NCBI RefSeq assembly: GCF_013267355.1
Contig: NZ_CP053985.1
Coordinates: 1,922,001 to 1,986,000 of the forward strand
Reading direction: 5' to 3'
Source: Achromobacter pestifer
GTDB lineage: Bacteria; Pseudomonadota; Gammaproteobacteria; Burkholderiales; Burkholderiaceae_B
DNA: 64,000 nucleotides
Both the position numbers and the translations under genes were made by a program. Numbering within the stretch: the stretch's first letter is position 1; the number at the start of each line of letters is the position of its first letter. A model generated the notes under the pieces. That model did not search any database and had not been told where the DNA came from. It saw only the letters and a program-made list of their open reading frames with translations. Positions 1-64,000 of this stretch are shown one piece after another.

Positions 1-663
1 TACATCGTCGAAAGCCTGGACCTGGACGAAGCGGAGATCTTCAACGCTTACAACGAAGTGCCGTCCATCCGCGCCAAGGACGAGTTCCTGATCCCGTTCA
101 TCGACGCGATCGCGGACCCCAACTTCAAGACAGGCACGCCCGAAGCCGACCAGACGCTGCTGAAGTCCCTGATCGTCTTCGCTTGCCTGATGGAAGGCCT
201 GTTCTTCTATGTTGGCTTCACGCAGATCCTGGCGCTGGGCCGCCAGAACAAGATGACCGGCGCCGCCGAGCAGTACATGTACATCCTGCGCGATGAATCC
301 ATGCACTGCAATTTCGGCATCGACCTGATCAACACCGTCAAACTGGAAAATCCGCATCTGTGGACGCCGGAATTCCGCGAAGAAATTCGAGAACTCTTCC
401 GCAAAGCGGTCGAACTCGAATACGCTTACGCCGAAGACACGATGCCGCGCGGCGTGTTGGGCTTGAACGCACCCATGTTCAAATCCTACCTGCGCTTCAT
501 CGCCAACCGTCGTTGCCAGCAAATCGGTATCGAACCGCTGTACCCGCAGGAAGAAAATCCCTTCCCGTGGATGGCGGAAATGATCGATCTTAAAAAGGAA
601 CGCAACTTTTTTGAAACTCGCGTGATCGAATACCAAACCGGTGGCACGCTGAGCTGGGAGTAA
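1..663 (+). CDS. nrdB: Ribonucleoside-diphosphate reductase beta subunit, C-terminal part
   Basis: Small (radical-bearing) subunit of class I ribonucleotide reductase, which makes deoxyribonucleotides in the cytoplasm. The reading frame is open from base 1, so the gene is cut by the window edge and only the last 220 codons are present. Visible family features are the helical core with DESMHCNFG (an E and H that fit the di-iron ligands of the second half of the site) and the C-terminal tail TGGTLSWE, which in this family docks on the large subunit. The start lies outside the window; the GTG at 58 is internal. Confidence 0.95.
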
Positions 664-693
664 AAGCAGTACGTCATCAGGCCCGGCGCGGGC

Positions 694-727
694 ACGCTCC
701 AGATGCAAGGAGCGTCGCGTTCGCGAC
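694..727 (+). terminator. Two hairpins after nrdB, possible terminator
   Basis: Two adjoining hairpins lie about 30 bases after the nrdB stop: a 7-bp stem (694-700 with 709-715) and a 6-bp stem (714-719 with 722-727). There is no T-run after them, so intrinsic termination is only a guess. Confidence 0.35.
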
Positions 728-765
728 AGGCTTGATGATGTCTCCCTGGTCAGGGTGTTTTGTCA

Positions 766-840
766 CCGGGCCGCCCCAAGGCAAAACGCACCCCCTCGGG
801 GGGCAGCGAGCCGAAGGCGCGGCGTGGGGGCATATCGAAC
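766..840. repeat. GC-rich intergenic repeat of a beta-proteobacterial type
   Basis: The segment carries CACCCCCTCGGGGGGCAGCG followed by a CG-rich block ending in GTGGGGGC. From memory this resembles a short palindromic repeat common between genes in Alcaligenaceae and Comamonadaceae. Only one copy is in this window, so the repeat status rests on recollection and not on comparison here. Confidence 0.4.
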
Positions 841-889
841 ACACGTAGAACAAGCGGTTGGCGGCCTGTGATCAGGTCGCCTACCGGCG

Positions 890-936
890 CCATTTGAAAT
901 GGCTCGCGCCAAAGGAGCGGGGGCCATATCAAATGG
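890..936. promoter_or_regulatory. Pair of 13-bp odd palindromes
   Basis: CCATTTGAAATGG (890-902) is a perfect palindrome around one central base. CCATATCAAATGG (924-936) is an imperfect second copy 34 bases on. They lie in the 424-base gap between nrdB and the histone gene and could be operator half-sites or part of a repeat. No function is assigned. Confidence 0.3.
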
Positions 937-1087
937 CTGTGCCGAATTCATTAGCGCAAACCGTAGTAGCTGTTGCTCGCACAGAACAGCGGCTTGCGCC
1001 GATGAATAGCCCGGGCACGATGCGCCTTGTTGGCGGATCGGGGCACGGGTTTAAGTTCTGGGACCCCTGAACCTAAGGAGCATGACC

Positions 1088-1756
1088 ATGGCAACAGCCA
1101 AGAAAGCCGTAAAGAAAGCGGTGAAGAAGCCCGCCGCCAAGAAGGCAGTAGCGAAGAAGGCCGCACCGGCCAAGAAAGCTGCCGTCAAGAAGGTAGCCGT
1201 CAAGAAAGTCGCTGCCAAGAAGCCGGCAGTGAAGAAGGTTGCCGCCAAGAAGCCGGCAGTCAAGAAGGTCGCCGCCAAGAAAGCGGTAGCCAAGAAGGCC
1301 GTCGCCAAGAAGGCTGTCGCCAAGAAAGCGGTAGCCAAGAAGGTTGTCGCCAAGAAGGCCGTGGCCAAGAAGGCTGTCGCCAAGAAGGCGGTTGCCAAGA
1401 AAGCCGTAGCCAAGAAGGTTGTCGCCAAGAAGGCCGTCGCCAAGAAAGCGGTAGCCAAGAAGGCCGTCGCCAAGAAGGCTCCTGCTGCCAAGAAGGCGGT
1501 TGCCAAGAAGGCCGTAGCCAAGAAGGCGCCTGCCGCCAAGAAGGCTGCTGCCAAGAAGGCCCCCGCTGCCAAGAAGGCTCCTGCTGCCGCCAAGCCTGCT
1601 GCTGCCAAGAAGCCTGCCGCCGCCAAGAAGCCCGCTGCGAAGAAAGCCGCTCCGAAGAAGCCCGTAACGCCGCCGTCCACGGCTGCCGCCCCGGGCGCGA
1701 AGACCGCGCTGAATCCCGCCGCGTCGTGGCCGTTCCCGACGGGTGGCCGTCCTTAA
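1088..1756 (+). CDS. Lys/Ala-rich H1-like histone (BpH1 type)
   Basis: A 222-residue, almost pure Lys/Ala/Val/Pro protein built from pentapeptide-like units such as [10 protein letters not shown] and KKAPA. It resembles the C-terminal tail of eukaryotic histone H1 and the Bordetella BpH1 protein, which binds DNA without strong sequence preference and varies in length between strains. The ATG at 1088 is chosen over the in-frame ATG at 1082 because AAGGAG at 1075-1080 sits 7 bases before 1088 but touches 1082. The repeated codons (mostly GCC AAG AAG and variants) make the gene prone to slippage. The last 45 residues are less repetitive and proline-rich. A strong hairpin terminator follows. Confidence 0.9.
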
Positions 1757-1787
1757 TTAGGACGGTTCGAAGCTTTAGCTTCGCAGA

Positions 1788-1816
1788 GCCGCCTGGCCTA
1801 GGCCGGGCGGCTTTTT
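1788..1816 (+). terminator. Intrinsic terminator of the histone gene
   Basis: An 11-bp stem (GCCGCCTGGCC pairing with GGCCGGGCGGC, one G-T wobble) closes a TA loop and is followed by TTTTT. It starts about 30 bases after the histone stop codon. Confidence 0.8.
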
Positions 1817-1939
1817 CGTGTCTGCCCGATCCGGAATCGACCGGCCTCCCCCAACGGGCTGCAAGCACGCGCTGGCTGCAGGCGATTTTTTGCCTGGGCG
1901 TGCGACAATTGACTCCTCTTTTTCAGGGTGAACGTGTCC

Positions 1940-2500
1940 ATGCTCGATGAAATCTTGCGCTTCCTTCTCGAAATCGTGTTCACGCTGTTCGGCGCTGCGC
2001 TGATTGCCCGCGCCTGGATGCACGCGATACGGCTGCACCCGTTCAACCCTTTGTCGCGCTTCATCTACCAGGCCACAAACTGGCTGGTGCTGCCCCTGCG
2101 CAAGATCATTCCGGCCAGCAACAAGATCGACTGGACCAGCCTGGTCGCTGTGTGGCTGTCCGCGCTGATCTATCTGGTGCTGGTCTGGCTGGTCGCGATC
2201 GGCGCCTTGATACCGCTGGAGTATCTGCCCAAGGCCATGGGCTCGGCCTTGATCATGGCCGTCAAATGGGCGCTGAACCTGGTGGTATGGCTGACGCTGA
2301 TCCAGGCCGTGCTGTCGTGGGTCAACCCGATGGCGCCCATGATGCCGCTGCTGCAGTCGTTGACCGCGCCCATGCTGGACCCCATCCGCCGCCTGCTGCC
2401 GCGCACCGCGATCGACTTTTCGCCGCTGGTGCTGCTGATCGTCGCGCAGGTGCTGCTGATGGTGCTGTCCAACATCAGCCAGCGCATGATGGGCCTGTAA
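1940..2500 (+). CDS. YggT family membrane protein
   Basis: A 186-residue protein with two copies of the YggT motif, each a hydrophobic helix followed by a basic amphipathic stretch and a second helix; the P-L-R-K-I-I-P segment near residue 55 is typical. The family is found near cell-division and proline-biosynthesis genes and has been linked to osmotic stress and membrane topology, but its biochemical role is unsettled. ATG 1940 is preferred over the GTG at 1928 because an AGGGTGA-like ribosome site lies just before it. It converges on the D-alanylation operon. Confidence 0.85.
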   Translation: MLDEILRFLLEIVFTLFGAALIARAWMHAIRLHPFNPLSRFIYQATNWLVLPLRKIIPASNKIDWTSLVAVWLSALIYLVLVWLVAIGALIPLEYLPKAMGSALIMAVKWALNLVVWLTLIQAVLSWVNPMAPMMPLLQSLTAPMLDPIRRLLPRTAIDFSPLVLLIVAQVLLMVLSNISQRMMGL

Positions 2501-2502
2501 AC

Positions 2503-2521
2503 GGCGGGGCTGCGCCCCGCC
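2503..2521. terminator. Hairpin between convergent genes
   Basis: GGCGGGGC and GCCCCGCC form a perfect 8-bp stem with a TGC loop in the 24 bases between the YggT gene and dltA. It may act on both strands, although T-runs are absent. Confidence 0.45.
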
Positions 2522-2524
2522 TGC

Positions 2525-3970
2525 CTACGCCGGAAGGCCGGCGTAGATCTCGACCAGCTTCTTGCGGTCGATCTTGTGGTTGTTCGACATGGGCAGCGCC
2601 GGGCAGGCCACCAGCTCGGACGGCACCATGTAGGGAGGCAGGCGCTGCGCCAGCCGCTCTTTCCAGCCCGCCAGCGCGTCGGGCGCCAGAACGCTCGGCG
2701 CCTGTCCAACGTCCACGCCCGCCACGAATCCGATCAAGCGCACCGCCGTGCCGTCAGGCCGGCGCAGCACTGCGCAGGCGCCGCCCTCCACGCCCGGCAG
2801 GCCGTGCAGCGCTTCGTCGATCTCTGCCAGTTCGATGCGATAACCGTTCAGCTTGATCTGATCGTCCATGCGGCCGCGGCAGAACAGCAGGCCATCGCCC
2901 TCCATCTGGCCCAGGTCCCCCGTGCGGAAGGCGCGGCGGCCGTCGGCATAGGTGTAGAGCTTGGCTTCGTTCAGGTCGGGGCGATTCAGATAGCCGCGCA
3001 TGACGTGGTCGCCCACGATGCAGATCTCGCCTTCGTCCACGATCAGCACGCTGTCGGGCTTGGCATGCCCCACCGGCAGCGGATCGTGCGCGGCCAGGAC
3101 GGCATCGGTGACCTCGATCCAGGTGGTCGCCACGGTCGCTTCCGTGGGGCCGTAGGTATTGAGGATGACAGCGTCCGGGAAGCGCTGGCGCAGCTTCTTG
3201 GCCAGCGCCGACGGCAGCGGCTCGCCGCAGAACAGGAAGGTGCGCAGCGTGGGCAAGGCGGCCGGCGAAAAGTCGCGGTTGGCCAACTGCTGGTGCGCGA
3301 ATGACGGCGTGGACACCCAGACCGTCACGCCATGTTCGGCCAGGCGGGCCATCCAGACGCTGGGTGCGGCGATCTGCTCGCGCGCGTTCAGCACGCAACA
3401 GCCGCCCGCGGCCAAGGTGGCGAACACTTCGTACATGGACAGGTCGAAGCTGAACGGCGCCTGGTTCATGAACACCGGCGCCTCGCCCAGGCCGAAGCTG
3501 CCCAACATCCAGTCGCCCAGCAGGCCCACGCTTTCGCGGCCAATCTGCACGCCCTTCGGATCGCCCGTGCTGCCGGACGTGAACATGACGTAGGCCAGGC
3601 CTCGTTCGGCCAGCATGGCGCCCTCGCCCGGCGTGAAGCTGCCGCTGGCGGCATCGAACACGGCGGCAGCGCGCACGATCTCGACGATGCGACGCAGGCG
3701 CTCCTGCGGATAGATGGTGTCCACCGGCACGAACGGCGCCCCGATCAGCAGGGCTCCCGCCATGGCGACGAAGAACGCGGCTTCCTTGTGGCCATAAATG
3801 ACCACCGGCACGTCAGGCGCCGCGCCGTGCCTGCGCGCCTCTTCGGCCCAGGCGCCGGCCTCCGCGCGCAATTGCGCCCAGCTCAGGCTGCGGTCGGCGG
3901 CGACGACCGCAGGCGCGTTGGGCGCGTACTCGGTATCCGTGAACTGGAAAGACTTGAGATCGAAGCGCAT
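2525..3970 (-). CDS. dltA: D-alanine--acyl-carrier ligase (DltA/DraA-like)
   Basis: A 481-residue adenylate-forming enzyme, last gene of the operon, expected to activate D-alanine with ATP and load it onto the small carrier protein encoded first. Motifs are the ATP loop TSGSTGDPKG (131-140), YGPTEAT (273-279) and the C-terminal adenylation lysine in NNHKID (K466). ATG 3970 is chosen because GGGAG precedes it and the encoded start MRFDLKSFQF fits the family. Sixteen bases separate it from dltB. In Bordetella pertussis the equivalent dra locus modifies an outer-membrane component with D-alanine and raises resistance to antimicrobial peptides. The substrate here is inferred from operon context. 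Confidence 0.88.
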   Translation of the reverse strand: MRFDLKSFQFTDTEYAPNAPAVVAADRSLSWAQLRAEAGAWAEEARRHGAAPDVPVVIYGHKEAAFFVAMAGALLIGAPFVPVDTIYPQERLRRIVEIVRAAAVFDAASGSFTPGEGAMLAERGLAYVMFTSGSTGDPKGVQIGRESVGLLGDWMLGSFGLGEAPVFMNQAPFSFDLSMYEVFATLAAGGCCVLNAREQIAAPSVWMARLAEHGVTVWVSTPSFAHQQLANRDFSPAALPTLRTFLFCGEPLPSALAKKLRQRFPDAVILNTYGPTEATVATTWIEVTDAVLAAHDPLPVGHAKPDSVLIVDEGEICIVGDHVMRGYLNRPDLNEAKLYTYADGRRAFRTGDLGQMEGDGLLFCRGRMDDQIKLNGYRIELAEIDEALHGLPGVEGGACAVLRRPDGTAVRLIGFVAGVDVGQAPSVLAPDALAGWKERLAQRLPPYMVPSELVACPALPMSNNHKIDRKKLVEIYAGLPA

Positions 3971-3986
3971 GCCGAAACTCCCGGCG

Positions 3987-5114
3987 TCAGATGGGGCTGC
4001 GGCCGCTGAACACGTATAGCGCCAGCGCAGCAAGAATCAAGGTGAGCACGCGCCCGAGAAAACGCATCACGGGTTGCGCCAGCGCGGCCTGCAGGGCCGG
4101 ACGGGTGCGTGCGGCGTTGATCAGCAGGTTATGCCCCACCGAATACGCCCCGAACATCAGACCGCTGACGATGTAGTGCAGCGACAGGCCGTTCCAGACG
4201 CCCATGGCCAGCAGGGTCGCGAAGATGCCGATGTTCTGCGCCGCCATGCGGTGGCGTCCGAAGAACTTGGTCTTGCTCAGCGCCTTGTAGATGGGCATGA
4301 ACACCACGTCGCGCAGCCACTCCGACAGGCTGATGTGCCAGCGGCGCCAGAAGTCCTGCGGGTTGAGCGTGGCCAGCGGATTGCGGAAGTTGATCGGCAA
4401 GGTGAAGCCGAACAGCATGCCGATACCGATCGCCATGGTGGAGTAGCCGGCGAAGTCGAAGAACAGGTAGCCGCTGTAGAGCGAGGCGTTGAGCGCCACG
4501 CCGGTGAACGAGTAATCGTGCGCATCCAGCGTCGCCAGGCCATAACGCCAGATCAGCTCGGCCACGCCGAACTTCTGGATCACGCCCAGCATGATGAGTT
4601 CCAGGCCGCTGAGCCAGGTATTCAGGTTCACGCCTTCGTAGCCGCGTTTCAGGTCCGCCTGGAAATTGCGCCAGCGGTACATGGGGCCGGCCAGCAGCGT
4701 CAACGGGAAGAATAGATAGATGAAGTAGTCCAGCGGCGACACGCGCTCGTTGCGCTGCGCGAACAGCAGCACGTCGATGGCGCGGAACGTGGCGAAGGAC
4801 AGCCCCAGCATGGCGCCCAGGTGCGACACGCCCGTCTTCACCAGCAGCAGCGGCGTCATGGTGATGATCACGGCCAGCCAGGTGGGGATGTAGTTGCGGC
4901 GCATGGCCCACAACGCGCTGCCGGAAATGGCCAGCAAGGCGATGGGTTGATAGGGACGCGCCCAGAACACCGCCATCCACACGCCCAGGCAGATCACGCC
5001 GATGATGTGGCGATAGCCGATACGGAACGGCATGCCGAAGGAACGGTAGGCCAACAGGCCCAGGCCGCCGCACAGGGCGCCGCCGAAAAAGCTCAAGCTT
5101 GCGAACAATTCCAT
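3987..5114 (-). CDS. dltB: MBOAT-family D-alanyl transferase (DltB/DraB-like)
   Basis: A 375-residue integral membrane O-acyltransferase with about ten hydrophobic segments. It is expected to move D-alanine from the carrier protein across the inner membrane. Histidines fit the family: H260 in WRRWHISLS and H313 in NGLSLHYIV, the latter aligning with the catalytic MBOAT histidine. The usual WHG before it reads WNG here. The gene begins 7 bases after the stop of the DltX-like gene and is followed 16 bases later by dltA, so the genes are co-transcribed. Confidence 0.88.
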   Translation of the reverse strand: MELFASLSFFGGALCGGLGLLAYRSFGMPFRIGYRHIIGVICLGVWMAVFWARPYQPIALLAISGSALWAMRRNYIPTWLAVIITMTPLLLVKTGVSHLGAMLGLSFATFRAIDVLLFAQRNERVSPLDYFIYLFFPLTLLAGPMYRWRNFQADLKRGYEGVNLNTWLSGLELIMLGVIQKFGVAELIWRYGLATLDAHDYSFTGVALNASLYSGYLFFDFAGYSTMAIGIGMLFGFTLPINFRNPLATLNPQDFWRRWHISLSEWLRDVVFMPIYKALSKTKFFGRHRMAAQNIGIFATLLAMGVWNGLSLHYIVSGLMFGAYSVGHNLLINAARTRPALQAALAQPVMRFLGRVLTLILAALALYVFSGRSPI

Positions 5115-5121
5115 GGCGGGC

Positions 5122-5331
5122 TCAGAACTGTTGGTATTGGAATTCGACCTTGATCGGCCCGCCGCTGCCCGTGGTGGGCTGCGCCTGCAGAACGAACACC
5201 AAGATCACGCCGATGTACAGGCACAGGTGCCAGAAGAAGCGGCGCCCCCAGGCGGCAGCCGCCTTGCGGGTTTCCTGCCCTTCGACAGCGTGGGCGGCCT
5301 CGGGCGCGGCCGCGGGAAGAATCTTGCTCAT
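5122..5331 (-). CDS. dltX: Small single-pass protein, DltX-like
   Basis: A 69-residue protein with a polar N-terminus, one transmembrane helix (about residues 32-48) and a periplasmic tail ending in FQYQQF. DltX of Gram-positive dlt operons is also a short single-pass protein with a conserved C-terminal FxYxxF-type motif, whose tyrosine has been proposed to carry D-alanine between DltB and DltD. Position (between dltD and dltB), topology and the terminal motif all agree. The ATG overlaps the dltD stop as ATGA (5328-5331), showing translational coupling. A longer frame from 5373 is possible but would run deep into dltD. Function is inferred. Confidence 0.8.
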   Translation of the reverse strand: MSKILPAAAPEAAHAVEGQETRKAAAAWGRRFFWHLCLYIGVILVFVLQAQPTTGSGGPIKVEFQYQQF

Positions 5332-6515
5332 CGGGAAAAGTACTCCGCAATGCCTTGATCGGCCATGGCCCAACCGAGTTCGGCCAGGTGCATGTCGTCG
5401 CGCAGCATGCCCGGTTCAAACGGGATGCTGTAGAGATCCAGGCAGCCCATCTGGTAGCGCTCGCACATGCCCGTGACGGCGGCCACCACCGGGTCGAAGC
5501 GCTCCACGTCCAGGATGAGCTTGGGATTGAAGGGCTGGATGACGAAGTAGGCGTGAACCTTGCGCTTCTGCAGCAAGGCCATCACGCGCGACAGGTCGCC
5601 AAGTTCCGTGCGAGTGATCGGATCGATGTCGGCGAACTCGTTGCGGGCCGGCGAATACAGCGCCGCCAGGTACTGCTTGTAGTAATCGTCGCGCACGTCG
5701 TAGGGGTTGTGCCCGCCCAGGTCCTGCTCGACCACGCGCGCCTGATGCGTCAGGCGGCCCCACTGGCCCTGATCCAGGCGCGCGGCCGACGGCCAGGACA
5801 CGTAGCGATGCGCGGGCACCGACAACTTGCTGCGCGGACGGTCGGGCGCCGGCTCCTTGCGCGCGTGCCACCACAGCGCCAGCTTGTCCTTCAGCTCCGC
5901 GACCTGGCCGTTGGCGATGAGCCACAGCAGCCCCCAGTTGGCGTTGTCGCTGATCCAGGTCTGCATCTGCTCGCGCGTGCTGGGCTGATCCCAGAGCCGG
6001 TCCCAGACCGGTCCCGTGACGTGCTCGGCAAACGCGCTGCGCGGCAACTGCCCGCCCGAGGCAAACCAGGCCGGCGACAGCATGATCACCAGCCGCGTGT
6101 TGGGCGTGAGCGAATCCGCCACCGACTCCAGCACGCTGACGATGCCGTAGGACTGGAACATGGCGTGGCCATAGGCCAGCGTCGGCACCTTCAGCTCTTC
6201 GGGGAAGAAGCGGTAAGGCACGAAACGCAGATCGTGGCTGGACAGTTCGGACGAGCCGAGCACGACCAGCGTCCCGTCGCTCAGGGCGTTGCCCAGGCGA
6301 TTCAGGTTGACGTGCTGGGTGCCCCAGTCCGGCCCCAGGTTGGGCAGGTAGTTGCTCTTGGCGGCCGCCGAGGCCGAGGGCGCCGACATGGGATTGACGA
6401 CGCGGCTGAGCAGATCGTCCGCGCCGCAATACGTACCCACCGCCAGCGCCACCGCCGTCGCGGCAGCCGCGACGTGAGACAACAGCCGGGTATTACGAAG
6501 TATGGGCAGCGACAT
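5328..6515 (-). CDS. dltD: SGNH-like D-alanyl transfer protein (DltD/DraD-like)
   Basis: A 395-residue protein with one N-terminal membrane anchor (residues about 13-30) and a periplasmic SGNH-hydrolase-type domain. Candidate catalytic residues are serine in GSSELSS (S88/S89) and the C-terminal pair D373/H376 in DDMHLAELGW, matching the Ser and DxxH arrangement of DltD. It should place D-alanine on the final acceptor. ATG 6515 was chosen because the hydrophobic anchor follows at once. The start overlaps the end of the carrier gene by 23 bases and its stop overlaps the DltX-like start by 4. Confidence 0.85.
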   Translation of the reverse strand: MSLPILRNTRLLSHVAAAATAVALAVGTYCGADDLLSRVVNPMSAPSASAAAKSNYLPNLGPDWGTQHVNLNRLGNALSDGTLVVLGSSELSSHDLRFVPYRFFPEELKVPTLAYGHAMFQSYGIVSVLESVADSLTPNTRLVIMLSPAWFASGGQLPRSAFAEHVTGPVWDRLWDQPSTREQMQTWISDNANWGLLWLIANGQVAELKDKLALWWHARKEPAPDRPRSKLSVPAHRYVSWPSAARLDQGQWGRLTHQARVVEQDLGGHNPYDVRDDYYKQYLAALYSPARNEFADIDPITRTELGDLSRVMALLQKRKVHAYFVIQPFNPKLILDVERFDPVVAAVTGMCERYQMGCLDLYSIPFEPGMLRDDMHLAELGWAMADQGIAEYFSR

Positions 6516-6732
6516 AGCCGGCAAGCGTGCGGACCGACTGTAGGTGTTCCGCGATCTCGGGAGCCGGGATGCTGCAGCCGTACTCCGACTCGACCGCCAG
6601 CGTGATGTCCACGGCAGCGAGCGAATCGACCAGACCGGTGGCAATCAACTGCGTATCTGGGGTGACTTTCTTCATGACGATCGACTCGACGATCTCGCCG
6701 ATCTTGGTGTGGAGTTCTTGCTCGGTATGCAT
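6493..6732 (-). CDS. dltC: Acyl (D-alanyl) carrier protein (DltC/DraC-like)
   Basis: A 79-residue acyl-carrier-like protein, first gene of the operon. The phosphopantetheine site is the serine of GLVDSL (S37). It is acidic and helical and has the size of DltC. It would receive D-alanine from the dltA product and present it to the membrane transferase. The start is uncertain: ATG 6732 gives the normal length but has a weak ribosome site, while an in-frame TTG at 6768 follows GGGGGA and would add 12 residues. Confidence 0.82.
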   Translation of the reverse strand: MHTEQELHTKIGEIVESIVMKKVTPDTQLIATGLVDSLAAVDITLAVESEYGCSIPAPEIAEHLQSVRTLAGYVAAHTS

Positions 6733-7084
6733 AGATAGTGCGGCGTTACAGGCCCGATCGGCCAACAATCCCCCGCCCCGGGATTCAGGACGACGAGATT
6801 ACAAAGAAACTGCTGAAATCAGGCTGAACGTCCAGCCCACCACGAACGACGCCCCGATGCACTCCGTTACATGATTTCCGCAATGCGAGGTCGATCGCAG
6901 GCGCAATCATGGCACTACGTTCGTCAAATCGCCATGAGGCTTATGGAGGAAATCGCGAGAAAACGCTGGCAAACGTAACGTTCGCGGGTAAGTCCCCGGG
7001 TATCCCGTTGCGGTTGAGCGACAGATTCTTACGACTGCACAACCTTCCCGCCCTGACCCCGTTATGGGCCAAGGGCGCCGGCAA
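6733..7084. other. Leader/promoter region of the D-alanylation operon
   Basis: This gap of about 350 bases lies between the lipoprotein terminator and dltC. It must hold the operon promoter, read leftward. It is less GC-rich than its surroundings around 6790-6830 and 6940-6990. I see no convincing gene and no clear paired -35/-10 elements, so no site is assigned. Confidence 0.4.
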
Positions 7085-7110
7085 TAAAAAAGCCCCCTGA
7101 CGGGGGCTTT
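7085..7110 (-). terminator. Intrinsic terminator of the lipoprotein gene
   Basis: AAAGCCCCC and GGGGGCTTT form a perfect 9-bp stem around a 4-base loop. On the minus strand it is followed by a T-run. It lies about 40 bases after the stop of the gene at 7148-7651. Confidence 0.85.
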
Positions 7111-7147
7111 GCCAAGCCGCGCCGCGAGCGCGGCGCTGGATGGGTGC

Positions 7148-7651
7148 TTACATCGGCGTGATGCGGGTCGGGCCGGAGCCGCTGATCACCTGCACGCGCT
7201 GGCCCACGCTGATGGGCACATCGGCTTCCTGCGCGACGACGCGGGTTTCACCGTTGTCCAAGCGCACGGTGATTTCGTAGCCGGAATTCTTGCCGGTCTG
7301 GTTCTCGATGGCGTTGCCCGCCAGCGCACCCAGGATGACGCCACCCACGGTGGCGATGGTGCGGCCGGTGCCGCCGCCGATGGCGTTGCCTGCAACGCCG
7401 CCCAGCGCACCGCCGGCCACCATGCCGACGCCGCTGGACTTGTCGTTCTGGATCACGATGGGACGCACGCCGGTGACCGTGCCGGTACGGACGATCTGCT
7501 CGCGCTGCGCCTGGTCATAGCTGTAGACGCCGCTGGACGCGCTGCGGTTGGCGCAGCCGCCCAGGACCGCCATCGAGGTCACGACGGCGGCGATCGCCAG
7601 CCAGCGCCCCGCGCGCGGCGTCACCAGGGAAAAAGTTTTGCTTTGATTCAA
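7148..7651 (-). CDS. Glycine-zipper outer-membrane lipoprotein (SlyB/17-kDa antigen type)
   Basis: A 167-residue lipoprotein. Its signal peptide ends in the lipobox VLGGC (C33), a conserved segment follows, and then a Gly/Ala-rich double glycine zipper (about residues 76-115) and a C-terminal beta-rich domain. This architecture matches SlyB/PcP-like proteins, small envelope-stability lipoproteins. The start codon is TTG: GAGGAG lies 6-7 bases upstream on the coding strand and no ATG is nearby. It is monocistronic with its own terminator. Confidence 0.85.
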   Translation of the reverse strand: MNQSKTFSLVTPRAGRWLAIAAVVTSMAVLGGCANRSASSGVYSYDQAQREQIVRTGTVTGVRPIVIQNDKSSGVGMVAGGALGGVAGNAIGGGTGRTIATVGGVILGALAGNAIENQTGKNSGYEITVRLDNGETRVVAQEADVPISVGQRVQVISGSGPTRITPM

Positions 7652-7755
7652 TTTGGACTCCTCGATCGGCCGTTGCCGACGATGTACTCATCATACCCCG
7701 GCCCGGAACTGGGGCCAGCGCTGCTGCAACACACTGAAACGCACCGCCAGAAGCT

Positions 7756-7781
7756 GAAAAACCGGCCAAAAAGCCGGCCGG
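7756..7781 (-). terminator. Intrinsic terminator of the PfkB-kinase gene
   Basis: On the minus strand CCGGCC and GGCCGG pair around an 8-base loop and are followed by TTTTT. It lies about 80 bases after the kinase stop codon. Confidence 0.7.
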
Positions 7782-7858
7782 GAAAGGCGCTGGAACACAG
7801 CGCCTCACCCCCTCTCCTACGGTTCGACCACGGCGCAACTGCCGGGTTCCCGAGGGGA

Positions 7859-8800
7859 TCAAAGAGGCAGATGGATGCCGTAGGTGGCGTGCAGCACGGC
7901 GTCGATTTCGGCGCGCGACGGCGCATAATTCTGCGGGCCGCGCGAAGCGATCTTGAGGGCGCCCATGACGTTGCCCAGGCGGCAGCTGTCTTCCCAGCTC
8001 CAGCCGCTGGTCAGACCGTAAAGCAGGCCGCCGCGCTGCGCGTCGCCGCAGCCGGTCGGGTCGACCACCTGGGCCGCACGCACTGGCGGGATCTGGAAGG
8101 TCTTGCCTTCGGTCAACAAGGTGGCGCCTTCCGCGCCGCGCGTCACCACCACGGCCTGCAGGCCGCGCGCGATGTCGTCCATGCTGCGGCCCGTGCGCTG
8201 TTCCACCACCCCGGCTTCGTAGTCGTTCACGGTCAGCGCTTGCGCCAGCTTGAGCATGCGCTCCAGGTCGGCGCCATCGAACAGCGGCATGGCCTGGCCC
8301 AGGTCGAAGATGAACGGGATGCCGCGCTTATGCAGGCGCTCGGCGTGGGCGAACATGCCTTCCTTGGCGTCGGGCGCAACGATGGCCCAGGCTGCGTCGG
8401 CGTCGCTCAGGTCGTTTTCCGCCGCGTGCGACATGGCGCCCGGGTGAAACGCCGTGATCTGGTTGCCGTCCAGGTCGGTCGTGATGAAGCATTGCGCGGT
8501 GAATGTGTCGGGAATCACCTTGACGCGGCTGACGTCGATGCCCAGGCCGGCCAGGCGCTCCATGTATTCGCCCGCGTCTTCGCCCACGGTCGCCACCGGC
8601 ACGGGTTTGCCGCCCAGCAGGTTCATGCTGTACGCGATGTTGCCCGAGCAGCCGCCGTATTCCTTGCGCATGCTGGGCACCAGGAACGACACGCTCAGCG
8701 ACTGGATGCGGTCGGCAAGAATGTGCTCCTTGAAACGTCCTTCAAACACCGCGATGGTGTCGAACGCCATAGAACCGCAAACCAGAACTGGGGTAGCCAT
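7859..8800 (-). CDS. PfkB-family carbohydrate/nucleoside kinase
   Basis: A 313-residue ribokinase-fold kinase, close to adenosine-kinase-like members. Visible features are the N-terminal CGSMAFDTI strand, GGCSGNIAYS and the C-terminal anion hole DPTGCGDA with the catalytic aspartate, followed by the usual hydrophobic helix. The substrate (adenosine, ribose or another sugar) cannot be told from sequence alone. ATG 8800 is preferred: AAGGG lies 9 bases before it but directly abuts the in-frame ATG at 8809. It follows the DUF3426 gene closely and is probably co-transcribed. Confidence 0.85.
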   Translation of the reverse strand: MATPVLVCGSMAFDTIAVFEGRFKEHILADRIQSLSVSFLVPSMRKEYGGCSGNIAYSMNLLGGKPVPVATVGEDAGEYMERLAGLGIDVSRVKVIPDTFTAQCFITTDLDGNQITAFHPGAMSHAAENDLSDADAAWAIVAPDAKEGMFAHAERLHKRGIPFIFDLGQAMPLFDGADLERMLKLAQALTVNDYEAGVVEQRTGRSMDDIARGLQAVVVTRGAEGATLLTEGKTFQIPPVRAAQVVDPTGCGDAQRGGLLYGLTSGWSWEDSCRLGNVMGALKIASRGPQNYAPSRAEIDAVLHATYGIHLPL

Positions 8801-8812
8801 GCGAGTCATCCC

Positions 8813-10252
8813 TTAAGGAAAGAATTTATTGAGTTGGTAGCCATTGACCTGGACGCCAGTCACTTCAATGGGCACGGAAATCTTCAGTTCGCCCTGCGGC
8901 GCGAAAGGACCGCGCAGTTGCTCGGGCGTCAGATAGTCTTCGGGCTTGAGCGCGCGGCGCACCACCACCGTGTCCGACAGATCATTCAGGTCCAGCACCA
9001 GCGCGGGCCAGTGCTGCGGCTTGTCGTGACGGTTGCGCATCACCACCGTCAACACCAGGCGGCTGCGGCCGTCGTCGATCGCCGCCGCGCCGGTCGGCGG
9101 CTGCAGCGACGAGGAGGTGATGTGAATAAGCTCCAGGCGGCGCGCGTACCCCACGGTGCAGCCCAGCGGCTGGCACGCCGTTTCCAGCACCGGCCGCAGC
9201 ATGGGCACGGAATTGGCGATATCGGTGCGGTACACGTACACCAGTTGCAGGCCCAGCGCGATCAGGCCGATCAGGCAGGCATAGCCCCATAGCTTGCGCA
9301 GCAGGCCATGCCGCTCCTCGCGGTCCTGGTCGAGGAACTCGGGCGGCGCGCGGCCCACATCGGTGGCGCTGGAATAGCGCGTGCGCGTGTCGCCCAGCAC
9401 GGGCTCGCCGGCGTCTTCGCGGTCCGGGTCGTGATCGTCTTCTTGGTATTCGTCGCGGTCGTCGCCGTGGCCGTCGTCGCGGCGCTCGCCGGCGTACTCA
9501 TCGTCGTATTCGTCGTCGCGCTCTGCGTCGCGCACATCGGCGCGAGCGCGGCCGATGGTGAAGGACGGCTCCGCAGGCGCGCCGCGCGGAGCGGCATCAG
9601 CGCGATAGCCGGGCTGTGCCGATACCGGGACGGTCCAGCGCGGCGACTCATCATCCCGGGCAATGGCGTCATCAGCCGCGTGATGGCGAGCCTGGTGATC
9701 GGCCGGACCGTCGGCCCAGTCATCGGCCAGATCGTCGTCGTCCTGTTCAGGCTCCTGCACGCCATCGGCAGGTTCGGCGCGCCGGCGGATATCGTCGCGG
9801 CCGCGCAGCACGGCCGGCGGCACCGCGGGCGCACTGTAGGGCGGCGCCACGGGCGCGCGCGGCGGTTCCGGCTCGTCGTCCCAGGGCGCAATCCGTGAAA
9901 AATCCGGCGCAGGCGCAAGACGCGCAGCCGGCGGCATGGCGGAGGGCTGCGGCGGGAATGGGGCTGCCGGCGCAACCGGCGCCCGCGGTGCAGCGGGCGC
10001 GTGCGGCGCGATGGTCGCGGCCGGCGTCGCCAGGACCGGCGCCGCCTGGCTGGCGGCCGGCGTCAGCGGCATCGCGGGCGCAGCGGGCGGCGCGGATTGC
10101 GGCGCAGCGCCCGCGGCCGGCAGCAGGCAGGCGCTCCCGTCGAATACGGTGGAGCAGACGCCGCAGCGCACCAGGCCATTGCGGACCCGCAACTGATCAG
10201 GCACCACCTTGAAGGTGGTGCCGCACTGCGGGCAACGGGTGGTCAAGGCCAT
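8813..10252 (-). CDS. Zinc-ribbon DUF3426 membrane protein
   Basis: A 479-residue protein with an MJ0042-type zinc ribbon at the N-terminus (cysteines 7, 10, 30 and 33). A long low-complexity Pro/Ala- and then Asp/Glu/Arg-rich linker (about 45-320) leads to one transmembrane helix (about 321-342) and a C-terminal DUF3426 domain outside the membrane. Such proteins often sit beside prmA in beta-proteobacteria. The biochemical role is unknown; the design suggests a cytoplasmic zinc-binding head linked to a periplasmic domain. The stop precedes the kinase start by 12 bases, and prmA lies 21 bases upstream. Confidence 0.85.
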   Translation of the reverse strand: MALTTRCPQCGTTFKVVPDQLRVRNGLVRCGVCSTVFDGSACLLPAAGAAPQSAPPAAPAMPLTPAASQAAPVLATPAATIAPHAPAAPRAPVAPAAPFPPQPSAMPPAARLAPAPDFSRIAPWDDEPEPPRAPVAPPYSAPAVPPAVLRGRDDIRRRAEPADGVQEPEQDDDDLADDWADGPADHQARHHAADDAIARDDESPRWTVPVSAQPGYRADAAPRGAPAEPSFTIGRARADVRDAERDDEYDDEYAGERRDDGHGDDRDEYQEDDHDPDREDAGEPVLGDTRTRYSSATDVGRAPPEFLDQDREERHGLLRKLWGYACLIGLIALGLQLVYVYRTDIANSVPMLRPVLETACQPLGCTVGYARRLELIHITSSSLQPPTGAAAIDDGRSRLVLTVVMRNRHDKPQHWPALVLDLNDLSDTVVVRRALKPEDYLTPEQLRGPFAPQGELKISVPIEVTGVQVNGYQLNKFFP

Positions 10253-10273
10253 GGCGCGATCCTGCGGCGGCGC

Positions 10274-11203
10274 TCAGGCCTTCTGGCCGTGCAGGCAGAC
10301 CCAGCCGTCGCGCGCGCGCCAGACCGACATGGCGATCCAGGGCGCGTAAGCGGTGGCCACTTCCTCGGCTTGGCGCTCCAGCACGCCGGACAGGACCAGA
10401 TGGCCGCCCGCGGCAACGCGTCCGGCCAGCATGGGCGCCAGCACCTTCAGGGGGTTGGACAGGATGTTGGCCACCACCACTTCGAACGTGCCTTCGGCCA
10501 ATCCATCGGGCAGCATGGCTTGCAGCTCGACGTGGTTGACCTCGGCATTGAAGAGGGTGCTCTGCACCGCCTGGGCGTCGATATCCACCGCCTGGGTCGG
10601 ACCCGCGCCCAGCTTGCGCGCGGCAATCGCCAGGATGCCCGAACCGCAGCCGTAGTCCAGCAGCGTGGCGCCAGCCGGCAATTCGGCTTCCAGCCAGGCC
10701 AGGCACAGATGGGTAGTCGGATGGCTGCCGGTGCCGAACGCCAGGCCCGGATCCAGCTCGATGTGGATCGCGCCTTCCTGGGTGGAGGCGTCCGGCTCGA
10801 AAGCCGGCACATCGGGATTGTCGCGGTGCCAGCTGGGCACGATCCACAGGCGTTCGGCGATATGGATGGGGCCGAACTGCGACTGCGTCAGGCGCACCCA
10901 GTCGGCGTCGGGCACGTCGCGCAGGCTCCAGCCCTCGAACACGGCGGGGTCCAGCTCGCCCGCGGCGGCCGCTTCTTCCATGATCTGCGCGGGGTCGGCG
11001 CCATCGGGCAGCAGAGCGACGACGCAGTTGCGGTCCCAGGCCTGCACGTCGGGCTCGGTGCCCGGTTCGCCGAACAAGGGACGTTCGTCATCGGTGCCCA
11101 GATCGGCGTCTTCGACGGACACCGACAGCACGCCTGCTTCCAGCAAGGCATCCGAGAGGGCTTCGGCCTGCGCCTCCAGGCAATGGAGCACGAGTTCACG
11201 CAT
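10274..11203 (-). CDS. prmA: Ribosomal protein L11 methyltransferase
   Basis: A 309-residue methyltransferase that methylates lysines and the N-terminus of ribosomal protein L11 using S-adenosylmethionine. Motifs are [10 protein letters not shown] (155-164), the SAM-binding loop [10 protein letters not shown] (181-190) and the catalytic-site segment [10 protein letters not shown]. Length and order match PrmA. It follows accC, as is usual in this group, but a large perfect hairpin stands in the leader just before its ribosome site. Confidence 0.95.
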
Positions 11204-11219
11204 GATGATTCTTCCATCT

Positions 11220-11257
11220 GGTCAACGGGCCGCGGCTTGCGCCGCGGCCCGTTGACC
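11220..11257 (-). terminator. Large perfect hairpin between accC and prmA
   Basis: Two 17-base arms beginning GGTCAACGGG pair perfectly around a 4-base loop. On the minus strand the hairpin ends about 15 bases before the prmA start. No T-run follows on that strand, so it may weaken rather than end transcription, or set the relative level of accC and prmA. Confidence 0.6.
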
Positions 11258-11307
11258 GTAAAACAAAACAGGAGCGGCCCGGGAGCGGAAAGCCCCCGGA
11301 TCGCAGG

Positions 11308-12654
11308 TCAGGGACGCTGCGCCAACTTGTTTTCCAGGTAGTGGATGCTGGTGCCGCCTTCGATGAAGCGGGCGTCCTGCAGCATTTCGCGGTGCAGGGG
11401 GATGTTGGTGGAAATGCCTTCCACCACCATTTCCGACAGTGCGGTGCGCATGCGGGCCAGCGCCTGGTCGCGCGTGTCGCCGTAGGTAATGACCTTGGCG
11501 ATCATCGAGTCGTAGTTCGGCGGCACGAAATAACCGTTGAACGCATGCGAATCGATACGCACGCCCGGACCGCCCGGCGTGTGCCAGTTGGTGATGCGGC
11601 CGGGACTGGGCACAAAGCGGAACGGATCTTCCGCGTTGATGCGGCATTCGATCGCGTGGCCCTTGAAGGCAATGTCGCGCTGGCGCAGGGCGAACTTCTC
11701 GCCGGCGGCGATCAGGATCTGCTGCTGGACCAGGTCGATGCCGGTGATGAGTTCGGTGACCGGGTGTTCGACCTGGATGCGGGTGTTCATTTCGATGAAA
11801 TAGAACTCGCCGTTTTCATACAGGAATTCGAACGTGCCGGCGCCGCGGTAGCCCATCTTGCGGCAGGCGTCGGCGCAACGGTCGCCTATGCGCTCGATCA
11901 GACGGCGCGCGATGCCCGGCGCGGGCGCTTCTTCGATGACTTTCTGGTGGCGGCGCTGCATGGAGCAGTCGCGCTCGCCCAGCCACACGGCGTTGCGGCC
12001 GCCATCGGCCAGCACCTGGATTTCGATATGGCGCGGGTTCTCGAGGAACTTCTCCATATAGACTTCCGGGTTGTTGAACGCGGCGCCCGCTTCCGAGCGC
12101 GTCATCGTGACGGCGTTCAACAGCGCGGCCTCGGTGTACACCACGCGCATGCCGCGGCCACCGCCGCCACCCGACGCCTTGATGATGACCGGATAACCGA
12201 CCTCGCGCGCAACGCGGATGATTTCCTGCGGATCGTCGGGCAACGCGCCTTCCGAGCCTGGCACCACCGGCACGCCGGCTTCGATCATGGCGCGCTTGGC
12301 GCTGACCTTGTCGCCCATCAGGCGGATGGTGTCCGGACGCGGACCGATGAAGACGAAGCCGCTCTTTTCGACGCGATCAGCGAAGTCGGCATTTTCGGCC
12401 AAGAACCCGTAACCCGGGTGGATTGCCTCTGAATCCGTGACTTCGGCCGCCGAAATGATGGCCGGCATGTTCAGGTAGCTTTCACGCGACGGCGCCGGCC
12501 CGATGCACACCGATTCATCGGCCAGGCGCACGTACTTGGCTTCGCGATCGGCCTCGGAGTGCACGACCACGGTCTTGATGCCCAGCTCGCGGCAAGCGCG
12601 CTGAATGCGCAGGGCGATTTCGCCCCGATTGGCGATCAGGATTTTTTCGAACAT
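11308..12654 (-). CDS. accC: Acetyl-CoA carboxylase biotin carboxylase subunit
   Basis: A 448-residue ATP-grasp enzyme that carboxylates biotin on AccB, the first step of fatty-acid synthesis. It shows the N-terminal [13 protein letters not shown], the glycine-rich ATP loop [11 protein letters not shown], the metal-binding [14 protein letters not shown] and the C-terminal domain of normal length. It starts 9 bases after the accB stop, as in the standard accBC operon. Confidence 0.97.
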
Positions 12655-12663
12655 TTTCAGCTA

Positions 12664-13119
12664 TCAGCCAATGACGAACAGGGGTTGACCGTACTCGACG
12701 GGCTCACCGTTTTCGACCAGGATTTCTTTGATGACGCCGGACTTGTCGGCTTCGATTTCATTGAGCAGCTTCATGGCTTCAATGATGCACAGCGGATCGC
12801 CTTCCTTGACGGTGGCGCCGACGTCGATGAACGGAGCGGCGCCCGGATTCGGAGCGCGATAGAACGTGCCGACCATGGGGGCCTTGACGACGTGGCCCTG
12901 GATCACCGGCGCGGCTTCCGCGGCGGGCGCGGCCGGGGCAACGGCCTGGGCCGCCGGCGCGACCGGCACGCCGGCTTCCGGGTGATGGTATGCGACCGGC
13001 TGCAAGGTCTGCGAGAACTTGACGATCCTCACCTTGCCTTCGCCTTCGGTGATTTCCAGCTCGGCGATGCCCGATTCAGCCACCAGGTCGATCAGGGTTT
13101 TGAGTTTTCGGAGGTCCAT
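12664..13119 (-). CDS. accB: Biotin carboxyl carrier protein
   Basis: A 151-residue protein with the N-terminal AccB helix region, an Ala/Pro-rich flexible linker (about 50-75) and a C-terminal biotinyl domain. Biotin attaches to K117 in EAMK (114-117). It works with the accC product downstream and with AccA/AccD encoded elsewhere. Confidence 0.97.
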
Positions 13120-13206
13120 AGAAGCTGCTTCCCGAGATAGTGTCGGCGACGTCCCAGCGTCGGGTCCGCGCCGTATAAGATGTAAATGCTGTGGTTTGGT
13201 GCGAGA

Positions 13207-13641
13207 TCAGTGCCGCACTGCGTAACGCAGAGCCGCCTCGTAGCCGTCCGCGCCCAGGCCGCTGATGAGGCCTACCGCCAAGTCGGACAGATAAGAGTGA
13301 TGCCTGAAGGGCTCTCGCTTATACAGATTGGACAAATGTACTTCAATAAATGGGATCGCGACCCCAGCCAGCGCATCGCGAATTGCGACGCTGGTGTGCG
13401 TATATGCCGCCGCGTTGATGATGATGAAATCGGTGCCGTCTTGCCGGGCCGCCTGAATGCGGTCAACCAGCGCGCCTTCGTGATTGCCTTGCCACGCTGT
13501 CAGCGTGGCGCCCAGTTCGCCTGCGAGCAGCTCAAGACCCTCGTTGATCTGTTGCAGCGTAAGGCTGCCGTAGATATGAGGTTCTCGGGTGCCGAGCAGG
13601 TTCAGATTCGGGCCATGCAATACCAGTATGTTTTGCGCCAT
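13207..13641 (-). CDS. aroQ: 3-dehydroquinate dehydratase, type II
   Basis: A 144-residue type II dehydroquinase of the shikimate pathway. It shows [17 protein letters not shown] with the lid arginine and tyrosine region, [16 protein letters not shown] and the EVHLSN substrate-binding motif. ATG 13641 is chosen over the frame opening at 13677 since the family begins right at this methionine. It lies upstream of accB in the order aroQ-accB-accC-prmA. Confidence 0.93.
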
Positions 13642-13730
13642 GCGCTTGCCAATGAGTGGTTTGCCAATTGTTGGCAAAACAGCCGATAAACCAGCTTTTT
13701 ACGCCAATTCCTACTATTTGTCCAACAGAC

Positions 13731-14264
13731 TTACGCCTTTAAACCAGACAAGGTACGATCCAGATCATCGGGCTGGATTTCACCCAATATCTTCCGGTTA
13801 ATTCCGCCATCTGCATTGAAAACAATAGTAAAAGGCAGACCGCCGCTGGGATTTCCGAGTTTGCGCAGGGTATCGATGGCGCCTGCGCCTATCACCCACA
13901 GGGGGTAGGAAACCTGTACTTTCTCGACAAATTTTTGCATATTCGCAGCCGAATCGACACCAATGCCGACAAATCGTACATGCGGATATTTTTTCTGCAG
14001 CGAGTCGAGTTCGGGCATTTCTCGGACGCACGGCGCGCACCAGGTTGCCCAGAAATTGACCACAATGGGCTGGCCTTTCCAGCCTGCCAGCGTATGGGAC
14101 GCCCCGTTCAGGTCGGGGAGCGGCATCTGCATCAGGGCGGCGACCGGATCGCCGGCATCGGCCGCGGCCGATGGCGTCGAAGTCTTGCGGCCCATCAGGG
14201 TGTAGCCGCCCGCAACCGTGGCGGCTATGGCCACGCCGGCGGAAAGAAGTAGGCGTCGATTCAT
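13731..14264 (-). CDS. TlpA/ResA-like thiol-disulfide protein
   Basis: A 177-residue periplasmic thioredoxin-fold protein with an N-terminal membrane anchor or signal (about residues 5-24). The redox motif is WCAPC (75-79), within NFWATWCAPCVREMPEL, and a cis-proline lies in GLPFT. Such proteins reduce periplasmic disulfides, for example during cytochrome c assembly. The partner is unknown here. ATG 14264 places the hydrophobic segment at the start. It is divergent from mpl with a gap of about 95 bases. Confidence 0.85.
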   Translation of the reverse strand: MNRRLLLSAGVAIAATVAGGYTLMGRKTSTPSAAADAGDPVAALMQMPLPDLNGASHTLAGWKGQPIVVNFWATWCAPCVREMPELDSLQKKYPHVRFVGIGVDSAANMQKFVEKVQVSYPLWVIGAGAIDTLRKLGNPSGGLPFTIVFNADGGINRKILGEIQPDDLDRTLSGLKA

Positions 14265-14358
14265 GGCGCGATCATAACCGCTGCCGCCGTTTTGCGCCGC
14301 GCAGGGCCAGGCTTGCTCGTCCTCTATATATATACAATGCAGGACAGGAGAGTTTTCA

Positions 14359-15729
14359 ATGCACCTGCATATTCTTGGCATCTGCGGTACGTTCATGGGC
14401 GGTTTGGCGCTGATCGCGCGCGCTGCCGGCCACAAGGTCACTGGTTGCGACGCGGGCGTGTACCCGCCCATGAGCACGCAGCTGTCCGAACAAGGAATCG
14501 AGCTGATCGAAGGCTTCGGCGCCGAACAACTGGCGCTCAAGCCCGATCTCTATGTGATCGGCAACGTGGTCAGCCGCGGCAATCCGCTGATGGAGGCCAT
14601 CCTGGACTCCGGCGCGCGCTACGTGTCGGGCCCGCAATGGCTGGGCGACACCATCCTGCCGGGCCAGCACGTGCTGGCGGTGGCAGGCACCCACGGCAAG
14701 ACCACCACCAGCTCGATGTTGGCCTGGGTGCTGGAAGCCGCGGGGCTCGCGCCCAACTTCCTGATCGGCGGCGTGGCGCAGGACCTGCACGTGTCGGCGC
14801 GCTTCGATCCGTCGCGCCGCCCCTTCGTCATCGAGGCGGACGAATACGACACGGCCTTCTTCGACAAGCGCTCGAAGTTCGTGCATTACCGTCCGCGCAC
14901 GGCCATCCTGAACAATCTTGAATACGATCACGCCGACATCTTCCCCGATCTGGCGGCGATCGAGACCCAGTTCCACCACCTGGTGCGCACCATCCCCGGT
15001 TCGGGCCGCATCGTGCGCCCGGCGCACTGCGCCGCGCTGGACCGCGTGATTGCCCGCGGATGCTGGTCTGAAACCGTCAAGTTCGGCGCCGATGGCGCCT
15101 GGCAGGCGACCGCGCCGGATGCCGAGGGCGCGTTCAGCGTGCTGCGCGGCGGCGTGACCGCCGGCACCGTGCGCTGGAACCTGACGGGCGAGCACAACCG
15201 CATGAACGCGCTGGCGGCGCTGGCCGCCGCCGAACACGTGGGCGTGCCGGCAGCCCAGGGTATCGAGGCCCTGAGCCGCTTCGCGGGGGTAAAGCGCCGC
15301 ATGGAGTTGCGCGGCACGGTCAACGGCATCAAGGTCTACGACGATTTCGCGCACCACCCCACCGCCATCGCCACCACGCTGGAAGGCTTGCGCCGCCAGG
15401 TAGGCCCGGCCCGGATCCTGGCCGTGCTGGAGCCGCGCTCCAACACCATGAAGCTGGGCACCATGGCCGCCCGCCTGCCCGAGGCCCTGGCCGACGCCGA
15501 CCTGGTGTTCTGCTTTGGCGCCCATTCGGGCAAGCACGCCCTGGGCTGGAATCCGGCCGAAGTGCTGGCGCCCCTGGGCGGCCGCGCTTCCAGCTACGAT
15601 GACATCGGCGCGCTGGTGACTGCCGTGGCAGGCGCCGCCCGCCCGGGCGACCAGGTGCTGGTCATGAGCAACGGCGGCTTCGGCGGCGTGCACGGCAAGC
15701 TGCTGGACGCCCTGCAGGCGCGCGGCTGA
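14359..15729 (+). CDS. mpl: UDP-MurNAc:L-Ala-gamma-D-Glu-meso-DAP ligase
   Basis: A 456-residue Mur-ligase-family enzyme that recycles peptidoglycan by joining the tripeptide to UDP-MurNAc. It has the N-terminal Rossmann segment HILGICGTFMGGLA, the ATP loop GTHGKTTT (110-117), ADEYDTAFFD, and HNRMNALAALAAAEH. The ICGTFMGG opening separates Mpl from MurC. CAGGAGAG precedes ATG 14359, and an AT-rich stretch (TATATATATACAAT near 14325-14338) is a likely -10 region. Confidence 0.93.
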   Translation: MHLHILGICGTFMGGLALIARAAGHKVTGCDAGVYPPMSTQLSEQGIELIEGFGAEQLALKPDLYVIGNVVSRGNPLMEAILDSGARYVSGPQWLGDTILPGQHVLAVAGTHGKTTTSSMLAWVLEAAGLAPNFLIGGVAQDLHVSARFDPSRRPFVIEADEYDTAFFDKRSKFVHYRPRTAILNNLEYDHADIFPDLAAIETQFHHLVRTIPGSGRIVRPAHCAALDRVIARGCWSETVKFGADGAWQATAPDAEGAFSVLRGGVTAGTVRWNLTGEHNRMNALAALAAAEHVGVPAAQGIEALSRFAGVKRRMELRGTVNGIKVYDDFAHHPTAIATTLEGLRRQVGPARILAVLEPRSNTMKLGTMAARLPEALADADLVFCFGAHSGKHALGWNPAEVLAPLGGRASSYDDIGALVTAVAGAARPGDQVLVMSNGGFGGVHGKLLDALQARG

Positions 15730-15758
15730 TCCCGGCAAAGACACCGCAAAGGCGAGCC

Positions 15759-16361
15759 ATGATTCTCTATCTGCACGGTTTCCGTTCCTCGCCGACCTCG
15801 TTCAAAGCCCGGATGATGGCCGACGCCATGGCCGAGCGCGGCCTGTCGGCGGCCTGGGCCTGCCCGCAACTGCCCGCCAGCCCGCGCGAGGCCGTCACGC
15901 AGGCGATGGACATCGCCCGGCGCCAGCTGGCAGGCGCGGATTCGCCCCGCGCGCTGACCGTGATCGGCTCTTCGCTGGGCGGCTTTTACGCCACCTGGCT
16001 GGCCGAGCAGCTGGGTTGCAAGGCGGTGCTGCTGAATCCGGCGGTCGAGGCCGCCCGCGACCTCGCCACCCAGATCGGCGAGCACCGCATGTATCATTCC
16101 GACGCGCCGTTCGTCTTCCTGCCCGAATACGTGGACGAGCTGGCTGCCATCCATGTTCCACGCATCACCCAGCCCGACCGCTACTTCCTGGTAGCGGCCA
16201 CCGGCGACGAGGTGCTGGATTGGCGCGAAATGCACGAGCGCTACGCGGGCTGCCGCCAGCGCATCGTGCAAGGCAGCGACCACGGTTTGTCCGATTTCGC
16301 GGAATGGATGCCCGAAGTGCTTGAATTCGCCCTTGGCGACAAGCAGGTTCGCCCCCAATAA
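15759..16361 (+). CDS. YqiA-type alpha/beta-hydrolase
   Basis: A 200-residue small alpha/beta-hydrolase of the YqiA/UPF0227 group. It shows YLHGFRSSPTSFKA at the start, the nucleophile elbow GSSLGG (serine 72) and a histidine in GSDHGLSDF near the end. E. coli YqiA has esterase activity on acyl-CoA and nitrophenyl esters; the natural substrate is unknown. It lies 29 bases after mpl and is likely in the same transcript. Confidence 0.82.
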   Translation: MILYLHGFRSSPTSFKARMMADAMAERGLSAAWACPQLPASPREAVTQAMDIARRQLAGADSPRALTVIGSSLGGFYATWLAEQLGCKAVLLNPAVEAARDLATQIGEHRMYHSDAPFVFLPEYVDELAAIHVPRITQPDRYFLVAATGDEVLDWREMHERYAGCRQRIVQGSDHGLSDFAEWMPEVLEFALGDKQVRPQ

Positions 16362-16434
16362 TCAGTATCAGACTTCCACACTCTATATAGCTGCGCAAGG
16401 CGGCGCGTGCGCGCCGCCCAGGACGATCCCCACC

Positions 16435-18339
16435 ATGTATGTGTTTTACGAAGACGACGGCAGCTTCAAGGCCGGCAATATCCTGTCCGAGACCGATGCC
16501 AGCCTGCAGGTGGAATCGGAATCCGGCAAGCGCAGCAAGATCAAGCGCGCCAATACCTTGTTCACCTTCGCCGCGCCCGAACCGGCCGCGCTGATGAACC
16601 AGGCGGCCGCGACTGCCGAAACGCTGGACCTGCAATTCCTGTGGGAATGCGCGCCGCAGGATGAATTCGATTCCCCCGCCCTGGCCGCCGACTACTTCGG
16701 CCACGCCCCTACACCCGTGGAACAGGCTGCCCTGTTGATGTGCCTACACGGCGCGCCGGCCTATTTCCACCGGCGCGGCAAGGGCCGCTACCGCCCCGCT
16801 CCACCCGACATCCTGGCCGCCGCCCTGGCCGCGCTGGAAAAGAAACAGCGCCAGGCCGAACAGCAGCAAGAATGGGTGGACGAGATGGCCGCGGGACGCC
16901 TGCCCGAGCCCATCGCCCAGGCCGCGGAGTCGCTGCTGATCCGCCCCGACAAGAATTCGCAGCAATGGAAGGCGCTGGACGCCGCCTGCGCCAAGCTGGG
17001 CAAGAGCCCCGACCGGTTGCTGCTGGAACTGGGCGCCTGGCCGCATGCGCTGGCGCTGCACAAGCGCCGCTTCCTGGCGGTGAATTTCCCGCGCGGGCTG
17101 GCGTTCCCGGACCTGGAACTGCCCGCCATCGACCGCGAGCTGCCGCTGTCCGACGCCGAAATCTATTCGGTGGACGACGTCACCACCACCGAAATCGACG
17201 ACGCCCTGTCCGTCTCCACCCTGCCCGACGGCCGCCTGCGCGTCGGCGTGCACGTGGCGGCGCCAGGCCTGACCGTGACCCGCGACAGCGAGTTCGACAA
17301 GCTGGCGCGCGCGCGCCTGTCCACCGTCTACATGCCGGGCGACAAGATCCCCATGCAGCCGGACAACGTCATCAAGGCGTTCTCGCTGGATGCCGGCCGC
17401 GAAGTGCCGGTGCTGTCCCTGTATGTGGTGGCCGACCCGGAGACCGGCGAGGTCATCGAATCGGAAACCCGCCTGGAACGCGTGGTGGTGCGCGAGAACC
17501 TGCGCCACAACATGCTGGACGCCCAGGTCACCGAAGCCAGCCTGTCCGATCCGTCGGCCGACCTGCCCTACGGCCATTGGTTGCGCCCGCTCTGGAAGCT
17601 GGCGCAAGCCCTGTCGGCGCAGCGCGAGAACGTGCGCGGCAAGCCCGAGAACAATTCGCGGGTGGAATACAGCTTCTACCTGGACGGCAACCCCGACGAT
17701 CCCGACACGCCGGTGCGCCTGGTGCCGCGCCAGCGCAACGCGCCGCTGGACCGCATGGTGGCGGAATACATGATCCTGGCGAACAACCTCTGGGGCGGCC
17801 TGCTGCACCAGCACGGCGTGCCGGGCATCTACCGCTCGCAACAGGCGGGCCGCGTGCGCATGAGCACCCAGGCCCTGCCGCACGAAGCCATCGGCGTGCC
17901 GCAATACGCCTGGAGCACCTCGCCGCTGCGGCGCTACGTCGATCTGGTGAACCAGTGGCAACTGATCGCCGCGGTCGAACACGGCGTCTCCGCCCGCCTG
18001 GTCGCCCCCTTCAAGCCGCGCGACGCGGACCTGTTCGCCATCATCGGCGCCTTCGATGCGCAGTATGCGGCCTGGGCCGAGTTCCAGAGCGCGATGGAGC
18101 GCTACTGGTGCCTGCGCTGGCTGAAGCAGCACAACGTGACGCGTACCGTGGCGCACGTGCTGCGAGACGACCTGGTGCGCTTCGCGAACGCGCCGCTGGT
18201 GACTCGAGTCGGGGGGATGCCGGAGCTGGAGCGGGGGACTGCTGTCGAGATCGATATTCTGGGGATGGATGAGTTGTCTCTGGAGCTGGATTGCCGGTAT
18301 ATCGGGGAGATTAGTCCTGCAGTGGGTGGGCAGGAGTAA
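16435..18339 (+). CDS. RNase II-family (RNB) exoribonuclease
   Basis: A 634-residue 3'-5' exoribonuclease with an N-terminal beta-barrel part, a linker and the RNB catalytic domain. The metal-site signature reads VDDVTTTEIDDA (246-257). Aspartates 248, 255 and 256 are kept, while the position that is aspartate in E. coli RNase II is E253. The later YAWSTSPLRRYVDL segment matches the RNA-binding motif of the family. ATG 16435 is used because the family starts MYVFYEDDG; a longer frame from 16321 would overlap the upstream gene. The last 150 bases drift towards lower GC and lead into repeat module 1. Confidence 0.88.
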   Translation: MYVFYEDDGSFKAGNILSETDASLQVESESGKRSKIKRANTLFTFAAPEPAALMNQAAATAETLDLQFLWECAPQDEFDSPALAADYFGHAPTPVEQAALLMCLHGAPAYFHRRGKGRYRPAPPDILAAALAALEKKQRQAEQQQEWVDEMAAGRLPEPIAQAAESLLIRPDKNSQQWKALDAACAKLGKSPDRLLLELGAWPHALALHKRRFLAVNFPRGLAFPDLELPAIDRELPLSDAEIYSVDDVTTTEIDDALSVSTLPDGRLRVGVHVAAPGLTVTRDSEFDKLARARLSTVYMPGDKIPMQPDNVIKAFSLDAGREVPVLSLYVVADPETGEVIESETRLERVVVRENLRHNMLDAQVTEASLSDPSADLPYGHWLRPLWKLAQALSAQRENVRGKPENNSRVEYSFYLDGNPDDPDTPVRLVPRQRNAPLDRMVAEYMILANNLWGGLLHQHGVPGIYRSQQAGRVRMSTQALPHEAIGVPQYAWSTSPLRRYVDLVNQWQLIAAVEHGVSARLVAPFKPRDADLFAIIGAFDAQYAAWAEFQSAMERYWCLRWLKQHNVTRTVAHVLRDDLVRFANAPLVTRVGGMPELERGTAVEIDILGMDELSLELDCRYIGEISPAVGGQE

Positions 18340-18383
18340 GGTCTTCTGCTTCGGGGGCTGTTGAGGTCGGCCAGCGAGTTCTT

Positions 18384-18559
18384 CGTAGTCCGCTCGTCGG
18401 CGCGGATGGCGTGGCGGCTCGCGCCCACGATTGCGGTCCGGAGCCTTCGCTCCGGACTGCCCCATCCTCATCCTCGTCACCGCCTGCGGCGGTTCCTTCG
18501 GATTCCGTCGGGCGCATCGAGGTTGCGAGCCGCCACGCCATCCGCGCCGACGAGCTACG
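18384..18559 (+). repeat. Structured dispersed repeat, copy 1 (module 1 left end)
   Basis: Perfect 31-base inverted arms (18392-18422 and 18525-18555) enclose a core. The core has a fixed hairpin of 9 bp (18436-18444 with 18449-18457) and a second hairpin ACCGCC-TGC-GGCGGT (18479-18493). Conserved unpaired stretches include ACGATTGCGG and CGGGCGCATCGAGG. The core recurs at six other places in the window, in both orientations. Confidence 0.85.
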
Positions 18560-18617
18560 TAAATCTTGGCTTGGTGCGCTGCTAGAGTCGTGGTCAGGGA
18601 CGATGCTTGTACTGCCC

Positions 18618-18651
18618 GTCATTCTCGGCCGCGCGGGCGGCCGAGAATGAC
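18618..18651. repeat. Perfect hairpin, module 1 internal repeat
   Basis: GTCATTCTCGGCCGC and GCGGCCGAGAATGAC form a 15-bp perfect stem with a GCGG loop, followed by ATACGTGATTT. The same hairpin and flank recur at 31739-31772 and 58146-58179. Confidence 0.85.
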
Positions 18652-18742
18652 ATACGTGATTTTCTGAATTTCAATTGTGTTCGCTTGCGCGAATGCGGCG
18701 AATGATTTGCTATTGATCCCCAGCTCTTGGGGGATGGGCGGT

Positions 18743-18803
18743 GATGGGTGGCGCGCGACAGGCAACTGCTCGCGCATGCAGACCTGTACGCGCGCCACCC
18801 ATC
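18743..18803. repeat. Long hairpin, module 1 internal repeat
   Basis: GATGGGTGGCGCGCG pairs with CGCGCGCCACCCATC across a 31-base loop. Inside it ACAGG faces CCTGT. In module 2 the corresponding inner bases are ATGG facing CCAT, so the pairing is kept while the sequence changes. Confidence 0.75.
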
Positions 18804-18972
18804 CGGCACCCGCGTTGAAGTGATGATTAATGGACGGCCCGCACGCTTGACCATCATGCCGACACTGCACCCCACCAAACCCAGATCCGCTTCTCGCTTG
18901 CCATACGCATCACCACGAGCCGGCCCCGCCACCAGCACGCAGCGCCATCGCACGACGCAAGACGCCGCGTAA

Positions 18973-19007
18973 GCCCCAAAAGGCCGCCCGCGCGGCCGGC
19001 TTGGGGC
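18973..19007 (+). repeat. Terminator-like hairpin, module 1 internal repeat
   Basis: GCCCCAA pairs with TTGGGGC and an inner GGCCGC with GCGGCC. The hairpin and the CGGGCCCCGCAAGACACGCC that follows recur in modules 2 and 3. Confidence 0.75.
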
Positions 19008-19099
19008 GGGCCCCGCAAGACACGCCACCAACCACTATCCGTGGCCAGAACGCCAAGCACACCGACCGCCCCAGCGCCCGTGAAGATTCATACATCGGA

Positions 19100-19263
19100 G
19101 CCTGTCGCGTCGGCGGCCTGCGGGGCGCGGGGCGTCGATAAGCCCGAGGGAATCTGAAGGGAAGGCCGAAGGCCTGGACGAAGATGACGAAGGGGAAGTC
19201 CGGAGCGAACGCTCCGGACCGCAATCGTTGCCCCGCGCCCCGCAGGCCGCCGACACGACAGGC
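19100..19263 (-). repeat. Structured dispersed repeat, copy 2 (module 1 right end)
   Basis: This is the same core as copy 1 but inverted, enclosed by 34-base arms (19100-19133 and 19230-19263) with one mismatch. The arms differ from those of copy 1. Its variable hairpin reads AGGCC-GAA-GGCCT (19163-19175), and the fixed TCCGGAGC hairpin is present. Confidence 0.85.
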
Positions 19264-19357
19264 GCATTAAGAACCCAGCCCGCCCGCATCAAGACCCACA
19301 GAACCCTCACACCCCTATAAACTCCCCCGAAAGCCACAAAAGACACGGAGACAACAC

Positions 19358-20029
19358 ATGCGCATTTTGCTGGTCGAGGACAATCTCGATCTCGGCGATG
19401 CCGTGGAAAGCAAGCTGCGTTTCGCCGGCCATAGCGTGCAATGGGTGCGCGACGGCGTGGCGGCGTTGCGTTGGGGCCTGGACGAGACCTGGGATGCCCT
19501 GGTGCTGGACATCAACCTGCCCGGCAAGGACGGCTTCACCGTCATCCGGGAACTGCGCGCCGCCGGCCTGGAAGCCCCCGTGCTGGTCATGACCGCGCGC
19601 TCGGAAATCGAAGACAAGATCGACATGCTGGACCTGGGCGCCGACGACTATCTGGTCAAGCCCTTCGACCTGCGCGAATTGGAAGCCCGGCTGCGCGCGC
19701 TGATGCGCCGCCCCGCCGGCCAGACCAGCAGCGTCACCGTCTACGGCAACCTCAGCCTGGACCTCGCCAACCGCAATGTCAGCGTGGCCGGCGCGCCGCT
19801 GGAGCTGGGGCGGCGGGAGTTCCGCCTGCTGGAGATCCTGGTCGGCAAGCTGGGCCAGACCGTCGCCAAGGAACGGCTGATGAACCAGCTCTTCGACCTG
19901 GACGACGGCACGCTCAATGCGCTTGAGCTGCTGATATCGCGGCTGCGCAAGAAGCTGACGGGCGCCTCGATCGATATCGTCACGGTGCGCGGCGTCGGCT
20001 ATCAGGCCCGCAGCCATGAAGAACCCTGA
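19358..20029 (+). CDS. OmpR/PhoB-family response regulator
   Basis: A 223-residue two-component regulator. The receiver domain carries the phospho-acceptor D51 in LVLDINLPGKDGF and the conserved lysine of YLVKPFD. A C-terminal winged helix (about 125-220) ends in VRGVGYQA. It is of the TctD/QseB type. Its stop overlaps the start of the kinase gene by 14 bases, so the two are a pair. It probably controls the ABC transporter genes that follow. Confidence 0.93.
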   Translation: MRILLVEDNLDLGDAVESKLRFAGHSVQWVRDGVAALRWGLDETWDALVLDINLPGKDGFTVIRELRAAGLEAPVLVMTARSEIEDKIDMLDLGADDYLVKPFDLRELEARLRALMRRPAGQTSSVTVYGNLSLDLANRNVSVAGAPLELGRREFRLLEILVGKLGQTVAKERLMNQLFDLDDGTLNALELLISRLRKKLTGASIDIVTVRGVGYQARSHEEP

Positions 20030-22502
20030 AAATTTTTCCATCCGCCGCCGCGTCTTCGCGCTGGGCGTGCTGCTGCTGGCCTGCGCGCTGATCGGGCTGG
20101 TGTTCTTCCTGCGCGGCTATGCGCAGCGCGCGGCGGAACAGGCTTTCGACCGGCTGCTGGCGGCCTCGGCGCTGACTATCGCCGGCTCGGTGCAGATCGA
20201 AGACAACAACGTCACCGTCGAACCGCCGGTGTCCTCGCTGGCCATGCTGTCGGGCGGCGAGCGCGTGTTCTATGAGGCCCGCACCTCGAATGGCCGCCTC
20301 ATCACCGGCTACGACGACCTGGCGCCCGGCCTGCCGCTGGCGCAGTCGGCCACGCCGGTCTTCGCCTACCTGCGCTATCACGACGAACCCGTGCGCGTCG
20401 CCACCGTGGGCCGGCTGGTGTCGGCCAGCCAGCATGCGGGCTGGGTCACGGTGCGCGTGGCCGAGACGCTGGGTTCGCGCGAGGCGCTGGCCGACGAGAT
20501 CCTGGGGCGCACCGCGCTGCCGCTGGTGGTGGTGTCCCTGGTGGCGCTGGGCCTGCTGTGGTTCGGCGTGCAGCGCGCCTTCGCGCCGCTTGCCGTGGTG
20601 GAGCGCGAGTTGCGCGGCCGCGCGCCGGACGATCTGGCACCGCTGGTGACGCCCGTGCCGCGCGAAGTGCGGCGGCTGGTCGAGGCGCTGAACGCCTTCA
20701 TGCAACGCCTGTCCGGCGTCATGGGCACGCTCAACACCCTGGTGGCGGACGCCGCCCACCAGGTCCGCACGCCGCTGGCCTCGCTGCGCGCCCAAGCCGA
20801 AGTGGCGCTGGACGAAACCGATCCGCAGCGGCTGCATGCGCGCCTGGAACGCATCCACCTGAACGCCACCCATGCCAGCCAGCTGATCAACCAGCTGCTG
20901 ATGGACGCCACCATCACCCATCGCCTGGGCAAGGGTTCGCGCACGCTGGTGGGCGTGGCCGAGACCGTCAACGAAACGCGCCGCCGCATCGGCCCGCTGG
21001 ACGCGCAGCGCCTGCGCATCGAGATCGCGCCCGAAGTCCGCCGCGCCCGCATTGCCGGGGACCGCGTCGCCTTGCGCGAGATGCTGCGCAACCTGGTGGA
21101 CAACGCGCTGCGCTACGCGCCGGACGGCTCCGTGGACATCCAGGCCACGCCCGTGGCGGGATTCCGCGTGGCGCTGACCGTGTCGGACCGCGGCCCTGGC
21201 GTGGCCGACGACGAAAAGGATGCCGTGCAGCAGCGCTTCACCCGCGGCCGCGCCGGCGAATCGCAGCCGGGGTCTGGGCTGGGACTGTCCATCGTACGCT
21301 CGGTGGCCGCCGCCCACGGCGGCTCGCTCTGGTTGCAGGACCGTCCCGGCGGCGGCCTGACGGCGCGCGTGATCCTGCCGCTGGCGCGCTCCGCGCCCGG
21401 CCGCGCAGCCGTCGCCTGCCTGGGCGCGCTGTGCATGGCGGGCTTGCTGCTGGCCTCATCCCCCGCCGAGGTGCGCGCCTCCGGCATCGCGGAAACCGTC
21501 ACCCGCTACCCCGCGCCGCAGCCCACGTCCCGCGTGCTGACCATCGCCGGACCCACGGACACGCCGGTGGTCGCGCCGCTGATCCAGGGCTTCCAGTCGC
21601 AACGGCCGGACGTGACGGTGGTGTACCGCGAGATGGGTAGCCGCGAACTCTACGAAGCCGCCGTCGCCGGACAGTTGAAGGACGTGGACGTGCTGATGAG
21701 TTCGGCTTCCGACCTGCAGATCCGCCTGGCCAACGACGGCTATGCGCTGAGCTATTCCTCGCCCTACGCCGCCAAGCTGCCGTCCTGGGCCATCTGGCGC
21801 CACGAGGTCTATGGCTTCACCTTCGAGCCGGCCGTCATCGTCTACAACCCCAAGCGCTACACCGAAGCCACCGTGCCGCGCTCGCGCCAAGACCTGCTGC
21901 GCCTGCTGGAACGCGATGCCGCGAAGCTGCGCGGCCGCATCGGCACCTACGATATCTCTGCCAGCAGCGTGGGCTATCTGCTGGCGGAACAGGACGAGCT
22001 GGTGTCGTCGAACTTCTGGGGGCTGGCGAACGCCATGGGCCAGGCCGGCGTGCGCCTGTCGGCCACCACGGCAGAGATCCTGGACGCGATCGAGAACGAC
22101 CAGATCGACATCGGCTACAACATCCTGGGCTCTTACGCCCTGTCGCGGCAGGCGGCGGGCGCGCCCATCGGCGTGGTCTTTCCGCAGGACTATGTGCTGG
22201 TGCTGGCGCGTTCGGTGCTGATCGCGCGCACCGCGCCCAGCCCGGAACTGGGCCGCGCGCTGGTGGACTGGTTGCTCTCGCCCGCCGGGCAGCAGGTGGC
22301 GTCCAGCCATGCGGCGCTGGGCTCCATCATGGAAGACACGCCCGGCCGCTGGACCTCCGAAGCGGTGCTGGCGCGCTCCCAGGGCATCGTGCAGCCGGTA
22401 GTGCTGAGCCCCGCCCTGCTGGTCGGACTGGACCAGCGCCGCCATTCGCGCTTTGTGCAGAACTGGATCCGGCTGGTGACGGACACGCCCGCGCGGCCGT
22501 AA
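20016..22502 (+). CDS. Histidine kinase fused to a periplasmic solute-binding domain
   Basis: An 828-residue protein. Residues 1-452 are a TctE-like sensor kinase: membrane helices near 14-33 and 166-186, a periplasmic loop between, the phospho-histidine H248 in ADAAHQVRTPLASL, N363 in LVDNALRYAP, DRGPGVADD and GSGLGLSIV (419-427). A third hydrophobic segment (463-481) then leads into a second half (about 495-828) that is clearly homologous to the binding protein encoded next: LPSWAIWRHEVYGFTFEPAV here against LPAWAVWKDSAYGTTYEPAV there. The frame is continuous. The likely design is a kinase carrying its own ligand-binding domain on the periplasmic side. Ligand and signalling direction are inferred. 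Confidence 0.88.
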   Translation: MKNPENFSIRRRVFALGVLLLACALIGLVFFLRGYAQRAAEQAFDRLLAASALTIAGSVQIEDNNVTVEPPVSSLAMLSGGERVFYEARTSNGRLITGYDDLAPGLPLAQSATPVFAYLRYHDEPVRVATVGRLVSASQHAGWVTVRVAETLGSREALADEILGRTALPLVVVSLVALGLLWFGVQRAFAPLAVVERELRGRAPDDLAPLVTPVPREVRRLVEALNAFMQRLSGVMGTLNTLVADAAHQVRTPLASLRAQAEVALDETDPQRLHARLERIHLNATHASQLINQLLMDATITHRLGKGSRTLVGVAETVNETRRRIGPLDAQRLRIEIAPEVRRARIAGDRVALREMLRNLVDNALRYAPDGSVDIQATPVAGFRVALTVSDRGPGVADDEKDAVQQRFTRGRAGESQPGSGLGLSIVRSVAAAHGGSLWLQDRPGGGLTARVILPLARSAPGRAAVACLGALCMAGLLLASSPAEVRASGIAETVTRYPAPQPTSRVLTIAGPTDTPVVAPLIQGFQSQRPDVTVVYREMGSRELYEAAVAGQLKDVDVLMSSASDLQIRLANDGYALSYSSPYAAKLPSWAIWRHEVYGFTFEPAVIVYNPKRYTEATVPRSRQDLLRLLERDAAKLRGRIGTYDISASSVGYLLAEQDELVSSNFWGLANAMGQAGVRLSATTAEILDAIENDQIDIGYNILGSYALSRQAAGAPIGVVFPQDYVLVLARSVLIARTAPSPELGRALVDWLLSPAGQQVASSHAALGSIMEDTPGRWTSEAVLARSQGIVQPVVLSPALLVGLDQRRHSRFVQNWIRLVTDTPARP

Positions 22503-22655
22503 GGGTTTCGGGCGCACGGCGTCCATGCCGCCCAGGGATTTCCCCTAGACGCATCCTGCCGCCATGACAGGACGACGACAGACGCCGGCTCCTAAGATGC
22601 CCGCAAGCTGGACACGGATCCCGCTCCAACCACAAGACCCATCGGAGACACACCC

Positions 22656-23753
22656 ATGCTTGCCAAGTCCCAACTGGCGGCCGCCTGCGCCGCTGCTTTC
22701 GCCCTCGCCGCCGGCAGCGCCTTTGCACAGCAAGTGCCGGCCGGCTATCCCGCCGACTACCAGAAGATCCTGGACGGCGCCAAGAAGGAAGGCAAGGTCG
22801 TCATCTATTCGACCACCGACACCAAGGCCGCCGGCCCCGTCATCAAGGGCTTCGAGGCGCTGTATCCGGGCATCAAGGTCGAATACAACGACATGAACAG
22901 CACCGAGCTCTACAACCGCTACATCAGCGAGCAGGCAGCGGGCGGCACCAGCGGCGACATCGTCTGGAGTTCCTCGATGGACTCGGCGCTGAAGCTGGCC
23001 ACCGACTACGCCCTGCAGTACAAGTCGCCGGAAGTCGGCAAGCTGCCGGCCTGGGCAGTGTGGAAGGATTCTGCCTACGGCACCACCTACGAGCCGGCCG
23101 TGTTCATCTACAACAAGCGCCTGATCCCCGCCGCTGAAGTGCCCACCACGCACGGCGCGCTGGCCAAGCTGATCGCCAGCCAGCCGGACAAGTTCAAGAA
23201 CAAGGTCACCACCTACGACATCGAGAAATCGGCGGTCGGCTTCATGCTGGCGGTGCAGGACAAGGTCAACGACCCCAAGTACTTCGAGACGCTCAAGGGC
23301 ATCGCCGCGGGCGGCCTGATCGTGCAGTCGTCGACCGGCACCATGATGGAACGCGTGTCCTCCGGCGAAAACCTGATCGGCTACAACATCCTGGGCTCCT
23401 ACGCCGAAACGCGCGCCAAGAACGACCCGTCGCTGGGCGTGGCCTACCCGACCGACTACGCGCTGGTCCTGTCGCGCGTCGCGTTCATCAGCAAGAAGGC
23501 CAAGAACCGCAACGCCGCCAAACTGTGGATGGACTACCTGCTGTCGCAGAAGGGCCAGACCATCCTGGCGAACCAGGCCGACCTGGCCTCGGTGCGCGAC
23601 GACATCGAAGGCGACAACGACGTCGACGGCATGACCAAGAAGCTGGGCGCCTCGCTCAAGCCGATTCCGGTCAACGAAACGCTGCTGGACTACCTGGAGC
23701 AGAACAAGCGCCTGCAGTTCATCAAGGACTGGCGCGCCGCGGCAGGCAAGTAA
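22656..23753 (+). CDS. ABC transporter periplasmic binding protein (FbpA-like family)
   Basis: A 365-residue extracellular solute-binding protein with a cleavable signal peptide ending AGSAFA-QQ (about residue 25). It belongs to the family of ferric-iron, phosphonate and phosphoglycerate binding proteins. The closest visible relative in the window is the C-terminal half of the preceding kinase. GGAG precedes ATG 22656. Hairpins after it (23766-23826) may protect this part of the message so that more binding protein than permease is made. Iron or an organophosphate is possible; the substrate is not shown by the sequence. Confidence 0.9.
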   Translation: MLAKSQLAAACAAAFALAAGSAFAQQVPAGYPADYQKILDGAKKEGKVVIYSTTDTKAAGPVIKGFEALYPGIKVEYNDMNSTELYNRYISEQAAGGTSGDIVWSSSMDSALKLATDYALQYKSPEVGKLPAWAVWKDSAYGTTYEPAVFIYNKRLIPAAEVPTTHGALAKLIASQPDKFKNKVTTYDIEKSAVGFMLAVQDKVNDPKYFETLKGIAAGGLIVQSSTGTMMERVSSGENLIGYNILGSYAETRAKNDPSLGVAYPTDYALVLSRVAFISKKAKNRNAAKLWMDYLLSQKGQTILANQADLASVRDDIEGDNDVDGMTKKLGASLKPIPVNETLLDYLEQNKRLQFIKDWRAAAGK

Positions 23754-23759
23754 TGCCGC

Positions 23760-23826
23760 GCGGCCCGGACCGGAGCCACGGCTCCGGGCCGCCTTGCGCG
23801 TAGGGGACGGCGGCGTGCCGCCGTCC
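23760..23826 (+). other. Intercistronic hairpins
   Basis: A GC-rich hairpin (about 23760-23792) and a perfect 10-bp stem GGACGGCGGC/GCCGCCGTCC (23805-23826) lie between the binding-protein and permease genes. Such hairpins commonly stabilise the upstream message or end part of the transcripts. Confidence 0.5.
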
Positions 23827-23902
23827 GCCTGACCGCCGCCGGGGCGGTCGCCCCCGACCCGGCCGCGCGACCTTCGCGCCATTCAAGAACACAGGATTCC
23901 CC

Positions 23903-25675
23903 ATGCAGTCATTGCGCTCGAAATGGCAGTCCCTGCCCCGCGGCGTGGTGGTGCTGATCACGGCTTTGGCAATTTATGTGCCGCTGTCGTTCATCATCAT
24001 CCAGAGCTTTCTGTCCGCGCCCTTCTTTGCCCCGTCCAAGAGCTTCAGCCTGGACGCGTTCCGCTTCATCTTCGCGGATCCCGATTTCTACAAGGCGCTG
24101 AAAAGCGGCTTCATCCTGGCCTTCGGCCTGGCCATCATCGCCATCCCGCTGGGCGGCATGCTGGCGTTCCTGATGATACGCACGGACCTGCCCGGCCGCC
24201 GCTGGATCGAGCCGCTGATCCTGGTGCCGGTGTTCGTGTCGCCCATGGTGCTGGGCTTCGGCTATGTGGTGGCCGCGGGTCCGGTGGGCTTTTTCTCGAT
24301 CTGGGCGCAGAACCTGCTGGGCTTCGTGCCCTGGAACGTCTATTCGCTGACCAGCATCGTCATCATCGCCGGCCTGACCCACGTGCCGCACGCCTATCTA
24401 TACATCTCGTCGGCGCTGCGCAGCATGGGCTCGGACGTCGAGGAGGCTGCCCGCGTGGCCGGCGCCTCGCCGCTGCGCGTGATGGTGTCGGTCAGCCTGC
24501 CCATGGTGCGCCCGGCCATGCTGTACGCCACCGTGCTGCTGTTCTTCCTGGGCCTGGAAGTGTTCGGCCTGGTGCTGGTGCTGGGCGATCCCGAAGGCAA
24601 CCTGGTGCTGGCCACGTACCTGTACAAGCTCACCAACAAGCTGGGCATCCCGTCCTATCACCTGATGGCCGCCGTGGCCGTGGTGCTGATCTGCATGACG
24701 ATCCCGCTGGTGATGCTGCAACGCCGCCTGATGCGCACCGCCAACCGCTTCGTCACCGTCAAGGGCAAGGCCTCGCGGGCCCGCGCCCTGCCGCTGGGCA
24801 AATGGCGCTGGGTGGCCGGCGCGGTGGTGGCGTTCTGGCTGCTGGTGACCATCGTGGTGCCGCTGATGGGCGTGCTGCTGCGCGCCTTCGTGTCGAACTG
24901 GGGCATGGGCGTGTCGCTGTTCGACGTGCTGTCGCTGGATGCGTTCCGCACGGTGTTCGCGCAGCCCAACCTGATGCGCGCCATCGTCAATTCGGTGGCC
25001 ATCGGCGTGTTCGGCGGCGCGCTGGCCGTGCTCTGCTACATGTTCGTGGGCCTGGCCATGCACCGCAAGCCGGACAACATCACCCGCTTCATGGACTACA
25101 GCGTGCTGGTGCCGCGCGCGGTGCCGGGCCTCCTGGCCGGCCTGGCGTTCCTGTGGGTGTTCCTGTTCGTGCCGATGTGGCTGGACAACGCCCTGGACGA
25201 AGGCGGCTGGCTGTCGGCCCTGCCCTTCGCGGAATGGCTGCGCGAGAACTTCATCGAATGGCTGCGCGCCATGCGCAGCACCATCTTCAGCGTGTGGCTG
25301 GCCTACACGGTGGTGTGGATGGCCTACGGCCTGCGGCTGATCTCCTCGACCCTGCTGCAAGTGGGGCCGGAGCTGGAAGAAGCCGCCCGCAGCGCCGGCG
25401 CGCGCCGCGGCCAGGTCACCCGCCACGTCACGGTGCCGCTGGCCAAGTACGGCCTGATCGGTTCCTGGCTGCTGATGTTCCTGATCTTCGAGCGCGAGTA
25501 CTCCACCGGCGTCTACCTGCTGTCGCCCGGCACGGAGACCATCGGCTCCATGCTGGTGTCGCTGTGGGCCTCGGGCGCCATCGACATCGTGGCCGCGCTT
25601 TCCTTCATCAATATCGTTCTGGTCGTGATCGGCCTGGGCGTCGCCCTGCGATTCGGAGTCAAACTTCATGATTGA
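23903..25675 (+). CDS. ABC transporter permease, two fused domains (FbpB-like)
   Basis: A 590-residue inner-membrane permease with about twelve hydrophobic segments in two homologous halves. Each half has an EAA-type loop for contact with the ATPase: DVEEAARVAGASPLRVMV near 179 and ELEEAARSAGARRGQVTR near 493. The fused layout is typical of FbpB/AfuB-type iron and phosphonate-type transporters. The stop overlaps the ATPase start by 8 bases. Confidence 0.92.
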   Translation: MQSLRSKWQSLPRGVVVLITALAIYVPLSFIIIQSFLSAPFFAPSKSFSLDAFRFIFADPDFYKALKSGFILAFGLAIIAIPLGGMLAFLMIRTDLPGRRWIEPLILVPVFVSPMVLGFGYVVAAGPVGFFSIWAQNLLGFVPWNVYSLTSIVIIAGLTHVPHAYLYISSALRSMGSDVEEAARVAGASPLRVMVSVSLPMVRPAMLYATVLLFFLGLEVFGLVLVLGDPEGNLVLATYLYKLTNKLGIPSYHLMAAVAVVLICMTIPLVMLQRRLMRTANRFVTVKGKASRARALPLGKWRWVAGAVVAFWLLVTIVVPLMGVLLRAFVSNWGMGVSLFDVLSLDAFRTVFAQPNLMRAIVNSVAIGVFGGALAVLCYMFVGLAMHRKPDNITRFMDYSVLVPRAVPGLLAGLAFLWVFLFVPMWLDNALDEGGWLSALPFAEWLRENFIEWLRAMRSTIFSVWLAYTVVWMAYGLRLISSTLLQVGPELEEAARSAGARRGQVTRHVTVPLAKYGLIGSWLLMFLIFEREYSTGVYLLSPGTETIGSMLVSLWASGAIDIVAALSFINIVLVVIGLGVALRFGVKLHD

Positions 25676-26756
25676 GCTTTCTGTAGAAGACCTGCACCTG
25701 GATTACGGCGACAACCCGGTGCTCAAGGGCGTGTCGATGCAGCTGCGCCAGGGCGAAGTGGTGTCGCTGCTGGGCCCCTCGGGCAGCGGCAAGACCACGC
25801 TGCTGCGCGCCGTGGCCGGCCTGGAAGGCCCCAAGCGCGGCCGCATCACCATCGGCGAGCGCATCGTCTACGACGGCGCGGCGAAGAAGGAGATCCCGGC
25901 CGAGGAGCGCAACCTGGGCCTGGTGTTCCAGTCCTATGCCCTGTGGCCCCACAAGACCGTGTTCGAAAACGTGGCCTACCCGCTCAAGCTGCGCAAGGTG
26001 CCCGGCGCCGAGGTGCGCGAACGCGTCCAGGCCGTGCTGGACCAACTGGGCCTGGGCAAGCTGGGCCAGCGCCATCCGCATGCCCTGTCCGGCGGCCAGC
26101 AGCAGCGCGTGGCCATCGGCCGGGCGCTGGTGTACAGCCCGCCCGTCATCCTGCTGGACGAACCGCTGTCCAACCTGGACGCCAAGCTGCGCGAAGAGGC
26201 CCGCGCCTTCCTGCGCGAGCTGATCATGCGCCTGGGCCTGTCGGCCTTGATGGTGACGCATGACCAGAGCGAAGCCATGGCGATCTCGGACCGCATCCTG
26301 CTGCTGAACAACGGCAAGATCGAACAGCAGGGCACGCCGCAGGAGATGTACGGCTCCCCCTCCACCCTGTTCACCGCCGAATTCATGGGCAGCAATAACC
26401 GACTGGACGGCAAGGTCACCGAAGTACGCGACGGTCAGGCCCGCATCGAAGGGCGCGGCTGGTCGCTGTGGGGCAAGGCCAGCCCGGGCGTGGCCCAGGG
26501 CCAGGACGCCACCGCGGTCATCCGGGTGGAGCAGGTGCGGCTGGCGGACGACCCCGACGGCAACCACGTGGACATGCCGCTGCTGACCAGCATGTACCTG
26601 GGCGACCGCTGGGAGTACCTGTTCCGCACCCCCGACGCCGACCCGGCCCATACCCTGGCGCTGCGCGCCTACGGCCCCGAAGGCCGCGAGCCCGGTCCCT
26701 GCCGGTTGGCCCTGCCCGCCAGCAAAGTCTGGGTGTTTCCCCGCGCCGGCGCCTGA
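25668..26756 (+). CDS. ABC transporter ATP-binding protein (FbpC-like)
   Basis: A 362-residue ATPase with Walker A GPSGSGKTT (36-44), Q-loop, signature LSGGQQQRV, Walker B VILLDEPLSNLD and the switch histidine in MVTHDQSEA, then a C-terminal TOBE-type domain. It completes the binding protein-permease-ATPase set and overlaps the permease gene, so they are translated together. Confidence 0.93.
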   Translation: MIELSVEDLHLDYGDNPVLKGVSMQLRQGEVVSLLGPSGSGKTTLLRAVAGLEGPKRGRITIGERIVYDGAAKKEIPAEERNLGLVFQSYALWPHKTVFENVAYPLKLRKVPGAEVRERVQAVLDQLGLGKLGQRHPHALSGGQQQRVAIGRALVYSPPVILLDEPLSNLDAKLREEARAFLRELIMRLGLSALMVTHDQSEAMAISDRILLLNNGKIEQQGTPQEMYGSPSTLFTAEFMGSNNRLDGKVTEVRDGQARIEGRGWSLWGKASPGVAQGQDATAVIRVEQVRLADDPDGNHVDMPLLTSMYLGDRWEYLFRTPDADPAHTLALRAYGPEGREPGPCRLALPASKVWVFPRAGA

Positions 26757-26815
26757 AGCGCCATCCGGCGTGCGCCCCGGGACCCCGCGGCGCACGCCAG
26801 GCCTAGGCTGTCAGT

Positions 26816-27766
26816 GTGAACCGCCCTTGGCGCCCGGCGGGCCTGGACTGGCTCTACAATGCGCAGGTGCAACACCTCGCTGATTCCCCCTCCCCGCTGA
26901 GCCGTTACCTGCGGTGGCTGGGCGCCCCCGCCCAGCATTACCTGCGAATCGGCATCGCGATATCGCTGTTGGTGCACGCCGGCGCCCTGGCGTGGCGCTT
27001 CGGCGCGCCCGCGCTGTCGCGTCCGCCGGTGACCAGCCTGGAAGTCGTGCTGCTCAATGCCCGCAGCGAAACGCCGCCGGAAACCCCGCGCGCGCAGGCC
27101 CAGAACCAGATGAGCGGCGGCGGCAACGCCGAGCGCGGCATGTCCACCACCCCGCTGCCCCGCACTGGCGAATCGGCCGAGACCATCGTGCTGGAGGCCA
27201 TGCGCCGCCGCCAGGTGCAGCTGGAAGCCGAACAGACCCGCCTGATGACCCAGCTGCGCGCCGCCGACCGCGCGGGCGCCGAGCGTCAGGCCGTCAACCC
27301 GTGGCCCGACGGCGCCGACCTCGGCCGCGATGCCGAAGACCAGGCTAGTCTCATCCAGAGCGCCCAGGTGGCCGCGCTGGCGGCGCGGGTGCAGCAGTAC
27401 AGCGCCGAGCCGCGCAAACAGTTCGTGGCGCCCTCCGCCGAGGCCTCGCGCTACGCCGCCTACCTGGACGCCTGGCGCACCCGCATCGAAACGGTCGGCA
27501 CCCAGCACTACCCGGACGAGGCCCGCGGCCGCATCTACGGCTCCCTGCGCATCACGGTGTCGGTGCGCGCCGACGGCAGCATCGCCAATGTCGATATCGA
27601 CCAGCCCTCGCCGCATGCCGTGCTGAACCAGGCGGCCCGCCGCATCGTCCAGCTGGCCGCGCCCTTCCCGCCGTTCCCGCCCGATATCGCGCGCGACACG
27701 GACGTGCTGGTCATCACCCGTACCTGGCATTTCGTCAACGACACCCTGGAAACACAAGCCCCATGA
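26816..27766 (+). CDS. TonB-like protein with a C-terminal TonB domain
   Basis: A 316-residue protein with a short cytoplasmic part, one membrane helix (about 43-60), a long Ala/Arg/Gln-rich periplasmic stretch and a C-terminal TonB-type domain (TRIETVGTQHYPDEARGRIYGS onwards in two parts, ending in a beta-strand). It could pass inner-membrane energy to an outer-membrane receptor. It lacks the Pro-Glu/Pro-Lys repeats of classical TonB and no exbBD genes are near. The GTG start at 26816 has no good ribosome site; a second GTG at codon 18 is possible. It overlaps aroE by 4 bases. Confidence 0.7.
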   Translation: MNRPWRPAGLDWLYNAQVQHLADSPSPLSRYLRWLGAPAQHYLRIGIAISLLVHAGALAWRFGAPALSRPPVTSLEVVLLNARSETPPETPRAQAQNQMSGGGNAERGMSTTPLPRTGESAETIVLEAMRRRQVQLEAEQTRLMTQLRAADRAGAERQAVNPWPDGADLGRDAEDQASLIQSAQVAALAARVQQYSAEPRKQFVAPSAEASRYAAYLDAWRTRIETVGTQHYPDEARGRIYGSLRITVSVRADGSIANVDIDQPSPHAVLNQAARRIVQLAAPFPPFPPDIARDTDVLVITRTWHFVNDTLETQAP

Positions 27767-28626
27767 CCGAGGCGCCCCCTCTCGCCAGATACGCCGTCAT
27801 CGGCAACCCCATCGCGCACAGCCGCTCGCCCCAGATCCACGCCATGTTTGCCGAACAGACCGGCAAGCCGCTGCGCTACGACCGCCTGCTGGCCCCGGTG
27901 GACGGCTTTGCCGACGCCGTCGCCGCCTTCGTGGCCGAGGGCGGGCTGGGCCTGAACGTGACGGTGCCCTTCAAGCTGGACGCCTACGCCCTGGCGGCCG
28001 GCCGCCTCTCCAGCCGCGCCCGCCTGGCCGGCGCGGTCAACACCCTGTCCTGGCGCGACGGCGCCTGGCATGGCTGCAATACCGACGGCGTGGGACTGGT
28101 ATCGGACCTGCTGCGCCTGGGCCTGCGCCTCGCCGGGGCGTCCGTGCTGCTGGTCGGCGCGGGCGGCGCCGCCCGCGGCGTGCTGCAGCCGCTGGCCGAG
28201 GCTGGCTGCGCCCGCATCCACATCGTCAACCGCACCGCGTCCAAGGCGGAAGAACTGGCTGCCTCCTGGCGCGACAGCGGCGTGTCGCCGCAGACGCCCG
28301 TCACCGGCGGCAGCCTGGCGGACGCCGCCCTGGCCGGCGGCTGGAACCTGGTCATCAACGCCACCGCCAGCGGCCTGCAGAACGCCGCCCCTGACCTGCC
28401 CCCGGGCCTCTACGCGCCCGGCGCCGCCGCCTACGACATGATGTACGGCGCCCAGCCCACCGCCTTCATGCAACAGGCTCAAGCCGACGGCGCCGCCCTC
28501 GCGGCCGATGGCCTGGGCATGCTGGTGGGCCAGGCGGCCGAGAGTTTCTACATCTGGCATGGCGTGCGTCCCGACCCCGCCCCCGTGCTGGCCGCGCTGC
28601 GCGAGGCGCTCAAGGCCGGGCAATAG
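27763..28626 (+). CDS. aroE: Shikimate dehydrogenase
   Basis: A 287-residue NADP-dependent enzyme that reduces 3-dehydroshikimate. It shows GNPIAHSRSPQIH for substrate binding, NVTVPFK with the catalytic lysine, the aspartate of NTDGVG, and the nucleotide loop VGAGGAARGV. The start overlaps the TonB-like stop as ATGA and mtgA begins 5 bases after its stop. Confidence 0.95.
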   Translation: MTEAPPLARYAVIGNPIAHSRSPQIHAMFAEQTGKPLRYDRLLAPVDGFADAVAAFVAEGGLGLNVTVPFKLDAYALAAGRLSSRARLAGAVNTLSWRDGAWHGCNTDGVGLVSDLLRLGLRLAGASVLLVGAGGAARGVLQPLAEAGCARIHIVNRTASKAEELAASWRDSGVSPQTPVTGGSLADAALAGGWNLVINATASGLQNAAPDLPPGLYAPGAAAYDMMYGAQPTAFMQQAQADGAALAADGLGMLVGQAAESFYIWHGVRPDPAPVLAALREALKAGQ

Positions 28627-28631
28627 ACGGC

Positions 28632-29354
28632 ATGGCGACGCGCAAGGGCCGCTCCTGGTTCCGGATCATCAGCGGCGCGCTGATGGCGCTGGTGTGCCTG
28701 GTGCTGCTCTACCAGTTCTGGCTGTTCGCCCAGGTGGTCTGGTACAACTACCGCCCCCCGGGCAGCAGCGCGATCATGCGCGAGGAACGCTCCCGCCTGA
28801 GCGACGGCAACCCCGATTTCGAGCTGAAATACGAATGGGTGCCCTACGACAAGATCAACCGCAACCTCAAGCGCGCGGTCGTGGCGTCCGAGGACTCCAA
28901 CTTCACCGAGCATGACGGCGTCGAATGGGACGCCATCCGCAAGGCCTGGGAATACAACCAGAAGCAGCAGGAAGCCGGCCGCGGCAAGGTGCGCGGCGGC
29001 TCCACCATCACCCAGCAGCTGGCCAAGAACCTGTTCCTGTCCAGCTCCCGCAGCTATATCCGCAAGGGCCAGGAACTCGTGCTGACCTACATGATCGAAC
29101 ACGTCATGAGCAAGGAGCGGATCCTGGAGCTGTATCTGAACGTGGCGGAATGGGGCGAAGGCGTGTTCGGCGCCCAGGCCGCCGCCAAACACTATTTCAA
29201 TACCTCCGCCGCCAATCTTGGGGCCAGCCAGTCGGCCCGGCTGGCGGCCATGCTGCCCAACCCGCGCTTCTATGACGCCCACCGCAATACCCGGTACCTG
29301 AACTCCCGGGTCGGCGTCCTGACGCGGCGGATGCAAATGGTCGACATCCCCTGA
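28632..29354 (+). CDS. mtgA: Monofunctional peptidoglycan transglycosylase
   Basis: A 240-residue membrane-anchored glycosyltransferase (family 51) that polymerises lipid II. One N-terminal helix (about 15-35) is followed by the catalytic ASEDSNFTEHDG with the essential glutamate, GGSTITQQLAKNLFL and the ERILELYLNVAEWGEG motif. The aroE-mtgA order is common in this group. Confidence 0.95.
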   Translation: MATRKGRSWFRIISGALMALVCLVLLYQFWLFAQVVWYNYRPPGSSAIMREERSRLSDGNPDFELKYEWVPYDKINRNLKRAVVASEDSNFTEHDGVEWDAIRKAWEYNQKQQEAGRGKVRGGSTITQQLAKNLFLSSSRSYIRKGQELVLTYMIEHVMSKERILELYLNVAEWGEGVFGAQAAAKHYFNTSAANLGASQSARLAAMLPNPRFYDAHRNTRYLNSRVGVLTRRMQMVDIP

Positions 29355-29434
29355 CACGGATACGGCCCTCTGGTCCCCACCCTCAGCGGCGGGATTTGTT
29401 AAGCTTTCGGGTTTAGGCGCTCCTCCTTTCTTTC

Positions 29435-30613
29435 ATGCGTACCGCACGTCGCTACCTGGCCCGCGAGATCTATCGCTCTTGCGCAGTGGTCCTCATGGCC
29501 CTGCTGGGCCTTTTCACGTTCTTCGCGTTGGTGGACGATCTGGACAACGTGGGCGACAAGTTCTCCATGATGGCCCTGCTGTACATGCAGGCGCTGGCGA
29601 TCCCGACCCGTCTCTACGACCTGCTGCCCATCGGCCTGCTGATCGGCGCCATCCTGGCGCTGGCTGGGCTGGCCCAGCGCAACGAACTGGTCATCCTGCG
29701 GGTGTCCGGCGTCAGCGGCATGAAGCTGCTGCGCATGCTCTGGATCGTCACGATCCCGCTGATGATAGGCGCGGGCCTGCTGTCCGAGTACGTCACGCCC
29801 TGGGCCGAAATCAAGTCCGGCGAGGCCAACCTGCTGTTCCGCGGCAAGGCGGGCGGCGACCGTCTCAAGAGCGGCTACTGGTTCAAGGAACCCACCGCCA
29901 ACGGCGGCACCCGCATCATCAATATCGGCGAACTTAGAGGCGACGGCCAGGTAACCAACGTCACGATTTATGAGTTCAAGAAAGACCAGACGCTGTCCGT
30001 CCTGTCCACCTCGCCGCTCGGCCTGTTTCTCCATGGCGACCTGTGGCTGAACAATGTCACTGAAACGCGACTTGACGATCAGGCGGCTGAAGCATTGGCC
30101 GATGCTCGCCCACCCAAGAACCCGCCGGCTACTGTCGTGAAGGTGCAAGAGCGTCGGATTGACACGACACTCAGCGCAGAACGCCTGCTGGCCCGCGTCC
30201 TGACCCCCGAACGCATGTCCATCGCCACGCTGCTGGACTATGTGGATTATTTGCGCAACAACCAGCTGCAATATGGTCGACAGGTCGTCGCCTTGTGGCG
30301 CAAACTGGCATATCCGTTCACCCTGCTGGTCATGATCACCATTGCCGCTCCCATCGGCTTGATGCAGACGCGCCGCGGCGGCGTAGGCGCCAAGGTCTTC
30401 ATCGGCATCCTGCTGGGCGTGGGCTTCTTCATGCTGAACCAGTTGGCCCTGAACGTAGGCATGCTGGGCAAATGGCCGGCCTGGCTGACCGCCCTGGGTC
30501 CGAACATCGGCGCCATGATCATGGCGCTGGGCGCGATGGGCTACATGGAGTACCGCCACACCATCGCGCGGATCGTGCAACAACGTTGGCCTTGGAGCAA
30601 AAGTCCCGCATGA
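29435..30613 (+). CDS. lptG: LPS export ABC permease LptG
   Basis: A 392-residue LptF/LptG-family permease with six membrane segments (three at each end) and a large periplasmic domain between. It is part of the LptBFG complex that lifts lipopolysaccharide out of the inner membrane. The LptG assignment over LptF rests on overall similarity. No lptF lies directly upstream, where it is often found; mtgA is there instead. The stop overlaps the apaH start as ATGA. Confidence 0.85.
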
Positions 30614-31443
30614 ACGGCAGTATCTGGATGATCGGCGACGTGCAGGGCTGCTGCTCGCCGCTGGATCGCTTGCTGTCCCACCCCGAACTGGTCGGCGATC
30701 CCAAGTCGCGCTTCTGGTTCGCCGGCGACCTGGTCAACCGCGGCCCCGAATCGCTGGAAACCCTGCGCCGCATCATCGACCTGGGCGACCGCGCGACCAC
30801 GGTGCTGGGCAACCATGACCTGCACCTGCTGGCCACGGCCGCGGGGGTGCGCAAGCCCTCAAAATCGGACACGCTCGAGGACGTCCTGCGGGCGCCGGAC
30901 GCGGCCGACCTGATCAACTGGCTGCGCTTTCGCCCGCTGGCCCACTTCGAACAGAACCACCTGCTGGTCCACGCCGGCACGCTGGCCAAATGGGACGTGG
31001 CCAAGACGCTGGCCCTGGCCGGCGAAGTCCAGGACGCCCTGCGCGGGCCGAACTGGCAGAAGGCGCTGCAAAAGATGTACGGCAACGAGCCGGCCACGTG
31101 GAAGGAAGACCACAAGGGCGGCAAGCGCATGCGGGTCATCATCAACGCGCTGACGCGCATCCGCCTGTGCACGCCCAACGGCCACATGGAATTCGCCACC
31201 AAGGTGACGCCGGGCGCCTGGCCGACCGGCCTGGTGCCCTGGTTCGACGTGCCCAACCGCGCCACGCGCAATGTCACGACGGTGTTCGGGCATTGGTCGA
31301 CGCTGGGGTTGTTGCAGCGGCCTGATGTAATTTGCCTGGATACGGGGTGCGTTTGGGGCGGGTCGCTGACGGCTTTGCGGTTGCAGGATCGGAGGCTGGT
31401 GCAGGTGAAGTGCTCGCAGTTTCAGGATCCGTTGTCTGAGTAG
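30610..31443 (+). CDS. apaH: Symmetrical diadenosine tetraphosphatase
   Basis: A 277-residue metallophosphatase that splits Ap4A into two ADP. Metal-site motifs are [16 protein letters not shown] and GNHDLHLLA, with the C-terminal HWSTLG and [12 protein letters not shown] 30610 overlaps the lptG stop. The last 100 bases show relaxed codon use just before repeat module 2. Confidence 0.93.
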
Positions 31444-31504
31444 CGGTTTCGAGGACTTTTTTCCGGCTCGGTTTGATTGCTTCGTGGGCCGTAGCGTAGT
31501 GCTT

Positions 31505-31680
31505 CGTAGGCCGCCCGTCGGCGGGAACGCCTGAGTGGCGAGCGCCCACGATTGCGGTCCGGAGCCTTCGCTCCGGACTGCCCCGTCGTCATCTTCGTCC
31601 AGGCCTTCGGCCTTCCCTTCAGATTCCCTCGGGCGCATCGAGGTTGCTCGCCACCCAGGCGTCCGCGCCGACGGGCTACC
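31505..31680 (+). repeat. Structured dispersed repeat, copy 3 (module 2 left end)
   Basis: The core is in the same orientation as copy 1. The arms share the outer CGTCGGCG part with copy 1, but the inner third is different and still complementary. They are imperfect, with about three mismatches or bulges. The variable hairpin is AGGCC-TTC-GGCCT (31601-31613). Confidence 0.83.
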
Positions 31681-31738
31681 TGAATCTTGGCCTGTCGCGC
31701 CGCTAGAGCCGTGGTCAGGGGCGAGTCGTTGCTTGCCC

Positions 31739-31772
31739 GTCATTCTCGGCCGCGCGGGCGGCCGAGAATGAC
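31739..31772. repeat. Perfect hairpin, module 2 internal repeat
   Basis: This is identical to the 15-bp hairpin at 18618-18651 and is followed by the same ATACGTGATTT flank. Confidence 0.85.
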
Positions 31773-31862
31773 ATACGTGATTTCTTGAATTTCTATTGTG
31801 TTCGCTTGCGCGAATGCGATCAGCTGTTAGTTGATGGCCGCCAGCTAGCGGGGGTGGGCGGT

Positions 31863-31923
31863 GATGGGTGGCGCGCGATGGCGAACCGTTTGCGCATGCT
31901 GACCATCACGCGCGCCACCCATC
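31863..31923. repeat. Long hairpin, module 2 internal repeat
   Basis: This is the counterpart of 18743-18803, with the outer arms identical. The inner loop bases differ but keep a short pairing, ATGG with CCAT. Confidence 0.75.
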
Positions 31924-32055
31924 CGACACTGACGTTGAATGACGATTGTTGGCCAACCGACGCACTTCAGCGCCCTACATACCAAAATTCACCAACCACC
32001 AACTGCACTCACCACCAGCGCGCAGCGCCAACACGCGACGCAAGACACCGCGTAA

Positions 32056-32090
32056 GCCCCAAAAGGCCGCCCGCGCGGCCGGCCTGGGGC
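32056..32090 (+). repeat. Terminator-like hairpin, module 2 internal repeat
   Basis: This is the counterpart of 18973-19007, with GCCCCAA and TGGGGC at the ends and the same CGGGCCCCGCAAGACACGCC following it. Confidence 0.75.
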
Positions 32091-32148
32091 GGGCCCCGCA
32101 AGACACGCCACCAACCACTGCTCTAGCCGCGCAACAAGCCAAGACGCA

Positions 32149-32324
32149 CGTAGTCCGTCGTCGCGGGCGGCGTGGCGGCTCGCAACCTCGATGCGCCCGA
32201 GGGAATCTGAAGGAACCGCCAAAGGCGGTGACGAAGATGACGAAGGGGCAGTCCGGAGCGAACGCTCCGGACCGCAATCGTGGGCGCGAGCCGCCACGCC
32301 GCCCGCGACGACGGACGACCTACG
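32149..32324 (-). repeat. Structured dispersed repeat, copy 4 (module 2 right end)
   Basis: The core is inverted relative to copy 3. Perfect 30-base arms (32154-32183 and 32286-32315) have a sequence unlike that of copies 2 and 7. The variable hairpin is ACCGCC-AAA-GGCGGT. It ends about 14 bases before the plsC stop codon. Confidence 0.85.
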
Positions 32325-32337
32325 AAGCACTTACGAG

Positions 32338-33078
32338 CTACAGCACACTCAAAATCGCATCTCGAGCCTGATGCGAAAGCTCCAGCCGAGTAGGCAGACT
32401 CCCGTCCGGATGCCGCGCCGCCAACGGCGGCAGGAACACCACTTCGACGGCCAACCCCGTCACGCCCAGCACCCGCCAGAGATTCGCCACCAAGGACTCC
32501 TCCCCCACGAACGCCGCATAGCCGCTGCGCTTGCCATGCTGCAGGAACCGCAAGGCCACCGGCTGGATCTCGACGGCGGCGGAACGCGCCGGTTCAAACA
32601 GGCTGGCATGGAAAGGCAGCAGTTCGAAACCCTCGGTCGTCGTCCCTTCGGGGAACAATCCCACCGCATCGCCCTGCTTGAAGCGGGCCTGCATGGATTC
32701 GCCCATGGCGTGCACCGCGTGGCGCTGGCCGCGTTCGATGAAAAGCGTGCCGGCGCCGGCCACCAGCCAGCCGATGATAGGCCAGCTGCGGATTTCGCTT
32801 TTGGCGACGAAGGACGTGGCGCGCGCCGAATTCAGCACGAAGATATCGATCCAGGACACGTGGTTGGCCACCATCAGCACCGGACCGGTCAGGCGCGGTT
32901 CGCCCTTGAGGATGACCCGCAGGCCACAGAAGGCCATCAGGCAGCGCGACCAGCGGCGGTTCAGCCAGGCGCGCGACTTGTGCCCGATCAGCGGATACAC
33001 CAGGCCCACGCACAAGAGGCCGAAGAGAATCCAGGGCACCACGAGGAACAGCCTAAGGACAAAGCGCAGCAGCTTCAA
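32338..33078 (-). CDS. plsC: 1-acyl-glycerol-3-phosphate acyltransferase
   Basis: A 246-residue PlsC-family membrane acyltransferase for phosphatidic acid synthesis. It has an N-terminal membrane helix, the HX4D catalytic motif NHVSWID and the FPEGTTTEG substrate motif. The start is taken as the TTG at 33078, which overlaps the stop of the upstream pyrC-like gene as TTGA and places the membrane helix at the N-terminus. The open frame runs further up, but that would lie inside pyrC. Confidence 0.85.
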   Translation of the reverse strand: MKLLRFVLRLFLVVPWILFGLLCVGLVYPLIGHKSRAWLNRRWSRCLMAFCGLRVILKGEPRLTGPVLMVANHVSWIDIFVLNSARATSFVAKSEIRSWPIIGWLVAGAGTLFIERGQRHAVHAMGESMQARFKQGDAVGLFPEGTTTEGFELLPFHASLFEPARSAAVEIQPVALRFLQHGKRSGYAAFVGEESLVANLWRVLGVTGLAVEVVFLPPLAARHPDGSLPTRLELSHQARDAILSVL

Positions 33079-34364
33079 ACCGGAGTCTCCCAGGCCAGGC
33101 TGCCACCGACCACGGTGGCGCGTACACGGCCGGGCAGCATCATACCCGCGAACGGGGTGTGGCCGCTGCGGCTTTGCAGGGCAGCCGGCATCACCAGCCA
33201 TTCGGCGTCCAGGTCGGCCAGGCACAGGTCTGCTGGCGCTCCCACGCCCAGATGGCCAGCCGTTGCAGCCTGCGGCGCGATCTTGTCCAGTACCGCGGCG
33301 GGTCCGCTAGTGATGCGCGCCAGCGCTTCGGCCAAGGGGCGCCGGTGGTCACGCGCCCACTTCAGGGCCAGGGACAACAACAGCTCCAGCCCCGTGGCGC
33401 CAGGCTCGGCCAACGGGAATGGCACGGCTTTGGCGGCGTCGTCGACGGGGGTGTGATCGGAGCACAGCGCGTCGACCGTGCCGTCGGCCAGCGCCGCCTG
33501 GATCGCGTCGCGGTCGCGCTGGCCGCGCAGCGGCGGATTCAGGCGGAAGTCCGTGTTGAAGAAGCCGATGTCCACGTCGGTCAGGTGCAGGCTGTGGGCG
33601 GACACGTCGGCCGTGACCGGCAGGCCCTCGCGCCGGGCGGCGCGCAGCAGCTCCAGCCCGGCGGCCGTGGACAGCCGCGTCAGATGCACGCGCGCGCCGG
33701 TGGCGCGCTGCAGTTCGAAAATGGTGTGCAGCGCCACGGTTTCCGCTTGCGGCGGCAGCCCTTCGAGGCCCAGGCGTTCGGCGTAGGCGCCGCTGGCGGC
33801 GGCCGCGCTGCGCGCAAGCCACGGGTCTTGCGGGCGCAGCCACAGCGCCAGGCCCATGCCGCTGGCGTAGCGCATCGCGCCCCAGAGCACGCGCGTGTCG
33901 GCGATGCCTTGCTCGCCTTGCGCATAGGCCAGGCAGCCCGCCTGGGCCAGCAGGCCCATCTCCGCCAGCGTTTCGCCCGCCAGCCCCACGGTCATCGCGC
34001 CCAGCGGATGGATCCGGCATTGCCCGGCCTCGGCGTGGCGCATCAAGGCCTCGGCCTTGCCGGGTTCATCCAGCGGCGCGCCGGGGTCCGGCGGCAGCAC
34101 CAGCCGGGTGACGCCGCCGGCAAGCGCCGCACGCAGTTCGGAAGGCGCGAATGCCGCCGCGCCGGGCTGCGACACCCGCGCGGACAGATCGATCAGACCC
34201 GGCAAGACCGCCAGTCCACTTGCGTCCAGGCGACGGTCCGCGAGAAAGCCGTCGGGCTCGCTGCCCACGGCGACGACATGGCCGTCGGCGATGTAGAGGT
34301 CGTGCTGCCCGTCCACCGCGTTGGCAGGATCGATCAGCCGGCCATTGGCGATATGCAGTCTCAT
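33075..34364 (-). CDS. Dihydroorotase-like protein lacking metal ligands (PyrC'/PyrX type)
   Basis: A 429-residue amidohydrolase-fold protein homologous to dihydroorotase. The metal-binding HxH of the strand PGLIDLHVH reads PGLIDLSAR here, the PHH motif reads SAHS, and the SDHAPH loop reads SDHTPVD. It is therefore very probably not an active dihydroorotase. In Pseudomonas an inactive PyrC' holds aspartate transcarbamoylase together; a similar scaffold role with the neighbouring PyrB-like protein is likely. It overlaps pyrB by 4 bases (34361-34364) and plsC by 4. Confidence 0.88.
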   Translation of the reverse strand: MRLHIANGRLIDPANAVDGQHDLYIADGHVVAVGSEPDGFLADRRLDASGLAVLPGLIDLSARVSQPGAAAFAPSELRAALAGGVTRLVLPPDPGAPLDEPGKAEALMRHAEAGQCRIHPLGAMTVGLAGETLAEMGLLAQAGCLAYAQGEQGIADTRVLWGAMRYASGMGLALWLRPQDPWLARSAAAASGAYAERLGLEGLPPQAETVALHTIFELQRATGARVHLTRLSTAAGLELLRAARREGLPVTADVSAHSLHLTDVDIGFFNTDFRLNPPLRGQRDRDAIQAALADGTVDALCSDHTPVDDAAKAVPFPLAEPGATGLELLLSLALKWARDHRRPLAEALARITSGPAAVLDKIAPQAATAGHLGVGAPADLCLADLDAEWLVMPAALQSRSGHTPFAGMMLPGRVRATVVGGSLAWETPV

Positions 34365-35278
34365 GCCGCGTCTCCGGTCAGCAGGTCCAGGGCGGCCAGG
34401 CGCAAATGCTGTTCGATATCCGCCAGCCGCGTCTCGATGGGCTCAAGGCTGGCCGACACATCGCCGTCGACCTCGATGCCGGGTGTCAGCGCGCCTGCCG
34501 GCAACAGCAAGGCATCAGGGCGGCACGCGGCCATGACATCCGGCGTCAAGCCGTAGGCCTGCGCATATTCGCGGGCAGAAGGCAGCTGCGAGCCGCTGAT
34601 GCCTTCCACTTGCAAGGGCAGCACGATGACGACGTCGGCGTCCTGCAGCCCTTCCCGCAGCGAGGCGCAGGCGCGCACGCCCAACTGCGGCAGGCCATCG
34701 GGCAACAGGGTACGCGGCGCGGCGGCGCGGACTTCGGGCACGCCCAGCGTGGTCATGGCATGGATGACGGAGCGCGCCACGCGCGAGTGGCGGATGTCGC
34801 CCACCAGCGTCACGGCCAGATTGGTCAGGTCCTGCCGCGCCTCGAGCATGGCCTGCACCAGCGCCAATGCCGGCAAGGGGTCGGCGTGGCAGCCGTCGCC
34901 CGCATTCAGGATGCGCAGGCCGGGCGCCGCGCGCGCGGCCGCGCAATGGGCCGCGCCGCTGGCGCCATGGCGCAGCACCAGCACGCCCGGCGCCAGCCGG
35001 GCAGCGGTTGCGGCCAGCGCCTCGGCGGCTTGCGGATCCAGCGCCAGCGGCGACAGCGACAGATGCTGCGCAGCGGCGGCAAAGGCGCCGCGGTCCTGCG
35101 AGGCCTCGCCGGGCAGGCACAGGAACACCGGCATCGCGCACGAGCGACTGGCGGGCGTCTCGCCTGCGGCATGGCCGCGCGCCACGTCCAGCAGCCGTTC
35201 GACATGCCTCCTGGGCAGCCCTTCGGTGGTCAGCAGGTGTATCAGTTCGCCGCGGCGATCGAGTTGCGGATTGAGCAT
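34361..35278 (-). CDS. Aspartate carbamoyltransferase-like protein with degenerate active site
   Basis: A 305-residue protein plainly related to PyrB (opening MLNPQLDRRGELIHLLTTEG, later GDIRHSRVARS). The active-site parts are altered: the STRTR carbamoyl-phosphate loop reads ASQDR; the 80s loop (SxxKGES) is missing; HPTQ reads ADPL; LQxER reads LQVEG; and HPGP reads LPAG. The fold seems intact and the frame has no break, so this is not recent decay. It may be a pseudoenzyme partner of the adjacent PyrC-like protein. The pyrR gene usual at this place is absent. An active pyrB is expected elsewhere if the strain makes pyrimidines. Confidence 0.82.
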   Translation of the reverse strand: MLNPQLDRRGELIHLLTTEGLPRRHVERLLDVARGHAAGETPASRSCAMPVFLCLPGEASQDRGAFAAAAQHLSLSPLALDPQAAEALAATAARLAPGVLVLRHGASGAAHCAAARAAPGLRILNAGDGCHADPLPALALVQAMLEARQDLTNLAVTLVGDIRHSRVARSVIHAMTTLGVPEVRAAAPRTLLPDGLPQLGVRACASLREGLQDADVVIVLPLQVEGISGSQLPSAREYAQAYGLTPDVMAACRPDALLLPAGALTPGIEVDGDVSASLEPIETRLADIEQHLRLAALDLLTGDAA

Positions 35279-35299
35279 AGGCAGGCCGGACCGCGCGCC

Positions 35300-35701
35300 T
35301 CAGGACGCAGGCAGGGTGTCCAGGTATCGTTGCAGGATGACGGCCGCGGCCATCGCGTCGTCGGCGGCATGGGTGCCCAGCAGGCGCTGCGCCTCCATGC
35401 TGGAGCCGCGTTCATCGACCAGTTCGACCGCCAGGCCGAAGCGGCCGTGCAATTGATTGGCGAAGCGGCGGCAGCGCGCGGTGGCCGGCTGTTCGCCGCC
35501 GTCGGCGTCCAGCGCCAGGCCCACCACGACGCGATGGGGCTGCCATTCCTGCAAGAGCGCCGCGATGCGGCCGAAGCGCGCCTCGCGGACTTCGCTGAAG
35601 ATGATTTCCAGCGGACGCGCGTGGCGCGTCAGCGTATTGCCGATGGCGATGCCGATCTTCTTCTCGCCGAAATCGAAGGCAAGCAGGGTCTCTTCAGGCA
35701 T
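35300..35701 (-). CDS. ruvX: RuvX/YqgF family putative Holliday-junction resolvase
   Basis: A 133-residue RNase H-fold protein with LLAFDFGEKKIGIAIGN (first catalytic aspartate), VVGLALDADG, VELVDERGSS and the C-terminal DDAMAAAVILQRYL. The family acts in 16S rRNA 5'-end processing or junction resolution. ATG 35701 is used, with ATG 35710 also possible; both overlap the yqgE stop. Confidence 0.92.
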   Translation of the reverse strand: MPEETLLAFDFGEKKIGIAIGNTLTRHARPLEIIFSEVREARFGRIAALLQEWQPHRVVVGLALDADGGEQPATARCRRFANQLHGRFGLAVELVDERGSSMEAQRLLGTHAADDAMAAAVILQRYLDTLPAS

Positions 35702-36281
35702 GGCCGGCATCGCCCGCCAGCATCACCGGGTCGATGCCCAGCAGCTTCAGCGCGGCCGGATAGCGTTCCTCGGGGGGCACGTCGAAAATGATGCTGTCGT
35801 CCGCGCCCACGCTGAGCCAGGCGTTCTGGGCCATCTCGCTTTCGAGCTGGCCCGCGCCCCAGCCGGCGTAGCCCAGCGTGACCAGCATGCGGGCCGGCCC
35901 CTTGCCGTCGGCCACGGCCTGCAGCACGTCGCGCGAGGTGGTCAGTGCCATGTCGCCCAGCTTGATGCTGGAGCTGTAGTCGCCGGCCGGCGCGTGCAGC
36001 ACGAAACCGCGGTCGGTCTGCACCGGACCGCCAAAAAAGACCAAGGTGTCCTTCACCGGACCGATCTCGAGCGTCAAGTCGATGCGCTCGAACAGGGTGC
36101 CCAGCGTCAGGTCGGTGGGCCGGTTGATGACCAGGCCCAGCGCGCCGCGCTCGGTGTGCTCGCACACATAGATGACCGAGCCTGCCAGGCTGCCTTCCAC
36201 CATGCCCGGCATGGCGATGAGGAACTGGTTGGCGAAGTTGGCTGCCTGCGTCGTGGCGTCTTGGTGATGTTTTTCCGTCAT
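35694..36281 (-). CDS. YqgE/AlgH family protein
   Basis: A 195-residue protein of the AlgH/UPF0301 family. It shows FLIAMPGMVEGSLAGSVIYV at the start, GALGLVINRPTDL, FFGGPVQTDRGFVLH and GYAGWGAGQLESE. Function is unknown; it is nearly always beside ruvX. ATG 36281 was chosen since the conserved domain follows at once; the longer frame to 36476 would run across the rubredoxin region. Confidence 0.9.
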   Translation of the reverse strand: MTEKHHQDATTQAANFANQFLIAMPGMVEGSLAGSVIYVCEHTERGALGLVINRPTDLTLGTLFERIDLTLEIGPVKDTLVFFGGPVQTDRGFVLHAPAGDYSSSIKLGDMALTTSRDVLQAVADGKGPARMLVTLGYAGWGAGQLESEMAQNAWLSVGADDSIIFDVPPEERYPAALKLLGIDPVMLAGDAGHA

Positions 36282-36433
36282 GGCAACCCCTACATGGGTA
36301 ATCTGAAAGAACCGTGGGGAGGCCGCGCGTGCCCAGCAAGCATCATGCCTGGCGGCAGTCCGTCCCACGGTTGCGAAGGATGGGGCGTAGTCCCATCTTA
36401 CGAGCCTTGGCGGAATATGTCGGCGCTGCGGCC

Positions 36434-36598
36434 TCAGATTTCCATCAGTTCGAAGTCCTCTTTGCGGGCGCCGCATTCAGGACAGACCCAGTTCGGCGGC
36501 ACGTCTTCCCAGCGGGTGCCGGGGGCAATGCCTTCGTCGGGCAGGCCGGCCTCTTCGTCGTAGACCCAGCCGCAAATCAAACACATCCAAGTACGCAT
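36434..36598 (-). CDS. Rubredoxin
   Basis: A 54-residue rubredoxin with the two iron-binding pairs MCLICGWVYDE (cysteines 6 and 9) and WVCPECGARKEDFE (cysteines 39 and 42). It is a single-iron electron carrier, often for alkane or fatty-acid hydroxylases or for oxidative-stress enzymes. AGAGAG precedes ATG 36598. No hydroxylase gene is adjacent. Confidence 0.93.
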   Translation of the reverse strand: MRTWMCLICGWVYDEEAGLPDEGIAPGTRWEDVPPNWVCPECGARKEDFELMEI

Positions 36599-36755
36599 AG
36601 TTCTCTCTTACATCAAATCCAGGCCCTTGCCCCGGTGTCAGGGCAAAGGTGAGGGGCTTCCATTAGAATGGGGACAATCTTACCGAAACCCAATAGGGGT
36701 TCCCCTGATTCACCGCAAATGAGTCCGGGCGCACCCCCACTCTAGCGCTGTCCAA

Positions 36756-37565
36756 GTGGCCCCCGTTACTCCCCCTCTCGTTTTGGTCTTCGGCCCGCTC
36801 GATCCCTCGGGCTCCGACGGCCTGCCGGCAGACGCCGTCACCTGCGCCAGCCTGGGCTGCCATGGCCTCGCGGCCGTGACCGCGCTGACCGTGCGGGACA
36901 CCGCCGGCATTGAAGAAATCCATCCCGTCACACCCGATCTGCTGGACGACCAGGCGCGCTGCCTGCTCGAAGACATGTCCGTGCAGGCCATCAAGGTGGG
37001 CGGACTATACACCGCGGAAACCGCCAGCGTGGCGGCCCAGGTCGCCGCCGACTACAGCCAGGTGCCGCTGGTGCTGCATCTGGGCCAGCGCGCCCAGCCG
37101 CCGGCCGACGCCGCCGACGAGGACGACGCCGACGACCTGTTGGCCGCCACCCTGGAGCTGGTGCTGCCGCAGACGGATCTGCTGGTCATCGAGCACCTGC
37201 GCCTGGCGCAGTGGCACGCCGACGGTGACATCGATATCGGGGACGCACCGACGCCCATGCACGCCTTGCTGGCGGCGGGCGCCGAGTGGGTCCTGGTCCT
37301 GGGCAGCCCGCAGCGGCCCGGCCACTACGCCAACATGCTGCTGGGCCCCAACGGCCAGACCGCCACCCTGCCCTGGCAAGCGCCCCCGGACCGCAACGGC
37401 GACGCCGGCGGCGTGGCCGCCAGCGCCATCGCCGCCATGCTGGCCCGCGGCCTGGAAATGCCCGAAGCCGTGCGCCAGGGCCTGGCGCACGCCGACGCGG
37501 CGGTTGCCGCCAGCTTCCTGCCGGGCATGGGCCGGCGCATTCCCAACCGGATGCCTCCCCAATGA
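36756..37565 (+). CDS. thiD: Hydroxymethylpyrimidine (phosphate) kinase
   Basis: A 269-residue ThiD-family kinase for the pyrimidine half of thiamine. It shows FGPLDPSGSDGLPADA (usually GSDxSGGAG), VTALTVRD and IKVGGLYTAET. The C-terminal nucleotide segment DRNGDAGGVAASAIAAMLARG replaces the common GTGC with GDAGG. The GTG start has no clear ribosome site. It overlaps thiE by 4 bases. I see no TPP riboswitch in the short leader. Confidence 0.82.
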   Translation: MAPVTPPLVLVFGPLDPSGSDGLPADAVTCASLGCHGLAAVTALTVRDTAGIEEIHPVTPDLLDDQARCLLEDMSVQAIKVGGLYTAETASVAAQVAADYSQVPLVLHLGQRAQPPADAADEDDADDLLAATLELVLPQTDLLVIEHLRLAQWHADGDIDIGDAPTPMHALLAAGAEWVLVLGSPQRPGHYANMLLGPNGQTATLPWQAPPDRNGDAGGVAASAIAAMLARGLEMPEAVRQGLAHADAAVAASFLPGMGRRIPNRMPPQ

Positions 37566-38227
37566 AAGCGCTGCGTTTCCCCACCGGCCTGTATGGCGTC
37601 ACCCCCGAATGGGACGACACCGATCGCCTGCTGCTGGCGGTGCGCCAGGCCGCCGAGGGCGGCATGCGCTCGCTGCAGCTGCGCCGCAAGAACGTGCCCG
37701 ATGCCGTGCGCGCCGCCCAGGCCCGCGCGCTGGCGCCGCTGTGCCGCGAGCTGGGCGTGGTCTTCCTGATCAATGACGACTGGCGCCTGGCGCTGGACGT
37801 GGGCGCCGACGGCGCGCACGTCGGCCGCGAGGACGAAAGCCTGGCGCGCATCCGCGCCGAGGCCGGCCCCGACCTGATCCTGGGCGGCTCCAGCTACGAC
37901 GACCTGGGCCGCGCCCAGGAACTGCTGGCCGCGGGTGCCGACTACATCGCCTTTGGCGCCATGTACGCATCCACGGTCAAACCCGACACCGTGCGCGCGC
38001 CGCTATCGGTCCTAACCGAAGCCCGCCGCCTGACCGACAGCTGGGACGCTCCGCGCCCCGCGGTAGTCGCCATCGGCGGCATCACGCCCGACAACGCGCC
38101 ACTGGTGGCGCAGGCTGGCGCCGACGCCATCGCCGTCATCACCGCGCTTTTCGAGGCGCCCAGCATCCGCGCCGCCGCGGCCGCATGCTCCGCGCCCTAC
38201 TCCGCCAACCCCAACCGCAAGCCTTGA
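37562..38227 (+). CDS. thiE: Thiamine-phosphate synthase
   Basis: A 221-residue TIM-barrel enzyme that joins the pyrimidine and thiazole parts of thiamine. It shows LQLRRKN (pyrophosphate-binding), [34 protein letters not shown] and [10 protein letters not shown]. It starts inside the thiD stop (ATGA), and hemL begins 5 bases after its stop. Confidence 0.92.
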
Positions 38228-38232
38228 ACGCC

Positions 38233-39510
38233 ATGTCCAGTAACGCTCAGCTTTTCGAACGCGCCTGCCGCAGCATCCCCGGCGGCGTCAATTCGCCCGT
38301 GCGCGCCTTCCGCTCCGTGGGCGGCACGCCGCGCTTCATCAAGCGCGCGCAGGGCCCGTACGTGTGGGACGCGGAAGACAAGCAGTACATCGATTACGTG
38401 GGCTCCTGGGGCCCCGCCATCCTCGGCCACTCGCATCCCGAAGTGGTGCGCGCGGTGCAGGAAGCGGCCGTCAACGGCCTGTCCTTCGGCGCGCCCACCG
38501 AGGCGGAAATCGAGCTGGCCGAAGTGCTGATCTCGCGCCTGCCCTCGCTGGAGCAGGTGCGCCTGGTCAGCTCGGGCACGGAAGCGACCATGACGGCCAT
38601 TCGCCTGGCCCGCGGCGCCACCGGCCGCGCCAAGATCGTGAAGTTCGAAGGCTGCTATCACGGCCATTCGGACAGCCTGCTGGTCAAGGCCGGCTCGGGC
38701 CTGCTGACCTTCGGCAACCCCAGCTCGGCCGGCGTGCCGCCGGAATTCGTGTCGCACACGCTGACCCTGGAATACAACAACCTGGACGCCGTGCGCGAGG
38801 CCTTCGCCCAGCATGGCGCCGACATCGCCTGCATCATCGTCGAGCCGGTCGCCGGCAACATGAACCTGATCAAGCCGGCCCCGGGCTTCCTGGAAGGCCT
38901 GCGCGAAGTCTGCACGCAGCACGGCGCGCTGCTGATCTTCGACGAAGTGATGACCGGCTTCCGCGTCGGCCCGCAAGGCGTGCAGGGCCTGACCGGGGTC
39001 CAGCCCGACATCACCACGCTGGCCAAGGTGATCGGCGGCGGCATGCCCGTGGGCGCCTTCGGCGGCAGCGCCGAAATCATGAAGAACATCGCCCCGCTGG
39101 GCGGCGTCTACCAGGCCGGCACGCTGTCGGGCAACCCGGTGGCCGTCGCCGCGGGCCTGGCCACGATGCGCCTGATCGCCGCTCCCGGCTTCTACGACAA
39201 GCTGACGGCCCAGACCGCCAAGCTGGCCCAGGGCCTGCAGGAACGCGCCCGCGCCGCCGGCCTGGCTTTCTCGGCCGACTCGGTGGGCGGCATGTTCGGC
39301 ATCTACTTCAGCGACAAGGTGCCGGCCTCGTTCGCCGAGGTCTCGGCCTGCGACACGGCGGCGTTCAATCGCTTCTTCCATGCCATGCTGGACCACGGCG
39401 TGCACTTCGCGCCGTCCGCCTTCGAAGCCGGCTTCGTTTCGGCCACGCATGACGACGCGGTGATCAAGTCCACCCTGGACATCGCCGAAAAGGTCTTCGC
39501 GTCGCTGTAA
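38233..39510 (+). CDS. hemL: Glutamate-1-semialdehyde aminomutase
   Basis: A 425-residue PLP enzyme that makes 5-aminolevulinate for haem. It shows the opening [12 protein letters not shown], the PLP-contacting [14 protein letters not shown] and the Schiff-base lysine in [20 protein letters not shown] 38233 gives the normal length; the open frame runs back into thiE. Confidence 0.96.
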
Positions 39511-39517
39511 CCCGGCT

Positions 39518-39543
39518 GGGGAGCCGGCCCGCGGCCGCTCCCC
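39518..39543. terminator. Hairpin between convergent hemL and transglycosylase genes
   Basis: GGGGAGC and GCTCCCC pair around an inner GC-rich loop. It lies 8 bases after the hemL stop and next to the stop of the convergent gene, so it may serve both. Confidence 0.5.
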
Positions 39544-40296
39544 TCAGGGCGCCTTGTAGTGCTCGTACAAGGCGGTCACATCCCGGACGTAGGCCTGGGT
39601 TTCCGCATAGGGCGGCACGGCGTCGTACTTGCGCACCGCCCCTTCCCCCGCGTTATAGGCCGCCAGCGCCAGATCCAGCCGGCCTGGATACTGGTCGATC
39701 AGCCGGCGCAGATGGCGCGACCCCGCGTTCACATTGGTCGCCGGATCCACCAGCGCCGTCTCCACGTCCGTCACCGACAGCAGCGGCGCCGCCGTGGCCG
39801 GCATCAGCTGCATCAGGCCCAGCGCCCCCTTGGGCGAGCGCGCATCACTGCGAAAGCCCGATTCGATCGCGATCACCGCCGTCAGCAAGGCCTGGTCCAC
39901 GCCCGACTCCCGCGCCGCCCGCGCAATCAGCCCGTCGTGCGCGGCAGGCACCTTGAGGTCGCCCCAGCGCTGCGCGCGCGAAGCCGAAGCCAGCGTCACC
40001 AGGCGGGCGCCGTCGCCCGACTTGGGCTCGCACTCCAGACAGACCTTCATGCCGCTGCCGCGCCAGGCGGTCCTGGCCTGCGCCCGCTTGTAATACTTGG
40101 CGTAGCCCGTGGGCACCTTCATGGACCGCCAGACGCCGTAAGGATCCTTGTAACGGTAGATATCGGCCGCCTGGGCGGAACTGGCGGACGCCAACATCAG
40201 CACGCCGGCCACCACGGCCGCCAGCGCCGCCATGCCGCCAGCGCGCGCCAGGAGGGCGCGCAGGACCGGCAGGACGGGACGGGGGTGGCGGTGCAT
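39544..40296 (-). CDS. Lytic transglycosylase (SLT domain)
   Basis: A 250-residue secreted protein with a signal peptide ending near SSAQA-AD (about residue 43). A short region (DIYRYKDPYGVW) resembles DUF4124-like segments, and a C-terminal SLT lysozyme-like domain follows. The catalytic glutamate is in IAIESGFRSDARSPKGALGLMQ-type sequence, followed by LMPATA and AAYNAGEGAV. It cuts peptidoglycan glycan strands. ATG 40296 has GGAG upstream; an ATG at 40329 has none. Confidence 0.88.
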   Translation of the reverse strand: MHRHPRPVLPVLRALLARAGGMAALAAVVAGVLMLASASSAQAADIYRYKDPYGVWRSMKVPTGYAKYYKRAQARTAWRGSGMKVCLECEPKSGDGARLVTLASASRAQRWGDLKVPAAHDGLIARAARESGVDQALLTAVIAIESGFRSDARSPKGALGLMQLMPATAAPLLSVTDVETALVDPATNVNAGSRHLRRLIDQYPGRLDLALAAYNAGEGAVRKYDAVPPYAETQAYVRDVTALYEHYKAP

Positions 40297-40488
40297 GGGA
40301 TGGCGCTCCGGCGGCGTCCGAGGACGCATGGTGGAGGTCCTATGCTGCGGCGACTGCGTCGTTTTGTCGCTAGTACCGACGCCCTAGTCCTGGCCTGCCG
40401 GTCGCCATCCCAGGGGAAAACAGGGGCGGAACTAGGGCATGCGGCGGAATTTGTCGATCCTACTTTCCAATAGTTATGGAAGCTTGGG

Positions 40489-40517
40489 ATAGAATATGAC
40501 TTAATATTTCCTATAAT
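40489..40517 (+). promoter_or_regulatory. Possible promoter of the FapA-like gene
   Basis: TATAAT (40512-40517) lies in an AT-rich patch rare in this window, 17 bases after a weak ATAGAA. TTTCCTA (40507-40513) and TTTCCAA (40464-40470) resemble BvgA heptads of Bordetella and lie nearby. A weak -35 suggests activator dependence. All of this is inference. Confidence 0.35.
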
Positions 40518-40567
40518 TACCAAATGAGTGAACTTGGCGGCTAGCGCCAAGGGCGGGAGACGCTGAG

Positions 40568-42337
40568 ATGGACGCAGAAAACACGCTCCAGTTGGTGCTG
40601 GATGCCACGACCAACGTCCTGACGGCGGTCTACACGCCGCCTGCGTGTCCCGATCCGGCGGATTCCGCCGCCGAGGCCGGCTCGCCGGCCCCCCGGGCCG
40701 AGGCGGACGGCGCGGCCGACCCCGACCCCGACCCCGACCACGGCGCCGACGTGGCCCTCGCCGAAGAAGCCACCGAACCGCATCCCCGCATCGACCCTGA
40801 GCTGCCCAGCTGGGACTCCCTGGCGGCCGCGGCCGTGGCCCTGGGCTGGGACGCCGAGGCGCTGGACAGCCAGGCCGTCCTGAGCTTCATCGACCTCTGC
40901 CGCCACGCCACGGCAACCGTGCAGGCTCCGGTCGGCCAGCTCATCCACGGCTCGCTCGAATTGGAGCTGGACGCCACGCGCATGTCCGCCCTGCTGACCC
41001 TGCTGCCGCCCAAGGGCGGCAAGCCTGTAACACTGGAAGCCGTGCGCCAGGTGCTGGCCGAGCGCGGCATCGTCCACGGCATCCTCGAACAGGAATTGAT
41101 CGACGCCGTCACGCAGGGCCGCCGCGAAACCGTGCAGATCGCCCGCGGCACGCCGCCTACCCGCGGCACCCCGACACGCTTCGAAAGCCTGCTGGACCGC
41201 CTGAAGCCGCGCGGCCAGGATATCGACGAACTGGCCCAGGTGGACTACCGCGACCTGGGCAGCCTGCTGCTGGTGACGCCTGGCATGCCCCTGATGCGGC
41301 GCACGCCGCCCCTGCCCGGCGTGGACGGTACCACCGTGCTGGGCGAGCCTATCCTGCCCGACGAACTGCCCGACACGCCGTTCGCCAGCGACCTGTCCGG
41401 CGCGGCGGTCGATCCTGAAGATCCGCTGCTGCTGCGCGCCATCATCGCCGGCACGCCCACCCTGGTCAGCCACGGCGTGCAGGTCAACCCCATGGTCGAG
41501 GTGGACGCCGTCAACCTCAGCACCGGCAACATCCATTTCGAGGGTTCGCTGCTGGTGCGCGGCGACATCGCCGCCACCATGGAAGTCCACGTGACCGGCG
41601 ACGTGGTGGTCAACGGCACCATGGAAGCGGCGCTGGTCGAGGCCGGCGGCAACGTGACGGTCAAGGGCGGCATCATCGGCCTGGCCGAAGCCCTGCAGGA
41701 CGCCGCGGCCGCCGCGCGCACCGCCCGCGTCGTCTGCGGCGGCGCGCTGCGCGCCAAGTTCATCGAGAACGCCGTCATCAGCGCGGGCAAGGATGTGGAC
41801 GTGGAGCGCGAAGTCCGCCAGAGCAGCATTGCGTCCGGCGGCAGCATCAACGTCGGCCCGCCCAACACCCAGCAAAGCGCCATCACCGGCGGCCAGACCC
41901 GCGCCATGCAGGCCGTGCGCGCCGGCACCATAGGCTCGCCTTCAGGCATCCCGACGCTGGTGCAGGCCGGCCTGGATCCGCACGCCGACATCAAGCGCAC
42001 GGCGCTGGCGCGCAAGCGCCAGAAGATGCACGAGGAAAAATCCAAGCTGGAACAGCTACTGATGTTCCTGAAGGCCAATCCGCAGCGCGCCCCGGGCGAC
42101 GTGGCCGACCGCGCCCGCAACACCCACGTCAAGCTCAGCCAGGACCTGCTGGCGCTGGACGCGGAGGAAACCCAGCTGGTGCAGGACCTGCAGCCCCTGG
42201 CCAGCGCCACCATCCAGGCCGCGCGCCGCTTCTGCAGCGGCGTGACGATTCAGGTGGGCAACAAGATGCAGGAATTCCTGGAAGACCAGATCGGCGGCAA
42301 GGCCGCCGTCGAAGAAGGGCAGATCGTCATCCGCTGA
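40568..42337 (+). CDS. FapA/DUF342 polymer-forming protein
   Basis: A 589-residue protein. The N-terminal third is acidic and variable with an Asp-Pro run near residue 52. The centre (about 170-460) is a DUF342/FapA domain whose beta-helix repeats show as VEVDAVNLSTGNIHFEG, VRGDIAATMEVHVTGDV and GGNVTVKGGIIG. The C-terminus has coiled-coil stretches (about 475-560). In Vibrio vulnificus FapA links glucose signals to flagellar assembly, but family functions differ. It stands alone with its own AT-rich promoter region. Confidence 0.82.
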   Translation: MDAENTLQLVLDATTNVLTAVYTPPACPDPADSAAEAGSPAPRAEADGAADPDPDPDHGADVALAEEATEPHPRIDPELPSWDSLAAAAVALGWDAEALDSQAVLSFIDLCRHATATVQAPVGQLIHGSLELELDATRMSALLTLLPPKGGKPVTLEAVRQVLAERGIVHGILEQELIDAVTQGRRETVQIARGTPPTRGTPTRFESLLDRLKPRGQDIDELAQVDYRDLGSLLLVTPGMPLMRRTPPLPGVDGTTVLGEPILPDELPDTPFASDLSGAAVDPEDPLLLRAIIAGTPTLVSHGVQVNPMVEVDAVNLSTGNIHFEGSLLVRGDIAATMEVHVTGDVVVNGTMEAALVEAGGNVTVKGGIIGLAEALQDAAAAARTARVVCGGALRAKFIENAVISAGKDVDVEREVRQSSIASGGSINVGPPNTQQSAITGGQTRAMQAVRAGTIGSPSGIPTLVQAGLDPHADIKRTALARKRQKMHEEKSKLEQLLMFLKANPQRAPGDVADRARNTHVKLSQDLLALDAEETQLVQDLQPLASATIQAARRFCSGVTIQVGNKMQEFLEDQIGGKAAVEEGQIVIR

Positions 42338-42345
42338 CTCCGCCC

Positions 42346-42368
42346 GCTGGCGCCCTCAGGGCGCCAGC
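42346..42368. terminator. Hairpin between convergent genes
   Basis: A perfect 10-bp stem GCTGGCGCCC/GGGCGCCAGC has a TCA loop. It spans the end of the SDR gene and the gap after the FapA-like gene. Confidence 0.5.
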
Positions 42369-43162
42369 TCCTTGAACCAGGCGCGCGGCGAGATGCCGCG
42401 GTCCGGGCCCAGGATGGAAAAGCCGCCGTCCACGGGAATGTCCACCCCCGTCATCCACGAAGCCGCGTCGGAGCAGGCGAAGCACACGGCCGCGGCGATC
42501 TCCTCGCCCGAGCCGACCCGCCCCAGCGGGTGGAAATGCGCGCCCACCGCGTCCGCCGCCGGACGCGACCCGCCCGACAACTGCTCCACCGACGGCGACC
42601 AGGTCCAGGCGGGCGACACCGCCAGCACCCGCACGCCGGCCGGCGCCAGCTCCACCGCGAAGTTCTTGGTGATCTGCAGCAGCGCCGCCTTGGACGCCGG
42701 ATAAAGCGCGCGTCCGGCCGCGCCGAACTTGCCGCCCGTGCTGCCCATGTTCACCACCACGCCGCCGCGCGGCAGCAGCGGCGCAGCCAGTTGCGTGAAG
42801 ATCGCGGCCGACACCAGGTTGGTGTCCAGCGTGCTGTGCCATTCCTCGCGCGACGAGGCCAGGCCCCGGTCCGCGTACTGGCAGGCGTTGTTGACCAGGA
42901 TGTCCAGCCTGCCGTAGCGCGCCACGGCGGCGTCGATGCAGCGCTGGATCTGGTCGTCCTGCCCGATGTCGGTTTCGCAGTACAGCGCGCGGCCGTCCAG
43001 GTCCCTTTCCAACGCGCGGCCGGCCTCGGCATTGCGCCCGACCAGCACCACCTTGACGCCGGCCGCAGCCAGCCCGCGCGCGATGTCCGCCCCCAATCCC
43101 TGGGTGCTGCCGGTGACGATGGCGGTCTTGCCGGCCAGCCCGGGAAAGCCTGTGAAATCCAT
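42356..43162 (-). CDS. SDR-family oxidoreductase
   Basis: A 268-residue short-chain dehydrogenase with GSTQGLGADIARGLA for nucleotide binding, LVNNACQYADRG, and the catalytic tyrosine and lysine in YPASKAAL. As the last gene of the dioxygenase cluster it may oxidise the cis-dihydrodiol formed by the dioxygenase, though the substrate is not known. AAGGA precedes ATG 43162. It follows the cysteine-hydrolase gene by 13 bases. Confidence 0.88.
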   Translation of the reverse strand: MDFTGFPGLAGKTAIVTGSTQGLGADIARGLAAAGVKVVLVGRNAEAGRALERDLDGRALYCETDIGQDDQIQRCIDAAVARYGRLDILVNNACQYADRGLASSREEWHSTLDTNLVSAAIFTQLAAPLLPRGGVVVNMGSTGGKFGAAGRALYPASKAALLQITKNFAVELAPAGVRVLAVSPAWTWSPSVEQLSGGSRPAADAVGAHFHPLGRVGSGEEIAAAVCFACSDAASWMTGVDIPVDGGFSILGPDRGISPRAWFKELAP

Positions 43163-43175
43163 GATGAATCCTTGA

Positions 43176-43787
43176 TCAATGAGGCGCGGCGGCCCAGCGC
43201 ACAGCTTCCGCCACCGGCCCCGTTTGCGCAATCAGGCGCATGCTGGCCAGCGACGCGTCATGCACCGCCGGGTCGGCGGATGCGCAGGCGTCCTGCGCCA
43301 CCATGACCTCGAAGCCGATATCGGCCGCATGGCGCACCGTACCCTCCACCACCGAATGCGTGGCGACGCCCGCCACCACCAGCCGGCGCGCGCCCAAGAG
43401 CCGCAGGGTCTCTTCCAGCGGCGTGCCGTAGAAGGCGCTGATGCGGGTGTGCTTCACCACGAACTCGCGCGCGCTGCCGGCCAGCGGCTGCAGCCCGTCA
43501 TAGAAGGCGCTGCCCCACTGCCCCTCAGGCACGGCGCCGATGGCGGCCACGTTGCGGAAGATGGGACAGTTGGCCATCAGGTCGGCGTAGTCCGGCCGGA
43601 ACGCGATGCGCACATGCACGATGGGCAGGTCATGGGCCCGCGCCCCCGCCAGCAGGGCCGCGGCGTTGTCCAGCAGGCGCTGGCGCGCGCCGCCGTCCGC
43701 ATCCAGGCCGACGCGGATCTTGCCCTTGGGGTGCAGCACGTCGTTCTGGAAGTGCAGCGCCAGCACCGCGGCGTCGGTCGCGGTCAC
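43176..43787 (-). CDS. Isochorismatase-like cysteine hydrolase
   Basis: A 203-residue hydrolase of the isochorismatase fold. It shows VLALHFQNDVL (catalytic aspartate), the lysine of VVKHTRISAFYGT, and AGVATHSVVEGTVR. In this family a cysteine normally stands near VATxxCVxxT; the position here reads VATHSVVEGT, so the nucleophile seems to be replaced by serine or missing. The GTG start overlaps the dioxygenase beta stop (GTGA). The role in the pathway (amide hydrolysis or a related step) is unclear. Confidence 0.8.
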   Translation of the reverse strand: MTATDAAVLALHFQNDVLHPKGKIRVGLDADGGARQRLLDNAAALLAGARAHDLPIVHVRIAFRPDYADLMANCPIFRNVAAIGAVPEGQWGSAFYDGLQPLAGSAREFVVKHTRISAFYGTPLEETLRLLGARRLVVAGVATHSVVEGTVRHAADIGFEVMVAQDACASADPAVHDASLASMRLIAQTGPVAEAVRWAAAPH

Positions 43788-44317
43788 ACGAACACCTCGA
43801 ACACGTCGTGCACGTCGTCGCAATTGACCAGGTCCACGCGCTTCATGCGGATGCGCCAGCCGTCGCCCTCGGCGGCCAGCTTGTGGGTATAGCGGCCTGC
43901 CAACTGGCGCGGCTGGCGCTTGCGCCATTCGGTCATCTGGAAGGTGGAATGCACCACCAGGTTGCCGCCGGCGTCCACGCCCTCGATCTCCACCGCGCCC
44001 ACCAGCCGCGCGCTGCGCGTAGGCGGCTGCTGCGACCAGTTGCGCGGATGCTCCAGCCGGCGGATGCGCACGTCGCGCAGCATGCGGTCTTCCCAGAACA
44101 GCGAGATATGGTCGTACGGACTTTGCTGGCCCGGCACGCGCGGCATCCAATACATCCCGTCCGTCGTCCACAGCGCCTGCCAGTCGTCGTAGCGGCGTTC
44201 GTCCAGCAGGCGCGCTTCGCGATACAGGAACTGCGCGATGCGGTGATAGGCGTCGGCCGGCACGTCGGCCGGCGACAGGCCTGCGGTGCTCACGTCGAAA
44301 TCAAGGTCTAGCAGCAT
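43784..44317 (-). CDS. Aromatic-ring-hydroxylating dioxygenase beta subunit
   Basis: A 177-residue NTF2-fold subunit of a Rieske dioxygenase. It shows FLYREARLLDERRYDDWQALW, the SRMLRD-like segment EDRMLRDVRIRRLEHPRNW and the C-terminal RVDLVNCDD. It supports the alpha subunit and does not carry the metal. ATG 44317 overlaps the alpha stop by 10 bases. Confidence 0.9.
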   Translation of the reverse strand: MLLDLDFDVSTAGLSPADVPADAYHRIAQFLYREARLLDERRYDDWQALWTTDGMYWMPRVPGQQSPYDHISLFWEDRMLRDVRIRRLEHPRNWSQQPPTRSARLVGAVEIEGVDAGGNLVVHSTFQMTEWRKRQPRQLAGRYTHKLAAEGDGWRIRMKRVDLVNCDDVHDVFEVFV

Positions 44318-45657
44318 GAGCGGTCTCCGGTGGCGGCGGCCGCTTCCGTGGCGGCGGCGCCGGCTTCCATATAGGTCTTCCAGGCGCTGAACTGGTTGCG
44401 CATGGGCAGCTCGCTGGTACCGTTGACCGACACCAGGCCTTCGGTATCGCTGCGGTCGCTGCCGTGGTAGCGGTGCATGCTGACCCATTCGCCGCCGCGC
44501 GTGGCATTGCCTTCCTGGCAGCGGTTGTAGAGTTCGATGTCGTCCGGCATGACATTGGACGAGGGTGAATTGATGACGTTGGCGTACAGCATGGCGCGCT
44601 TGAACACGCCATCCGGCGCGCCCTTGCAGCGGAAGGTCTGGATCTCGATCATGGTGCGGTCCACGGCGATGGGGCGGATCACGCGGAACTGCTGGAACAC
44701 CGTGTGGGGCGAGCCGCTGCCGTAGATCACCGTGTTGTGCCGGTTCATGCCCAGGATCTCGCGGGCGCGCGTCTCGCCGTAGGCGGCGGTCAGGGTTTCG
44801 AAGTGCGCGCGCGACACCGGGTCGCGCTCGGCCGCGCCCGGATTGAAGATGCCTTCCATGTAGCCATGGCCGTTGGGATAGGCCCGCAGCTCCAGCTTTT
44901 CCCAGAATTCGTAGGGCTCGCCGTTGCCGTCCATGATGTGCAGCTCCAGCGGCATCTCGCCCATTTCCTTGGCCTCGTCGCGGGCCGCGGCATACGACGA
45001 TTCATGCGTGACGCGGGCATGCATGGTGTCGTGCAGGTTCTCGTAGAACACCTTCCAGTTCGAACGCTGCATGACGCGGAAGATGCCGCCGGCCACTTCC
45101 ACCTCGCCCACCGGCGAACGGTCGCATAGATTATCGATGGACGAAAGCACGCCGCCCAGGAAGTCTTCCAGCGCCGGGCCTTCCTTGGCCTGGCTGGCGA
45201 ACACGAAGCCGCGATAGCTTTCCACCCGCGCCACGCGGCGCATCGAAAAGGACGGATCGGCGGGGTCGTAGGACGTGCCTTCCAACCCTTGCTTCAAGGG
45301 CACGCCCAGATGGCTGCCGTCCAGTTTGAAGGTCCAGGCATGGTAGGGGCAGCGGAAGAACTTGCCGACACAGCCTTCGCCGTCGGCCACCACCTTGGCG
45401 CCCTTGTGCGGGCAGCGGTTGTACAGCACGTGCACGCGGCCGTCGGTCGCCCGCACCATCAGCACGTCCTGGTCGCCCAGGCGCGTGGTGTGGTAGTCGC
45501 CCGTCTTGGGCACCTGACTTTCATGCCCCACGTAGATCCAGGCGCGGCCGTAGATCCGCTGCATCTCCAGGTCGAAGATGGCAGGGTCGGTATAGACGCC
45601 GCGGTGCACGCTATCGCCGCGCACCATCGCGGCCAATTGTTCTTCGGTGTATGACAT
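44308..45657 (-). CDS. Aromatic-ring-hydroxylating dioxygenase alpha subunit
   Basis: A 449-residue Rieske non-haem iron oxygenase. The [2Fe-2S] site is C82-P-H84 and C103-P-Y-H106. The mononuclear iron site motif is D210-x2-H213-x4-H218 within FYENLHDTMHARVTHES. It resembles the benzoate/anthranilate/salicylate-type class. The aromatic substrate is unknown. No ferredoxin or reductase gene is in the cluster, so electrons must come from proteins encoded elsewhere. Confidence 0.92.
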   Translation of the reverse strand: MSYTEEQLAAMVRGDSVHRGVYTDPAIFDLEMQRIYGRAWIYVGHESQVPKTGDYHTTRLGDQDVLMVRATDGRVHVLYNRCPHKGAKVVADGEGCVGKFFRCPYHAWTFKLDGSHLGVPLKQGLEGTSYDPADPSFSMRRVARVESYRGFVFASQAKEGPALEDFLGGVLSSIDNLCDRSPVGEVEVAGGIFRVMQRSNWKVFYENLHDTMHARVTHESSYAAARDEAKEMGEMPLELHIMDGNGEPYEFWEKLELRAYPNGHGYMEGIFNPGAAERDPVSRAHFETLTAAYGETRAREILGMNRHNTVIYGSGSPHTVFQQFRVIRPIAVDRTMIEIQTFRCKGAPDGVFKRAMLYANVINSPSSNVMPDDIELYNRCQEGNATRGGEWVSMHRYHGSDRSDTEGLVSVNGTSELPMRNQFSAWKTYMEAGAAATEAAAATGDRSCC

Positions 45658-45666
45658 GTCCGGCTC

Positions 45667-46911
45667 CTACTTGCTCTCGCTTTCTTTCCAGCGCGCCATC
45701 AGCGTGTTTGACGGCAGGGTCTCGTCCAGCAGCTTGGCGGCGGTTTCGCGGCCCGCCACGGGCAGGCCCTTGGGGTCCAGCAGGCCCACCTGCACCAGCA
45801 CGCTGGCCTGGTCCCAATAGATGTGCTCGTGATAGAGCTTGTCGCCACGGAACTTGACGATGGCGATCAGCGGAATCTCCACATACTTGCCCGTGGGTTT
45901 CACGCCCGGCAGCAGCCAGTCGATCTCGGTGGTGTGCGTGAAGCAGAACAGCAGCTCGTCCACGATCTGCGTGGCGCCCACCGTGCGCGACAGCGGCACC
46001 AGGCGCGTGTCCGGCGGATTGCTGTTGACGAAGTGGTGCTGGTAGAAGCGGCTCAGTTCCTTATGGCCCACCCCACCGGTCATGGTGGGAATGTGGTTCA
46101 CATAGGGCTCGGCCACCATGGTCGCCATCGTCGCCGCCACGTCGCGCGTGCCGAATTCGTACTCGCAGTGCTTGTCCCACAGGGTCGAATAATCGAACTC
46201 CGGGCCGATGGCGCGCTGCAAGGCGGCCATGCTGCGCTGGTGCGCCATCAGCGCCGACGGCTTGTCGTAGTGGTCCCCGCCGGTGCGCGCGAACGCGTGG
46301 TCCATGCCCGGATAGACGTAGATCTGCACGCCGGGCTTGTTGCCCAAGGCCTCCAGGATGCGCTGGCGCGCCTCGGGCGGACAGAAGCCGTCCTGCTCGG
46401 CGATATGCAGCACCAGGCGGCCGCGCAGTTGCGACGCTTCGTCCAGGCTGTTCTCGATGCCCACGCCGTAATAGCCGATGGCCACGTCCACGTCAGTGCG
46501 GCAGGCGGCCAGGTAGGCCAGCTTGCCGCCCAGGCAATAGCCCAGCACGCCCACCCCGCCCTGCCTCTCGGGCAGCCCGCGCAGCGCGGCGATGGTGGAC
46601 GCGATGTCCTGCAGGCCCAGCTCCACGTCGAATTTTTGATAAAGCTCGAAGGCGCGCGGCATGTCGGCCGGGCCATCGGTCAGCTGGATGCCCGGCTGCT
46701 GGCGCCAGAACAGGTCCGGCACCAGCACCACATAGCCTTCCTCGGCCAGCAGCTGCGCCGCGCGGCGCATGAAGTCGTTCACGCCGAAGATCTCCTGGCA
46801 CAGCACCAGGCCCGGGCCATGCCCGGACGCCGGCACGGCCAGATAGGCGCCGAAGGACTTGCCATCATGCGAGGCCACCGTCACTTCGCGCGTCGTAATT
46901 TTCTGGATCAT
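45667..46911 (-). CDS. Dienelactone hydrolase fused to an NTF2/SnoaL-like domain
   Basis: A 414-residue two-domain protein. Residues about 1-235 are a dienelactone hydrolase with a nucleophilic cysteine in GYCLGG, an acid in EQDGFCPPE and a histidine in MDHAFAR. Residues about 255-395 are a SnoaL/NTF2-like polyketide-cyclase-type fold (SRFYQHHFVNSNPPDTRLVPLSR is within it). The fusion fits a hydrolase acting on a ring-cleavage or lactone product. GGAGATACGT precedes the ATG, and the dioxygenase alpha gene starts 9 bases after the stop. Confidence 0.86.
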   Translation of the reverse strand: MIQKITTREVTVASHDGKSFGAYLAVPASGHGPGLVLCQEIFGVNDFMRRAAQLLAEEGYVVLVPDLFWRQQPGIQLTDGPADMPRAFELYQKFDVELGLQDIASTIAALRGLPERQGGVGVLGYCLGGKLAYLAACRTDVDVAIGYYGVGIENSLDEASQLRGRLVLHIAEQDGFCPPEARQRILEALGNKPGVQIYVYPGMDHAFARTGGDHYDKPSALMAHQRSMAALQRAIGPEFDYSTLWDKHCEYEFGTRDVAATMATMVAEPYVNHIPTMTGGVGHKELSRFYQHHFVNSNPPDTRLVPLSRTVGATQIVDELLFCFTHTTEIDWLLPGVKPTGKYVEIPLIAIVKFRGDKLYHEHIYWDQASVLVQVGLLDPKGLPVAGRETAAKLLDETLPSNTLMARWKESESK

Positions 46912-46939
46912 ACGTATCTCCTTGATGCAGACATCCGCT

Positions 46940-48118
46940 CTACTTCATCTGGCAGGCAGCGGCGAACGGGTCCTGGTACTGGGTCAGCACCGTGCCCGAC
47001 AATTTATTGGACAGCTTGCCCCCCGCCCCGGCCTCGACGATGCGCAGGTAATAGTTCTGCACCGGATACTGGTTGCGGTTGAACTTGAAATCGCCGCGCA
47101 CCGACTTGAAGTCCGCGCGCCGCAAGGCCGGACGCAGCGCGTCCGCCTCCAGCTTGCCGCCGGTCTGGCGCACCGCGCTGTCCAGCAGCATGGCTGCGTC
47201 ATAGCCCTGCGAGGCATACAGCGTCGGACTGCGGTTGTAGGTCTTCCTGAAGTCCTCGACGAACTTGCGGTTGGCCGGGTTATCCAGGTCCGACGCCCAC
47301 TGCGAGGTATTGCGCATGCCCTCGATGGGCGCGCCCACCGCCGCGATCGTGTCCTCGTCGCCCGAGAAGCCAGGCGCCAACAGCGCGATCTCCTTGGACA
47401 GGCCGGCGCCGTTGAACTGCTTGATGAAGTTCACGCCCATGCCGCCCGGCAGGAAGAAAAACACCGCATCCGGCTTGCTGGCGCGCAGCCGCGTGATCTC
47501 GACGCCATAATCCAGCTGCCCGAGCTGGGTGTAGATCTCTTCCGACAGCCCGCCCTTGTACAGGCGCTTGAAGCCGTTGAGCGATTCCCGTCCGCCCGGA
47601 TAGTCCGGCGCGATCAGCGCCACGCTCTTGTAGCCCTGGTCGGTGGCGTACTTGCCCATCGCGGCCGGAATGTCCTCGTTCTGCCACGCCACCGCGAAGA
47701 AATTCGGATTACAGCCCGCGCCCGCATAGTTCTCCGGCCCGGTGTTGGTGCTGAGATAGATCGTTCCCGACTGCAGGATGGCCGGCATCACCGGCAGCAG
47801 CACGTTCGAGAACACGATGCCCGTCATCACGTCCACACGGTCGCGCTTCAACAGCCGCTCCACCGCCTGGCGGCCGGTGTCTGCCTTCTGCTGATCGTCC
47901 GCCACCACCACTTCCGCCGGCAGCCCGCCCAGCTTGCCGCCCGTATGCTGCAGCGCCAGATTGAAGCCGTCGCGGATCTCGTTGCCCAGCGCCGCGCCCG
48001 GCCCCGACAGCGTGGTCAGCAAGCCGACCTTGACCTTGTCCGCCGCCGTGGCACCCGCCGCCGCCGTCATGCACACCAGCGCAGCCAGCGCGCGCCGGCT
48101 CCATAGATTCCGATTCAT
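46940..48118 (-). CDS. Branched-chain-type ABC substrate-binding protein
   Basis: A 392-residue type I periplasmic binding protein (LivJ-like) with a signal peptide ending AGATA-AD (about residue 26), then KVKVGLLTTLSGPGAALG and the two-lobe pattern ending in a C-terminal extension. Members beside aromatic-degradation genes usually bind aromatic acids. No permease or ATPase genes are adjacent, so it must use a shared transporter. It is the first gene of the dioxygenase operon. Confidence 0.88.
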   Translation of the reverse strand: MNRNLWSRRALAALVCMTAAAGATAADKVKVGLLTTLSGPGAALGNEIRDGFNLALQHTGGKLGGLPAEVVVADDQQKADTGRQAVERLLKRDRVDVMTGIVFSNVLLPVMPAILQSGTIYLSTNTGPENYAGAGCNPNFFAVAWQNEDIPAAMGKYATDQGYKSVALIAPDYPGGRESLNGFKRLYKGGLSEEIYTQLGQLDYGVEITRLRASKPDAVFFFLPGGMGVNFIKQFNGAGLSKEIALLAPGFSGDEDTIAAVGAPIEGMRNTSQWASDLDNPANRKFVEDFRKTYNRSPTLYASQGYDAAMLLDSAVRQTGGKLEADALRPALRRADFKSVRGDFKFNRNQYPVQNYYLRIVEAGAGGKLSNKLSGTVLTQYQDPFAAACQMK

Positions 48119-48340
48119 GAGCCACCCCGTTATCCCCGCCCGGCCACGCCGGCGGAAAGCTGACAGAACCCGTCTGCCGTCGGTTAACGCATGCTGCCGA
48201 ACAACGCCGCCAGCTTACGCGCCGCGGCGGCGCCCTCCAACCAACACGCGAAGGGCCTGCCGGCTAGATTAGGCCGCGCCGGGGGGTCGCTCTATCCGGA
48301 TTCCGTCAGCCTTATCCGGGAATCACTTAATTCCAAGTCC

Positions 48341-48369
48341 TTGACGTTTAAATTACCCTCGGCAGTAAC
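48341..48369 (+). promoter_or_regulatory. Possible promoter of the AraC-type gene
   Basis: TTGACG (48341-48346) and AGTAAC (48364-48369) are separated by 17 bases and lie 30 bases before the ATG. GGAGG lies 5 bases before ATG 48399. The -10 match is only fair. Confidence 0.4.
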
Positions 48370-48398
48370 ACGGGAGCGTTCCCGTCCCGGAGGCATCC

Positions 48399-49385
48399 AT
48401 GCAAGGCTGGTCCCGACTCACGCTTGCGCCCCTGTTCAAGCGGCGCGTCTTCAGCTCCACCCAGCAGGACGAGACGCGCACCCTCGTCTCCGAAGCCCTG
48501 AAAGAGCACCGCCTCACCTGGAAAGGGGGCCGCGTCGATGCCGAACTGAACCGGGGCCGCTTCGGCTCGCTGACAGTCTGTACGTTGCGCTACGGCGCCG
48601 AAGTCCACATCGAACCCGACCGCCTGCAAGACTTCATGCTGGTCCAGGTCCCCCTGAGCGGCCGCGCCTGTATCGAATGCGGCAACGACCGCGTCGACGC
48701 CGACCCCGACTGTGCCGCCGTCATCGCCCCCAACCGCCCGCTCAAACTGCATTGGGAAGCCGGCTGCGAACAGCTGCTGCTCAAGATCCCCCGCGGCAAG
48801 CTCGAAGCCATCGGCCAGCGCGCCTTCGGCGAGGCCGCCACCCGCCCGCTCGATTTCAGCCCCGCCCTGCGCCTGGACAACCCCGTCGGCGCCGTCTGGC
48901 GCAGCATGGTCGAAAGCCTGATCCACCTGCTGCCCACCCTGGACGACGGCGCCCCGCGCCCGCCCGCGGCCTGGCTGGAACACCTGGAAGACACGCTGGT
49001 GCTGCACCTGCTCTACAACCAGCCCAACAGCTGGCAGGCGCACGCCGGCATCGCAGCCACCGTCCCGCGCCGGCTGAGCGCCGCGGAAACCTATATGCGC
49101 GACCACCTCGCCGCCCCCCTCACCCTGGCCGACATCGCCCGCCACGCCGGCGCCAGCGCCAGCGCGCTGACGCGCCTGTTCCAGGAACACCGCAACACCA
49201 CGCCGATGAATGCGCTGCGGGCGCTGCGGCTGGATGAGGCCAGGAGCCGGTTACGGACGCGGGCAGACGCCAGCGTCACGGAGGTGGCGCTGGGCGTGGG
49301 GTTCGGGCATTTGGGACGGTTCTCGGAGTACTACCGGGAACGCTTCGGAGAATTGCCGCGCGAGACGCGGCGAGTGATGGAGTGA
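48399..49385 (+). CDS. AraC-family transcriptional regulator
   Basis: A 328-residue regulator with an N-terminal AraC-binding-like domain type 2 (about 20-190) and a C-terminal double helix-turn-helix (about 228-328): LTLADIARHAGASASALTRLFQE and VTEVALGVGFGHLGRFSEYYRERFGE. It is divergent from the dioxygenase operon with a 280-base gap and probably activates it in response to its aromatic inducer. Confidence 0.9.
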   Translation: MQGWSRLTLAPLFKRRVFSSTQQDETRTLVSEALKEHRLTWKGGRVDAELNRGRFGSLTVCTLRYGAEVHIEPDRLQDFMLVQVPLSGRACIECGNDRVDADPDCAAVIAPNRPLKLHWEAGCEQLLLKIPRGKLEAIGQRAFGEAATRPLDFSPALRLDNPVGAVWRSMVESLIHLLPTLDDGAPRPPAAWLEHLEDTLVLHLLYNQPNSWQAHAGIAATVPRRLSAAETYMRDHLAAPLTLADIARHAGASASALTRLFQEHRNTTPMNALRALRLDEARSRLRTRADASVTEVALGVGFGHLGRFSEYYRERFGELPRETRRVME

Positions 49386-49462
49386 CGTAGAAATGCGCGC
49401 ACACGCAAAGACGACGACACATCGACAGTAACGAAGCCATGGAGCGCATGCCCCCGCGTATG

Positions 49463-49494
49463 CTTCAAGAGGCCGCCCGGGCGGCCTCTTGAAG
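49463..49494 (+). repeat. Terminator-like hairpin, half-module
   Basis: CTTCAAGAGGCCGCC and GGCGGCCTCTTGAAG form a 15-bp perfect stem. It is followed by CGGGCACCGCAAGA, like the hairpin-3 flank of modules 1-3. The outer arm sequence differs on both sides together. It stands after the AraC gene and may end its transcript. Confidence 0.7.
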
Positions 49495-49586
49495 CGGGCA
49501 CCGCAAGATCTTCGGCACCGCGCAATCCGCGACCAGAACCCCACGAACACCAGTCGGCCCAGCGAACGTCGAGAGCGATTGACGCA

Positions 49587-49751
49587 GCCTGGCGCGGCGG
49601 TGGCCCGGTGTGCGCGGGGCGTCGATAAGCCCGAGGGAATCCGAAGGCAGCCGCCGTAGGCGGCAACGAGGATGACGAAGGGGAAGTCCGGAGCGAAGGC
49701 TCCGGACCGCAATCGCAGCCCCGCGCACGCCGGGCCACCGTCGTGACGGGC
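49587..49751 (-). repeat. Structured dispersed repeat, copy 5 (solitary)
   Basis: This is an inverted-orientation core with the fixed TCCGGAGC hairpin and variable hairpin GCCGCC-GTA-GGCGGC. The arms (49599-49620 and 49718-49739, one mismatch, with weaker pairing outside) are unrelated to those of other copies in their outer part. Only the right half of a module is present here, between convergent genes. Confidence 0.8.
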
Positions 49752-49864
49752 GTCTTAAGAACCAGCAACCGCCCCGCGGCACCATCCCAAGAAAACAAAG
49801 ACAACAAAAAAAGCACCGAAGGTCAGCAATCAAGCAACCCTCGGCGCCCAGGAGCAACCCACAA

Positions 49865-50272
49865 TTACTGCGCCGGCACCACGGCAGTAACCTCAATCTC
49901 CACCTTGGCGCGATCCTCAACCAGATCCGCCACTTCCACCGCCGTCATCGCCGGAAAATGCCGGCCGATGTACTCCCGGTAGTGCTTGCCAATCGCCGGA
50001 TAAGCCGCCACGTACTCGTCCTTATCCGTCACGTACCACGTCATCCGGACGATATGCTCAGGCTTGGCGCCCCCTTCGGCCAGAATCGCAACAATGTTCG
50101 CCAACGTCTGGCGCACCTGCTCCGCCAGATCGTCGGTTTCGAACTGCTGCTGGCCATTCCACCCCACCTGCCCGCCCACGAACACGAGCTTGCTGCCCAC
50201 CTGCATCTCGGTGAGCACGCCATTCGAATAGCCCCGGGGCGCCATCCAATCCGGCGGTTGCAGAATTTTCAT
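49865..50272 (-). CDS. Rid-family protein without the RidA arginine
   Basis: A 135-residue YjgF/Rid-fold protein, probably a trimer. RidA proper uses an arginine in PARSxVEV to hydrolyse imines and enamines; here the segment reads FPAMTAVEV, with methionine at that place, so it belongs to another Rid subgroup. It is the last gene of the CoA-thioester operon. A role on an enamine or imine pathway intermediate is inferred from context. AGGATGAC lies before the ATG. Confidence 0.85.
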   Translation of the reverse strand: MKILQPPDWMAPRGYSNGVLTEMQVGSKLVFVGGQVGWNGQQQFETDDLAEQVRQTLANIVAILAEGGAKPEHIVRMTWYVTDKDEYVAAYPAIGKHYREYIGRHFPAMTAVEVADLVEDRAKVEIEVTAVVPAQ

Positions 50273-50313
50273 AACGTCATCCTATATTTAAGAAAGCAAA
50301 CGATCCCCGCCGC

Positions 50314-50739
50314 TTACGCCGCGGGAACCAGATAAGCCTGCATGCGTTCCCGCAGATCCGCAGGCAGCGGCATGGACTTCATCGTCCGCAAATCCACCGT
50401 CACGATCGTCAGCGTCGCCGACAACCGCAACTGGCCATCCGGCCCCTCGAAACGCACCAGCGCCTTGAACGACGCGCCGCCGATGCGCTGTACTTCCAGC
50501 ACCTGCCGCAAACGCTCGTGCCAGCGGCTGGGCGCGCTGAAATCGCACTGCACCGACGCCATCGGCGTACCGATGTGCCGGTCCACATGCAGCGCATGAA
50601 ACGGCAACCCCATGCCCTTGTCGAACCACTCCTCGACAAAGTCATTGATCATCTCGAAATAGCGAGGATAGAAAACAATGCCCGCCGGATCGCAATGACG
50701 GAAGCGGACTTCGACCTGGCTGATGAAAGGGGCTGCCAT
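50314..50739 (-). CDS. 4-hydroxybenzoyl-CoA-thioesterase-like hotdog protein
   Basis: A 141-residue hotdog-fold acyl-CoA thioesterase. It opens VRFRHCDPAGIVFYPRYFEM, with the catalytic aspartate D17, as in 4-hydroxybenzoyl-CoA thioesterase. It would release an aromatic or ring-derived acid from CoA, either as a salvage step or to make gentisate. It lies 20 bases after the ligase stop. Confidence 0.87.
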   Translation of the reverse strand: MAAPFISQVEVRFRHCDPAGIVFYPRYFEMINDFVEEWFDKGMGLPFHALHVDRHIGTPMASVQCDFSAPSRWHERLRQVLEVQRIGGASFKALVRFEGPDGQLRLSATLTIVTVDLRTMKSMPLPADLRERMQAYLVPAA

Positions 50740-50759
50740 GGAATTTCCTTGTTGCCGGT

Positions 50760-52400
50760 TCAGGCCATCTTGCGCAGCGCGAAACGCTGCAGCTTGCCGG
50801 TTTCGGTGCGCGGCAGCGCCTCGACAAACTCGATGGCACGGGGATACTTGTAAGGCGCAATATTGGCCTTCACGAACTGCTGCAGCGCCGTCACCAGCTC
50901 GCTGCCGGCCTCATAGCCCGGCTTGAGCACCACGAACGCCTTGACCACCTGGCCGCGCTCGTCGTCCGCCGCGCCCACCACGCCGCACTCCGCCACGGCC
51001 TCGTGGCGCAGCAGCGCGTCCTCGACCTCGGGACCCGCGATGTTGTAGCCCGCCGAGACGATCATGTCGTCATTGCGCGCCTGATAGAAGAAATAACCGT
51101 CGTCGTCCTGCAGGAACGTATCGCCCGGCAGGTTCCAGCCCTCTTGCACGAAGCGCCGCTGGCGCTCGTCCGCCAGATAGCGGCAGCCCGTGGGACCCTT
51201 GATCGCCAGCCGGCCCACCGTGCCGTTCGGCACCGGCTTCATATCGTCATCGACGATCTGCGCCACATAGCCCGGCACCACGCGGCCGATCGCGCCCGCC
51301 TTGACCGACTCCGGCGGGCTGGACACGAACACGTGGATCATTTCGGTGCCGCCGATGCCATCGATCATCTCGATGCCGCTGGCCTTCTTCCAGAGCTGAC
51401 GGGTGGCATCCGGCAGCGCCTCGCCCGCCGACACGCTCTTCTTCAGCGAAGACAGATCGAACTTGCCCACCAGCGCCGCCATCTGGCGGTAGAACGTCGG
51501 CGCCGTGAACACCACGGTGGCGCGGAAATCCTGGATCAGCTGCAACAGGCTTTCCGGCGACAGCTTCTCGGCCAACACCGTGCTGGCGCCCACGCGCAGC
51601 GGGAAGCACAGCAGCCCGCCCAGGCCGAAGGTGAAAGCCAGCGGCGGCGTGCCGCAGAAAATATCGTCCGGACCCGGCTTGATGACATGCTTGGGGAACA
51701 GGTCGCACATCGCCAGCACATCGCGGTGGAAGTGCATGCAGCCCTTGGGCGCGCCGGTGGTGCCGCTGGTGAAGGCGATCAGGCAGACGTCGTCGGCCGC
51801 CGTATCGCAAACATCAAAGGTATCCGGCTTGGCCGCGGCCAACGTATCCAGCGCGTCGGGCGCCTGGTCGTTGAAATACATGACCTTCTTCAGGCCGGGG
51901 CAATGATGTTCATGGCTGGACTGCGTGCAAAACTCCGCCTCGTCCTTCAACCGCGCATCGCACAGCACGGCCTGGATCTGCGCCTTGTCGATGATCTGCT
52001 TGAGCTCCTTGGCGCGCAGCAGCGGCATCGTCGGCACCGTCACCAGCCCCGCCTTGATCGCCGCCAGCCACGAGGCGGCCATCATCGGATTGTTCGGCCC
52101 GCGCAGCAGCAGGCGGTTGCCCGGCACCAGCCCCATGTCCTCGGCCAGCACGCGGGCGATGCGGTTGGTCAGTGCGGCCAGTTCACGATAGGTCATCGTG
52201 GCCGGCTTGCCGTCCTCGCTCCAGCGCAGCGCGACGCGCTCGCCATGGCCGCGCTCGACCATGGCGTCCACCAGTTCGACCGCGCAGTTGAAACGTTTCG
52301 GATAGGCCACGTCGGGGCCGTCGAGCAGAAACTCTGGCCATTGTTCGCCCGGGGGCAGATTGTCCCGGGCGAAAGTGTCGATGTGGGCGGATGCTTCCAT
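50760..52400 (-). CDS. Aromatic acid--CoA ligase (2-aminobenzoate/benzoate-CoA ligase type)
   Basis: A 546-residue adenylate-forming ligase with FTSGTTGAPKG for ATP, LPGDTFLQDDDGYFFYQ and the C-terminal lysine in RTETGKLQR. The opening FARDNLPPGEQWPEF is typical of the benzoate/2-aminobenzoate-CoA ligase branch. It should make the CoA thioester that feeds the flavin oxygenase of the operon. Anthranilate is the best guess; salicylate is the alternative. Confidence 0.87.
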   Translation of the reverse strand: MEASAHIDTFARDNLPPGEQWPEFLLDGPDVAYPKRFNCAVELVDAMVERGHGERVALRWSEDGKPATMTYRELAALTNRIARVLAEDMGLVPGNRLLLRGPNNPMMAASWLAAIKAGLVTVPTMPLLRAKELKQIIDKAQIQAVLCDARLKDEAEFCTQSSHEHHCPGLKKVMYFNDQAPDALDTLAAAKPDTFDVCDTAADDVCLIAFTSGTTGAPKGCMHFHRDVLAMCDLFPKHVIKPGPDDIFCGTPPLAFTFGLGGLLCFPLRVGASTVLAEKLSPESLLQLIQDFRATVVFTAPTFYRQMAALVGKFDLSSLKKSVSAGEALPDATRQLWKKASGIEMIDGIGGTEMIHVFVSSPPESVKAGAIGRVVPGYVAQIVDDDMKPVPNGTVGRLAIKGPTGCRYLADERQRRFVQEGWNLPGDTFLQDDDGYFFYQARNDDMIVSAGYNIAGPEVEDALLRHEAVAECGVVGAADDERGQVVKAFVVLKPGYEAGSELVTALQQFVKANIAPYKYPRAIEFVEALPRTETGKLQRFALRKMA

Positions 52401-52462
52401 GGAATTCCCCTTGCTATTGCGGTGTTTTTGCTGTGCCGGGACGACGGAGCTCGATGGCTGCC

Positions 52463-53632
52463 TTACGCCTTCAGCAGTTCACGGGCAATGATCAACTTCT
52501 GCACTTCTGTCGCGCCTTCGTAAATCCGCAGCGCTCGTATTTCCCTGTAAAGCTTCTCCACCGGCATCCCCGACACCACGCCCGCGCCGCCAAACATCTG
52601 CAAGGCTCGGTCGATCACGGTCTGCGCCGATTCGGTGGCCGTCATCTTGGCCATTGCCGCTTCGCGCGTGGTGCGCTGCTTCAGCACATCGCGCATCCAG
52701 GCCGCGCGATAGGTCAGCAAGGCCGAGGCGTCGATGGCAGTCGCCATGTCGCCCAGCGCGGCCTGCGTCAGCTGCAGGTCGGCCAGCGTCTGGCCGAACA
52801 TGCGGCGCGACTTGGAACGCGCCAGACCCTCGTCCAGCGCCCGGCGCGCAAAACCCAGTGCCGCCGCCGCCACCGAGGCGCGGAAGATATCCAGCGTCAT
52901 CATGGCCAGCTTGAAGCCCTGGCCCGCATCGCCCAGCCGGTGCGACACCGGAATGCGGCAGTTGTCGAACGTAATGGTCGCCAGCGGGTGCGGCGCGATC
53001 AGCTCGATGCGTTCGCTGACCTCGAAGCCCGGCGTATCGGCATCCACCACGAAGGCGCTGATGCCACGCGCTCCGGGGGCTTCGCCGGTGCGCGCGAACA
53101 CGCAATAGAAGTCCGCGATGCCGCCGTTGGAGATCCATGTCTTGGCGCCGTTCAGCACGTAGTGATCGCCGTCCAGCCTGGCCTCGCAGGCCAGCGCGGC
53201 CACGTCCGATCCAGCGTCGGGTTCCGACAACGCAAAGGCGGCGATAGCTTCGCCACGAGCCACGCGCGGCAGGTAGCGCTGGCGCAGCTCGTCCGAGCCC
53301 ATCAGCGAAATGGCGCCGCTGCCCAAGCCCTGCATCGCGAAAGCGAAGTCGGCCAGCCCTTCATGGCGCGCCAGGGTTTCGCGCAGGATGCAGACGGCGC
53401 GGGAGTCCACTTCCGGCAATGCGCCGCCCCAGGCGCCGCCAGGGCCGCCCGCGACCGCATAGCGCAGCCAGCCAGCCTCGCCCATGGCGCGCACCAGCTT
53501 CTTGCAGGCGCCGTCGGCGTCATGGTGATCCACGTCCCCCAGGGACGCCTCGCACCAGGCGTCGACCTCGTGCGCCAGCTTGCGGTGCGCATCGTCAAAA
53601 AACGGCCAATCCAGCCAGCTTGCGTCGCGCAT
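52463..53632 (-). CDS. Acyl-CoA dehydrogenase
   Basis: A 389-residue FAD enzyme of the acyl-CoA dehydrogenase fold. It shows [28 protein letters not shown], the [13 protein letters not shown] segment [13 protein letters not shown] and the C-terminal [25 protein letters not shown] region in part. In the operon it would oxidise a non-aromatic cyclic acyl-CoA intermediate. It begins 2 bases after the hydratase stop region. Confidence 0.9.
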
Positions 53633-53634
53633 GC

Positions 53635-54492
53635 TCAGTCCCCTTGGAACACCGGTTTTTGCTTGGCTACGAAAGCGTCGTAGGCGCGACGGAAATCGCG
53701 CGTCTGCATGCAGATGGCCTGGGCCTCGGCTTCGGCCTCGATGGCCTCATCCACGCCCATGTTCCACTCTTGATGCAGCAGCTTCTTGGTCACGCCGTGA
53801 GCGAAGGTCGGGCCCGCGGCCAGCTGCGCGGCCAGCGTCTGGGCCGCATCAGCCAGCGCGCCGGGTTCATGCAAGGCGTTGAAGAAGCCCCAGCTCGCGC
53901 CCTCTTCCGCCGTCATGGCGCGGCCCGTGTAAAGCAATTCGGAAGCGCGGCCCTGGCCGATCATGCGCGGCAGCAGGGTGCAGGCGCCCATGTCGGCGCC
54001 GGCCAGGCCCACGCGCGTGAACAGGAAAGCAGTGCGCGCGGCGGGCGTGCCCAGACGCATGTCCGAGGCCAGCGCCACCATGGCGCCCGCACCGGCGCAA
54101 ATGCCGTCGACCGCCGCCACGATGGGTTGCGGGCAGGCGCGCATGGCCTTGACCAGATCGCCCGTCATGCGGGTGAAGTCCAGCAGCTCCGGCATGCTCA
54201 TCTTGGTCAGCGGCCCGATGATCTCGTGCACGTCGCCGCCCGAGCAGAAATTGCCGCCCGCGCCCGTCACCACCACGACCTTGATGTCGGTGGCGTACAC
54301 CAGCGCGCGGAACAGGTCGCGCAGCTCGGCGTAGGAATCGAACGTCAGCGGATTCTTGCGCTCGGGGCGGTTCAGCGTCACCGTGCCGATCTTGCCGTCG
54401 GCCGACACCTGCCACAGGAACGTCTTGGCCTGATAGCCGGCAAACGGACGCTTGTGGTGTTTCATGGTGTGTTCTTCGGGCTGGGTGCTCAT
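53635..54492 (-). CDS. Enoyl-CoA hydratase/isomerase family protein
   Basis: A 285-residue crotonase-fold enzyme with [12 protein letters not shown], the oxyanion-hole [11 protein letters not shown] and [16 protein letters not shown], and a glutamate-like acid region in [18 protein letters not shown]. It probably hydrates or opens a cyclic enoyl-CoA intermediate. An internal ATG ten codons in is a possible alternative start. Confidence 0.9.
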
Positions 54493-54533
54493 GGTGTCTC
54501 CGTTCGTGAATTGGGGTGGATGGGGCGCCGGCT

Positions 54534-55325
54534 TCAGCCGGTCATTACTTCGCCGCCGTCTACGGCGATGGCCTGACCATTAACCGAGGCCGAGGCCGGC
54601 AGCGCCAGCCAGGCGACCGTCTCGGCCACTTCCTCGGGCTGCACCAGGCGGCCCTGGGGGTTGCGTTCGGCCAGCTTGGCGCGGGCGTCGTCCGGCGTCA
54701 TGCCGGTCTTGTCGACGATGTTCGACACCGCGCCGCGCACAATGTCGGTTTCGGTGTAGCCGGGGCACACGGCGTTGACCGTGACGCCCTTCTGCGCGGT
54801 TTCCAGCGCCAGCGAGCGGGTCAGGCCGATCACGCCGTGCTTGGCGGCGCAATAGGCGCTGACGTAGCCGTAGCCGATGAGGCCGGCGGTGCTGGCCACG
54901 TTGATTACCCGGCCCCATTTTTCCTGCAGCATGCCCGGCAAGGCGGCCTGGGTGCAGTGGAAGGTGCCGGTCAGGTTGACGTCCAGCATGGACTGCCACA
55001 GCGCCGCGTCGGTGCGGTCAAAGCGCTGGCTGACCGCCTGGCCGGCGTTGTTCACCAGCACCAGCACCGGCCCGAACTCGGCCTCGGCCTGGGCGAAGGC
55101 CGCCCGCACCGAAGCTTCGTTGGCGATGTCGGCGCTGACGGCCTGCACCTGGCCCAGGCTGGCCAGGCTGTCGGCCGCGGCGTCCAGCGCCGCGCCATCG
55201 CGGCCCAGCAGCGTGACGCGCGCGCCGCGCTGCAGCAGCGCCCGGGCGCAAGCCAGCCCGATACCGCGGGCGCCGCCCGTCACCAAGGCGTGGCGTCCGG
55301 CCAACGGGAGCGGAATTGCGTTCAT
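54534..55325 (-). CDS. SDR-family 3-hydroxyacyl-CoA dehydrogenase-like
   Basis: A 263-residue short-chain dehydrogenase with [26 protein letters not shown] and the catalytic [11 protein letters not shown], ending in VDGGEVMTG. In the operon it would oxidise a hydroxyacyl-CoA. ATG 55325 overlaps the stop of the flavoprotein gene as ATGA, which fixes the start. Confidence 0.88.
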
Positions 55326-57673
55326 TTGATGTCCAGGTGCGCCATGGCGGCGGCGCGTTCGAAGTTGGTTTCCAGTTGGCGCTTGCCGGCGAAGTACTGG
55401 TTCGGCCACGAAACATCACGGTAGCCCACTCGCGCCGCTTCGCGTAGCGTCCAGGAGGCGTCAGCCAAATGGGGACGTGCCAGGGCGCAAAGGTCGGCGC
55501 GGCCCGAGGCGATGATGCCGTTGGCGTGGTCAGCCTCGAAGATGGCGCCCACCGCGATGGTCGGGATGCCCGCCTCGTTGCGCACGCGGTCGGCGAACGG
55601 GGTCTGGAACATGCGGCCGTAGACCGGTTTTTCTTCCTTGCTGACCTGGCCGGACGAGCAGTCGATCATGTCGGCGCCGGCGTTCTTGAAGTGGCGCGCG
55701 ATCTCCACCGCATCATCGGCGGTGATGCCGCCTTCGACCCAGTCGCTGGCGGAAATCCGCACCGACATGGGCTTGTTCTCGGGCCAGACGGCGCGCACGG
55801 CGTAGAACACCTCCAGCGGGAAGCGCAGGCGGTTCTCCAGGCTGCCGCCGTATTCGTCGGCGCGCTGGTTGGTCAGCGGCGAAATGAAGCTGGACAGCAG
55901 GTAGCCGTGGGCGCAGTGCAGCTCCAGCCAGTCGAAGCCGGCCTGCTCGGCGCGGCGGGCCGCGGCGACGAAGTTGTCGCGCACGTCGTCCATGTCGGCG
56001 CGCGTCATGGCATGCGGCGTCTGCGACACACCTTCGATGTACGGCAGGGCCGACGCCGACATCAGCGGCCAGTTGCCCTCGGCCAGCGGGTGGTCGATCT
56101 TCTGCCAGCCCAGTTGCGTGGAACCCTTGCGGCCGGCGTGGCCCAACTGCAGGCCGATGCGGGCGTCGCTGTTGCCATGCACGAAGCCGACGATGCGGGC
56201 GAACGCGTCGCGCTGCTCGTCATTCCAGAGGCCCGGGCAGCCCGGCGTGATGCGGCCGTCCGGCGACACGCAGGTCATCTCGACCATGACCAGGCCGGCG
56301 CCGCCCATGGCGCGCGCGCCCAGGTGCACCAGGTGGAAATCGCCCGGCACGCCGTCGGTGCACGAGTACATGGCCATCGGCGACACCATGACGCGATTCT
56401 TCAGCCGCACGCCGCGCGCCTGGTAGGGCGTCAGCATGGGCATCGCGGGCCGCTGGCCAGGCGCCGCTGCGGCGCCGGCGCGTTCCGCGATCCAGCGCTC
56501 GAAACCTTCCAGCCAGGCCGGATCGCGCAGGCGCAGGTTCTCGTGCGAAATCCGCTGCGAGCGCGTCAGCAGCGAATAAGCGAACTGTTCAGGCTCCAGG
56601 TCGGCATAACGCTCGACGTTCTCGAACCATTCGGTGGAGTTGCGGGCGGCGTTCTGGATCTTCAGCACTTCGACGCTGCGCACTTCCTCGTAGTGCTTCA
56701 GGCCCGCTTCCACGCTGCCTTCGGCGCCGCTCAGGCAGCGCGCCAGCTCGATGGAATCCTCCAGCGCCAGCTTGGTGCCCGAGCCGATCGAGAAGTGCGC
56801 GGTGTGGGCGGCGTCGCCCATCAGCACCACGGGCACGCGGCGCTGGCCGCGAGCGGTTTCCAGATTGTTCCAGTGCACCCAGGTATTGCAGATGACGCGC
56901 GGGAAGCGGATCCAGATGGCCGAGCCGCGCAGGTGCGTGGCGTTGCTGATCAGCGGATTGCCGTCCAGCCAGGGCGCGAACAGCTTTTCGCAGTAGGCGA
57001 TGCCCTCTTCCTGGCTCATCTGCTCGATGCCGGCGGCCTGCCAGGTTTCCTCGGGCGTTTCCACGATGAAGGTGGACATGCCGTCTTCATAGCGGTAGGC
57101 GTGCGCCTGGAACCAGCCGTGTTCGGTCTGGACGAAGGCGAAGGTGAAAGCGTCGAATACCTTCTTGGTGCCCAGCCACACGAAGCGGCAGCGGCGCTGG
57201 TCGATGTCGGGGTGGAAGGTGTCCGTGTAGCGGGTGCGGATCTGGCTGTTGATGCCGTCCGAGGCGATGACCAGGTCGGCGTCGTATTCGCGGGCGATGG
57301 CCTGGTCGTCCTGCACGAAGTTCTCGAACACCAGCTTCACGCCGACGTCCTCGCAGCGCGCCTGCAGGATGTTCAGCAGCTTCTTGCGGCCAATGCCGAT
57401 GAAGCCGTGGCCGCTGCTGCGGATGCTGCGGCCCTTGAAGTTGATGTCGATGTCGTCCCAGTGGTTGAAGGCGTCGCCGATGGTCTGGGCGGAAACGGGG
57501 TCGGCTTCACGCAGGTTCTGCATGGTCGCGTCCGAAAACACCACGCCCCAACCGAAAGTGTCGTAAGGGCGGTTGCGCTCGATCACGGTGACTTCGTTGG
57601 CGGGGTCTTGCAGCTTCATGAGCAGACCGAAATACAGGCCAGCGGGGCCACCGCCGATGCAGACTATTTTCAT
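55322..57673 (-). CDS. Flavin monooxygenase/Old Yellow Enzyme fusion (2-aminobenzoyl-CoA monooxygenase/reductase type)
   Basis: A 783-residue bifunctional flavoprotein, first gene of the operon. Residues 1-about 400 are an FAD aromatic hydroxylase ([11 protein letters not shown] at 8-18, [20 protein letters not shown] for FAD). Residues about 412-783 are an FMN Old-Yellow-Enzyme domain ([52 protein letters not shown]). This fusion is known from 2-aminobenzoyl-CoA monooxygenase/reductase of Azoarcus evansii and from proteins annotated as salicyloyl-CoA 5-hydroxylase. Together with the ligase, hydratase and dehydrogenase genes it points to aerobic anthranilate breakdown through the CoA thioester. 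Confidence 0.9.
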
Positions 57674-57732
57674 TGCCGTAACGCTCCGTGGTAAGCGACT
57701 ACCGCTCTGAATTCCTGGAGCTGGGGCCGCAG

Positions 57733-57773
57733 ATATTTAAACCTGGATAGTTTAGGCTTGAAATATATACCTG
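57733..57773 (-). promoter_or_regulatory. AT-rich promoter region with two direct repeats
   Basis: ATATTTAAACCTG (57733-57745) and AAATATATACCTG (57761-57773) are near-copies 28 bases apart in the leader of the CoA-thioester operon, in one of the few AT-rich patches of the window. They may be regulator sites overlapping the promoter. No regulator gene lies in the operon itself. Confidence 0.4.
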
Positions 57774-57909
57774 AAGGTGCCAAGGTGCAAATGGGGAAAG
57801 TATCTAGATACTTGGGGTGGGTAAATGGGGACGGCTTCTGGATTCTCTTGGTGGGGTTGTCGCTGGGTTCGCTGCTGGGGTGGCGGGTTTTTGGTCACGG
57901 CCGTGTTGC

Positions 57910-58087
57910 CGTAGGCCGCTCGTCGGCGCAGGCGGGGTGGCGGCTCGCGCCCACGATTGCGGTCCGGAGCGTTCGCTCCGGACTGCCCCGTCGTCATCCT
58001 CGTGGCCGCCTGCGGCGGCTGCCTTCGGATTCCCTCGGGCGCATCGAGGTTGCGAGCCGCCACCCCACCTGCGCCGACGAGCTATCG
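57910..58087 (+). repeat. Structured dispersed repeat, copy 6 (module 3 left end)
   Basis: The core is in the orientation of copies 1 and 3. The 31-base arms (57918-57948 and 58052-58082) have one mismatch, and their inner part differs from copies 1 and 3 on both sides together. The variable hairpin is GCCGCC-TGC-GGCGGC. Confidence 0.85.
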
Positions 58088-58145
58088 GTGTCTGGGCTTG
58101 TTGCGCTGCTGGAGCTGGGGTCAGGGGCGAATCGTTGATTGCTCG

Positions 58146-58179
58146 TCATTCTCGGCCGCGCGGGCGGCCGAGAATGACA
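58146..58179. repeat. Perfect hairpin, module 3 internal repeat
   Basis: This is the same 15-bp hairpin as at 18618 and 31739, followed by ATACGTGATTTCTTG. Confidence 0.85.
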
Positions 58180-58270
58180 TACGTGATTTCTTGGATTTCT
58201 ATTGTGTTCGCTTGCGCGCATGCGATCAGCGGCTTGCTACTGGTATCCAGCCTTCAGGGGGGTGGGTGGT

Positions 58271-58331
58271 GATGGGTGGCGCGCGATGGACAGCCGCTTG
58301 CGCATGCAGACCCGGACGCGCGCCACCCATC
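58271..58331. repeat. Long hairpin, module 3 internal repeat
   Basis: This is the counterpart of 18743-18803 with the same 15-base outer arms. The inner pairing is weaker in this copy. Confidence 0.72.
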
Positions 58332-58500
58332 CGGCACCCGCGTTGAAGTGATGACTAATGGACGGCCCGCACGCTTGACCATCATGCCGACACCGCACCC
58401 CACCAAACCCAGATCCGCTTCTCGCTTGCCATACGCATCACCACGAGCCGGCCCCGCCACCAGCGCGCAGCGCCATCGCGCGACGCAAGACGCCGCGTAA

Positions 58501-58535
58501 GCCCCAAAAGGCCGCCCGCGCGGCCGGCCTGGGGC
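58501..58535 (+). repeat. Terminator-like hairpin, module 3 internal repeat
   Basis: This is nearly identical to the hairpins at 18973 and 32056 and their flank. The roughly 200 bases before it are almost the same as in module 1. Confidence 0.75.
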
Positions 58536-58627
58536 GGGCCCCGCAAGACACGCCACCACACCCCGATGCGGGCCAGAATGCCAAGCACGCCACCCGCCCC
58601 AGCGCCCGTCGAGATTCAGCCGGCAGA

Positions 58628-58791
58628 GCCTGTCGCGTCGGCGGCCTGCGGGGCGCGGGGCGTCGATAAGCCCGACGGAATCCGAAGGAACCGCCGCAGG
58701 CGGTGACGAGGATGAGGACGGGGCAGTCCGGAGCGAACGCTCCGGACCGCAATCGTTGCCCCGCGCCCCGCAGGCCGCCGACGCGACAGGC
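58628..58791 (-). repeat. Structured dispersed repeat, copy 7 (module 3 right end)
   Basis: The core is inverted, with perfect 34-base arms (58628-58661 and 58758-58791) nearly identical to those of copy 2. The variable hairpin is ACCGCC-GCA-GGCGGT. Confidence 0.85.
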
Positions 58792-58844
58792 GCCTTAAGA
58801 ACCAACCGCCACCTCAAGCACCAAACCTCACATCCACAGAACCA

Positions 58845-59390
58845 TCACCGCCCACGCTCCATATACCGACGAGCCATCTGATACCCAGCAAACACATAAA
58901 ACCCATTGCTATTGAGCACCAGCCAAGCCCCCAACCCGCCCAGCAACGCCACCACCGGCCCCACCGCCCGCACATCCCCCTGCGTCCACGCAATCACGCC
59001 CAGAAACCCGACAGCAATCAACCCCAAAGCCAGCCGCTTCAGCACCACCAGCCCGAACGCATGCCCGCCCATGAACGCCACCACCCCGATAGCCAACGCC
59101 AACGCCGTCGCCGCGCAAACCAGCACCAAGGCAAACGCCGCCATCGCAGCCCCCGCGCCATGCAGCAGCAGGCTCAGCACCCCTATCCCGACGCCCAGCC
59201 CGCCCATCATCACCAGCACCGCCAGCACCAGCGGCGACCACATCCCCGGCGGCGCGCGACGCGCATCCATCTCCGCCACGAAGCGATGCATCGCCGCCGA
59301 GGTGGCGGTTTCGTCCTGCCCGGGCAGCGCCGCCTCCAGCTTGCGGCACTGCGCGATCAACGCGTTGAGCCCCGCGCGCGGCGCATCCAT
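58845..59390 (-). CDS. Uncharacterised four-helix membrane protein
   Basis: A 181-residue protein with a soluble N-terminus (about 1-50) and four hydrophobic helices (about 56-80, 82-108, 115-135 and 140-165). No family is recognised. The ATG overlaps the LysR-gene stop (TGATG), so it is translated with the regulator. It may be a helper or simply a passenger of that transcript. Confidence 0.72.
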   Translation of the reverse strand: MDAPRAGLNALIAQCRKLEAALPGQDETATSAAMHRFVAEMDARRAPPGMWSPLVLAVLVMMGGLGVGIGVLSLLLHGAGAAMAAFALVLVCAATALALAIGVVAFMGGHAFGLVVLKRLALGLIAVGFLGVIAWTQGDVRAVGPVVALLGGLGAWLVLNSNGFYVFAGYQMARRYMERGR

Positions 59391-60325
59391 CACGCCCTCG
59401 CCGCGCCCGGCGCGTGTTCCGCCACCGTGTTCCGCAACGCCGCCATCGCCTCTTGCACCGCGATCGGACGGAACGCGTCCTCGCGCCAGTACATCGCCAC
59501 CGACCCGAACCCAGACAGGCGCACCGGAATGATCCGCATCGCCCGCATCTGCGAAAACCGCAACGCGGCCCGATGCGAAGCCACCCCGATCATGTCGCTG
59601 TTGTTGATCAGCGTGAGATTGATGGTTACCGAATTGGATTCGACATGGTCCGGCGGAGGCGCCTGTCCCGCCGCCGCCAGCGCCGCGTCCACCGCATTGC
59701 GGATCGGCGTGCCCTTGGGCCACAGGATCCAGCGGTAGGACAGCAGATCCGGCCAGGACGGTTGCTCGATCGCGAACAGCGGATGCCGCGGCCGCGCCAC
59801 CAGATGGATGGGTTCCAGGTACAACGCCTCGAAGCGGATCGCCGGGTCGTGATGCTCCGGCGCCGAACGCCCCACCACGATGTCCAGATCGCCCTGCGCC
59901 AACTGCGCCAGCAGGCGGTCGGTCGTGCCCTCCACCAGCTTCACGCGGGCCTGCGGCATACGATCCAGCAGCTTCATCACCGCCAGCGGCACGGTGTCCG
60001 ACGCCGACGCGCCCGACGCGCCTATCACCACCCGGCCGCCGCCGCCTTCGCGCAACGCCGCCATGTCCGCGCTGGCGCGGTCCAGCTGCGCTTCCACCCG
60101 CTGGGCGTGCGCGATCAGCACGTCGCCATGCGGCGTCGGCCGCAAGCCGCGCGCGTGCCGTTCGAACAATGGCAGCCCGATGTCGTCTTCCAGATCCTTC
60201 AGCCACTTGGACAAGCCCGGCTGCGTGGTGTTGAGCATCGCCGCCGAATGGCTGATGTTGCGGGTCTGGGCCAGGCTGAGCAGCATTTTCAGATTGCGCA
60301 GGCGCAACCGGTGGGTCCAGTCCAT
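59390..60325 (-). CDS. LysR-family transcriptional regulator
   Basis: A 311-residue LysR-type regulator with an N-terminal winged helix (LSLAQTRNISHSAAMLNTTQ and SKWLKDLEDDIGLPLFERH) and a C-terminal periplasmic-binding-like effector domain. It is divergent from the gentisate dioxygenase gene with a 167-base gap that holds a dyad and a promoter, so it is the likely regulator of the gentisate genes. Confidence 0.92.
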   Translation of the reverse strand: MDWTHRLRLRNLKMLLSLAQTRNISHSAAMLNTTQPGLSKWLKDLEDDIGLPLFERHARGLRPTPHGDVLIAHAQRVEAQLDRASADMAALREGGGGRVVIGASGASASDTVPLAVMKLLDRMPQARVKLVEGTTDRLLAQLAQGDLDIVVGRSAPEHHDPAIRFEALYLEPIHLVARPRHPLFAIEQPSWPDLLSYRWILWPKGTPIRNAVDAALAAAGQAPPPDHVESNSVTINLTLINNSDMIGVASHRAALRFSQMRAMRIIPVRLSGFGSVAMYWREDAFRPIAVQEAMAALRNTVAEHAPGAARA

Positions 60326-60353
60326 GCAGGCCCTCGTCTCGTCTATGTATATT

Positions 60354-60374
60354 CTTATTGGTATGGATAATAAG
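60354..60374. promoter_or_regulatory. Possible LysR-type operator
   Basis: CTTATT (60354-60359) and AATAAG (60369-60374) form a 6-bp inverted repeat with a 9-base spacer, as expected for a LysR T-N11-A-type site. It lies just upstream of the proposed -35 of the gentisate operon. Confidence 0.5.
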
Positions 60375-60384
60375 ATAATTTCAT

Positions 60385-60413
60385 TTCAAAACACATAGCT
60401 CCTTACGCATAAT
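60385..60413 (+). promoter_or_regulatory. Possible promoter of the gentisate operon
   Basis: TTCAAA (60385-60390), a 17-base spacer and CATAAT (60408-60413) form a plausible sigma-70 promoter about 80 bases before the first ATG. The weak -35 next to the dyad fits activation by the LysR protein. Confidence 0.5.
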
Positions 60414-60492
60414 CGTCTCCATATCAGGACCAGCCGCGAGCCACGCGGCGGCCACGCGAAGCCGGCGCCAGCCGGACATTCCGGAGACAAGC

Positions 60493-61545
60493 ATGCCCGA
60501 CGGTCACCCCCCCGGCGCGGATCGCGCCGCCTATTACGCACGCATCGCCAAAAAGCACATGGCGCCCCTGTGGGAGTCGCTGCACAACCTGGTGCCGCGC
60601 GAACCCGCGCCGCGCTGCGTCCCCGCCATCTGGAAGTACGAGGACGTGCGCGACGACGTCATGGCGTCCGGCTCGCTCATCACGGCGGAAGAAGCCGTGC
60701 GGCGCGTGCTCATCCTGGAAAATCCCGGCCTGCCCGGTCAGGCCAGCATCACCCAGAGCCTGTACGCGGGCCTGCAACTGATCCTGCCCGGCGAGATCGC
60801 GCCCAGCCACCGCCACACGCAATCGGCGCTGCGCTTCATCGTCGAAGGCCGCGGCGCCTACACCGCCGTCAACGGCGAGCGCACCACCATGCACCCCGGC
60901 GACTTCATCATCACGCCGTCCTGGACCTGGCATGACCATGGCAACGCCGAGACCGCCGAGGGCGGCGAGCCCGTGGTCTGGCTGGACGGCCTGGACATCC
61001 CGCTGCTGCGCTTCCTGGACGCGGGCTTCGCCGAAAACTACCCCTCGGCCACCCAGCCCGTGACTCGCCCCGAAGGCGACAGCATGGCGCGCTACGGCCA
61101 CAACATGGCGCCGGTGCGCCACCAGACGTCCAGCGGCACCTCGCCCATCTTCAACTACCCCTACGAGCGCAGCCGCGAAGCGCTGGACCAGCTCTACCGC
61201 CACGGAGAACTGGATCCCTGGGACGGCGTGAAGCTGCGCTACCTGAACCCGGCCACCGGCGGCTACCCCATGCCGACCATGGCGACCTTCATGCAATTCC
61301 TGCCCGCCGGCTTCCAGGGCAAGACCTACCGCAGCACCGACTCCACCGTTTACAGCGTGGTCGAGGGCCGTGGCACGGCCCGCATCGGCGACCAGGAATT
61401 CCACTTCGGCCCGCGCGACGTCTTCGTCGCGCCATCCTGGCAACCCGTCCAACTGGCCGCGCTGGACGACGCCACCCTGTTCAGCTATTCCGACCGCCCC
61501 GTGCAGGACGCACTGGGTGTATGGCGCGAAGCGCGCGTCGGCTGA
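60493..61545 (+). CDS. Gentisate 1,2-dioxygenase
   Basis: A 350-residue bicupin Fe(II) ring-cleaving dioxygenase that converts gentisate to maleylpyruvate. The N-terminal cupin has its metal histidines in [16 protein letters not shown] (H106 and H108) and H147 in WTWHDHGN. The C-terminal cupin is less conserved. Length and motifs match the family. It is the first gene of the operon. Confidence 0.94.
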
Positions 61546-61623
61546 CGGCCGCCGCTTTCCTCTTCTTCCATTTCAGACCAGGGCCGCGCCAAGTCCCGGC
61601 CCTGCTTGCAAAAAAGGTGACTC

Positions 61624-62322
61624 ATGTCTTTCGTCTTTGACCCCGCCGCCCCCGTCGCCGTGCCCGTCGCCGGCAGCCAGGACCGCTTCCCTGTGCGCCG
61701 CGTCTACTGCGTCGGCCGCAACTACGCCGCCCACGCCCGCGAGATGGGCTTCGACCCCGACCGCGAACCGCCGTTCTTCTTCTGCAAGCCGGCTGACGCC
61801 GTGGTGCCGGTGGCCGAGGGCAGCACGCTGTCGCTGCCCTATCCTTCTGAAACCGCCAACCTGCACTACGAGATCGAACTGGTCGCGGCCATTGGCAAGG
61901 GCGGCGCCAACATCGCCGTCGAACAGGCGCTGCAACACGTCTGGGGCTACGCCGTGGGCCTGGACATGACCCGCCGCGACCTGCAGATGAAGATGCGCGA
62001 AGCTGGCCGCCCCTGGGAACTGGGCAAGGCCTTCGACCAGAGCGCTCCCATCGGTCCGCTGCATCCGGCCGGCTCCGTCAAAAGCATCGACCAGGCCGCC
62101 ATCTGGCTGCAGGTCAACGGCGCCGACAAGCAGCGTAGCGACATCGGCAAGCTGATCTGGTCCGTCGCCGAGACCGTCGCCTACCTGTCCAAGTACTTCC
62201 ACCTGGAAGCCGGCGACCTGATCTACACCGGCACGCCCGAAGGCGTGGGCCCGGTGGTGCGCGGCGACAAGATGGTAGGCGGCGTGGACGGCCTGGGCAC
62301 GCTCAGCGTGCAGATGGTCTGA
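61624..62322 (+). CDS. Fumarylpyruvate hydrolase (FAH family)
   Basis: A 232-residue fumarylacetoacetate-hydrolase-family enzyme. It shows VYCVGRNYAAHAREMGFD, FFCKPADAVV, the metal-binding acids in HYEIELVAAIGKGG and a later DMTRRDLQ, and YTGTPEGVGPVVRGD. In gentisate pathways this enzyme splits fumarylpyruvate into fumarate and pyruvate. Confidence 0.92.
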   Translation: MSFVFDPAAPVAVPVAGSQDRFPVRRVYCVGRNYAAHAREMGFDPDREPPFFFCKPADAVVPVAEGSTLSLPYPSETANLHYEIELVAAIGKGGANIAVEQALQHVWGYAVGLDMTRRDLQMKMREAGRPWELGKAFDQSAPIGPLHPAGSVKSIDQAAIWLQVNGADKQRSDIGKLIWSVAETVAYLSKYFHLEAGDLIYTGTPEGVGPVVRGDKMVGGVDGLGTLSVQMV

Positions 62323-62339
62323 ACCTTCCGGGAACCCGC

Positions 62340-62978
62340 ATGCAACTGCACAGCTTCTTCAACAGCTCCACCTCCTACCGCGTACGCATCGCGCTGGCGC
62401 TCAAGGGCCAGTCCTACGAGTACCTGCCCGTGAACCTGCGCAAGCAGGAACAGCGCGCTGCGGACTACATGGACAAGAACCCGTCGGCAGGCGTGCCCCT
62501 GCTGATCGACGGCGACACCCGGTTGTCGCAGTCGCTGGCCATCGTCGACTACCTGGACGCCACCTACCCCGAGCCACGCCTGATCCCGACCGACACGCTG
62601 GAGCGGGCGCGCGTGCTGGAGCTATCCGACGCGATTTCCTGCGACATCCATCCGGTCAACAACATGCGCATCCTGCGCTATCTGCAGGACGTGCTGGGCG
62701 CCAGCGACGAGCAGAAGAACGCCTGGTACCACCACTGGATCCGTGAGGGCATGACGGCCGTGGAAGCGATGCTGGTCCGCCACGGCCACGGCGCCTACTG
62801 CTACGGCGACGCGCCCACGCTGGCGGACTGCTGCCTGGTGCCGCAGATGGCGAACGCGCAGCGCATGGGCTGCGATCTTTCCCTCTATCCCCGCGCACTC
62901 CGCGTATACGAACATTGCAACGCGCAGCCTGCCTTCCAACAGGCCGCCCCTACGCAGCAACCGGACTACACCCCATGA
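62340..62978 (+). CDS. Maleylpyruvate/maleylacetoacetate isomerase (GST zeta type)
   Basis: A 212-residue glutathione-S-transferase-fold isomerase. It shows FFNSSTSYRVRIALALKG with the catalytic serine region, NPSAGVPLL and SQSLAIVDYLD. It should turn maleylpyruvate into fumarylpyruvate with glutathione, linking the two enzymes before it. It overlaps the next gene by 4 bases. Confidence 0.92.
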   Translation: MQLHSFFNSSTSYRVRIALALKGQSYEYLPVNLRKQEQRAADYMDKNPSAGVPLLIDGDTRLSQSLAIVDYLDATYPEPRLIPTDTLERARVLELSDAISCDIHPVNNMRILRYLQDVLGASDEQKNAWYHHWIREGMTAVEAMLVRHGHGAYCYGDAPTLADCCLVPQMANAQRMGCDLSLYPRALRVYEHCNAQPAFQQAAPTQQPDYTP

Positions 62979-63358
62979 GCAATCAGGAACCCGACACCCA
63001 GGGCAAGCCGCTGCGCGAATACACCGACCCGGCCTACCGCCCCTTGTGCGCCACGCTGGCGGACGTGCGCGCCAACATCGACCGGCTGGACGACGAGATC
63101 GTGCGCCTGATCGCCGAGCGCGCCATGTACGTGAAGGACGCCGCGCGCTTCAAGCGCGACGCTTTCCAGGTCAGCGCGCCCGCCCGCCAGGCGCAAGTCT
63201 TCGAAAAGGCGCGCCTGCTGGCCGAACGCCACAACCAGGGCTTCGCCAATCTGGACCAGGTGGTGGACGCCACCTACCGCGCCATGGTCGCCGCCTTCAT
63301 CGCCAACGAGCAGACCTACTTCAACACCATGAAGGACCTGGGAGACACCCATGCATAA
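62975..63358 (+). CDS. Chorismate mutase type II-like protein (PchB/AroQ fold)
   Basis: A 127-residue all-helical protein with the type II chorismate mutase pattern NIDRLDDEIVRLIAERA and YVKDAARFK, plus a C-terminal helix ending NTMKDLGDTHA. The fold includes chorismate mutases and the isochorismate pyruvate lyase PchB that makes salicylate. Why it is inside a gentisate operon is not clear. ATG overlaps the isomerase stop, and its own stop overlaps the next start by 8 bases. Confidence 0.85.
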   Translation: MSNQEPDTQGKPLREYTDPAYRPLCATLADVRANIDRLDDEIVRLIAERAMYVKDAARFKRDAFQVSAPARQAQVFEKARLLAERHNQGFANLDQVVDATYRAMVAAFIANEQTYFNTMKDLGDTHA

Positions 63359-64000
63359 GCTCTCCACGCCGCCGCTGGCGCGCCGCAACGCCTGCCTGGC
63401 GCTGATCCTCGGACTGGCTGCCGTGATACCCCTGGGCGCCGCGCATGCCCAGGCCTGGCCGGCCCAGCCGCTCAAGGCCGTCGTACCCTTCGGTCCTGGC
63501 TCCAGCCCCGACCAGGTGGCGCGCATCGTCGGCGAGAAGGCCGGCGCCATCCTGGGCCAGACCATCGTCATCGAGAACAAGCCAGGCGCCAGCGGCAATA
63601 TCGGCACCTATGCCATCGCCAACGCCAAGCCCGACGGCTACACCTTCGGCGTGTCCATCACCGGCCCGCTGGTCAACAACACGCTGCTGTTCGACAAGCT
63701 GCCCTATGCGCCAGCGACCGACCTGTCGCCGCTGACGCTGGCGGTGCACCAGCCCAACGTGCTGGTCGTGCCCGCCACGGCCGGCATCGCCAACATCGGC
63801 CAGTTGCTGGAAGCGCTGAAGAAGAATTCGGACAAATACAACTTCCCGTCCACCGGCGCCGGCACGGTGTCGCACCTGGCCGTGGAACTCATGCTGCAGC
63901 AGACCGGCGCGCGCGCCACCCACGTGCCCTATCCCTCGTCGCCCGCCGCGCTGACCTCGCTGCTGTCCGGCGACACGCAGTTCGCCGCCCTGCCCCCCAT
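63351..64000 (+). CDS. Bug-family tripartite-tricarboxylate-type binding protein, N-terminal part
   Basis: The frame is open to the window end (216 codons). A signal peptide ends AAHAQA (about residue 28), followed by WPAQPLKAVVPFGPGSSPD, ENKPGASGNIGTYAIANAKPDGYT and VPYPSSPAALTSLLSG, the typical Bug/TctC pattern. Such periplasmic proteins bind carboxylates, often aromatic acids in this group. It may bring in the pathway substrate. The C-terminal third is outside the window. Confidence 0.93.
   Translation, partial: MHKLSTPPLARRNACLALILGLAAVIPLGAAHAQAWPAQPLKAVVPFGPGSSPDQVARIVGEKAGAILGQTIVIENKPGASGNIGTYAIANAKPDGYTFGVSITGPLVNNTLLFDKLPYAPATDLSPLTLAVHQPNVLVVPATAGIANIGQLLEALKKNSDKYNFPSTGAGTVSHLAVELMLQQTGARATHVPYPSSPAALTSLLSGDTQFAALPP

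Follow-up and report, generated by a model that had tools for sequence, protein, structure and literature searches.

Mismatch asymmetry points to one folded strand as the selected form of a dispersed, Y-shaped repeat in Achromobacter

Seven copies of a structured repeat, at 18384, 19100, 31505, 32149, 49587, 57910 and 58628, lie in the window, i.e. the whole 64,000-nucleotide stretch of Achromobacter DNA that was analysed, and their stems change letters from copy to copy while keeping their pairing. An earlier note, made from the letters alone, had argued from this that a folded three-way-junction form is under selection, either as RNA or as a DNA cruciform. The locus raises the question of which of these forms is selected, on which strand, and whether the fold serves the host or the element itself. 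All seven copies were found at the places given above. The TCCGGAGC/GCTCCGGA hairpin is identical in 7 of 7, and the second hairpin occurs in three versions, ACCGCC/GGCGGT (three copies), GCCGCC/GGCGGC (two) and AGGCC/GGCCT (two). Re-reading of the arm pairing showed that the enclosing arms are complementary as had been claimed, despite differing between copies.

Two features of the anatomy had been missed. Firstly, six of the seven copies form three inverted pairs, giving composites of 830-900 bp (18377-19273, 31498-32331 and 57904-58804) that have inner palindromes in common. Secondly, there are two classes of unit, A and B, which differ in their flanks and junction letters (class A: ...GGGCGCATCGAGGTTGC; class B: ...GGGCTTATCGACGCCCCGC) and are paired as A-B, A-A or B-B. 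The Y-shaped unit is 164 nt long, with arms of 34-35 bp and a short inner helix; of its two tips, one is a rigid hairpin and the other an arm interrupted by two purine-rich internal loops. A half element consists of this Y-shaped hairpin and, some 100 nt beyond the core, a palindrome that we term P0, and the usual composite is two such halves, inverted, around a centre. The seventh copy, at 49587, is a half element without a partner. The features are as follows, the strand of each unit being the one on which the fold appears to be selected.

18377-19273, no strand: composite 1, a class A unit, a centre and an inverted class B unit, between an RNB-domain gene (+) and a response-regulator gene (+)
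18392-18555, fold-selected strand -: class A three-way-junction unit (strand from mismatch asymmetry; R2 model match at 18412-18535 on -)
18619-18650, no strand: P0 palindrome of the class A half, core GGCCGCGCGGGCGGCC with a covarying extension; no G.U : A.C strand bias
18743-18803, no strand: central hairpin (repeat family D7), ends conserved and inner pairs variable
18973-19007, no strand: P0 palindrome of the class B half
19100-19263, fold-selected strand +: class B three-way-junction unit
31498-32331, no strand: composite 2, two inverted class A units, between a calcineurin-like phosphoesterase gene (+) and a convergent acyltransferase gene (-)
31513-31676, fold-selected strand -: class A unit of composite 2
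31740-31771, no strand: P0 palindrome of composite 2
32056-32090, no strand: P0 palindrome of composite 2
32153-32316, fold-selected strand +: class A unit of composite 2
49463-49494, no strand: P0-type palindrome of the half element, read by eye
49587-49751, fold-selected strand +: class B unit of the half element, between an AraC-type gene (+) and a - strand gene call at 49864-50272
57904-58804, no strand: composite 3, a class A and a class B unit, inverted
57918-58082, fold-selected strand -: class A unit of composite 3
58146-58177, no strand: P0 palindrome of composite 3
58501-58535, no strand: P0 palindrome of composite 3
58628-58791, fold-selected strand +: class B unit of composite 3

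In the outer flanks of class A units (L202, L191, L254 and window 31480-31512), CTTCGTAGG-like motifs recur and in places form a short tandem array spaced at about 22 bases. Elsewhere in the window, a gene at 1082-1756 contains many AAKK-type 15-base repeats in the manner of a histone-like tail, presumably comparable to AlgP.

The family extends well beyond the window. At least 36 copies are present in the genome from which the window was taken, and 36 of the 37 same-genus genomes searched carry between 3 and at least 61, one having none. Because few candidates were scored per genome (61 in the same-genus, 13 in the family and 9 in the order search), these copy numbers are lower bounds and weak relatives may have been missed. 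A pattern scan of named genomes returned at least 120 stretches, those listed all being titled Achromobacter. Across the family, 50 of 268 genomes and 3 of 43 genera matched, those outside Achromobacter being seven genomes of genus g32, which is probably Bordetella, and one of genus g33. Across the order, a second model built from Achromobacter and g32 copies matched 4 of 399 genomes, in 3 of 159 genera. The same anatomy is seen in three genera, and in individual cases element sites are shared between genera (L011 and L174; L019 and L161/L168; L076 and L182). With one class A unit as query, neither plasmids nor phages gave a match, and one pattern returned nothing from viral contigs; two viral contigs that matched over 18 bases fold differently and were not recognised by the structure model. 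The family is best read as old, non-autonomous and intergenic.

That the fold matters is indicated firstly by how the arms vary. In 35 copies from the window's own genome, pairing within a copy holds at 94% of 32 positions against 56% between copies, left arms being alike at 58% on average, and the arms are thus complementary beyond chance. A covariation test on copies from related genomes placed the true partner as the top mutual-information column at nearly all variable positions: it ranked first at 27 of the 28 positions variable on both sides in class A (75 copies) and at 29 of 30 in class B (51 copies), and at 26 of 28 and 28 of 30 after dereplication at 80% identity (26 and 17 copies, respectively). 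The sample was the 159 copies with arms found out of 208 distinct Achromobacter copies, the rest being without anchor motifs. In the core, 182 of the 208 copies showed T-A 95, C-G 62 and G-C 25 at pair 1, and G-C 160, C-G 21 and T-G 1 at pair 2. Among 26 sequences from two genera, 19 of 32 predicted pairs had two-sided changes, and the internal loops GA-S-GGA/GA-S-GA and GAAGGA/GACGA were kept while the helices changed (two genera; the third by eye). These results support selection on a folded three-way junction. As proof, covariation has a weakness: whole units may convert between copies, and part of the two-sided change may have arisen in this way, so that covariation alone would not prove compensation. 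Strand asymmetry is free of this weakness.

The strand on which the fold is selected proved to be the reverse complement of the one on which the repeat had been described, a point that the earlier note had missed. On this strand, the arms of 63 dereplicated Achromobacter units (126 before dereplication; units with arms of at least 30 only) contain 55 G.U and 3 A.C mismatches, together with 29 A.G and 1 C.U. The 252 units taken without dereplication gave G.U 193, A.C 16, A.G 150 and C.U 7, with the U of G.U equally in both arms (99 and 94) and G.U occurring at 23 and 22 of 30 positions. Twenty units of genus g32 gave G.U 14 : A.C 2. The adjacent P0 palindrome provides an internal control. Among 47 distinct P0 palindromes, restricted to class-A-type P0 with at least 5 of 8 pairs, G.U and A.C were 10 and 11, a difference from the 55 : 3 of the Y units with p = 9e-6; the other mismatch class (A.G 9 : C.U 4) leans the same way as in the Y units. 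A looser P0 scan of 203 distinct palindromes, in which class B P0 and unpaired positions were mixed in, was left out of this comparison (G.U 63, A.C 135, A.G 225, C.U 94). Since P0 is without the G.U excess, a general mutational strand bias is unlikely to explain that of the Y units. In addition, on the selected strand the two internal loops are purine-rich with paired GA steps, where the opposite strand would give pyrimidine loops.

The one-sided mismatches therefore indicate that one single strand is selected, as RNA or as ssDNA. Of the two forms that had been put forward, the single-strand fold is favoured and the symmetric duplex cruciform disfavoured. A cruciform or palindrome acting as duplex DNA in chromosome structure could draw on the long near-perfect inverted repeats and on the missing G.U : A.C strand preference of P0, but it is hard to reconcile with the strongly one-sided mismatches of the Y units, which a symmetric cruciform does not predict, and we regard it as improbable; a variant in which a protein recognises just one strand of the cruciform is possible. 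Even more improbable is that no selection is involved, the pairing being a neutral product of template switching that copies arm onto arm. Such quasi-palindrome correction would fit several orthologous units in which two-sided changes are many and one-sided ones few, as well as L019, which compared by eye with L229 and L238 seems to carry a mirrored 1-nt indel. It predicts neither the G.U : A.C bias, nor the absence of this bias in adjacent P0, nor the conserved unpaired letters of the core. We therefore disfavour it as the sole cause, although it may contribute.

If a single strand is selected, is it kept by transcription from neighbouring genes? Clusters, defined as units less than 1.3 kb apart with orthologous sites of different species counted separately, lie inside called genes in 0 of 251 cases. 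Gene calls were made with a simple codon-usage script, and both neighbours were called within 1.5 kb for 209 of the 251 clusters (96 of 129 in a smaller set): 137 of these sites are convergent, 70 co-directional and 2 divergent, compared with 49, 309 and 103, respectively, of 461 element-free gaps. Of the Achromobacter pairs closer than 1.3 kb, 81 of 81 share a single, inverted orientation, and whichever strand of a composite is read, it is the unit at its 3' end whose fold is selected. In g32 and g33 together, 20 close pairs are all oriented as in Achromobacter (by inspection), and of the 21 clusters flanked by called genes on both sides, 14 lie at convergent junctions and 1 at a divergent one; these clusters come from 44 of 48 rows, four weak rows on the strand opposite strong ones having been left out, and the clustering script joined units in the expected order only, inspection showing no other order within 3.6 kb. 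Units in direct orientation occur only wider apart, e.g. in L105 with a gene between them. At L105 3943-6991, three direct units alternate with near-identical genes of 318-319 aa, a tandem duplication of gene plus unit.

The preference for convergent junctions, with only 2 divergent sites, is what would be expected of a barrier acting in cis, in which transcripts running past their own gene would end in the fold and be halted or trimmed there, short of entering the facing gene in antisense. In convergent single copies the selected strand is indeed the one read from the distal gene, and P0 looks bidirectional. However, co-directional single copies face both ways about equally (23 sense, 28 antisense), empty orthologous junctions exist, and units that called neighbours do not read in sense keep the bias. 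By gene context, G.U : A.C was 106:9 in convergent, 29:4 in co-directional sense and 31:2 in co-directional antisense units (228 of the 252 units, those with context, not dereplicated and after removal of 4 units that pair at fewer than 22 of 30 positions). The bias, being alike in all contexts, seems intrinsic to the element, and read-through from neighbours is unlikely to be what keeps the fold. A cis barrier is thus doubtful, and a read-through function as the sole cause is unlikely, the mismatch bias being independent of gene context. Nor are copies more decayed in any one of the three common gene contexts, at 1.40-1.56 mismatches per 30 bp; a host function would account for this too, and the core-based search favours intact copies.

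Selection of one strand independently of neighbouring transcription would also suit a structured RNA serving the host, with its own start inside the element, RNAs of 200-300 nt (P0 hairpin, linker and Y domain) being made from many loci and acting in trans, e.g. as a protein sponge. The purine-rich internal loops kept while the helices change and the persistence of elements at many sites agree with this. Against it, composite 1 contains neither a sigma-70-type promoter nor an intrinsic terminator by E. coli-type consensus, a search of low power in which 0.1 and 0.6 are expected by chance, and copy numbers running from 3 to at least 61, with 0 in one genome, are unusual for an essential trans-acting RNA. 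We consider a host RNA unlikely, on a par with the cis barrier.

The history of individual sites bears on how the units spread and change. At the 31.4-kb site, 13 of 19 fetched genomes carry the element or part of it adjoining the phosphoesterase gene. Three genomes (G035, G002 and G063) have an empty site with 30-84 nt between the convergent genes, and in three more (G024, G004 and G064) the 260 nt that were read downstream contain no unit. In G013, G007 and G026 seven extra genes lie between the flanking genes, with full pairs at both convergent junctions. The seven-gene block is present without elements in G008, G006 and G012 and absent from the window's own genome, which has one pair; a simple interpretation, which is not proven, would have the block lost from this genome through recombination between the two pairs. 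The L013 site carries the element in G015, in G003 and, on the evidence of one flank, in G030, a reduced form in G031 and G061, and none in G027, G010 and G017. A second repeat, containing GTAGGATGGGTGA, adjoins reduced element copies in L253 and L254. For 15 of 24 sites in the window's own genome, both flanks were found beside an element in a partial set from relatives, indicating that the elements move slowly or have stopped moving. A clean target-site duplication was not observed, flanks being too diverged or variable to show one.

Orthologous flanks of close species are mostly 90-98% identical, and units between such flanks differ in how much they have changed. The 18392 unit differs from L231 by 10 two-sided and 2 one-sided changes, with flanks about 94% identical, and L011 from L224 by 9 and 2; L002/L239 and L016/L227 are near-unchanged, each with 0 two-sided and 2 one-sided changes. 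Because an indel puts the L019 comparison out of register, its 11-12 two-sided changes were left out. The pattern suggests that at some sites whole units have been converted, or that paired positions have changed rapidly.

No enzyme for the element was found, nor an autonomous parent in the intervals read. A RAYT/Y1 transposase (PF01797) gave 0 matches in the window's own genome and is found in 15 of the 37 genomes searched, and REP/RAYT mobilisation was accordingly rejected. Sixteen wide intervals between units span 1.0-8.2 kb, and the six that were read for ORFs did not contain an autonomous version, their mobility genes being passengers. Among the six, L113 contains an IS256 transposase, L116 an IS110-like fragment below its cut-off, L206 a CoA/IclR gene segment, L105 repeated genes, L086 a short gene and L249 masked bases. 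The gene block of L242-L250 also occurs without elements, and the IS256 copies in g33 have their own ends and several insertion points. The family is possibly a MITE of a parent not yet found.

In G128, a 1382-bp IS256-family insertion sequence sits in the centre of all 5 fetched pairs, so that pair centres look like a favoured landing place; this genome has 10 full copies of the insertion sequence plus one interrupted, and a single unit in L326 is without it. The five copies are as follows.

L321 2849-4230, IS256-family insertion sequence
L322 2510-3892, IS256-family insertion sequence
L323 2726-4107, IS256-family insertion sequence
L324 3429-4810, IS256-family insertion sequence
L325 1860-3241, IS256-family insertion sequence

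In L206 1875-6118 (C2 1568050-1572949 of the window's own genome), a block of lower GC content lies between two class B halves; judged by eye from the translations, it contains an enoyl-CoA hydratase-like gene, a further two resembling CoA-transferases and one for an IclR-like regulator. At the same site in G030 the pair is about 550 bp apart.

Taken together, we favour a role for the fold in the propagation or upkeep of the element itself, acting as a single strand (RNA or ssDNA), over a host RNA or a cis barrier, and we give it a probability of roughly 0.4. In such a mechanism, a putative trans-acting enzyme would read the single-strand fold, and the position of the selected strand at the 3'-terminal unit resembles that in hairpins which prime themselves or are recognised as ends. 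If shape and length are what is read, the choice of arm letters would be free, and conversion of whole units between copies could spread new arm pairs. Convergent junctions, having no promoter, would be where such DNA does least harm. A bolder and unlikely version is that the family represents a new kind of mobile element with Y-shaped terminal hairpins, in which a folded single strand of fixed polarity is read by its shape and arm length and not by its letters. If true, the ends of a mobile element could change their letters fully and yet stay functional.

Dispersed palindromic repeats are common in bacteria, and which strand is selected, and whether as RNA or DNA, can rarely be tested. Here a few hundred copies with freely changing arms provide a clean G.U versus A.C test with an internal palindrome as control. 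The outcome, one strand, apparently independent of neighbouring transcription, points to a function borne by the element and gives a concrete target for finding an enzyme or an RNA-binding protein. The same test can be applied to REP, ERIC and similar families.

How does the Y family compare with known systems? REP hairpins are read as single strands by RAYTs. In the passages of PMC3733652 that describe them, REPs have stems of 5-13 bp, include GTAG- and CGTC-tagged forms and, like the present repeat, are dispersed, intergenic and palindromic, often as head-to-head dimers (PMC3733652). Class A ends carry GTAG as REPs do and class B ends are without it; the 164-nt unit with arms of 34-35 bp differs from the short 20-40-bp palindrome with a GTAG foot of REP/RAYT systems. 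Intergenic structured repeats from what is probably one of the related genera are Bor-1 and Bor-2, stem-loop families of Bordetella of which Bor-2 is 167 nt long, intergenic and scored as structured (PMC2267715), and the Bor repeats described in Bordetella (PMC1590033). The passages on these families contain no analysis of covariation, strand or pairs (PMC2267715, PMC1590033), and Bor-2, compared by length and description only, could be a Bordetella relative of the Y family. BRE are mostly intergenic repeats of about 90 bp in Bordetella and other Betaproteobacteria, including Comamonadaceae, often in direct tandem with few or no bases between (PMC3110155); the close pairs here are inverted in 81 of 81 cases, and the Y family gave matches in 3 of 159 genera of the order. 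By term search, the main text of PMC8632094 names neither Bordetella nor Achromobacter.

The earlier note could assign the repeat to no known family, and this held: at curated score Rfam gave 0 matches in the window, and the literature searches returned no paper recognisable as a description of it. MIR1437 and mir-5918, seen at a lax limit in 18300-19350, are microRNA long-hairpin look-alikes far below cut-off. The Y family thus did not show the defining features of REP/RAYT, BRE or Rfam families, with Bor-2 compared by description only.

In shape, a parallel is provided by the terminal hairpins of parvoviruses such as AAV, in which a long stem is broken by two small palindromes, at both ends and inverted. 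The Y family shares this outline as an analogy of shape only. It differs in showing no flip and flop, with 81 of 81 close pairs in one orientation and no flip of the core relative to the arms, in that no Rep gene was seen, and in having no known replicon. In integron attC sites, the letters vary and the fold and one active strand are kept; the present repeat resembles them in that fold and strand persist while letters change. By analogy with REP and attC hairpins, the element may act as a single-strand hairpin recognised through its shape.
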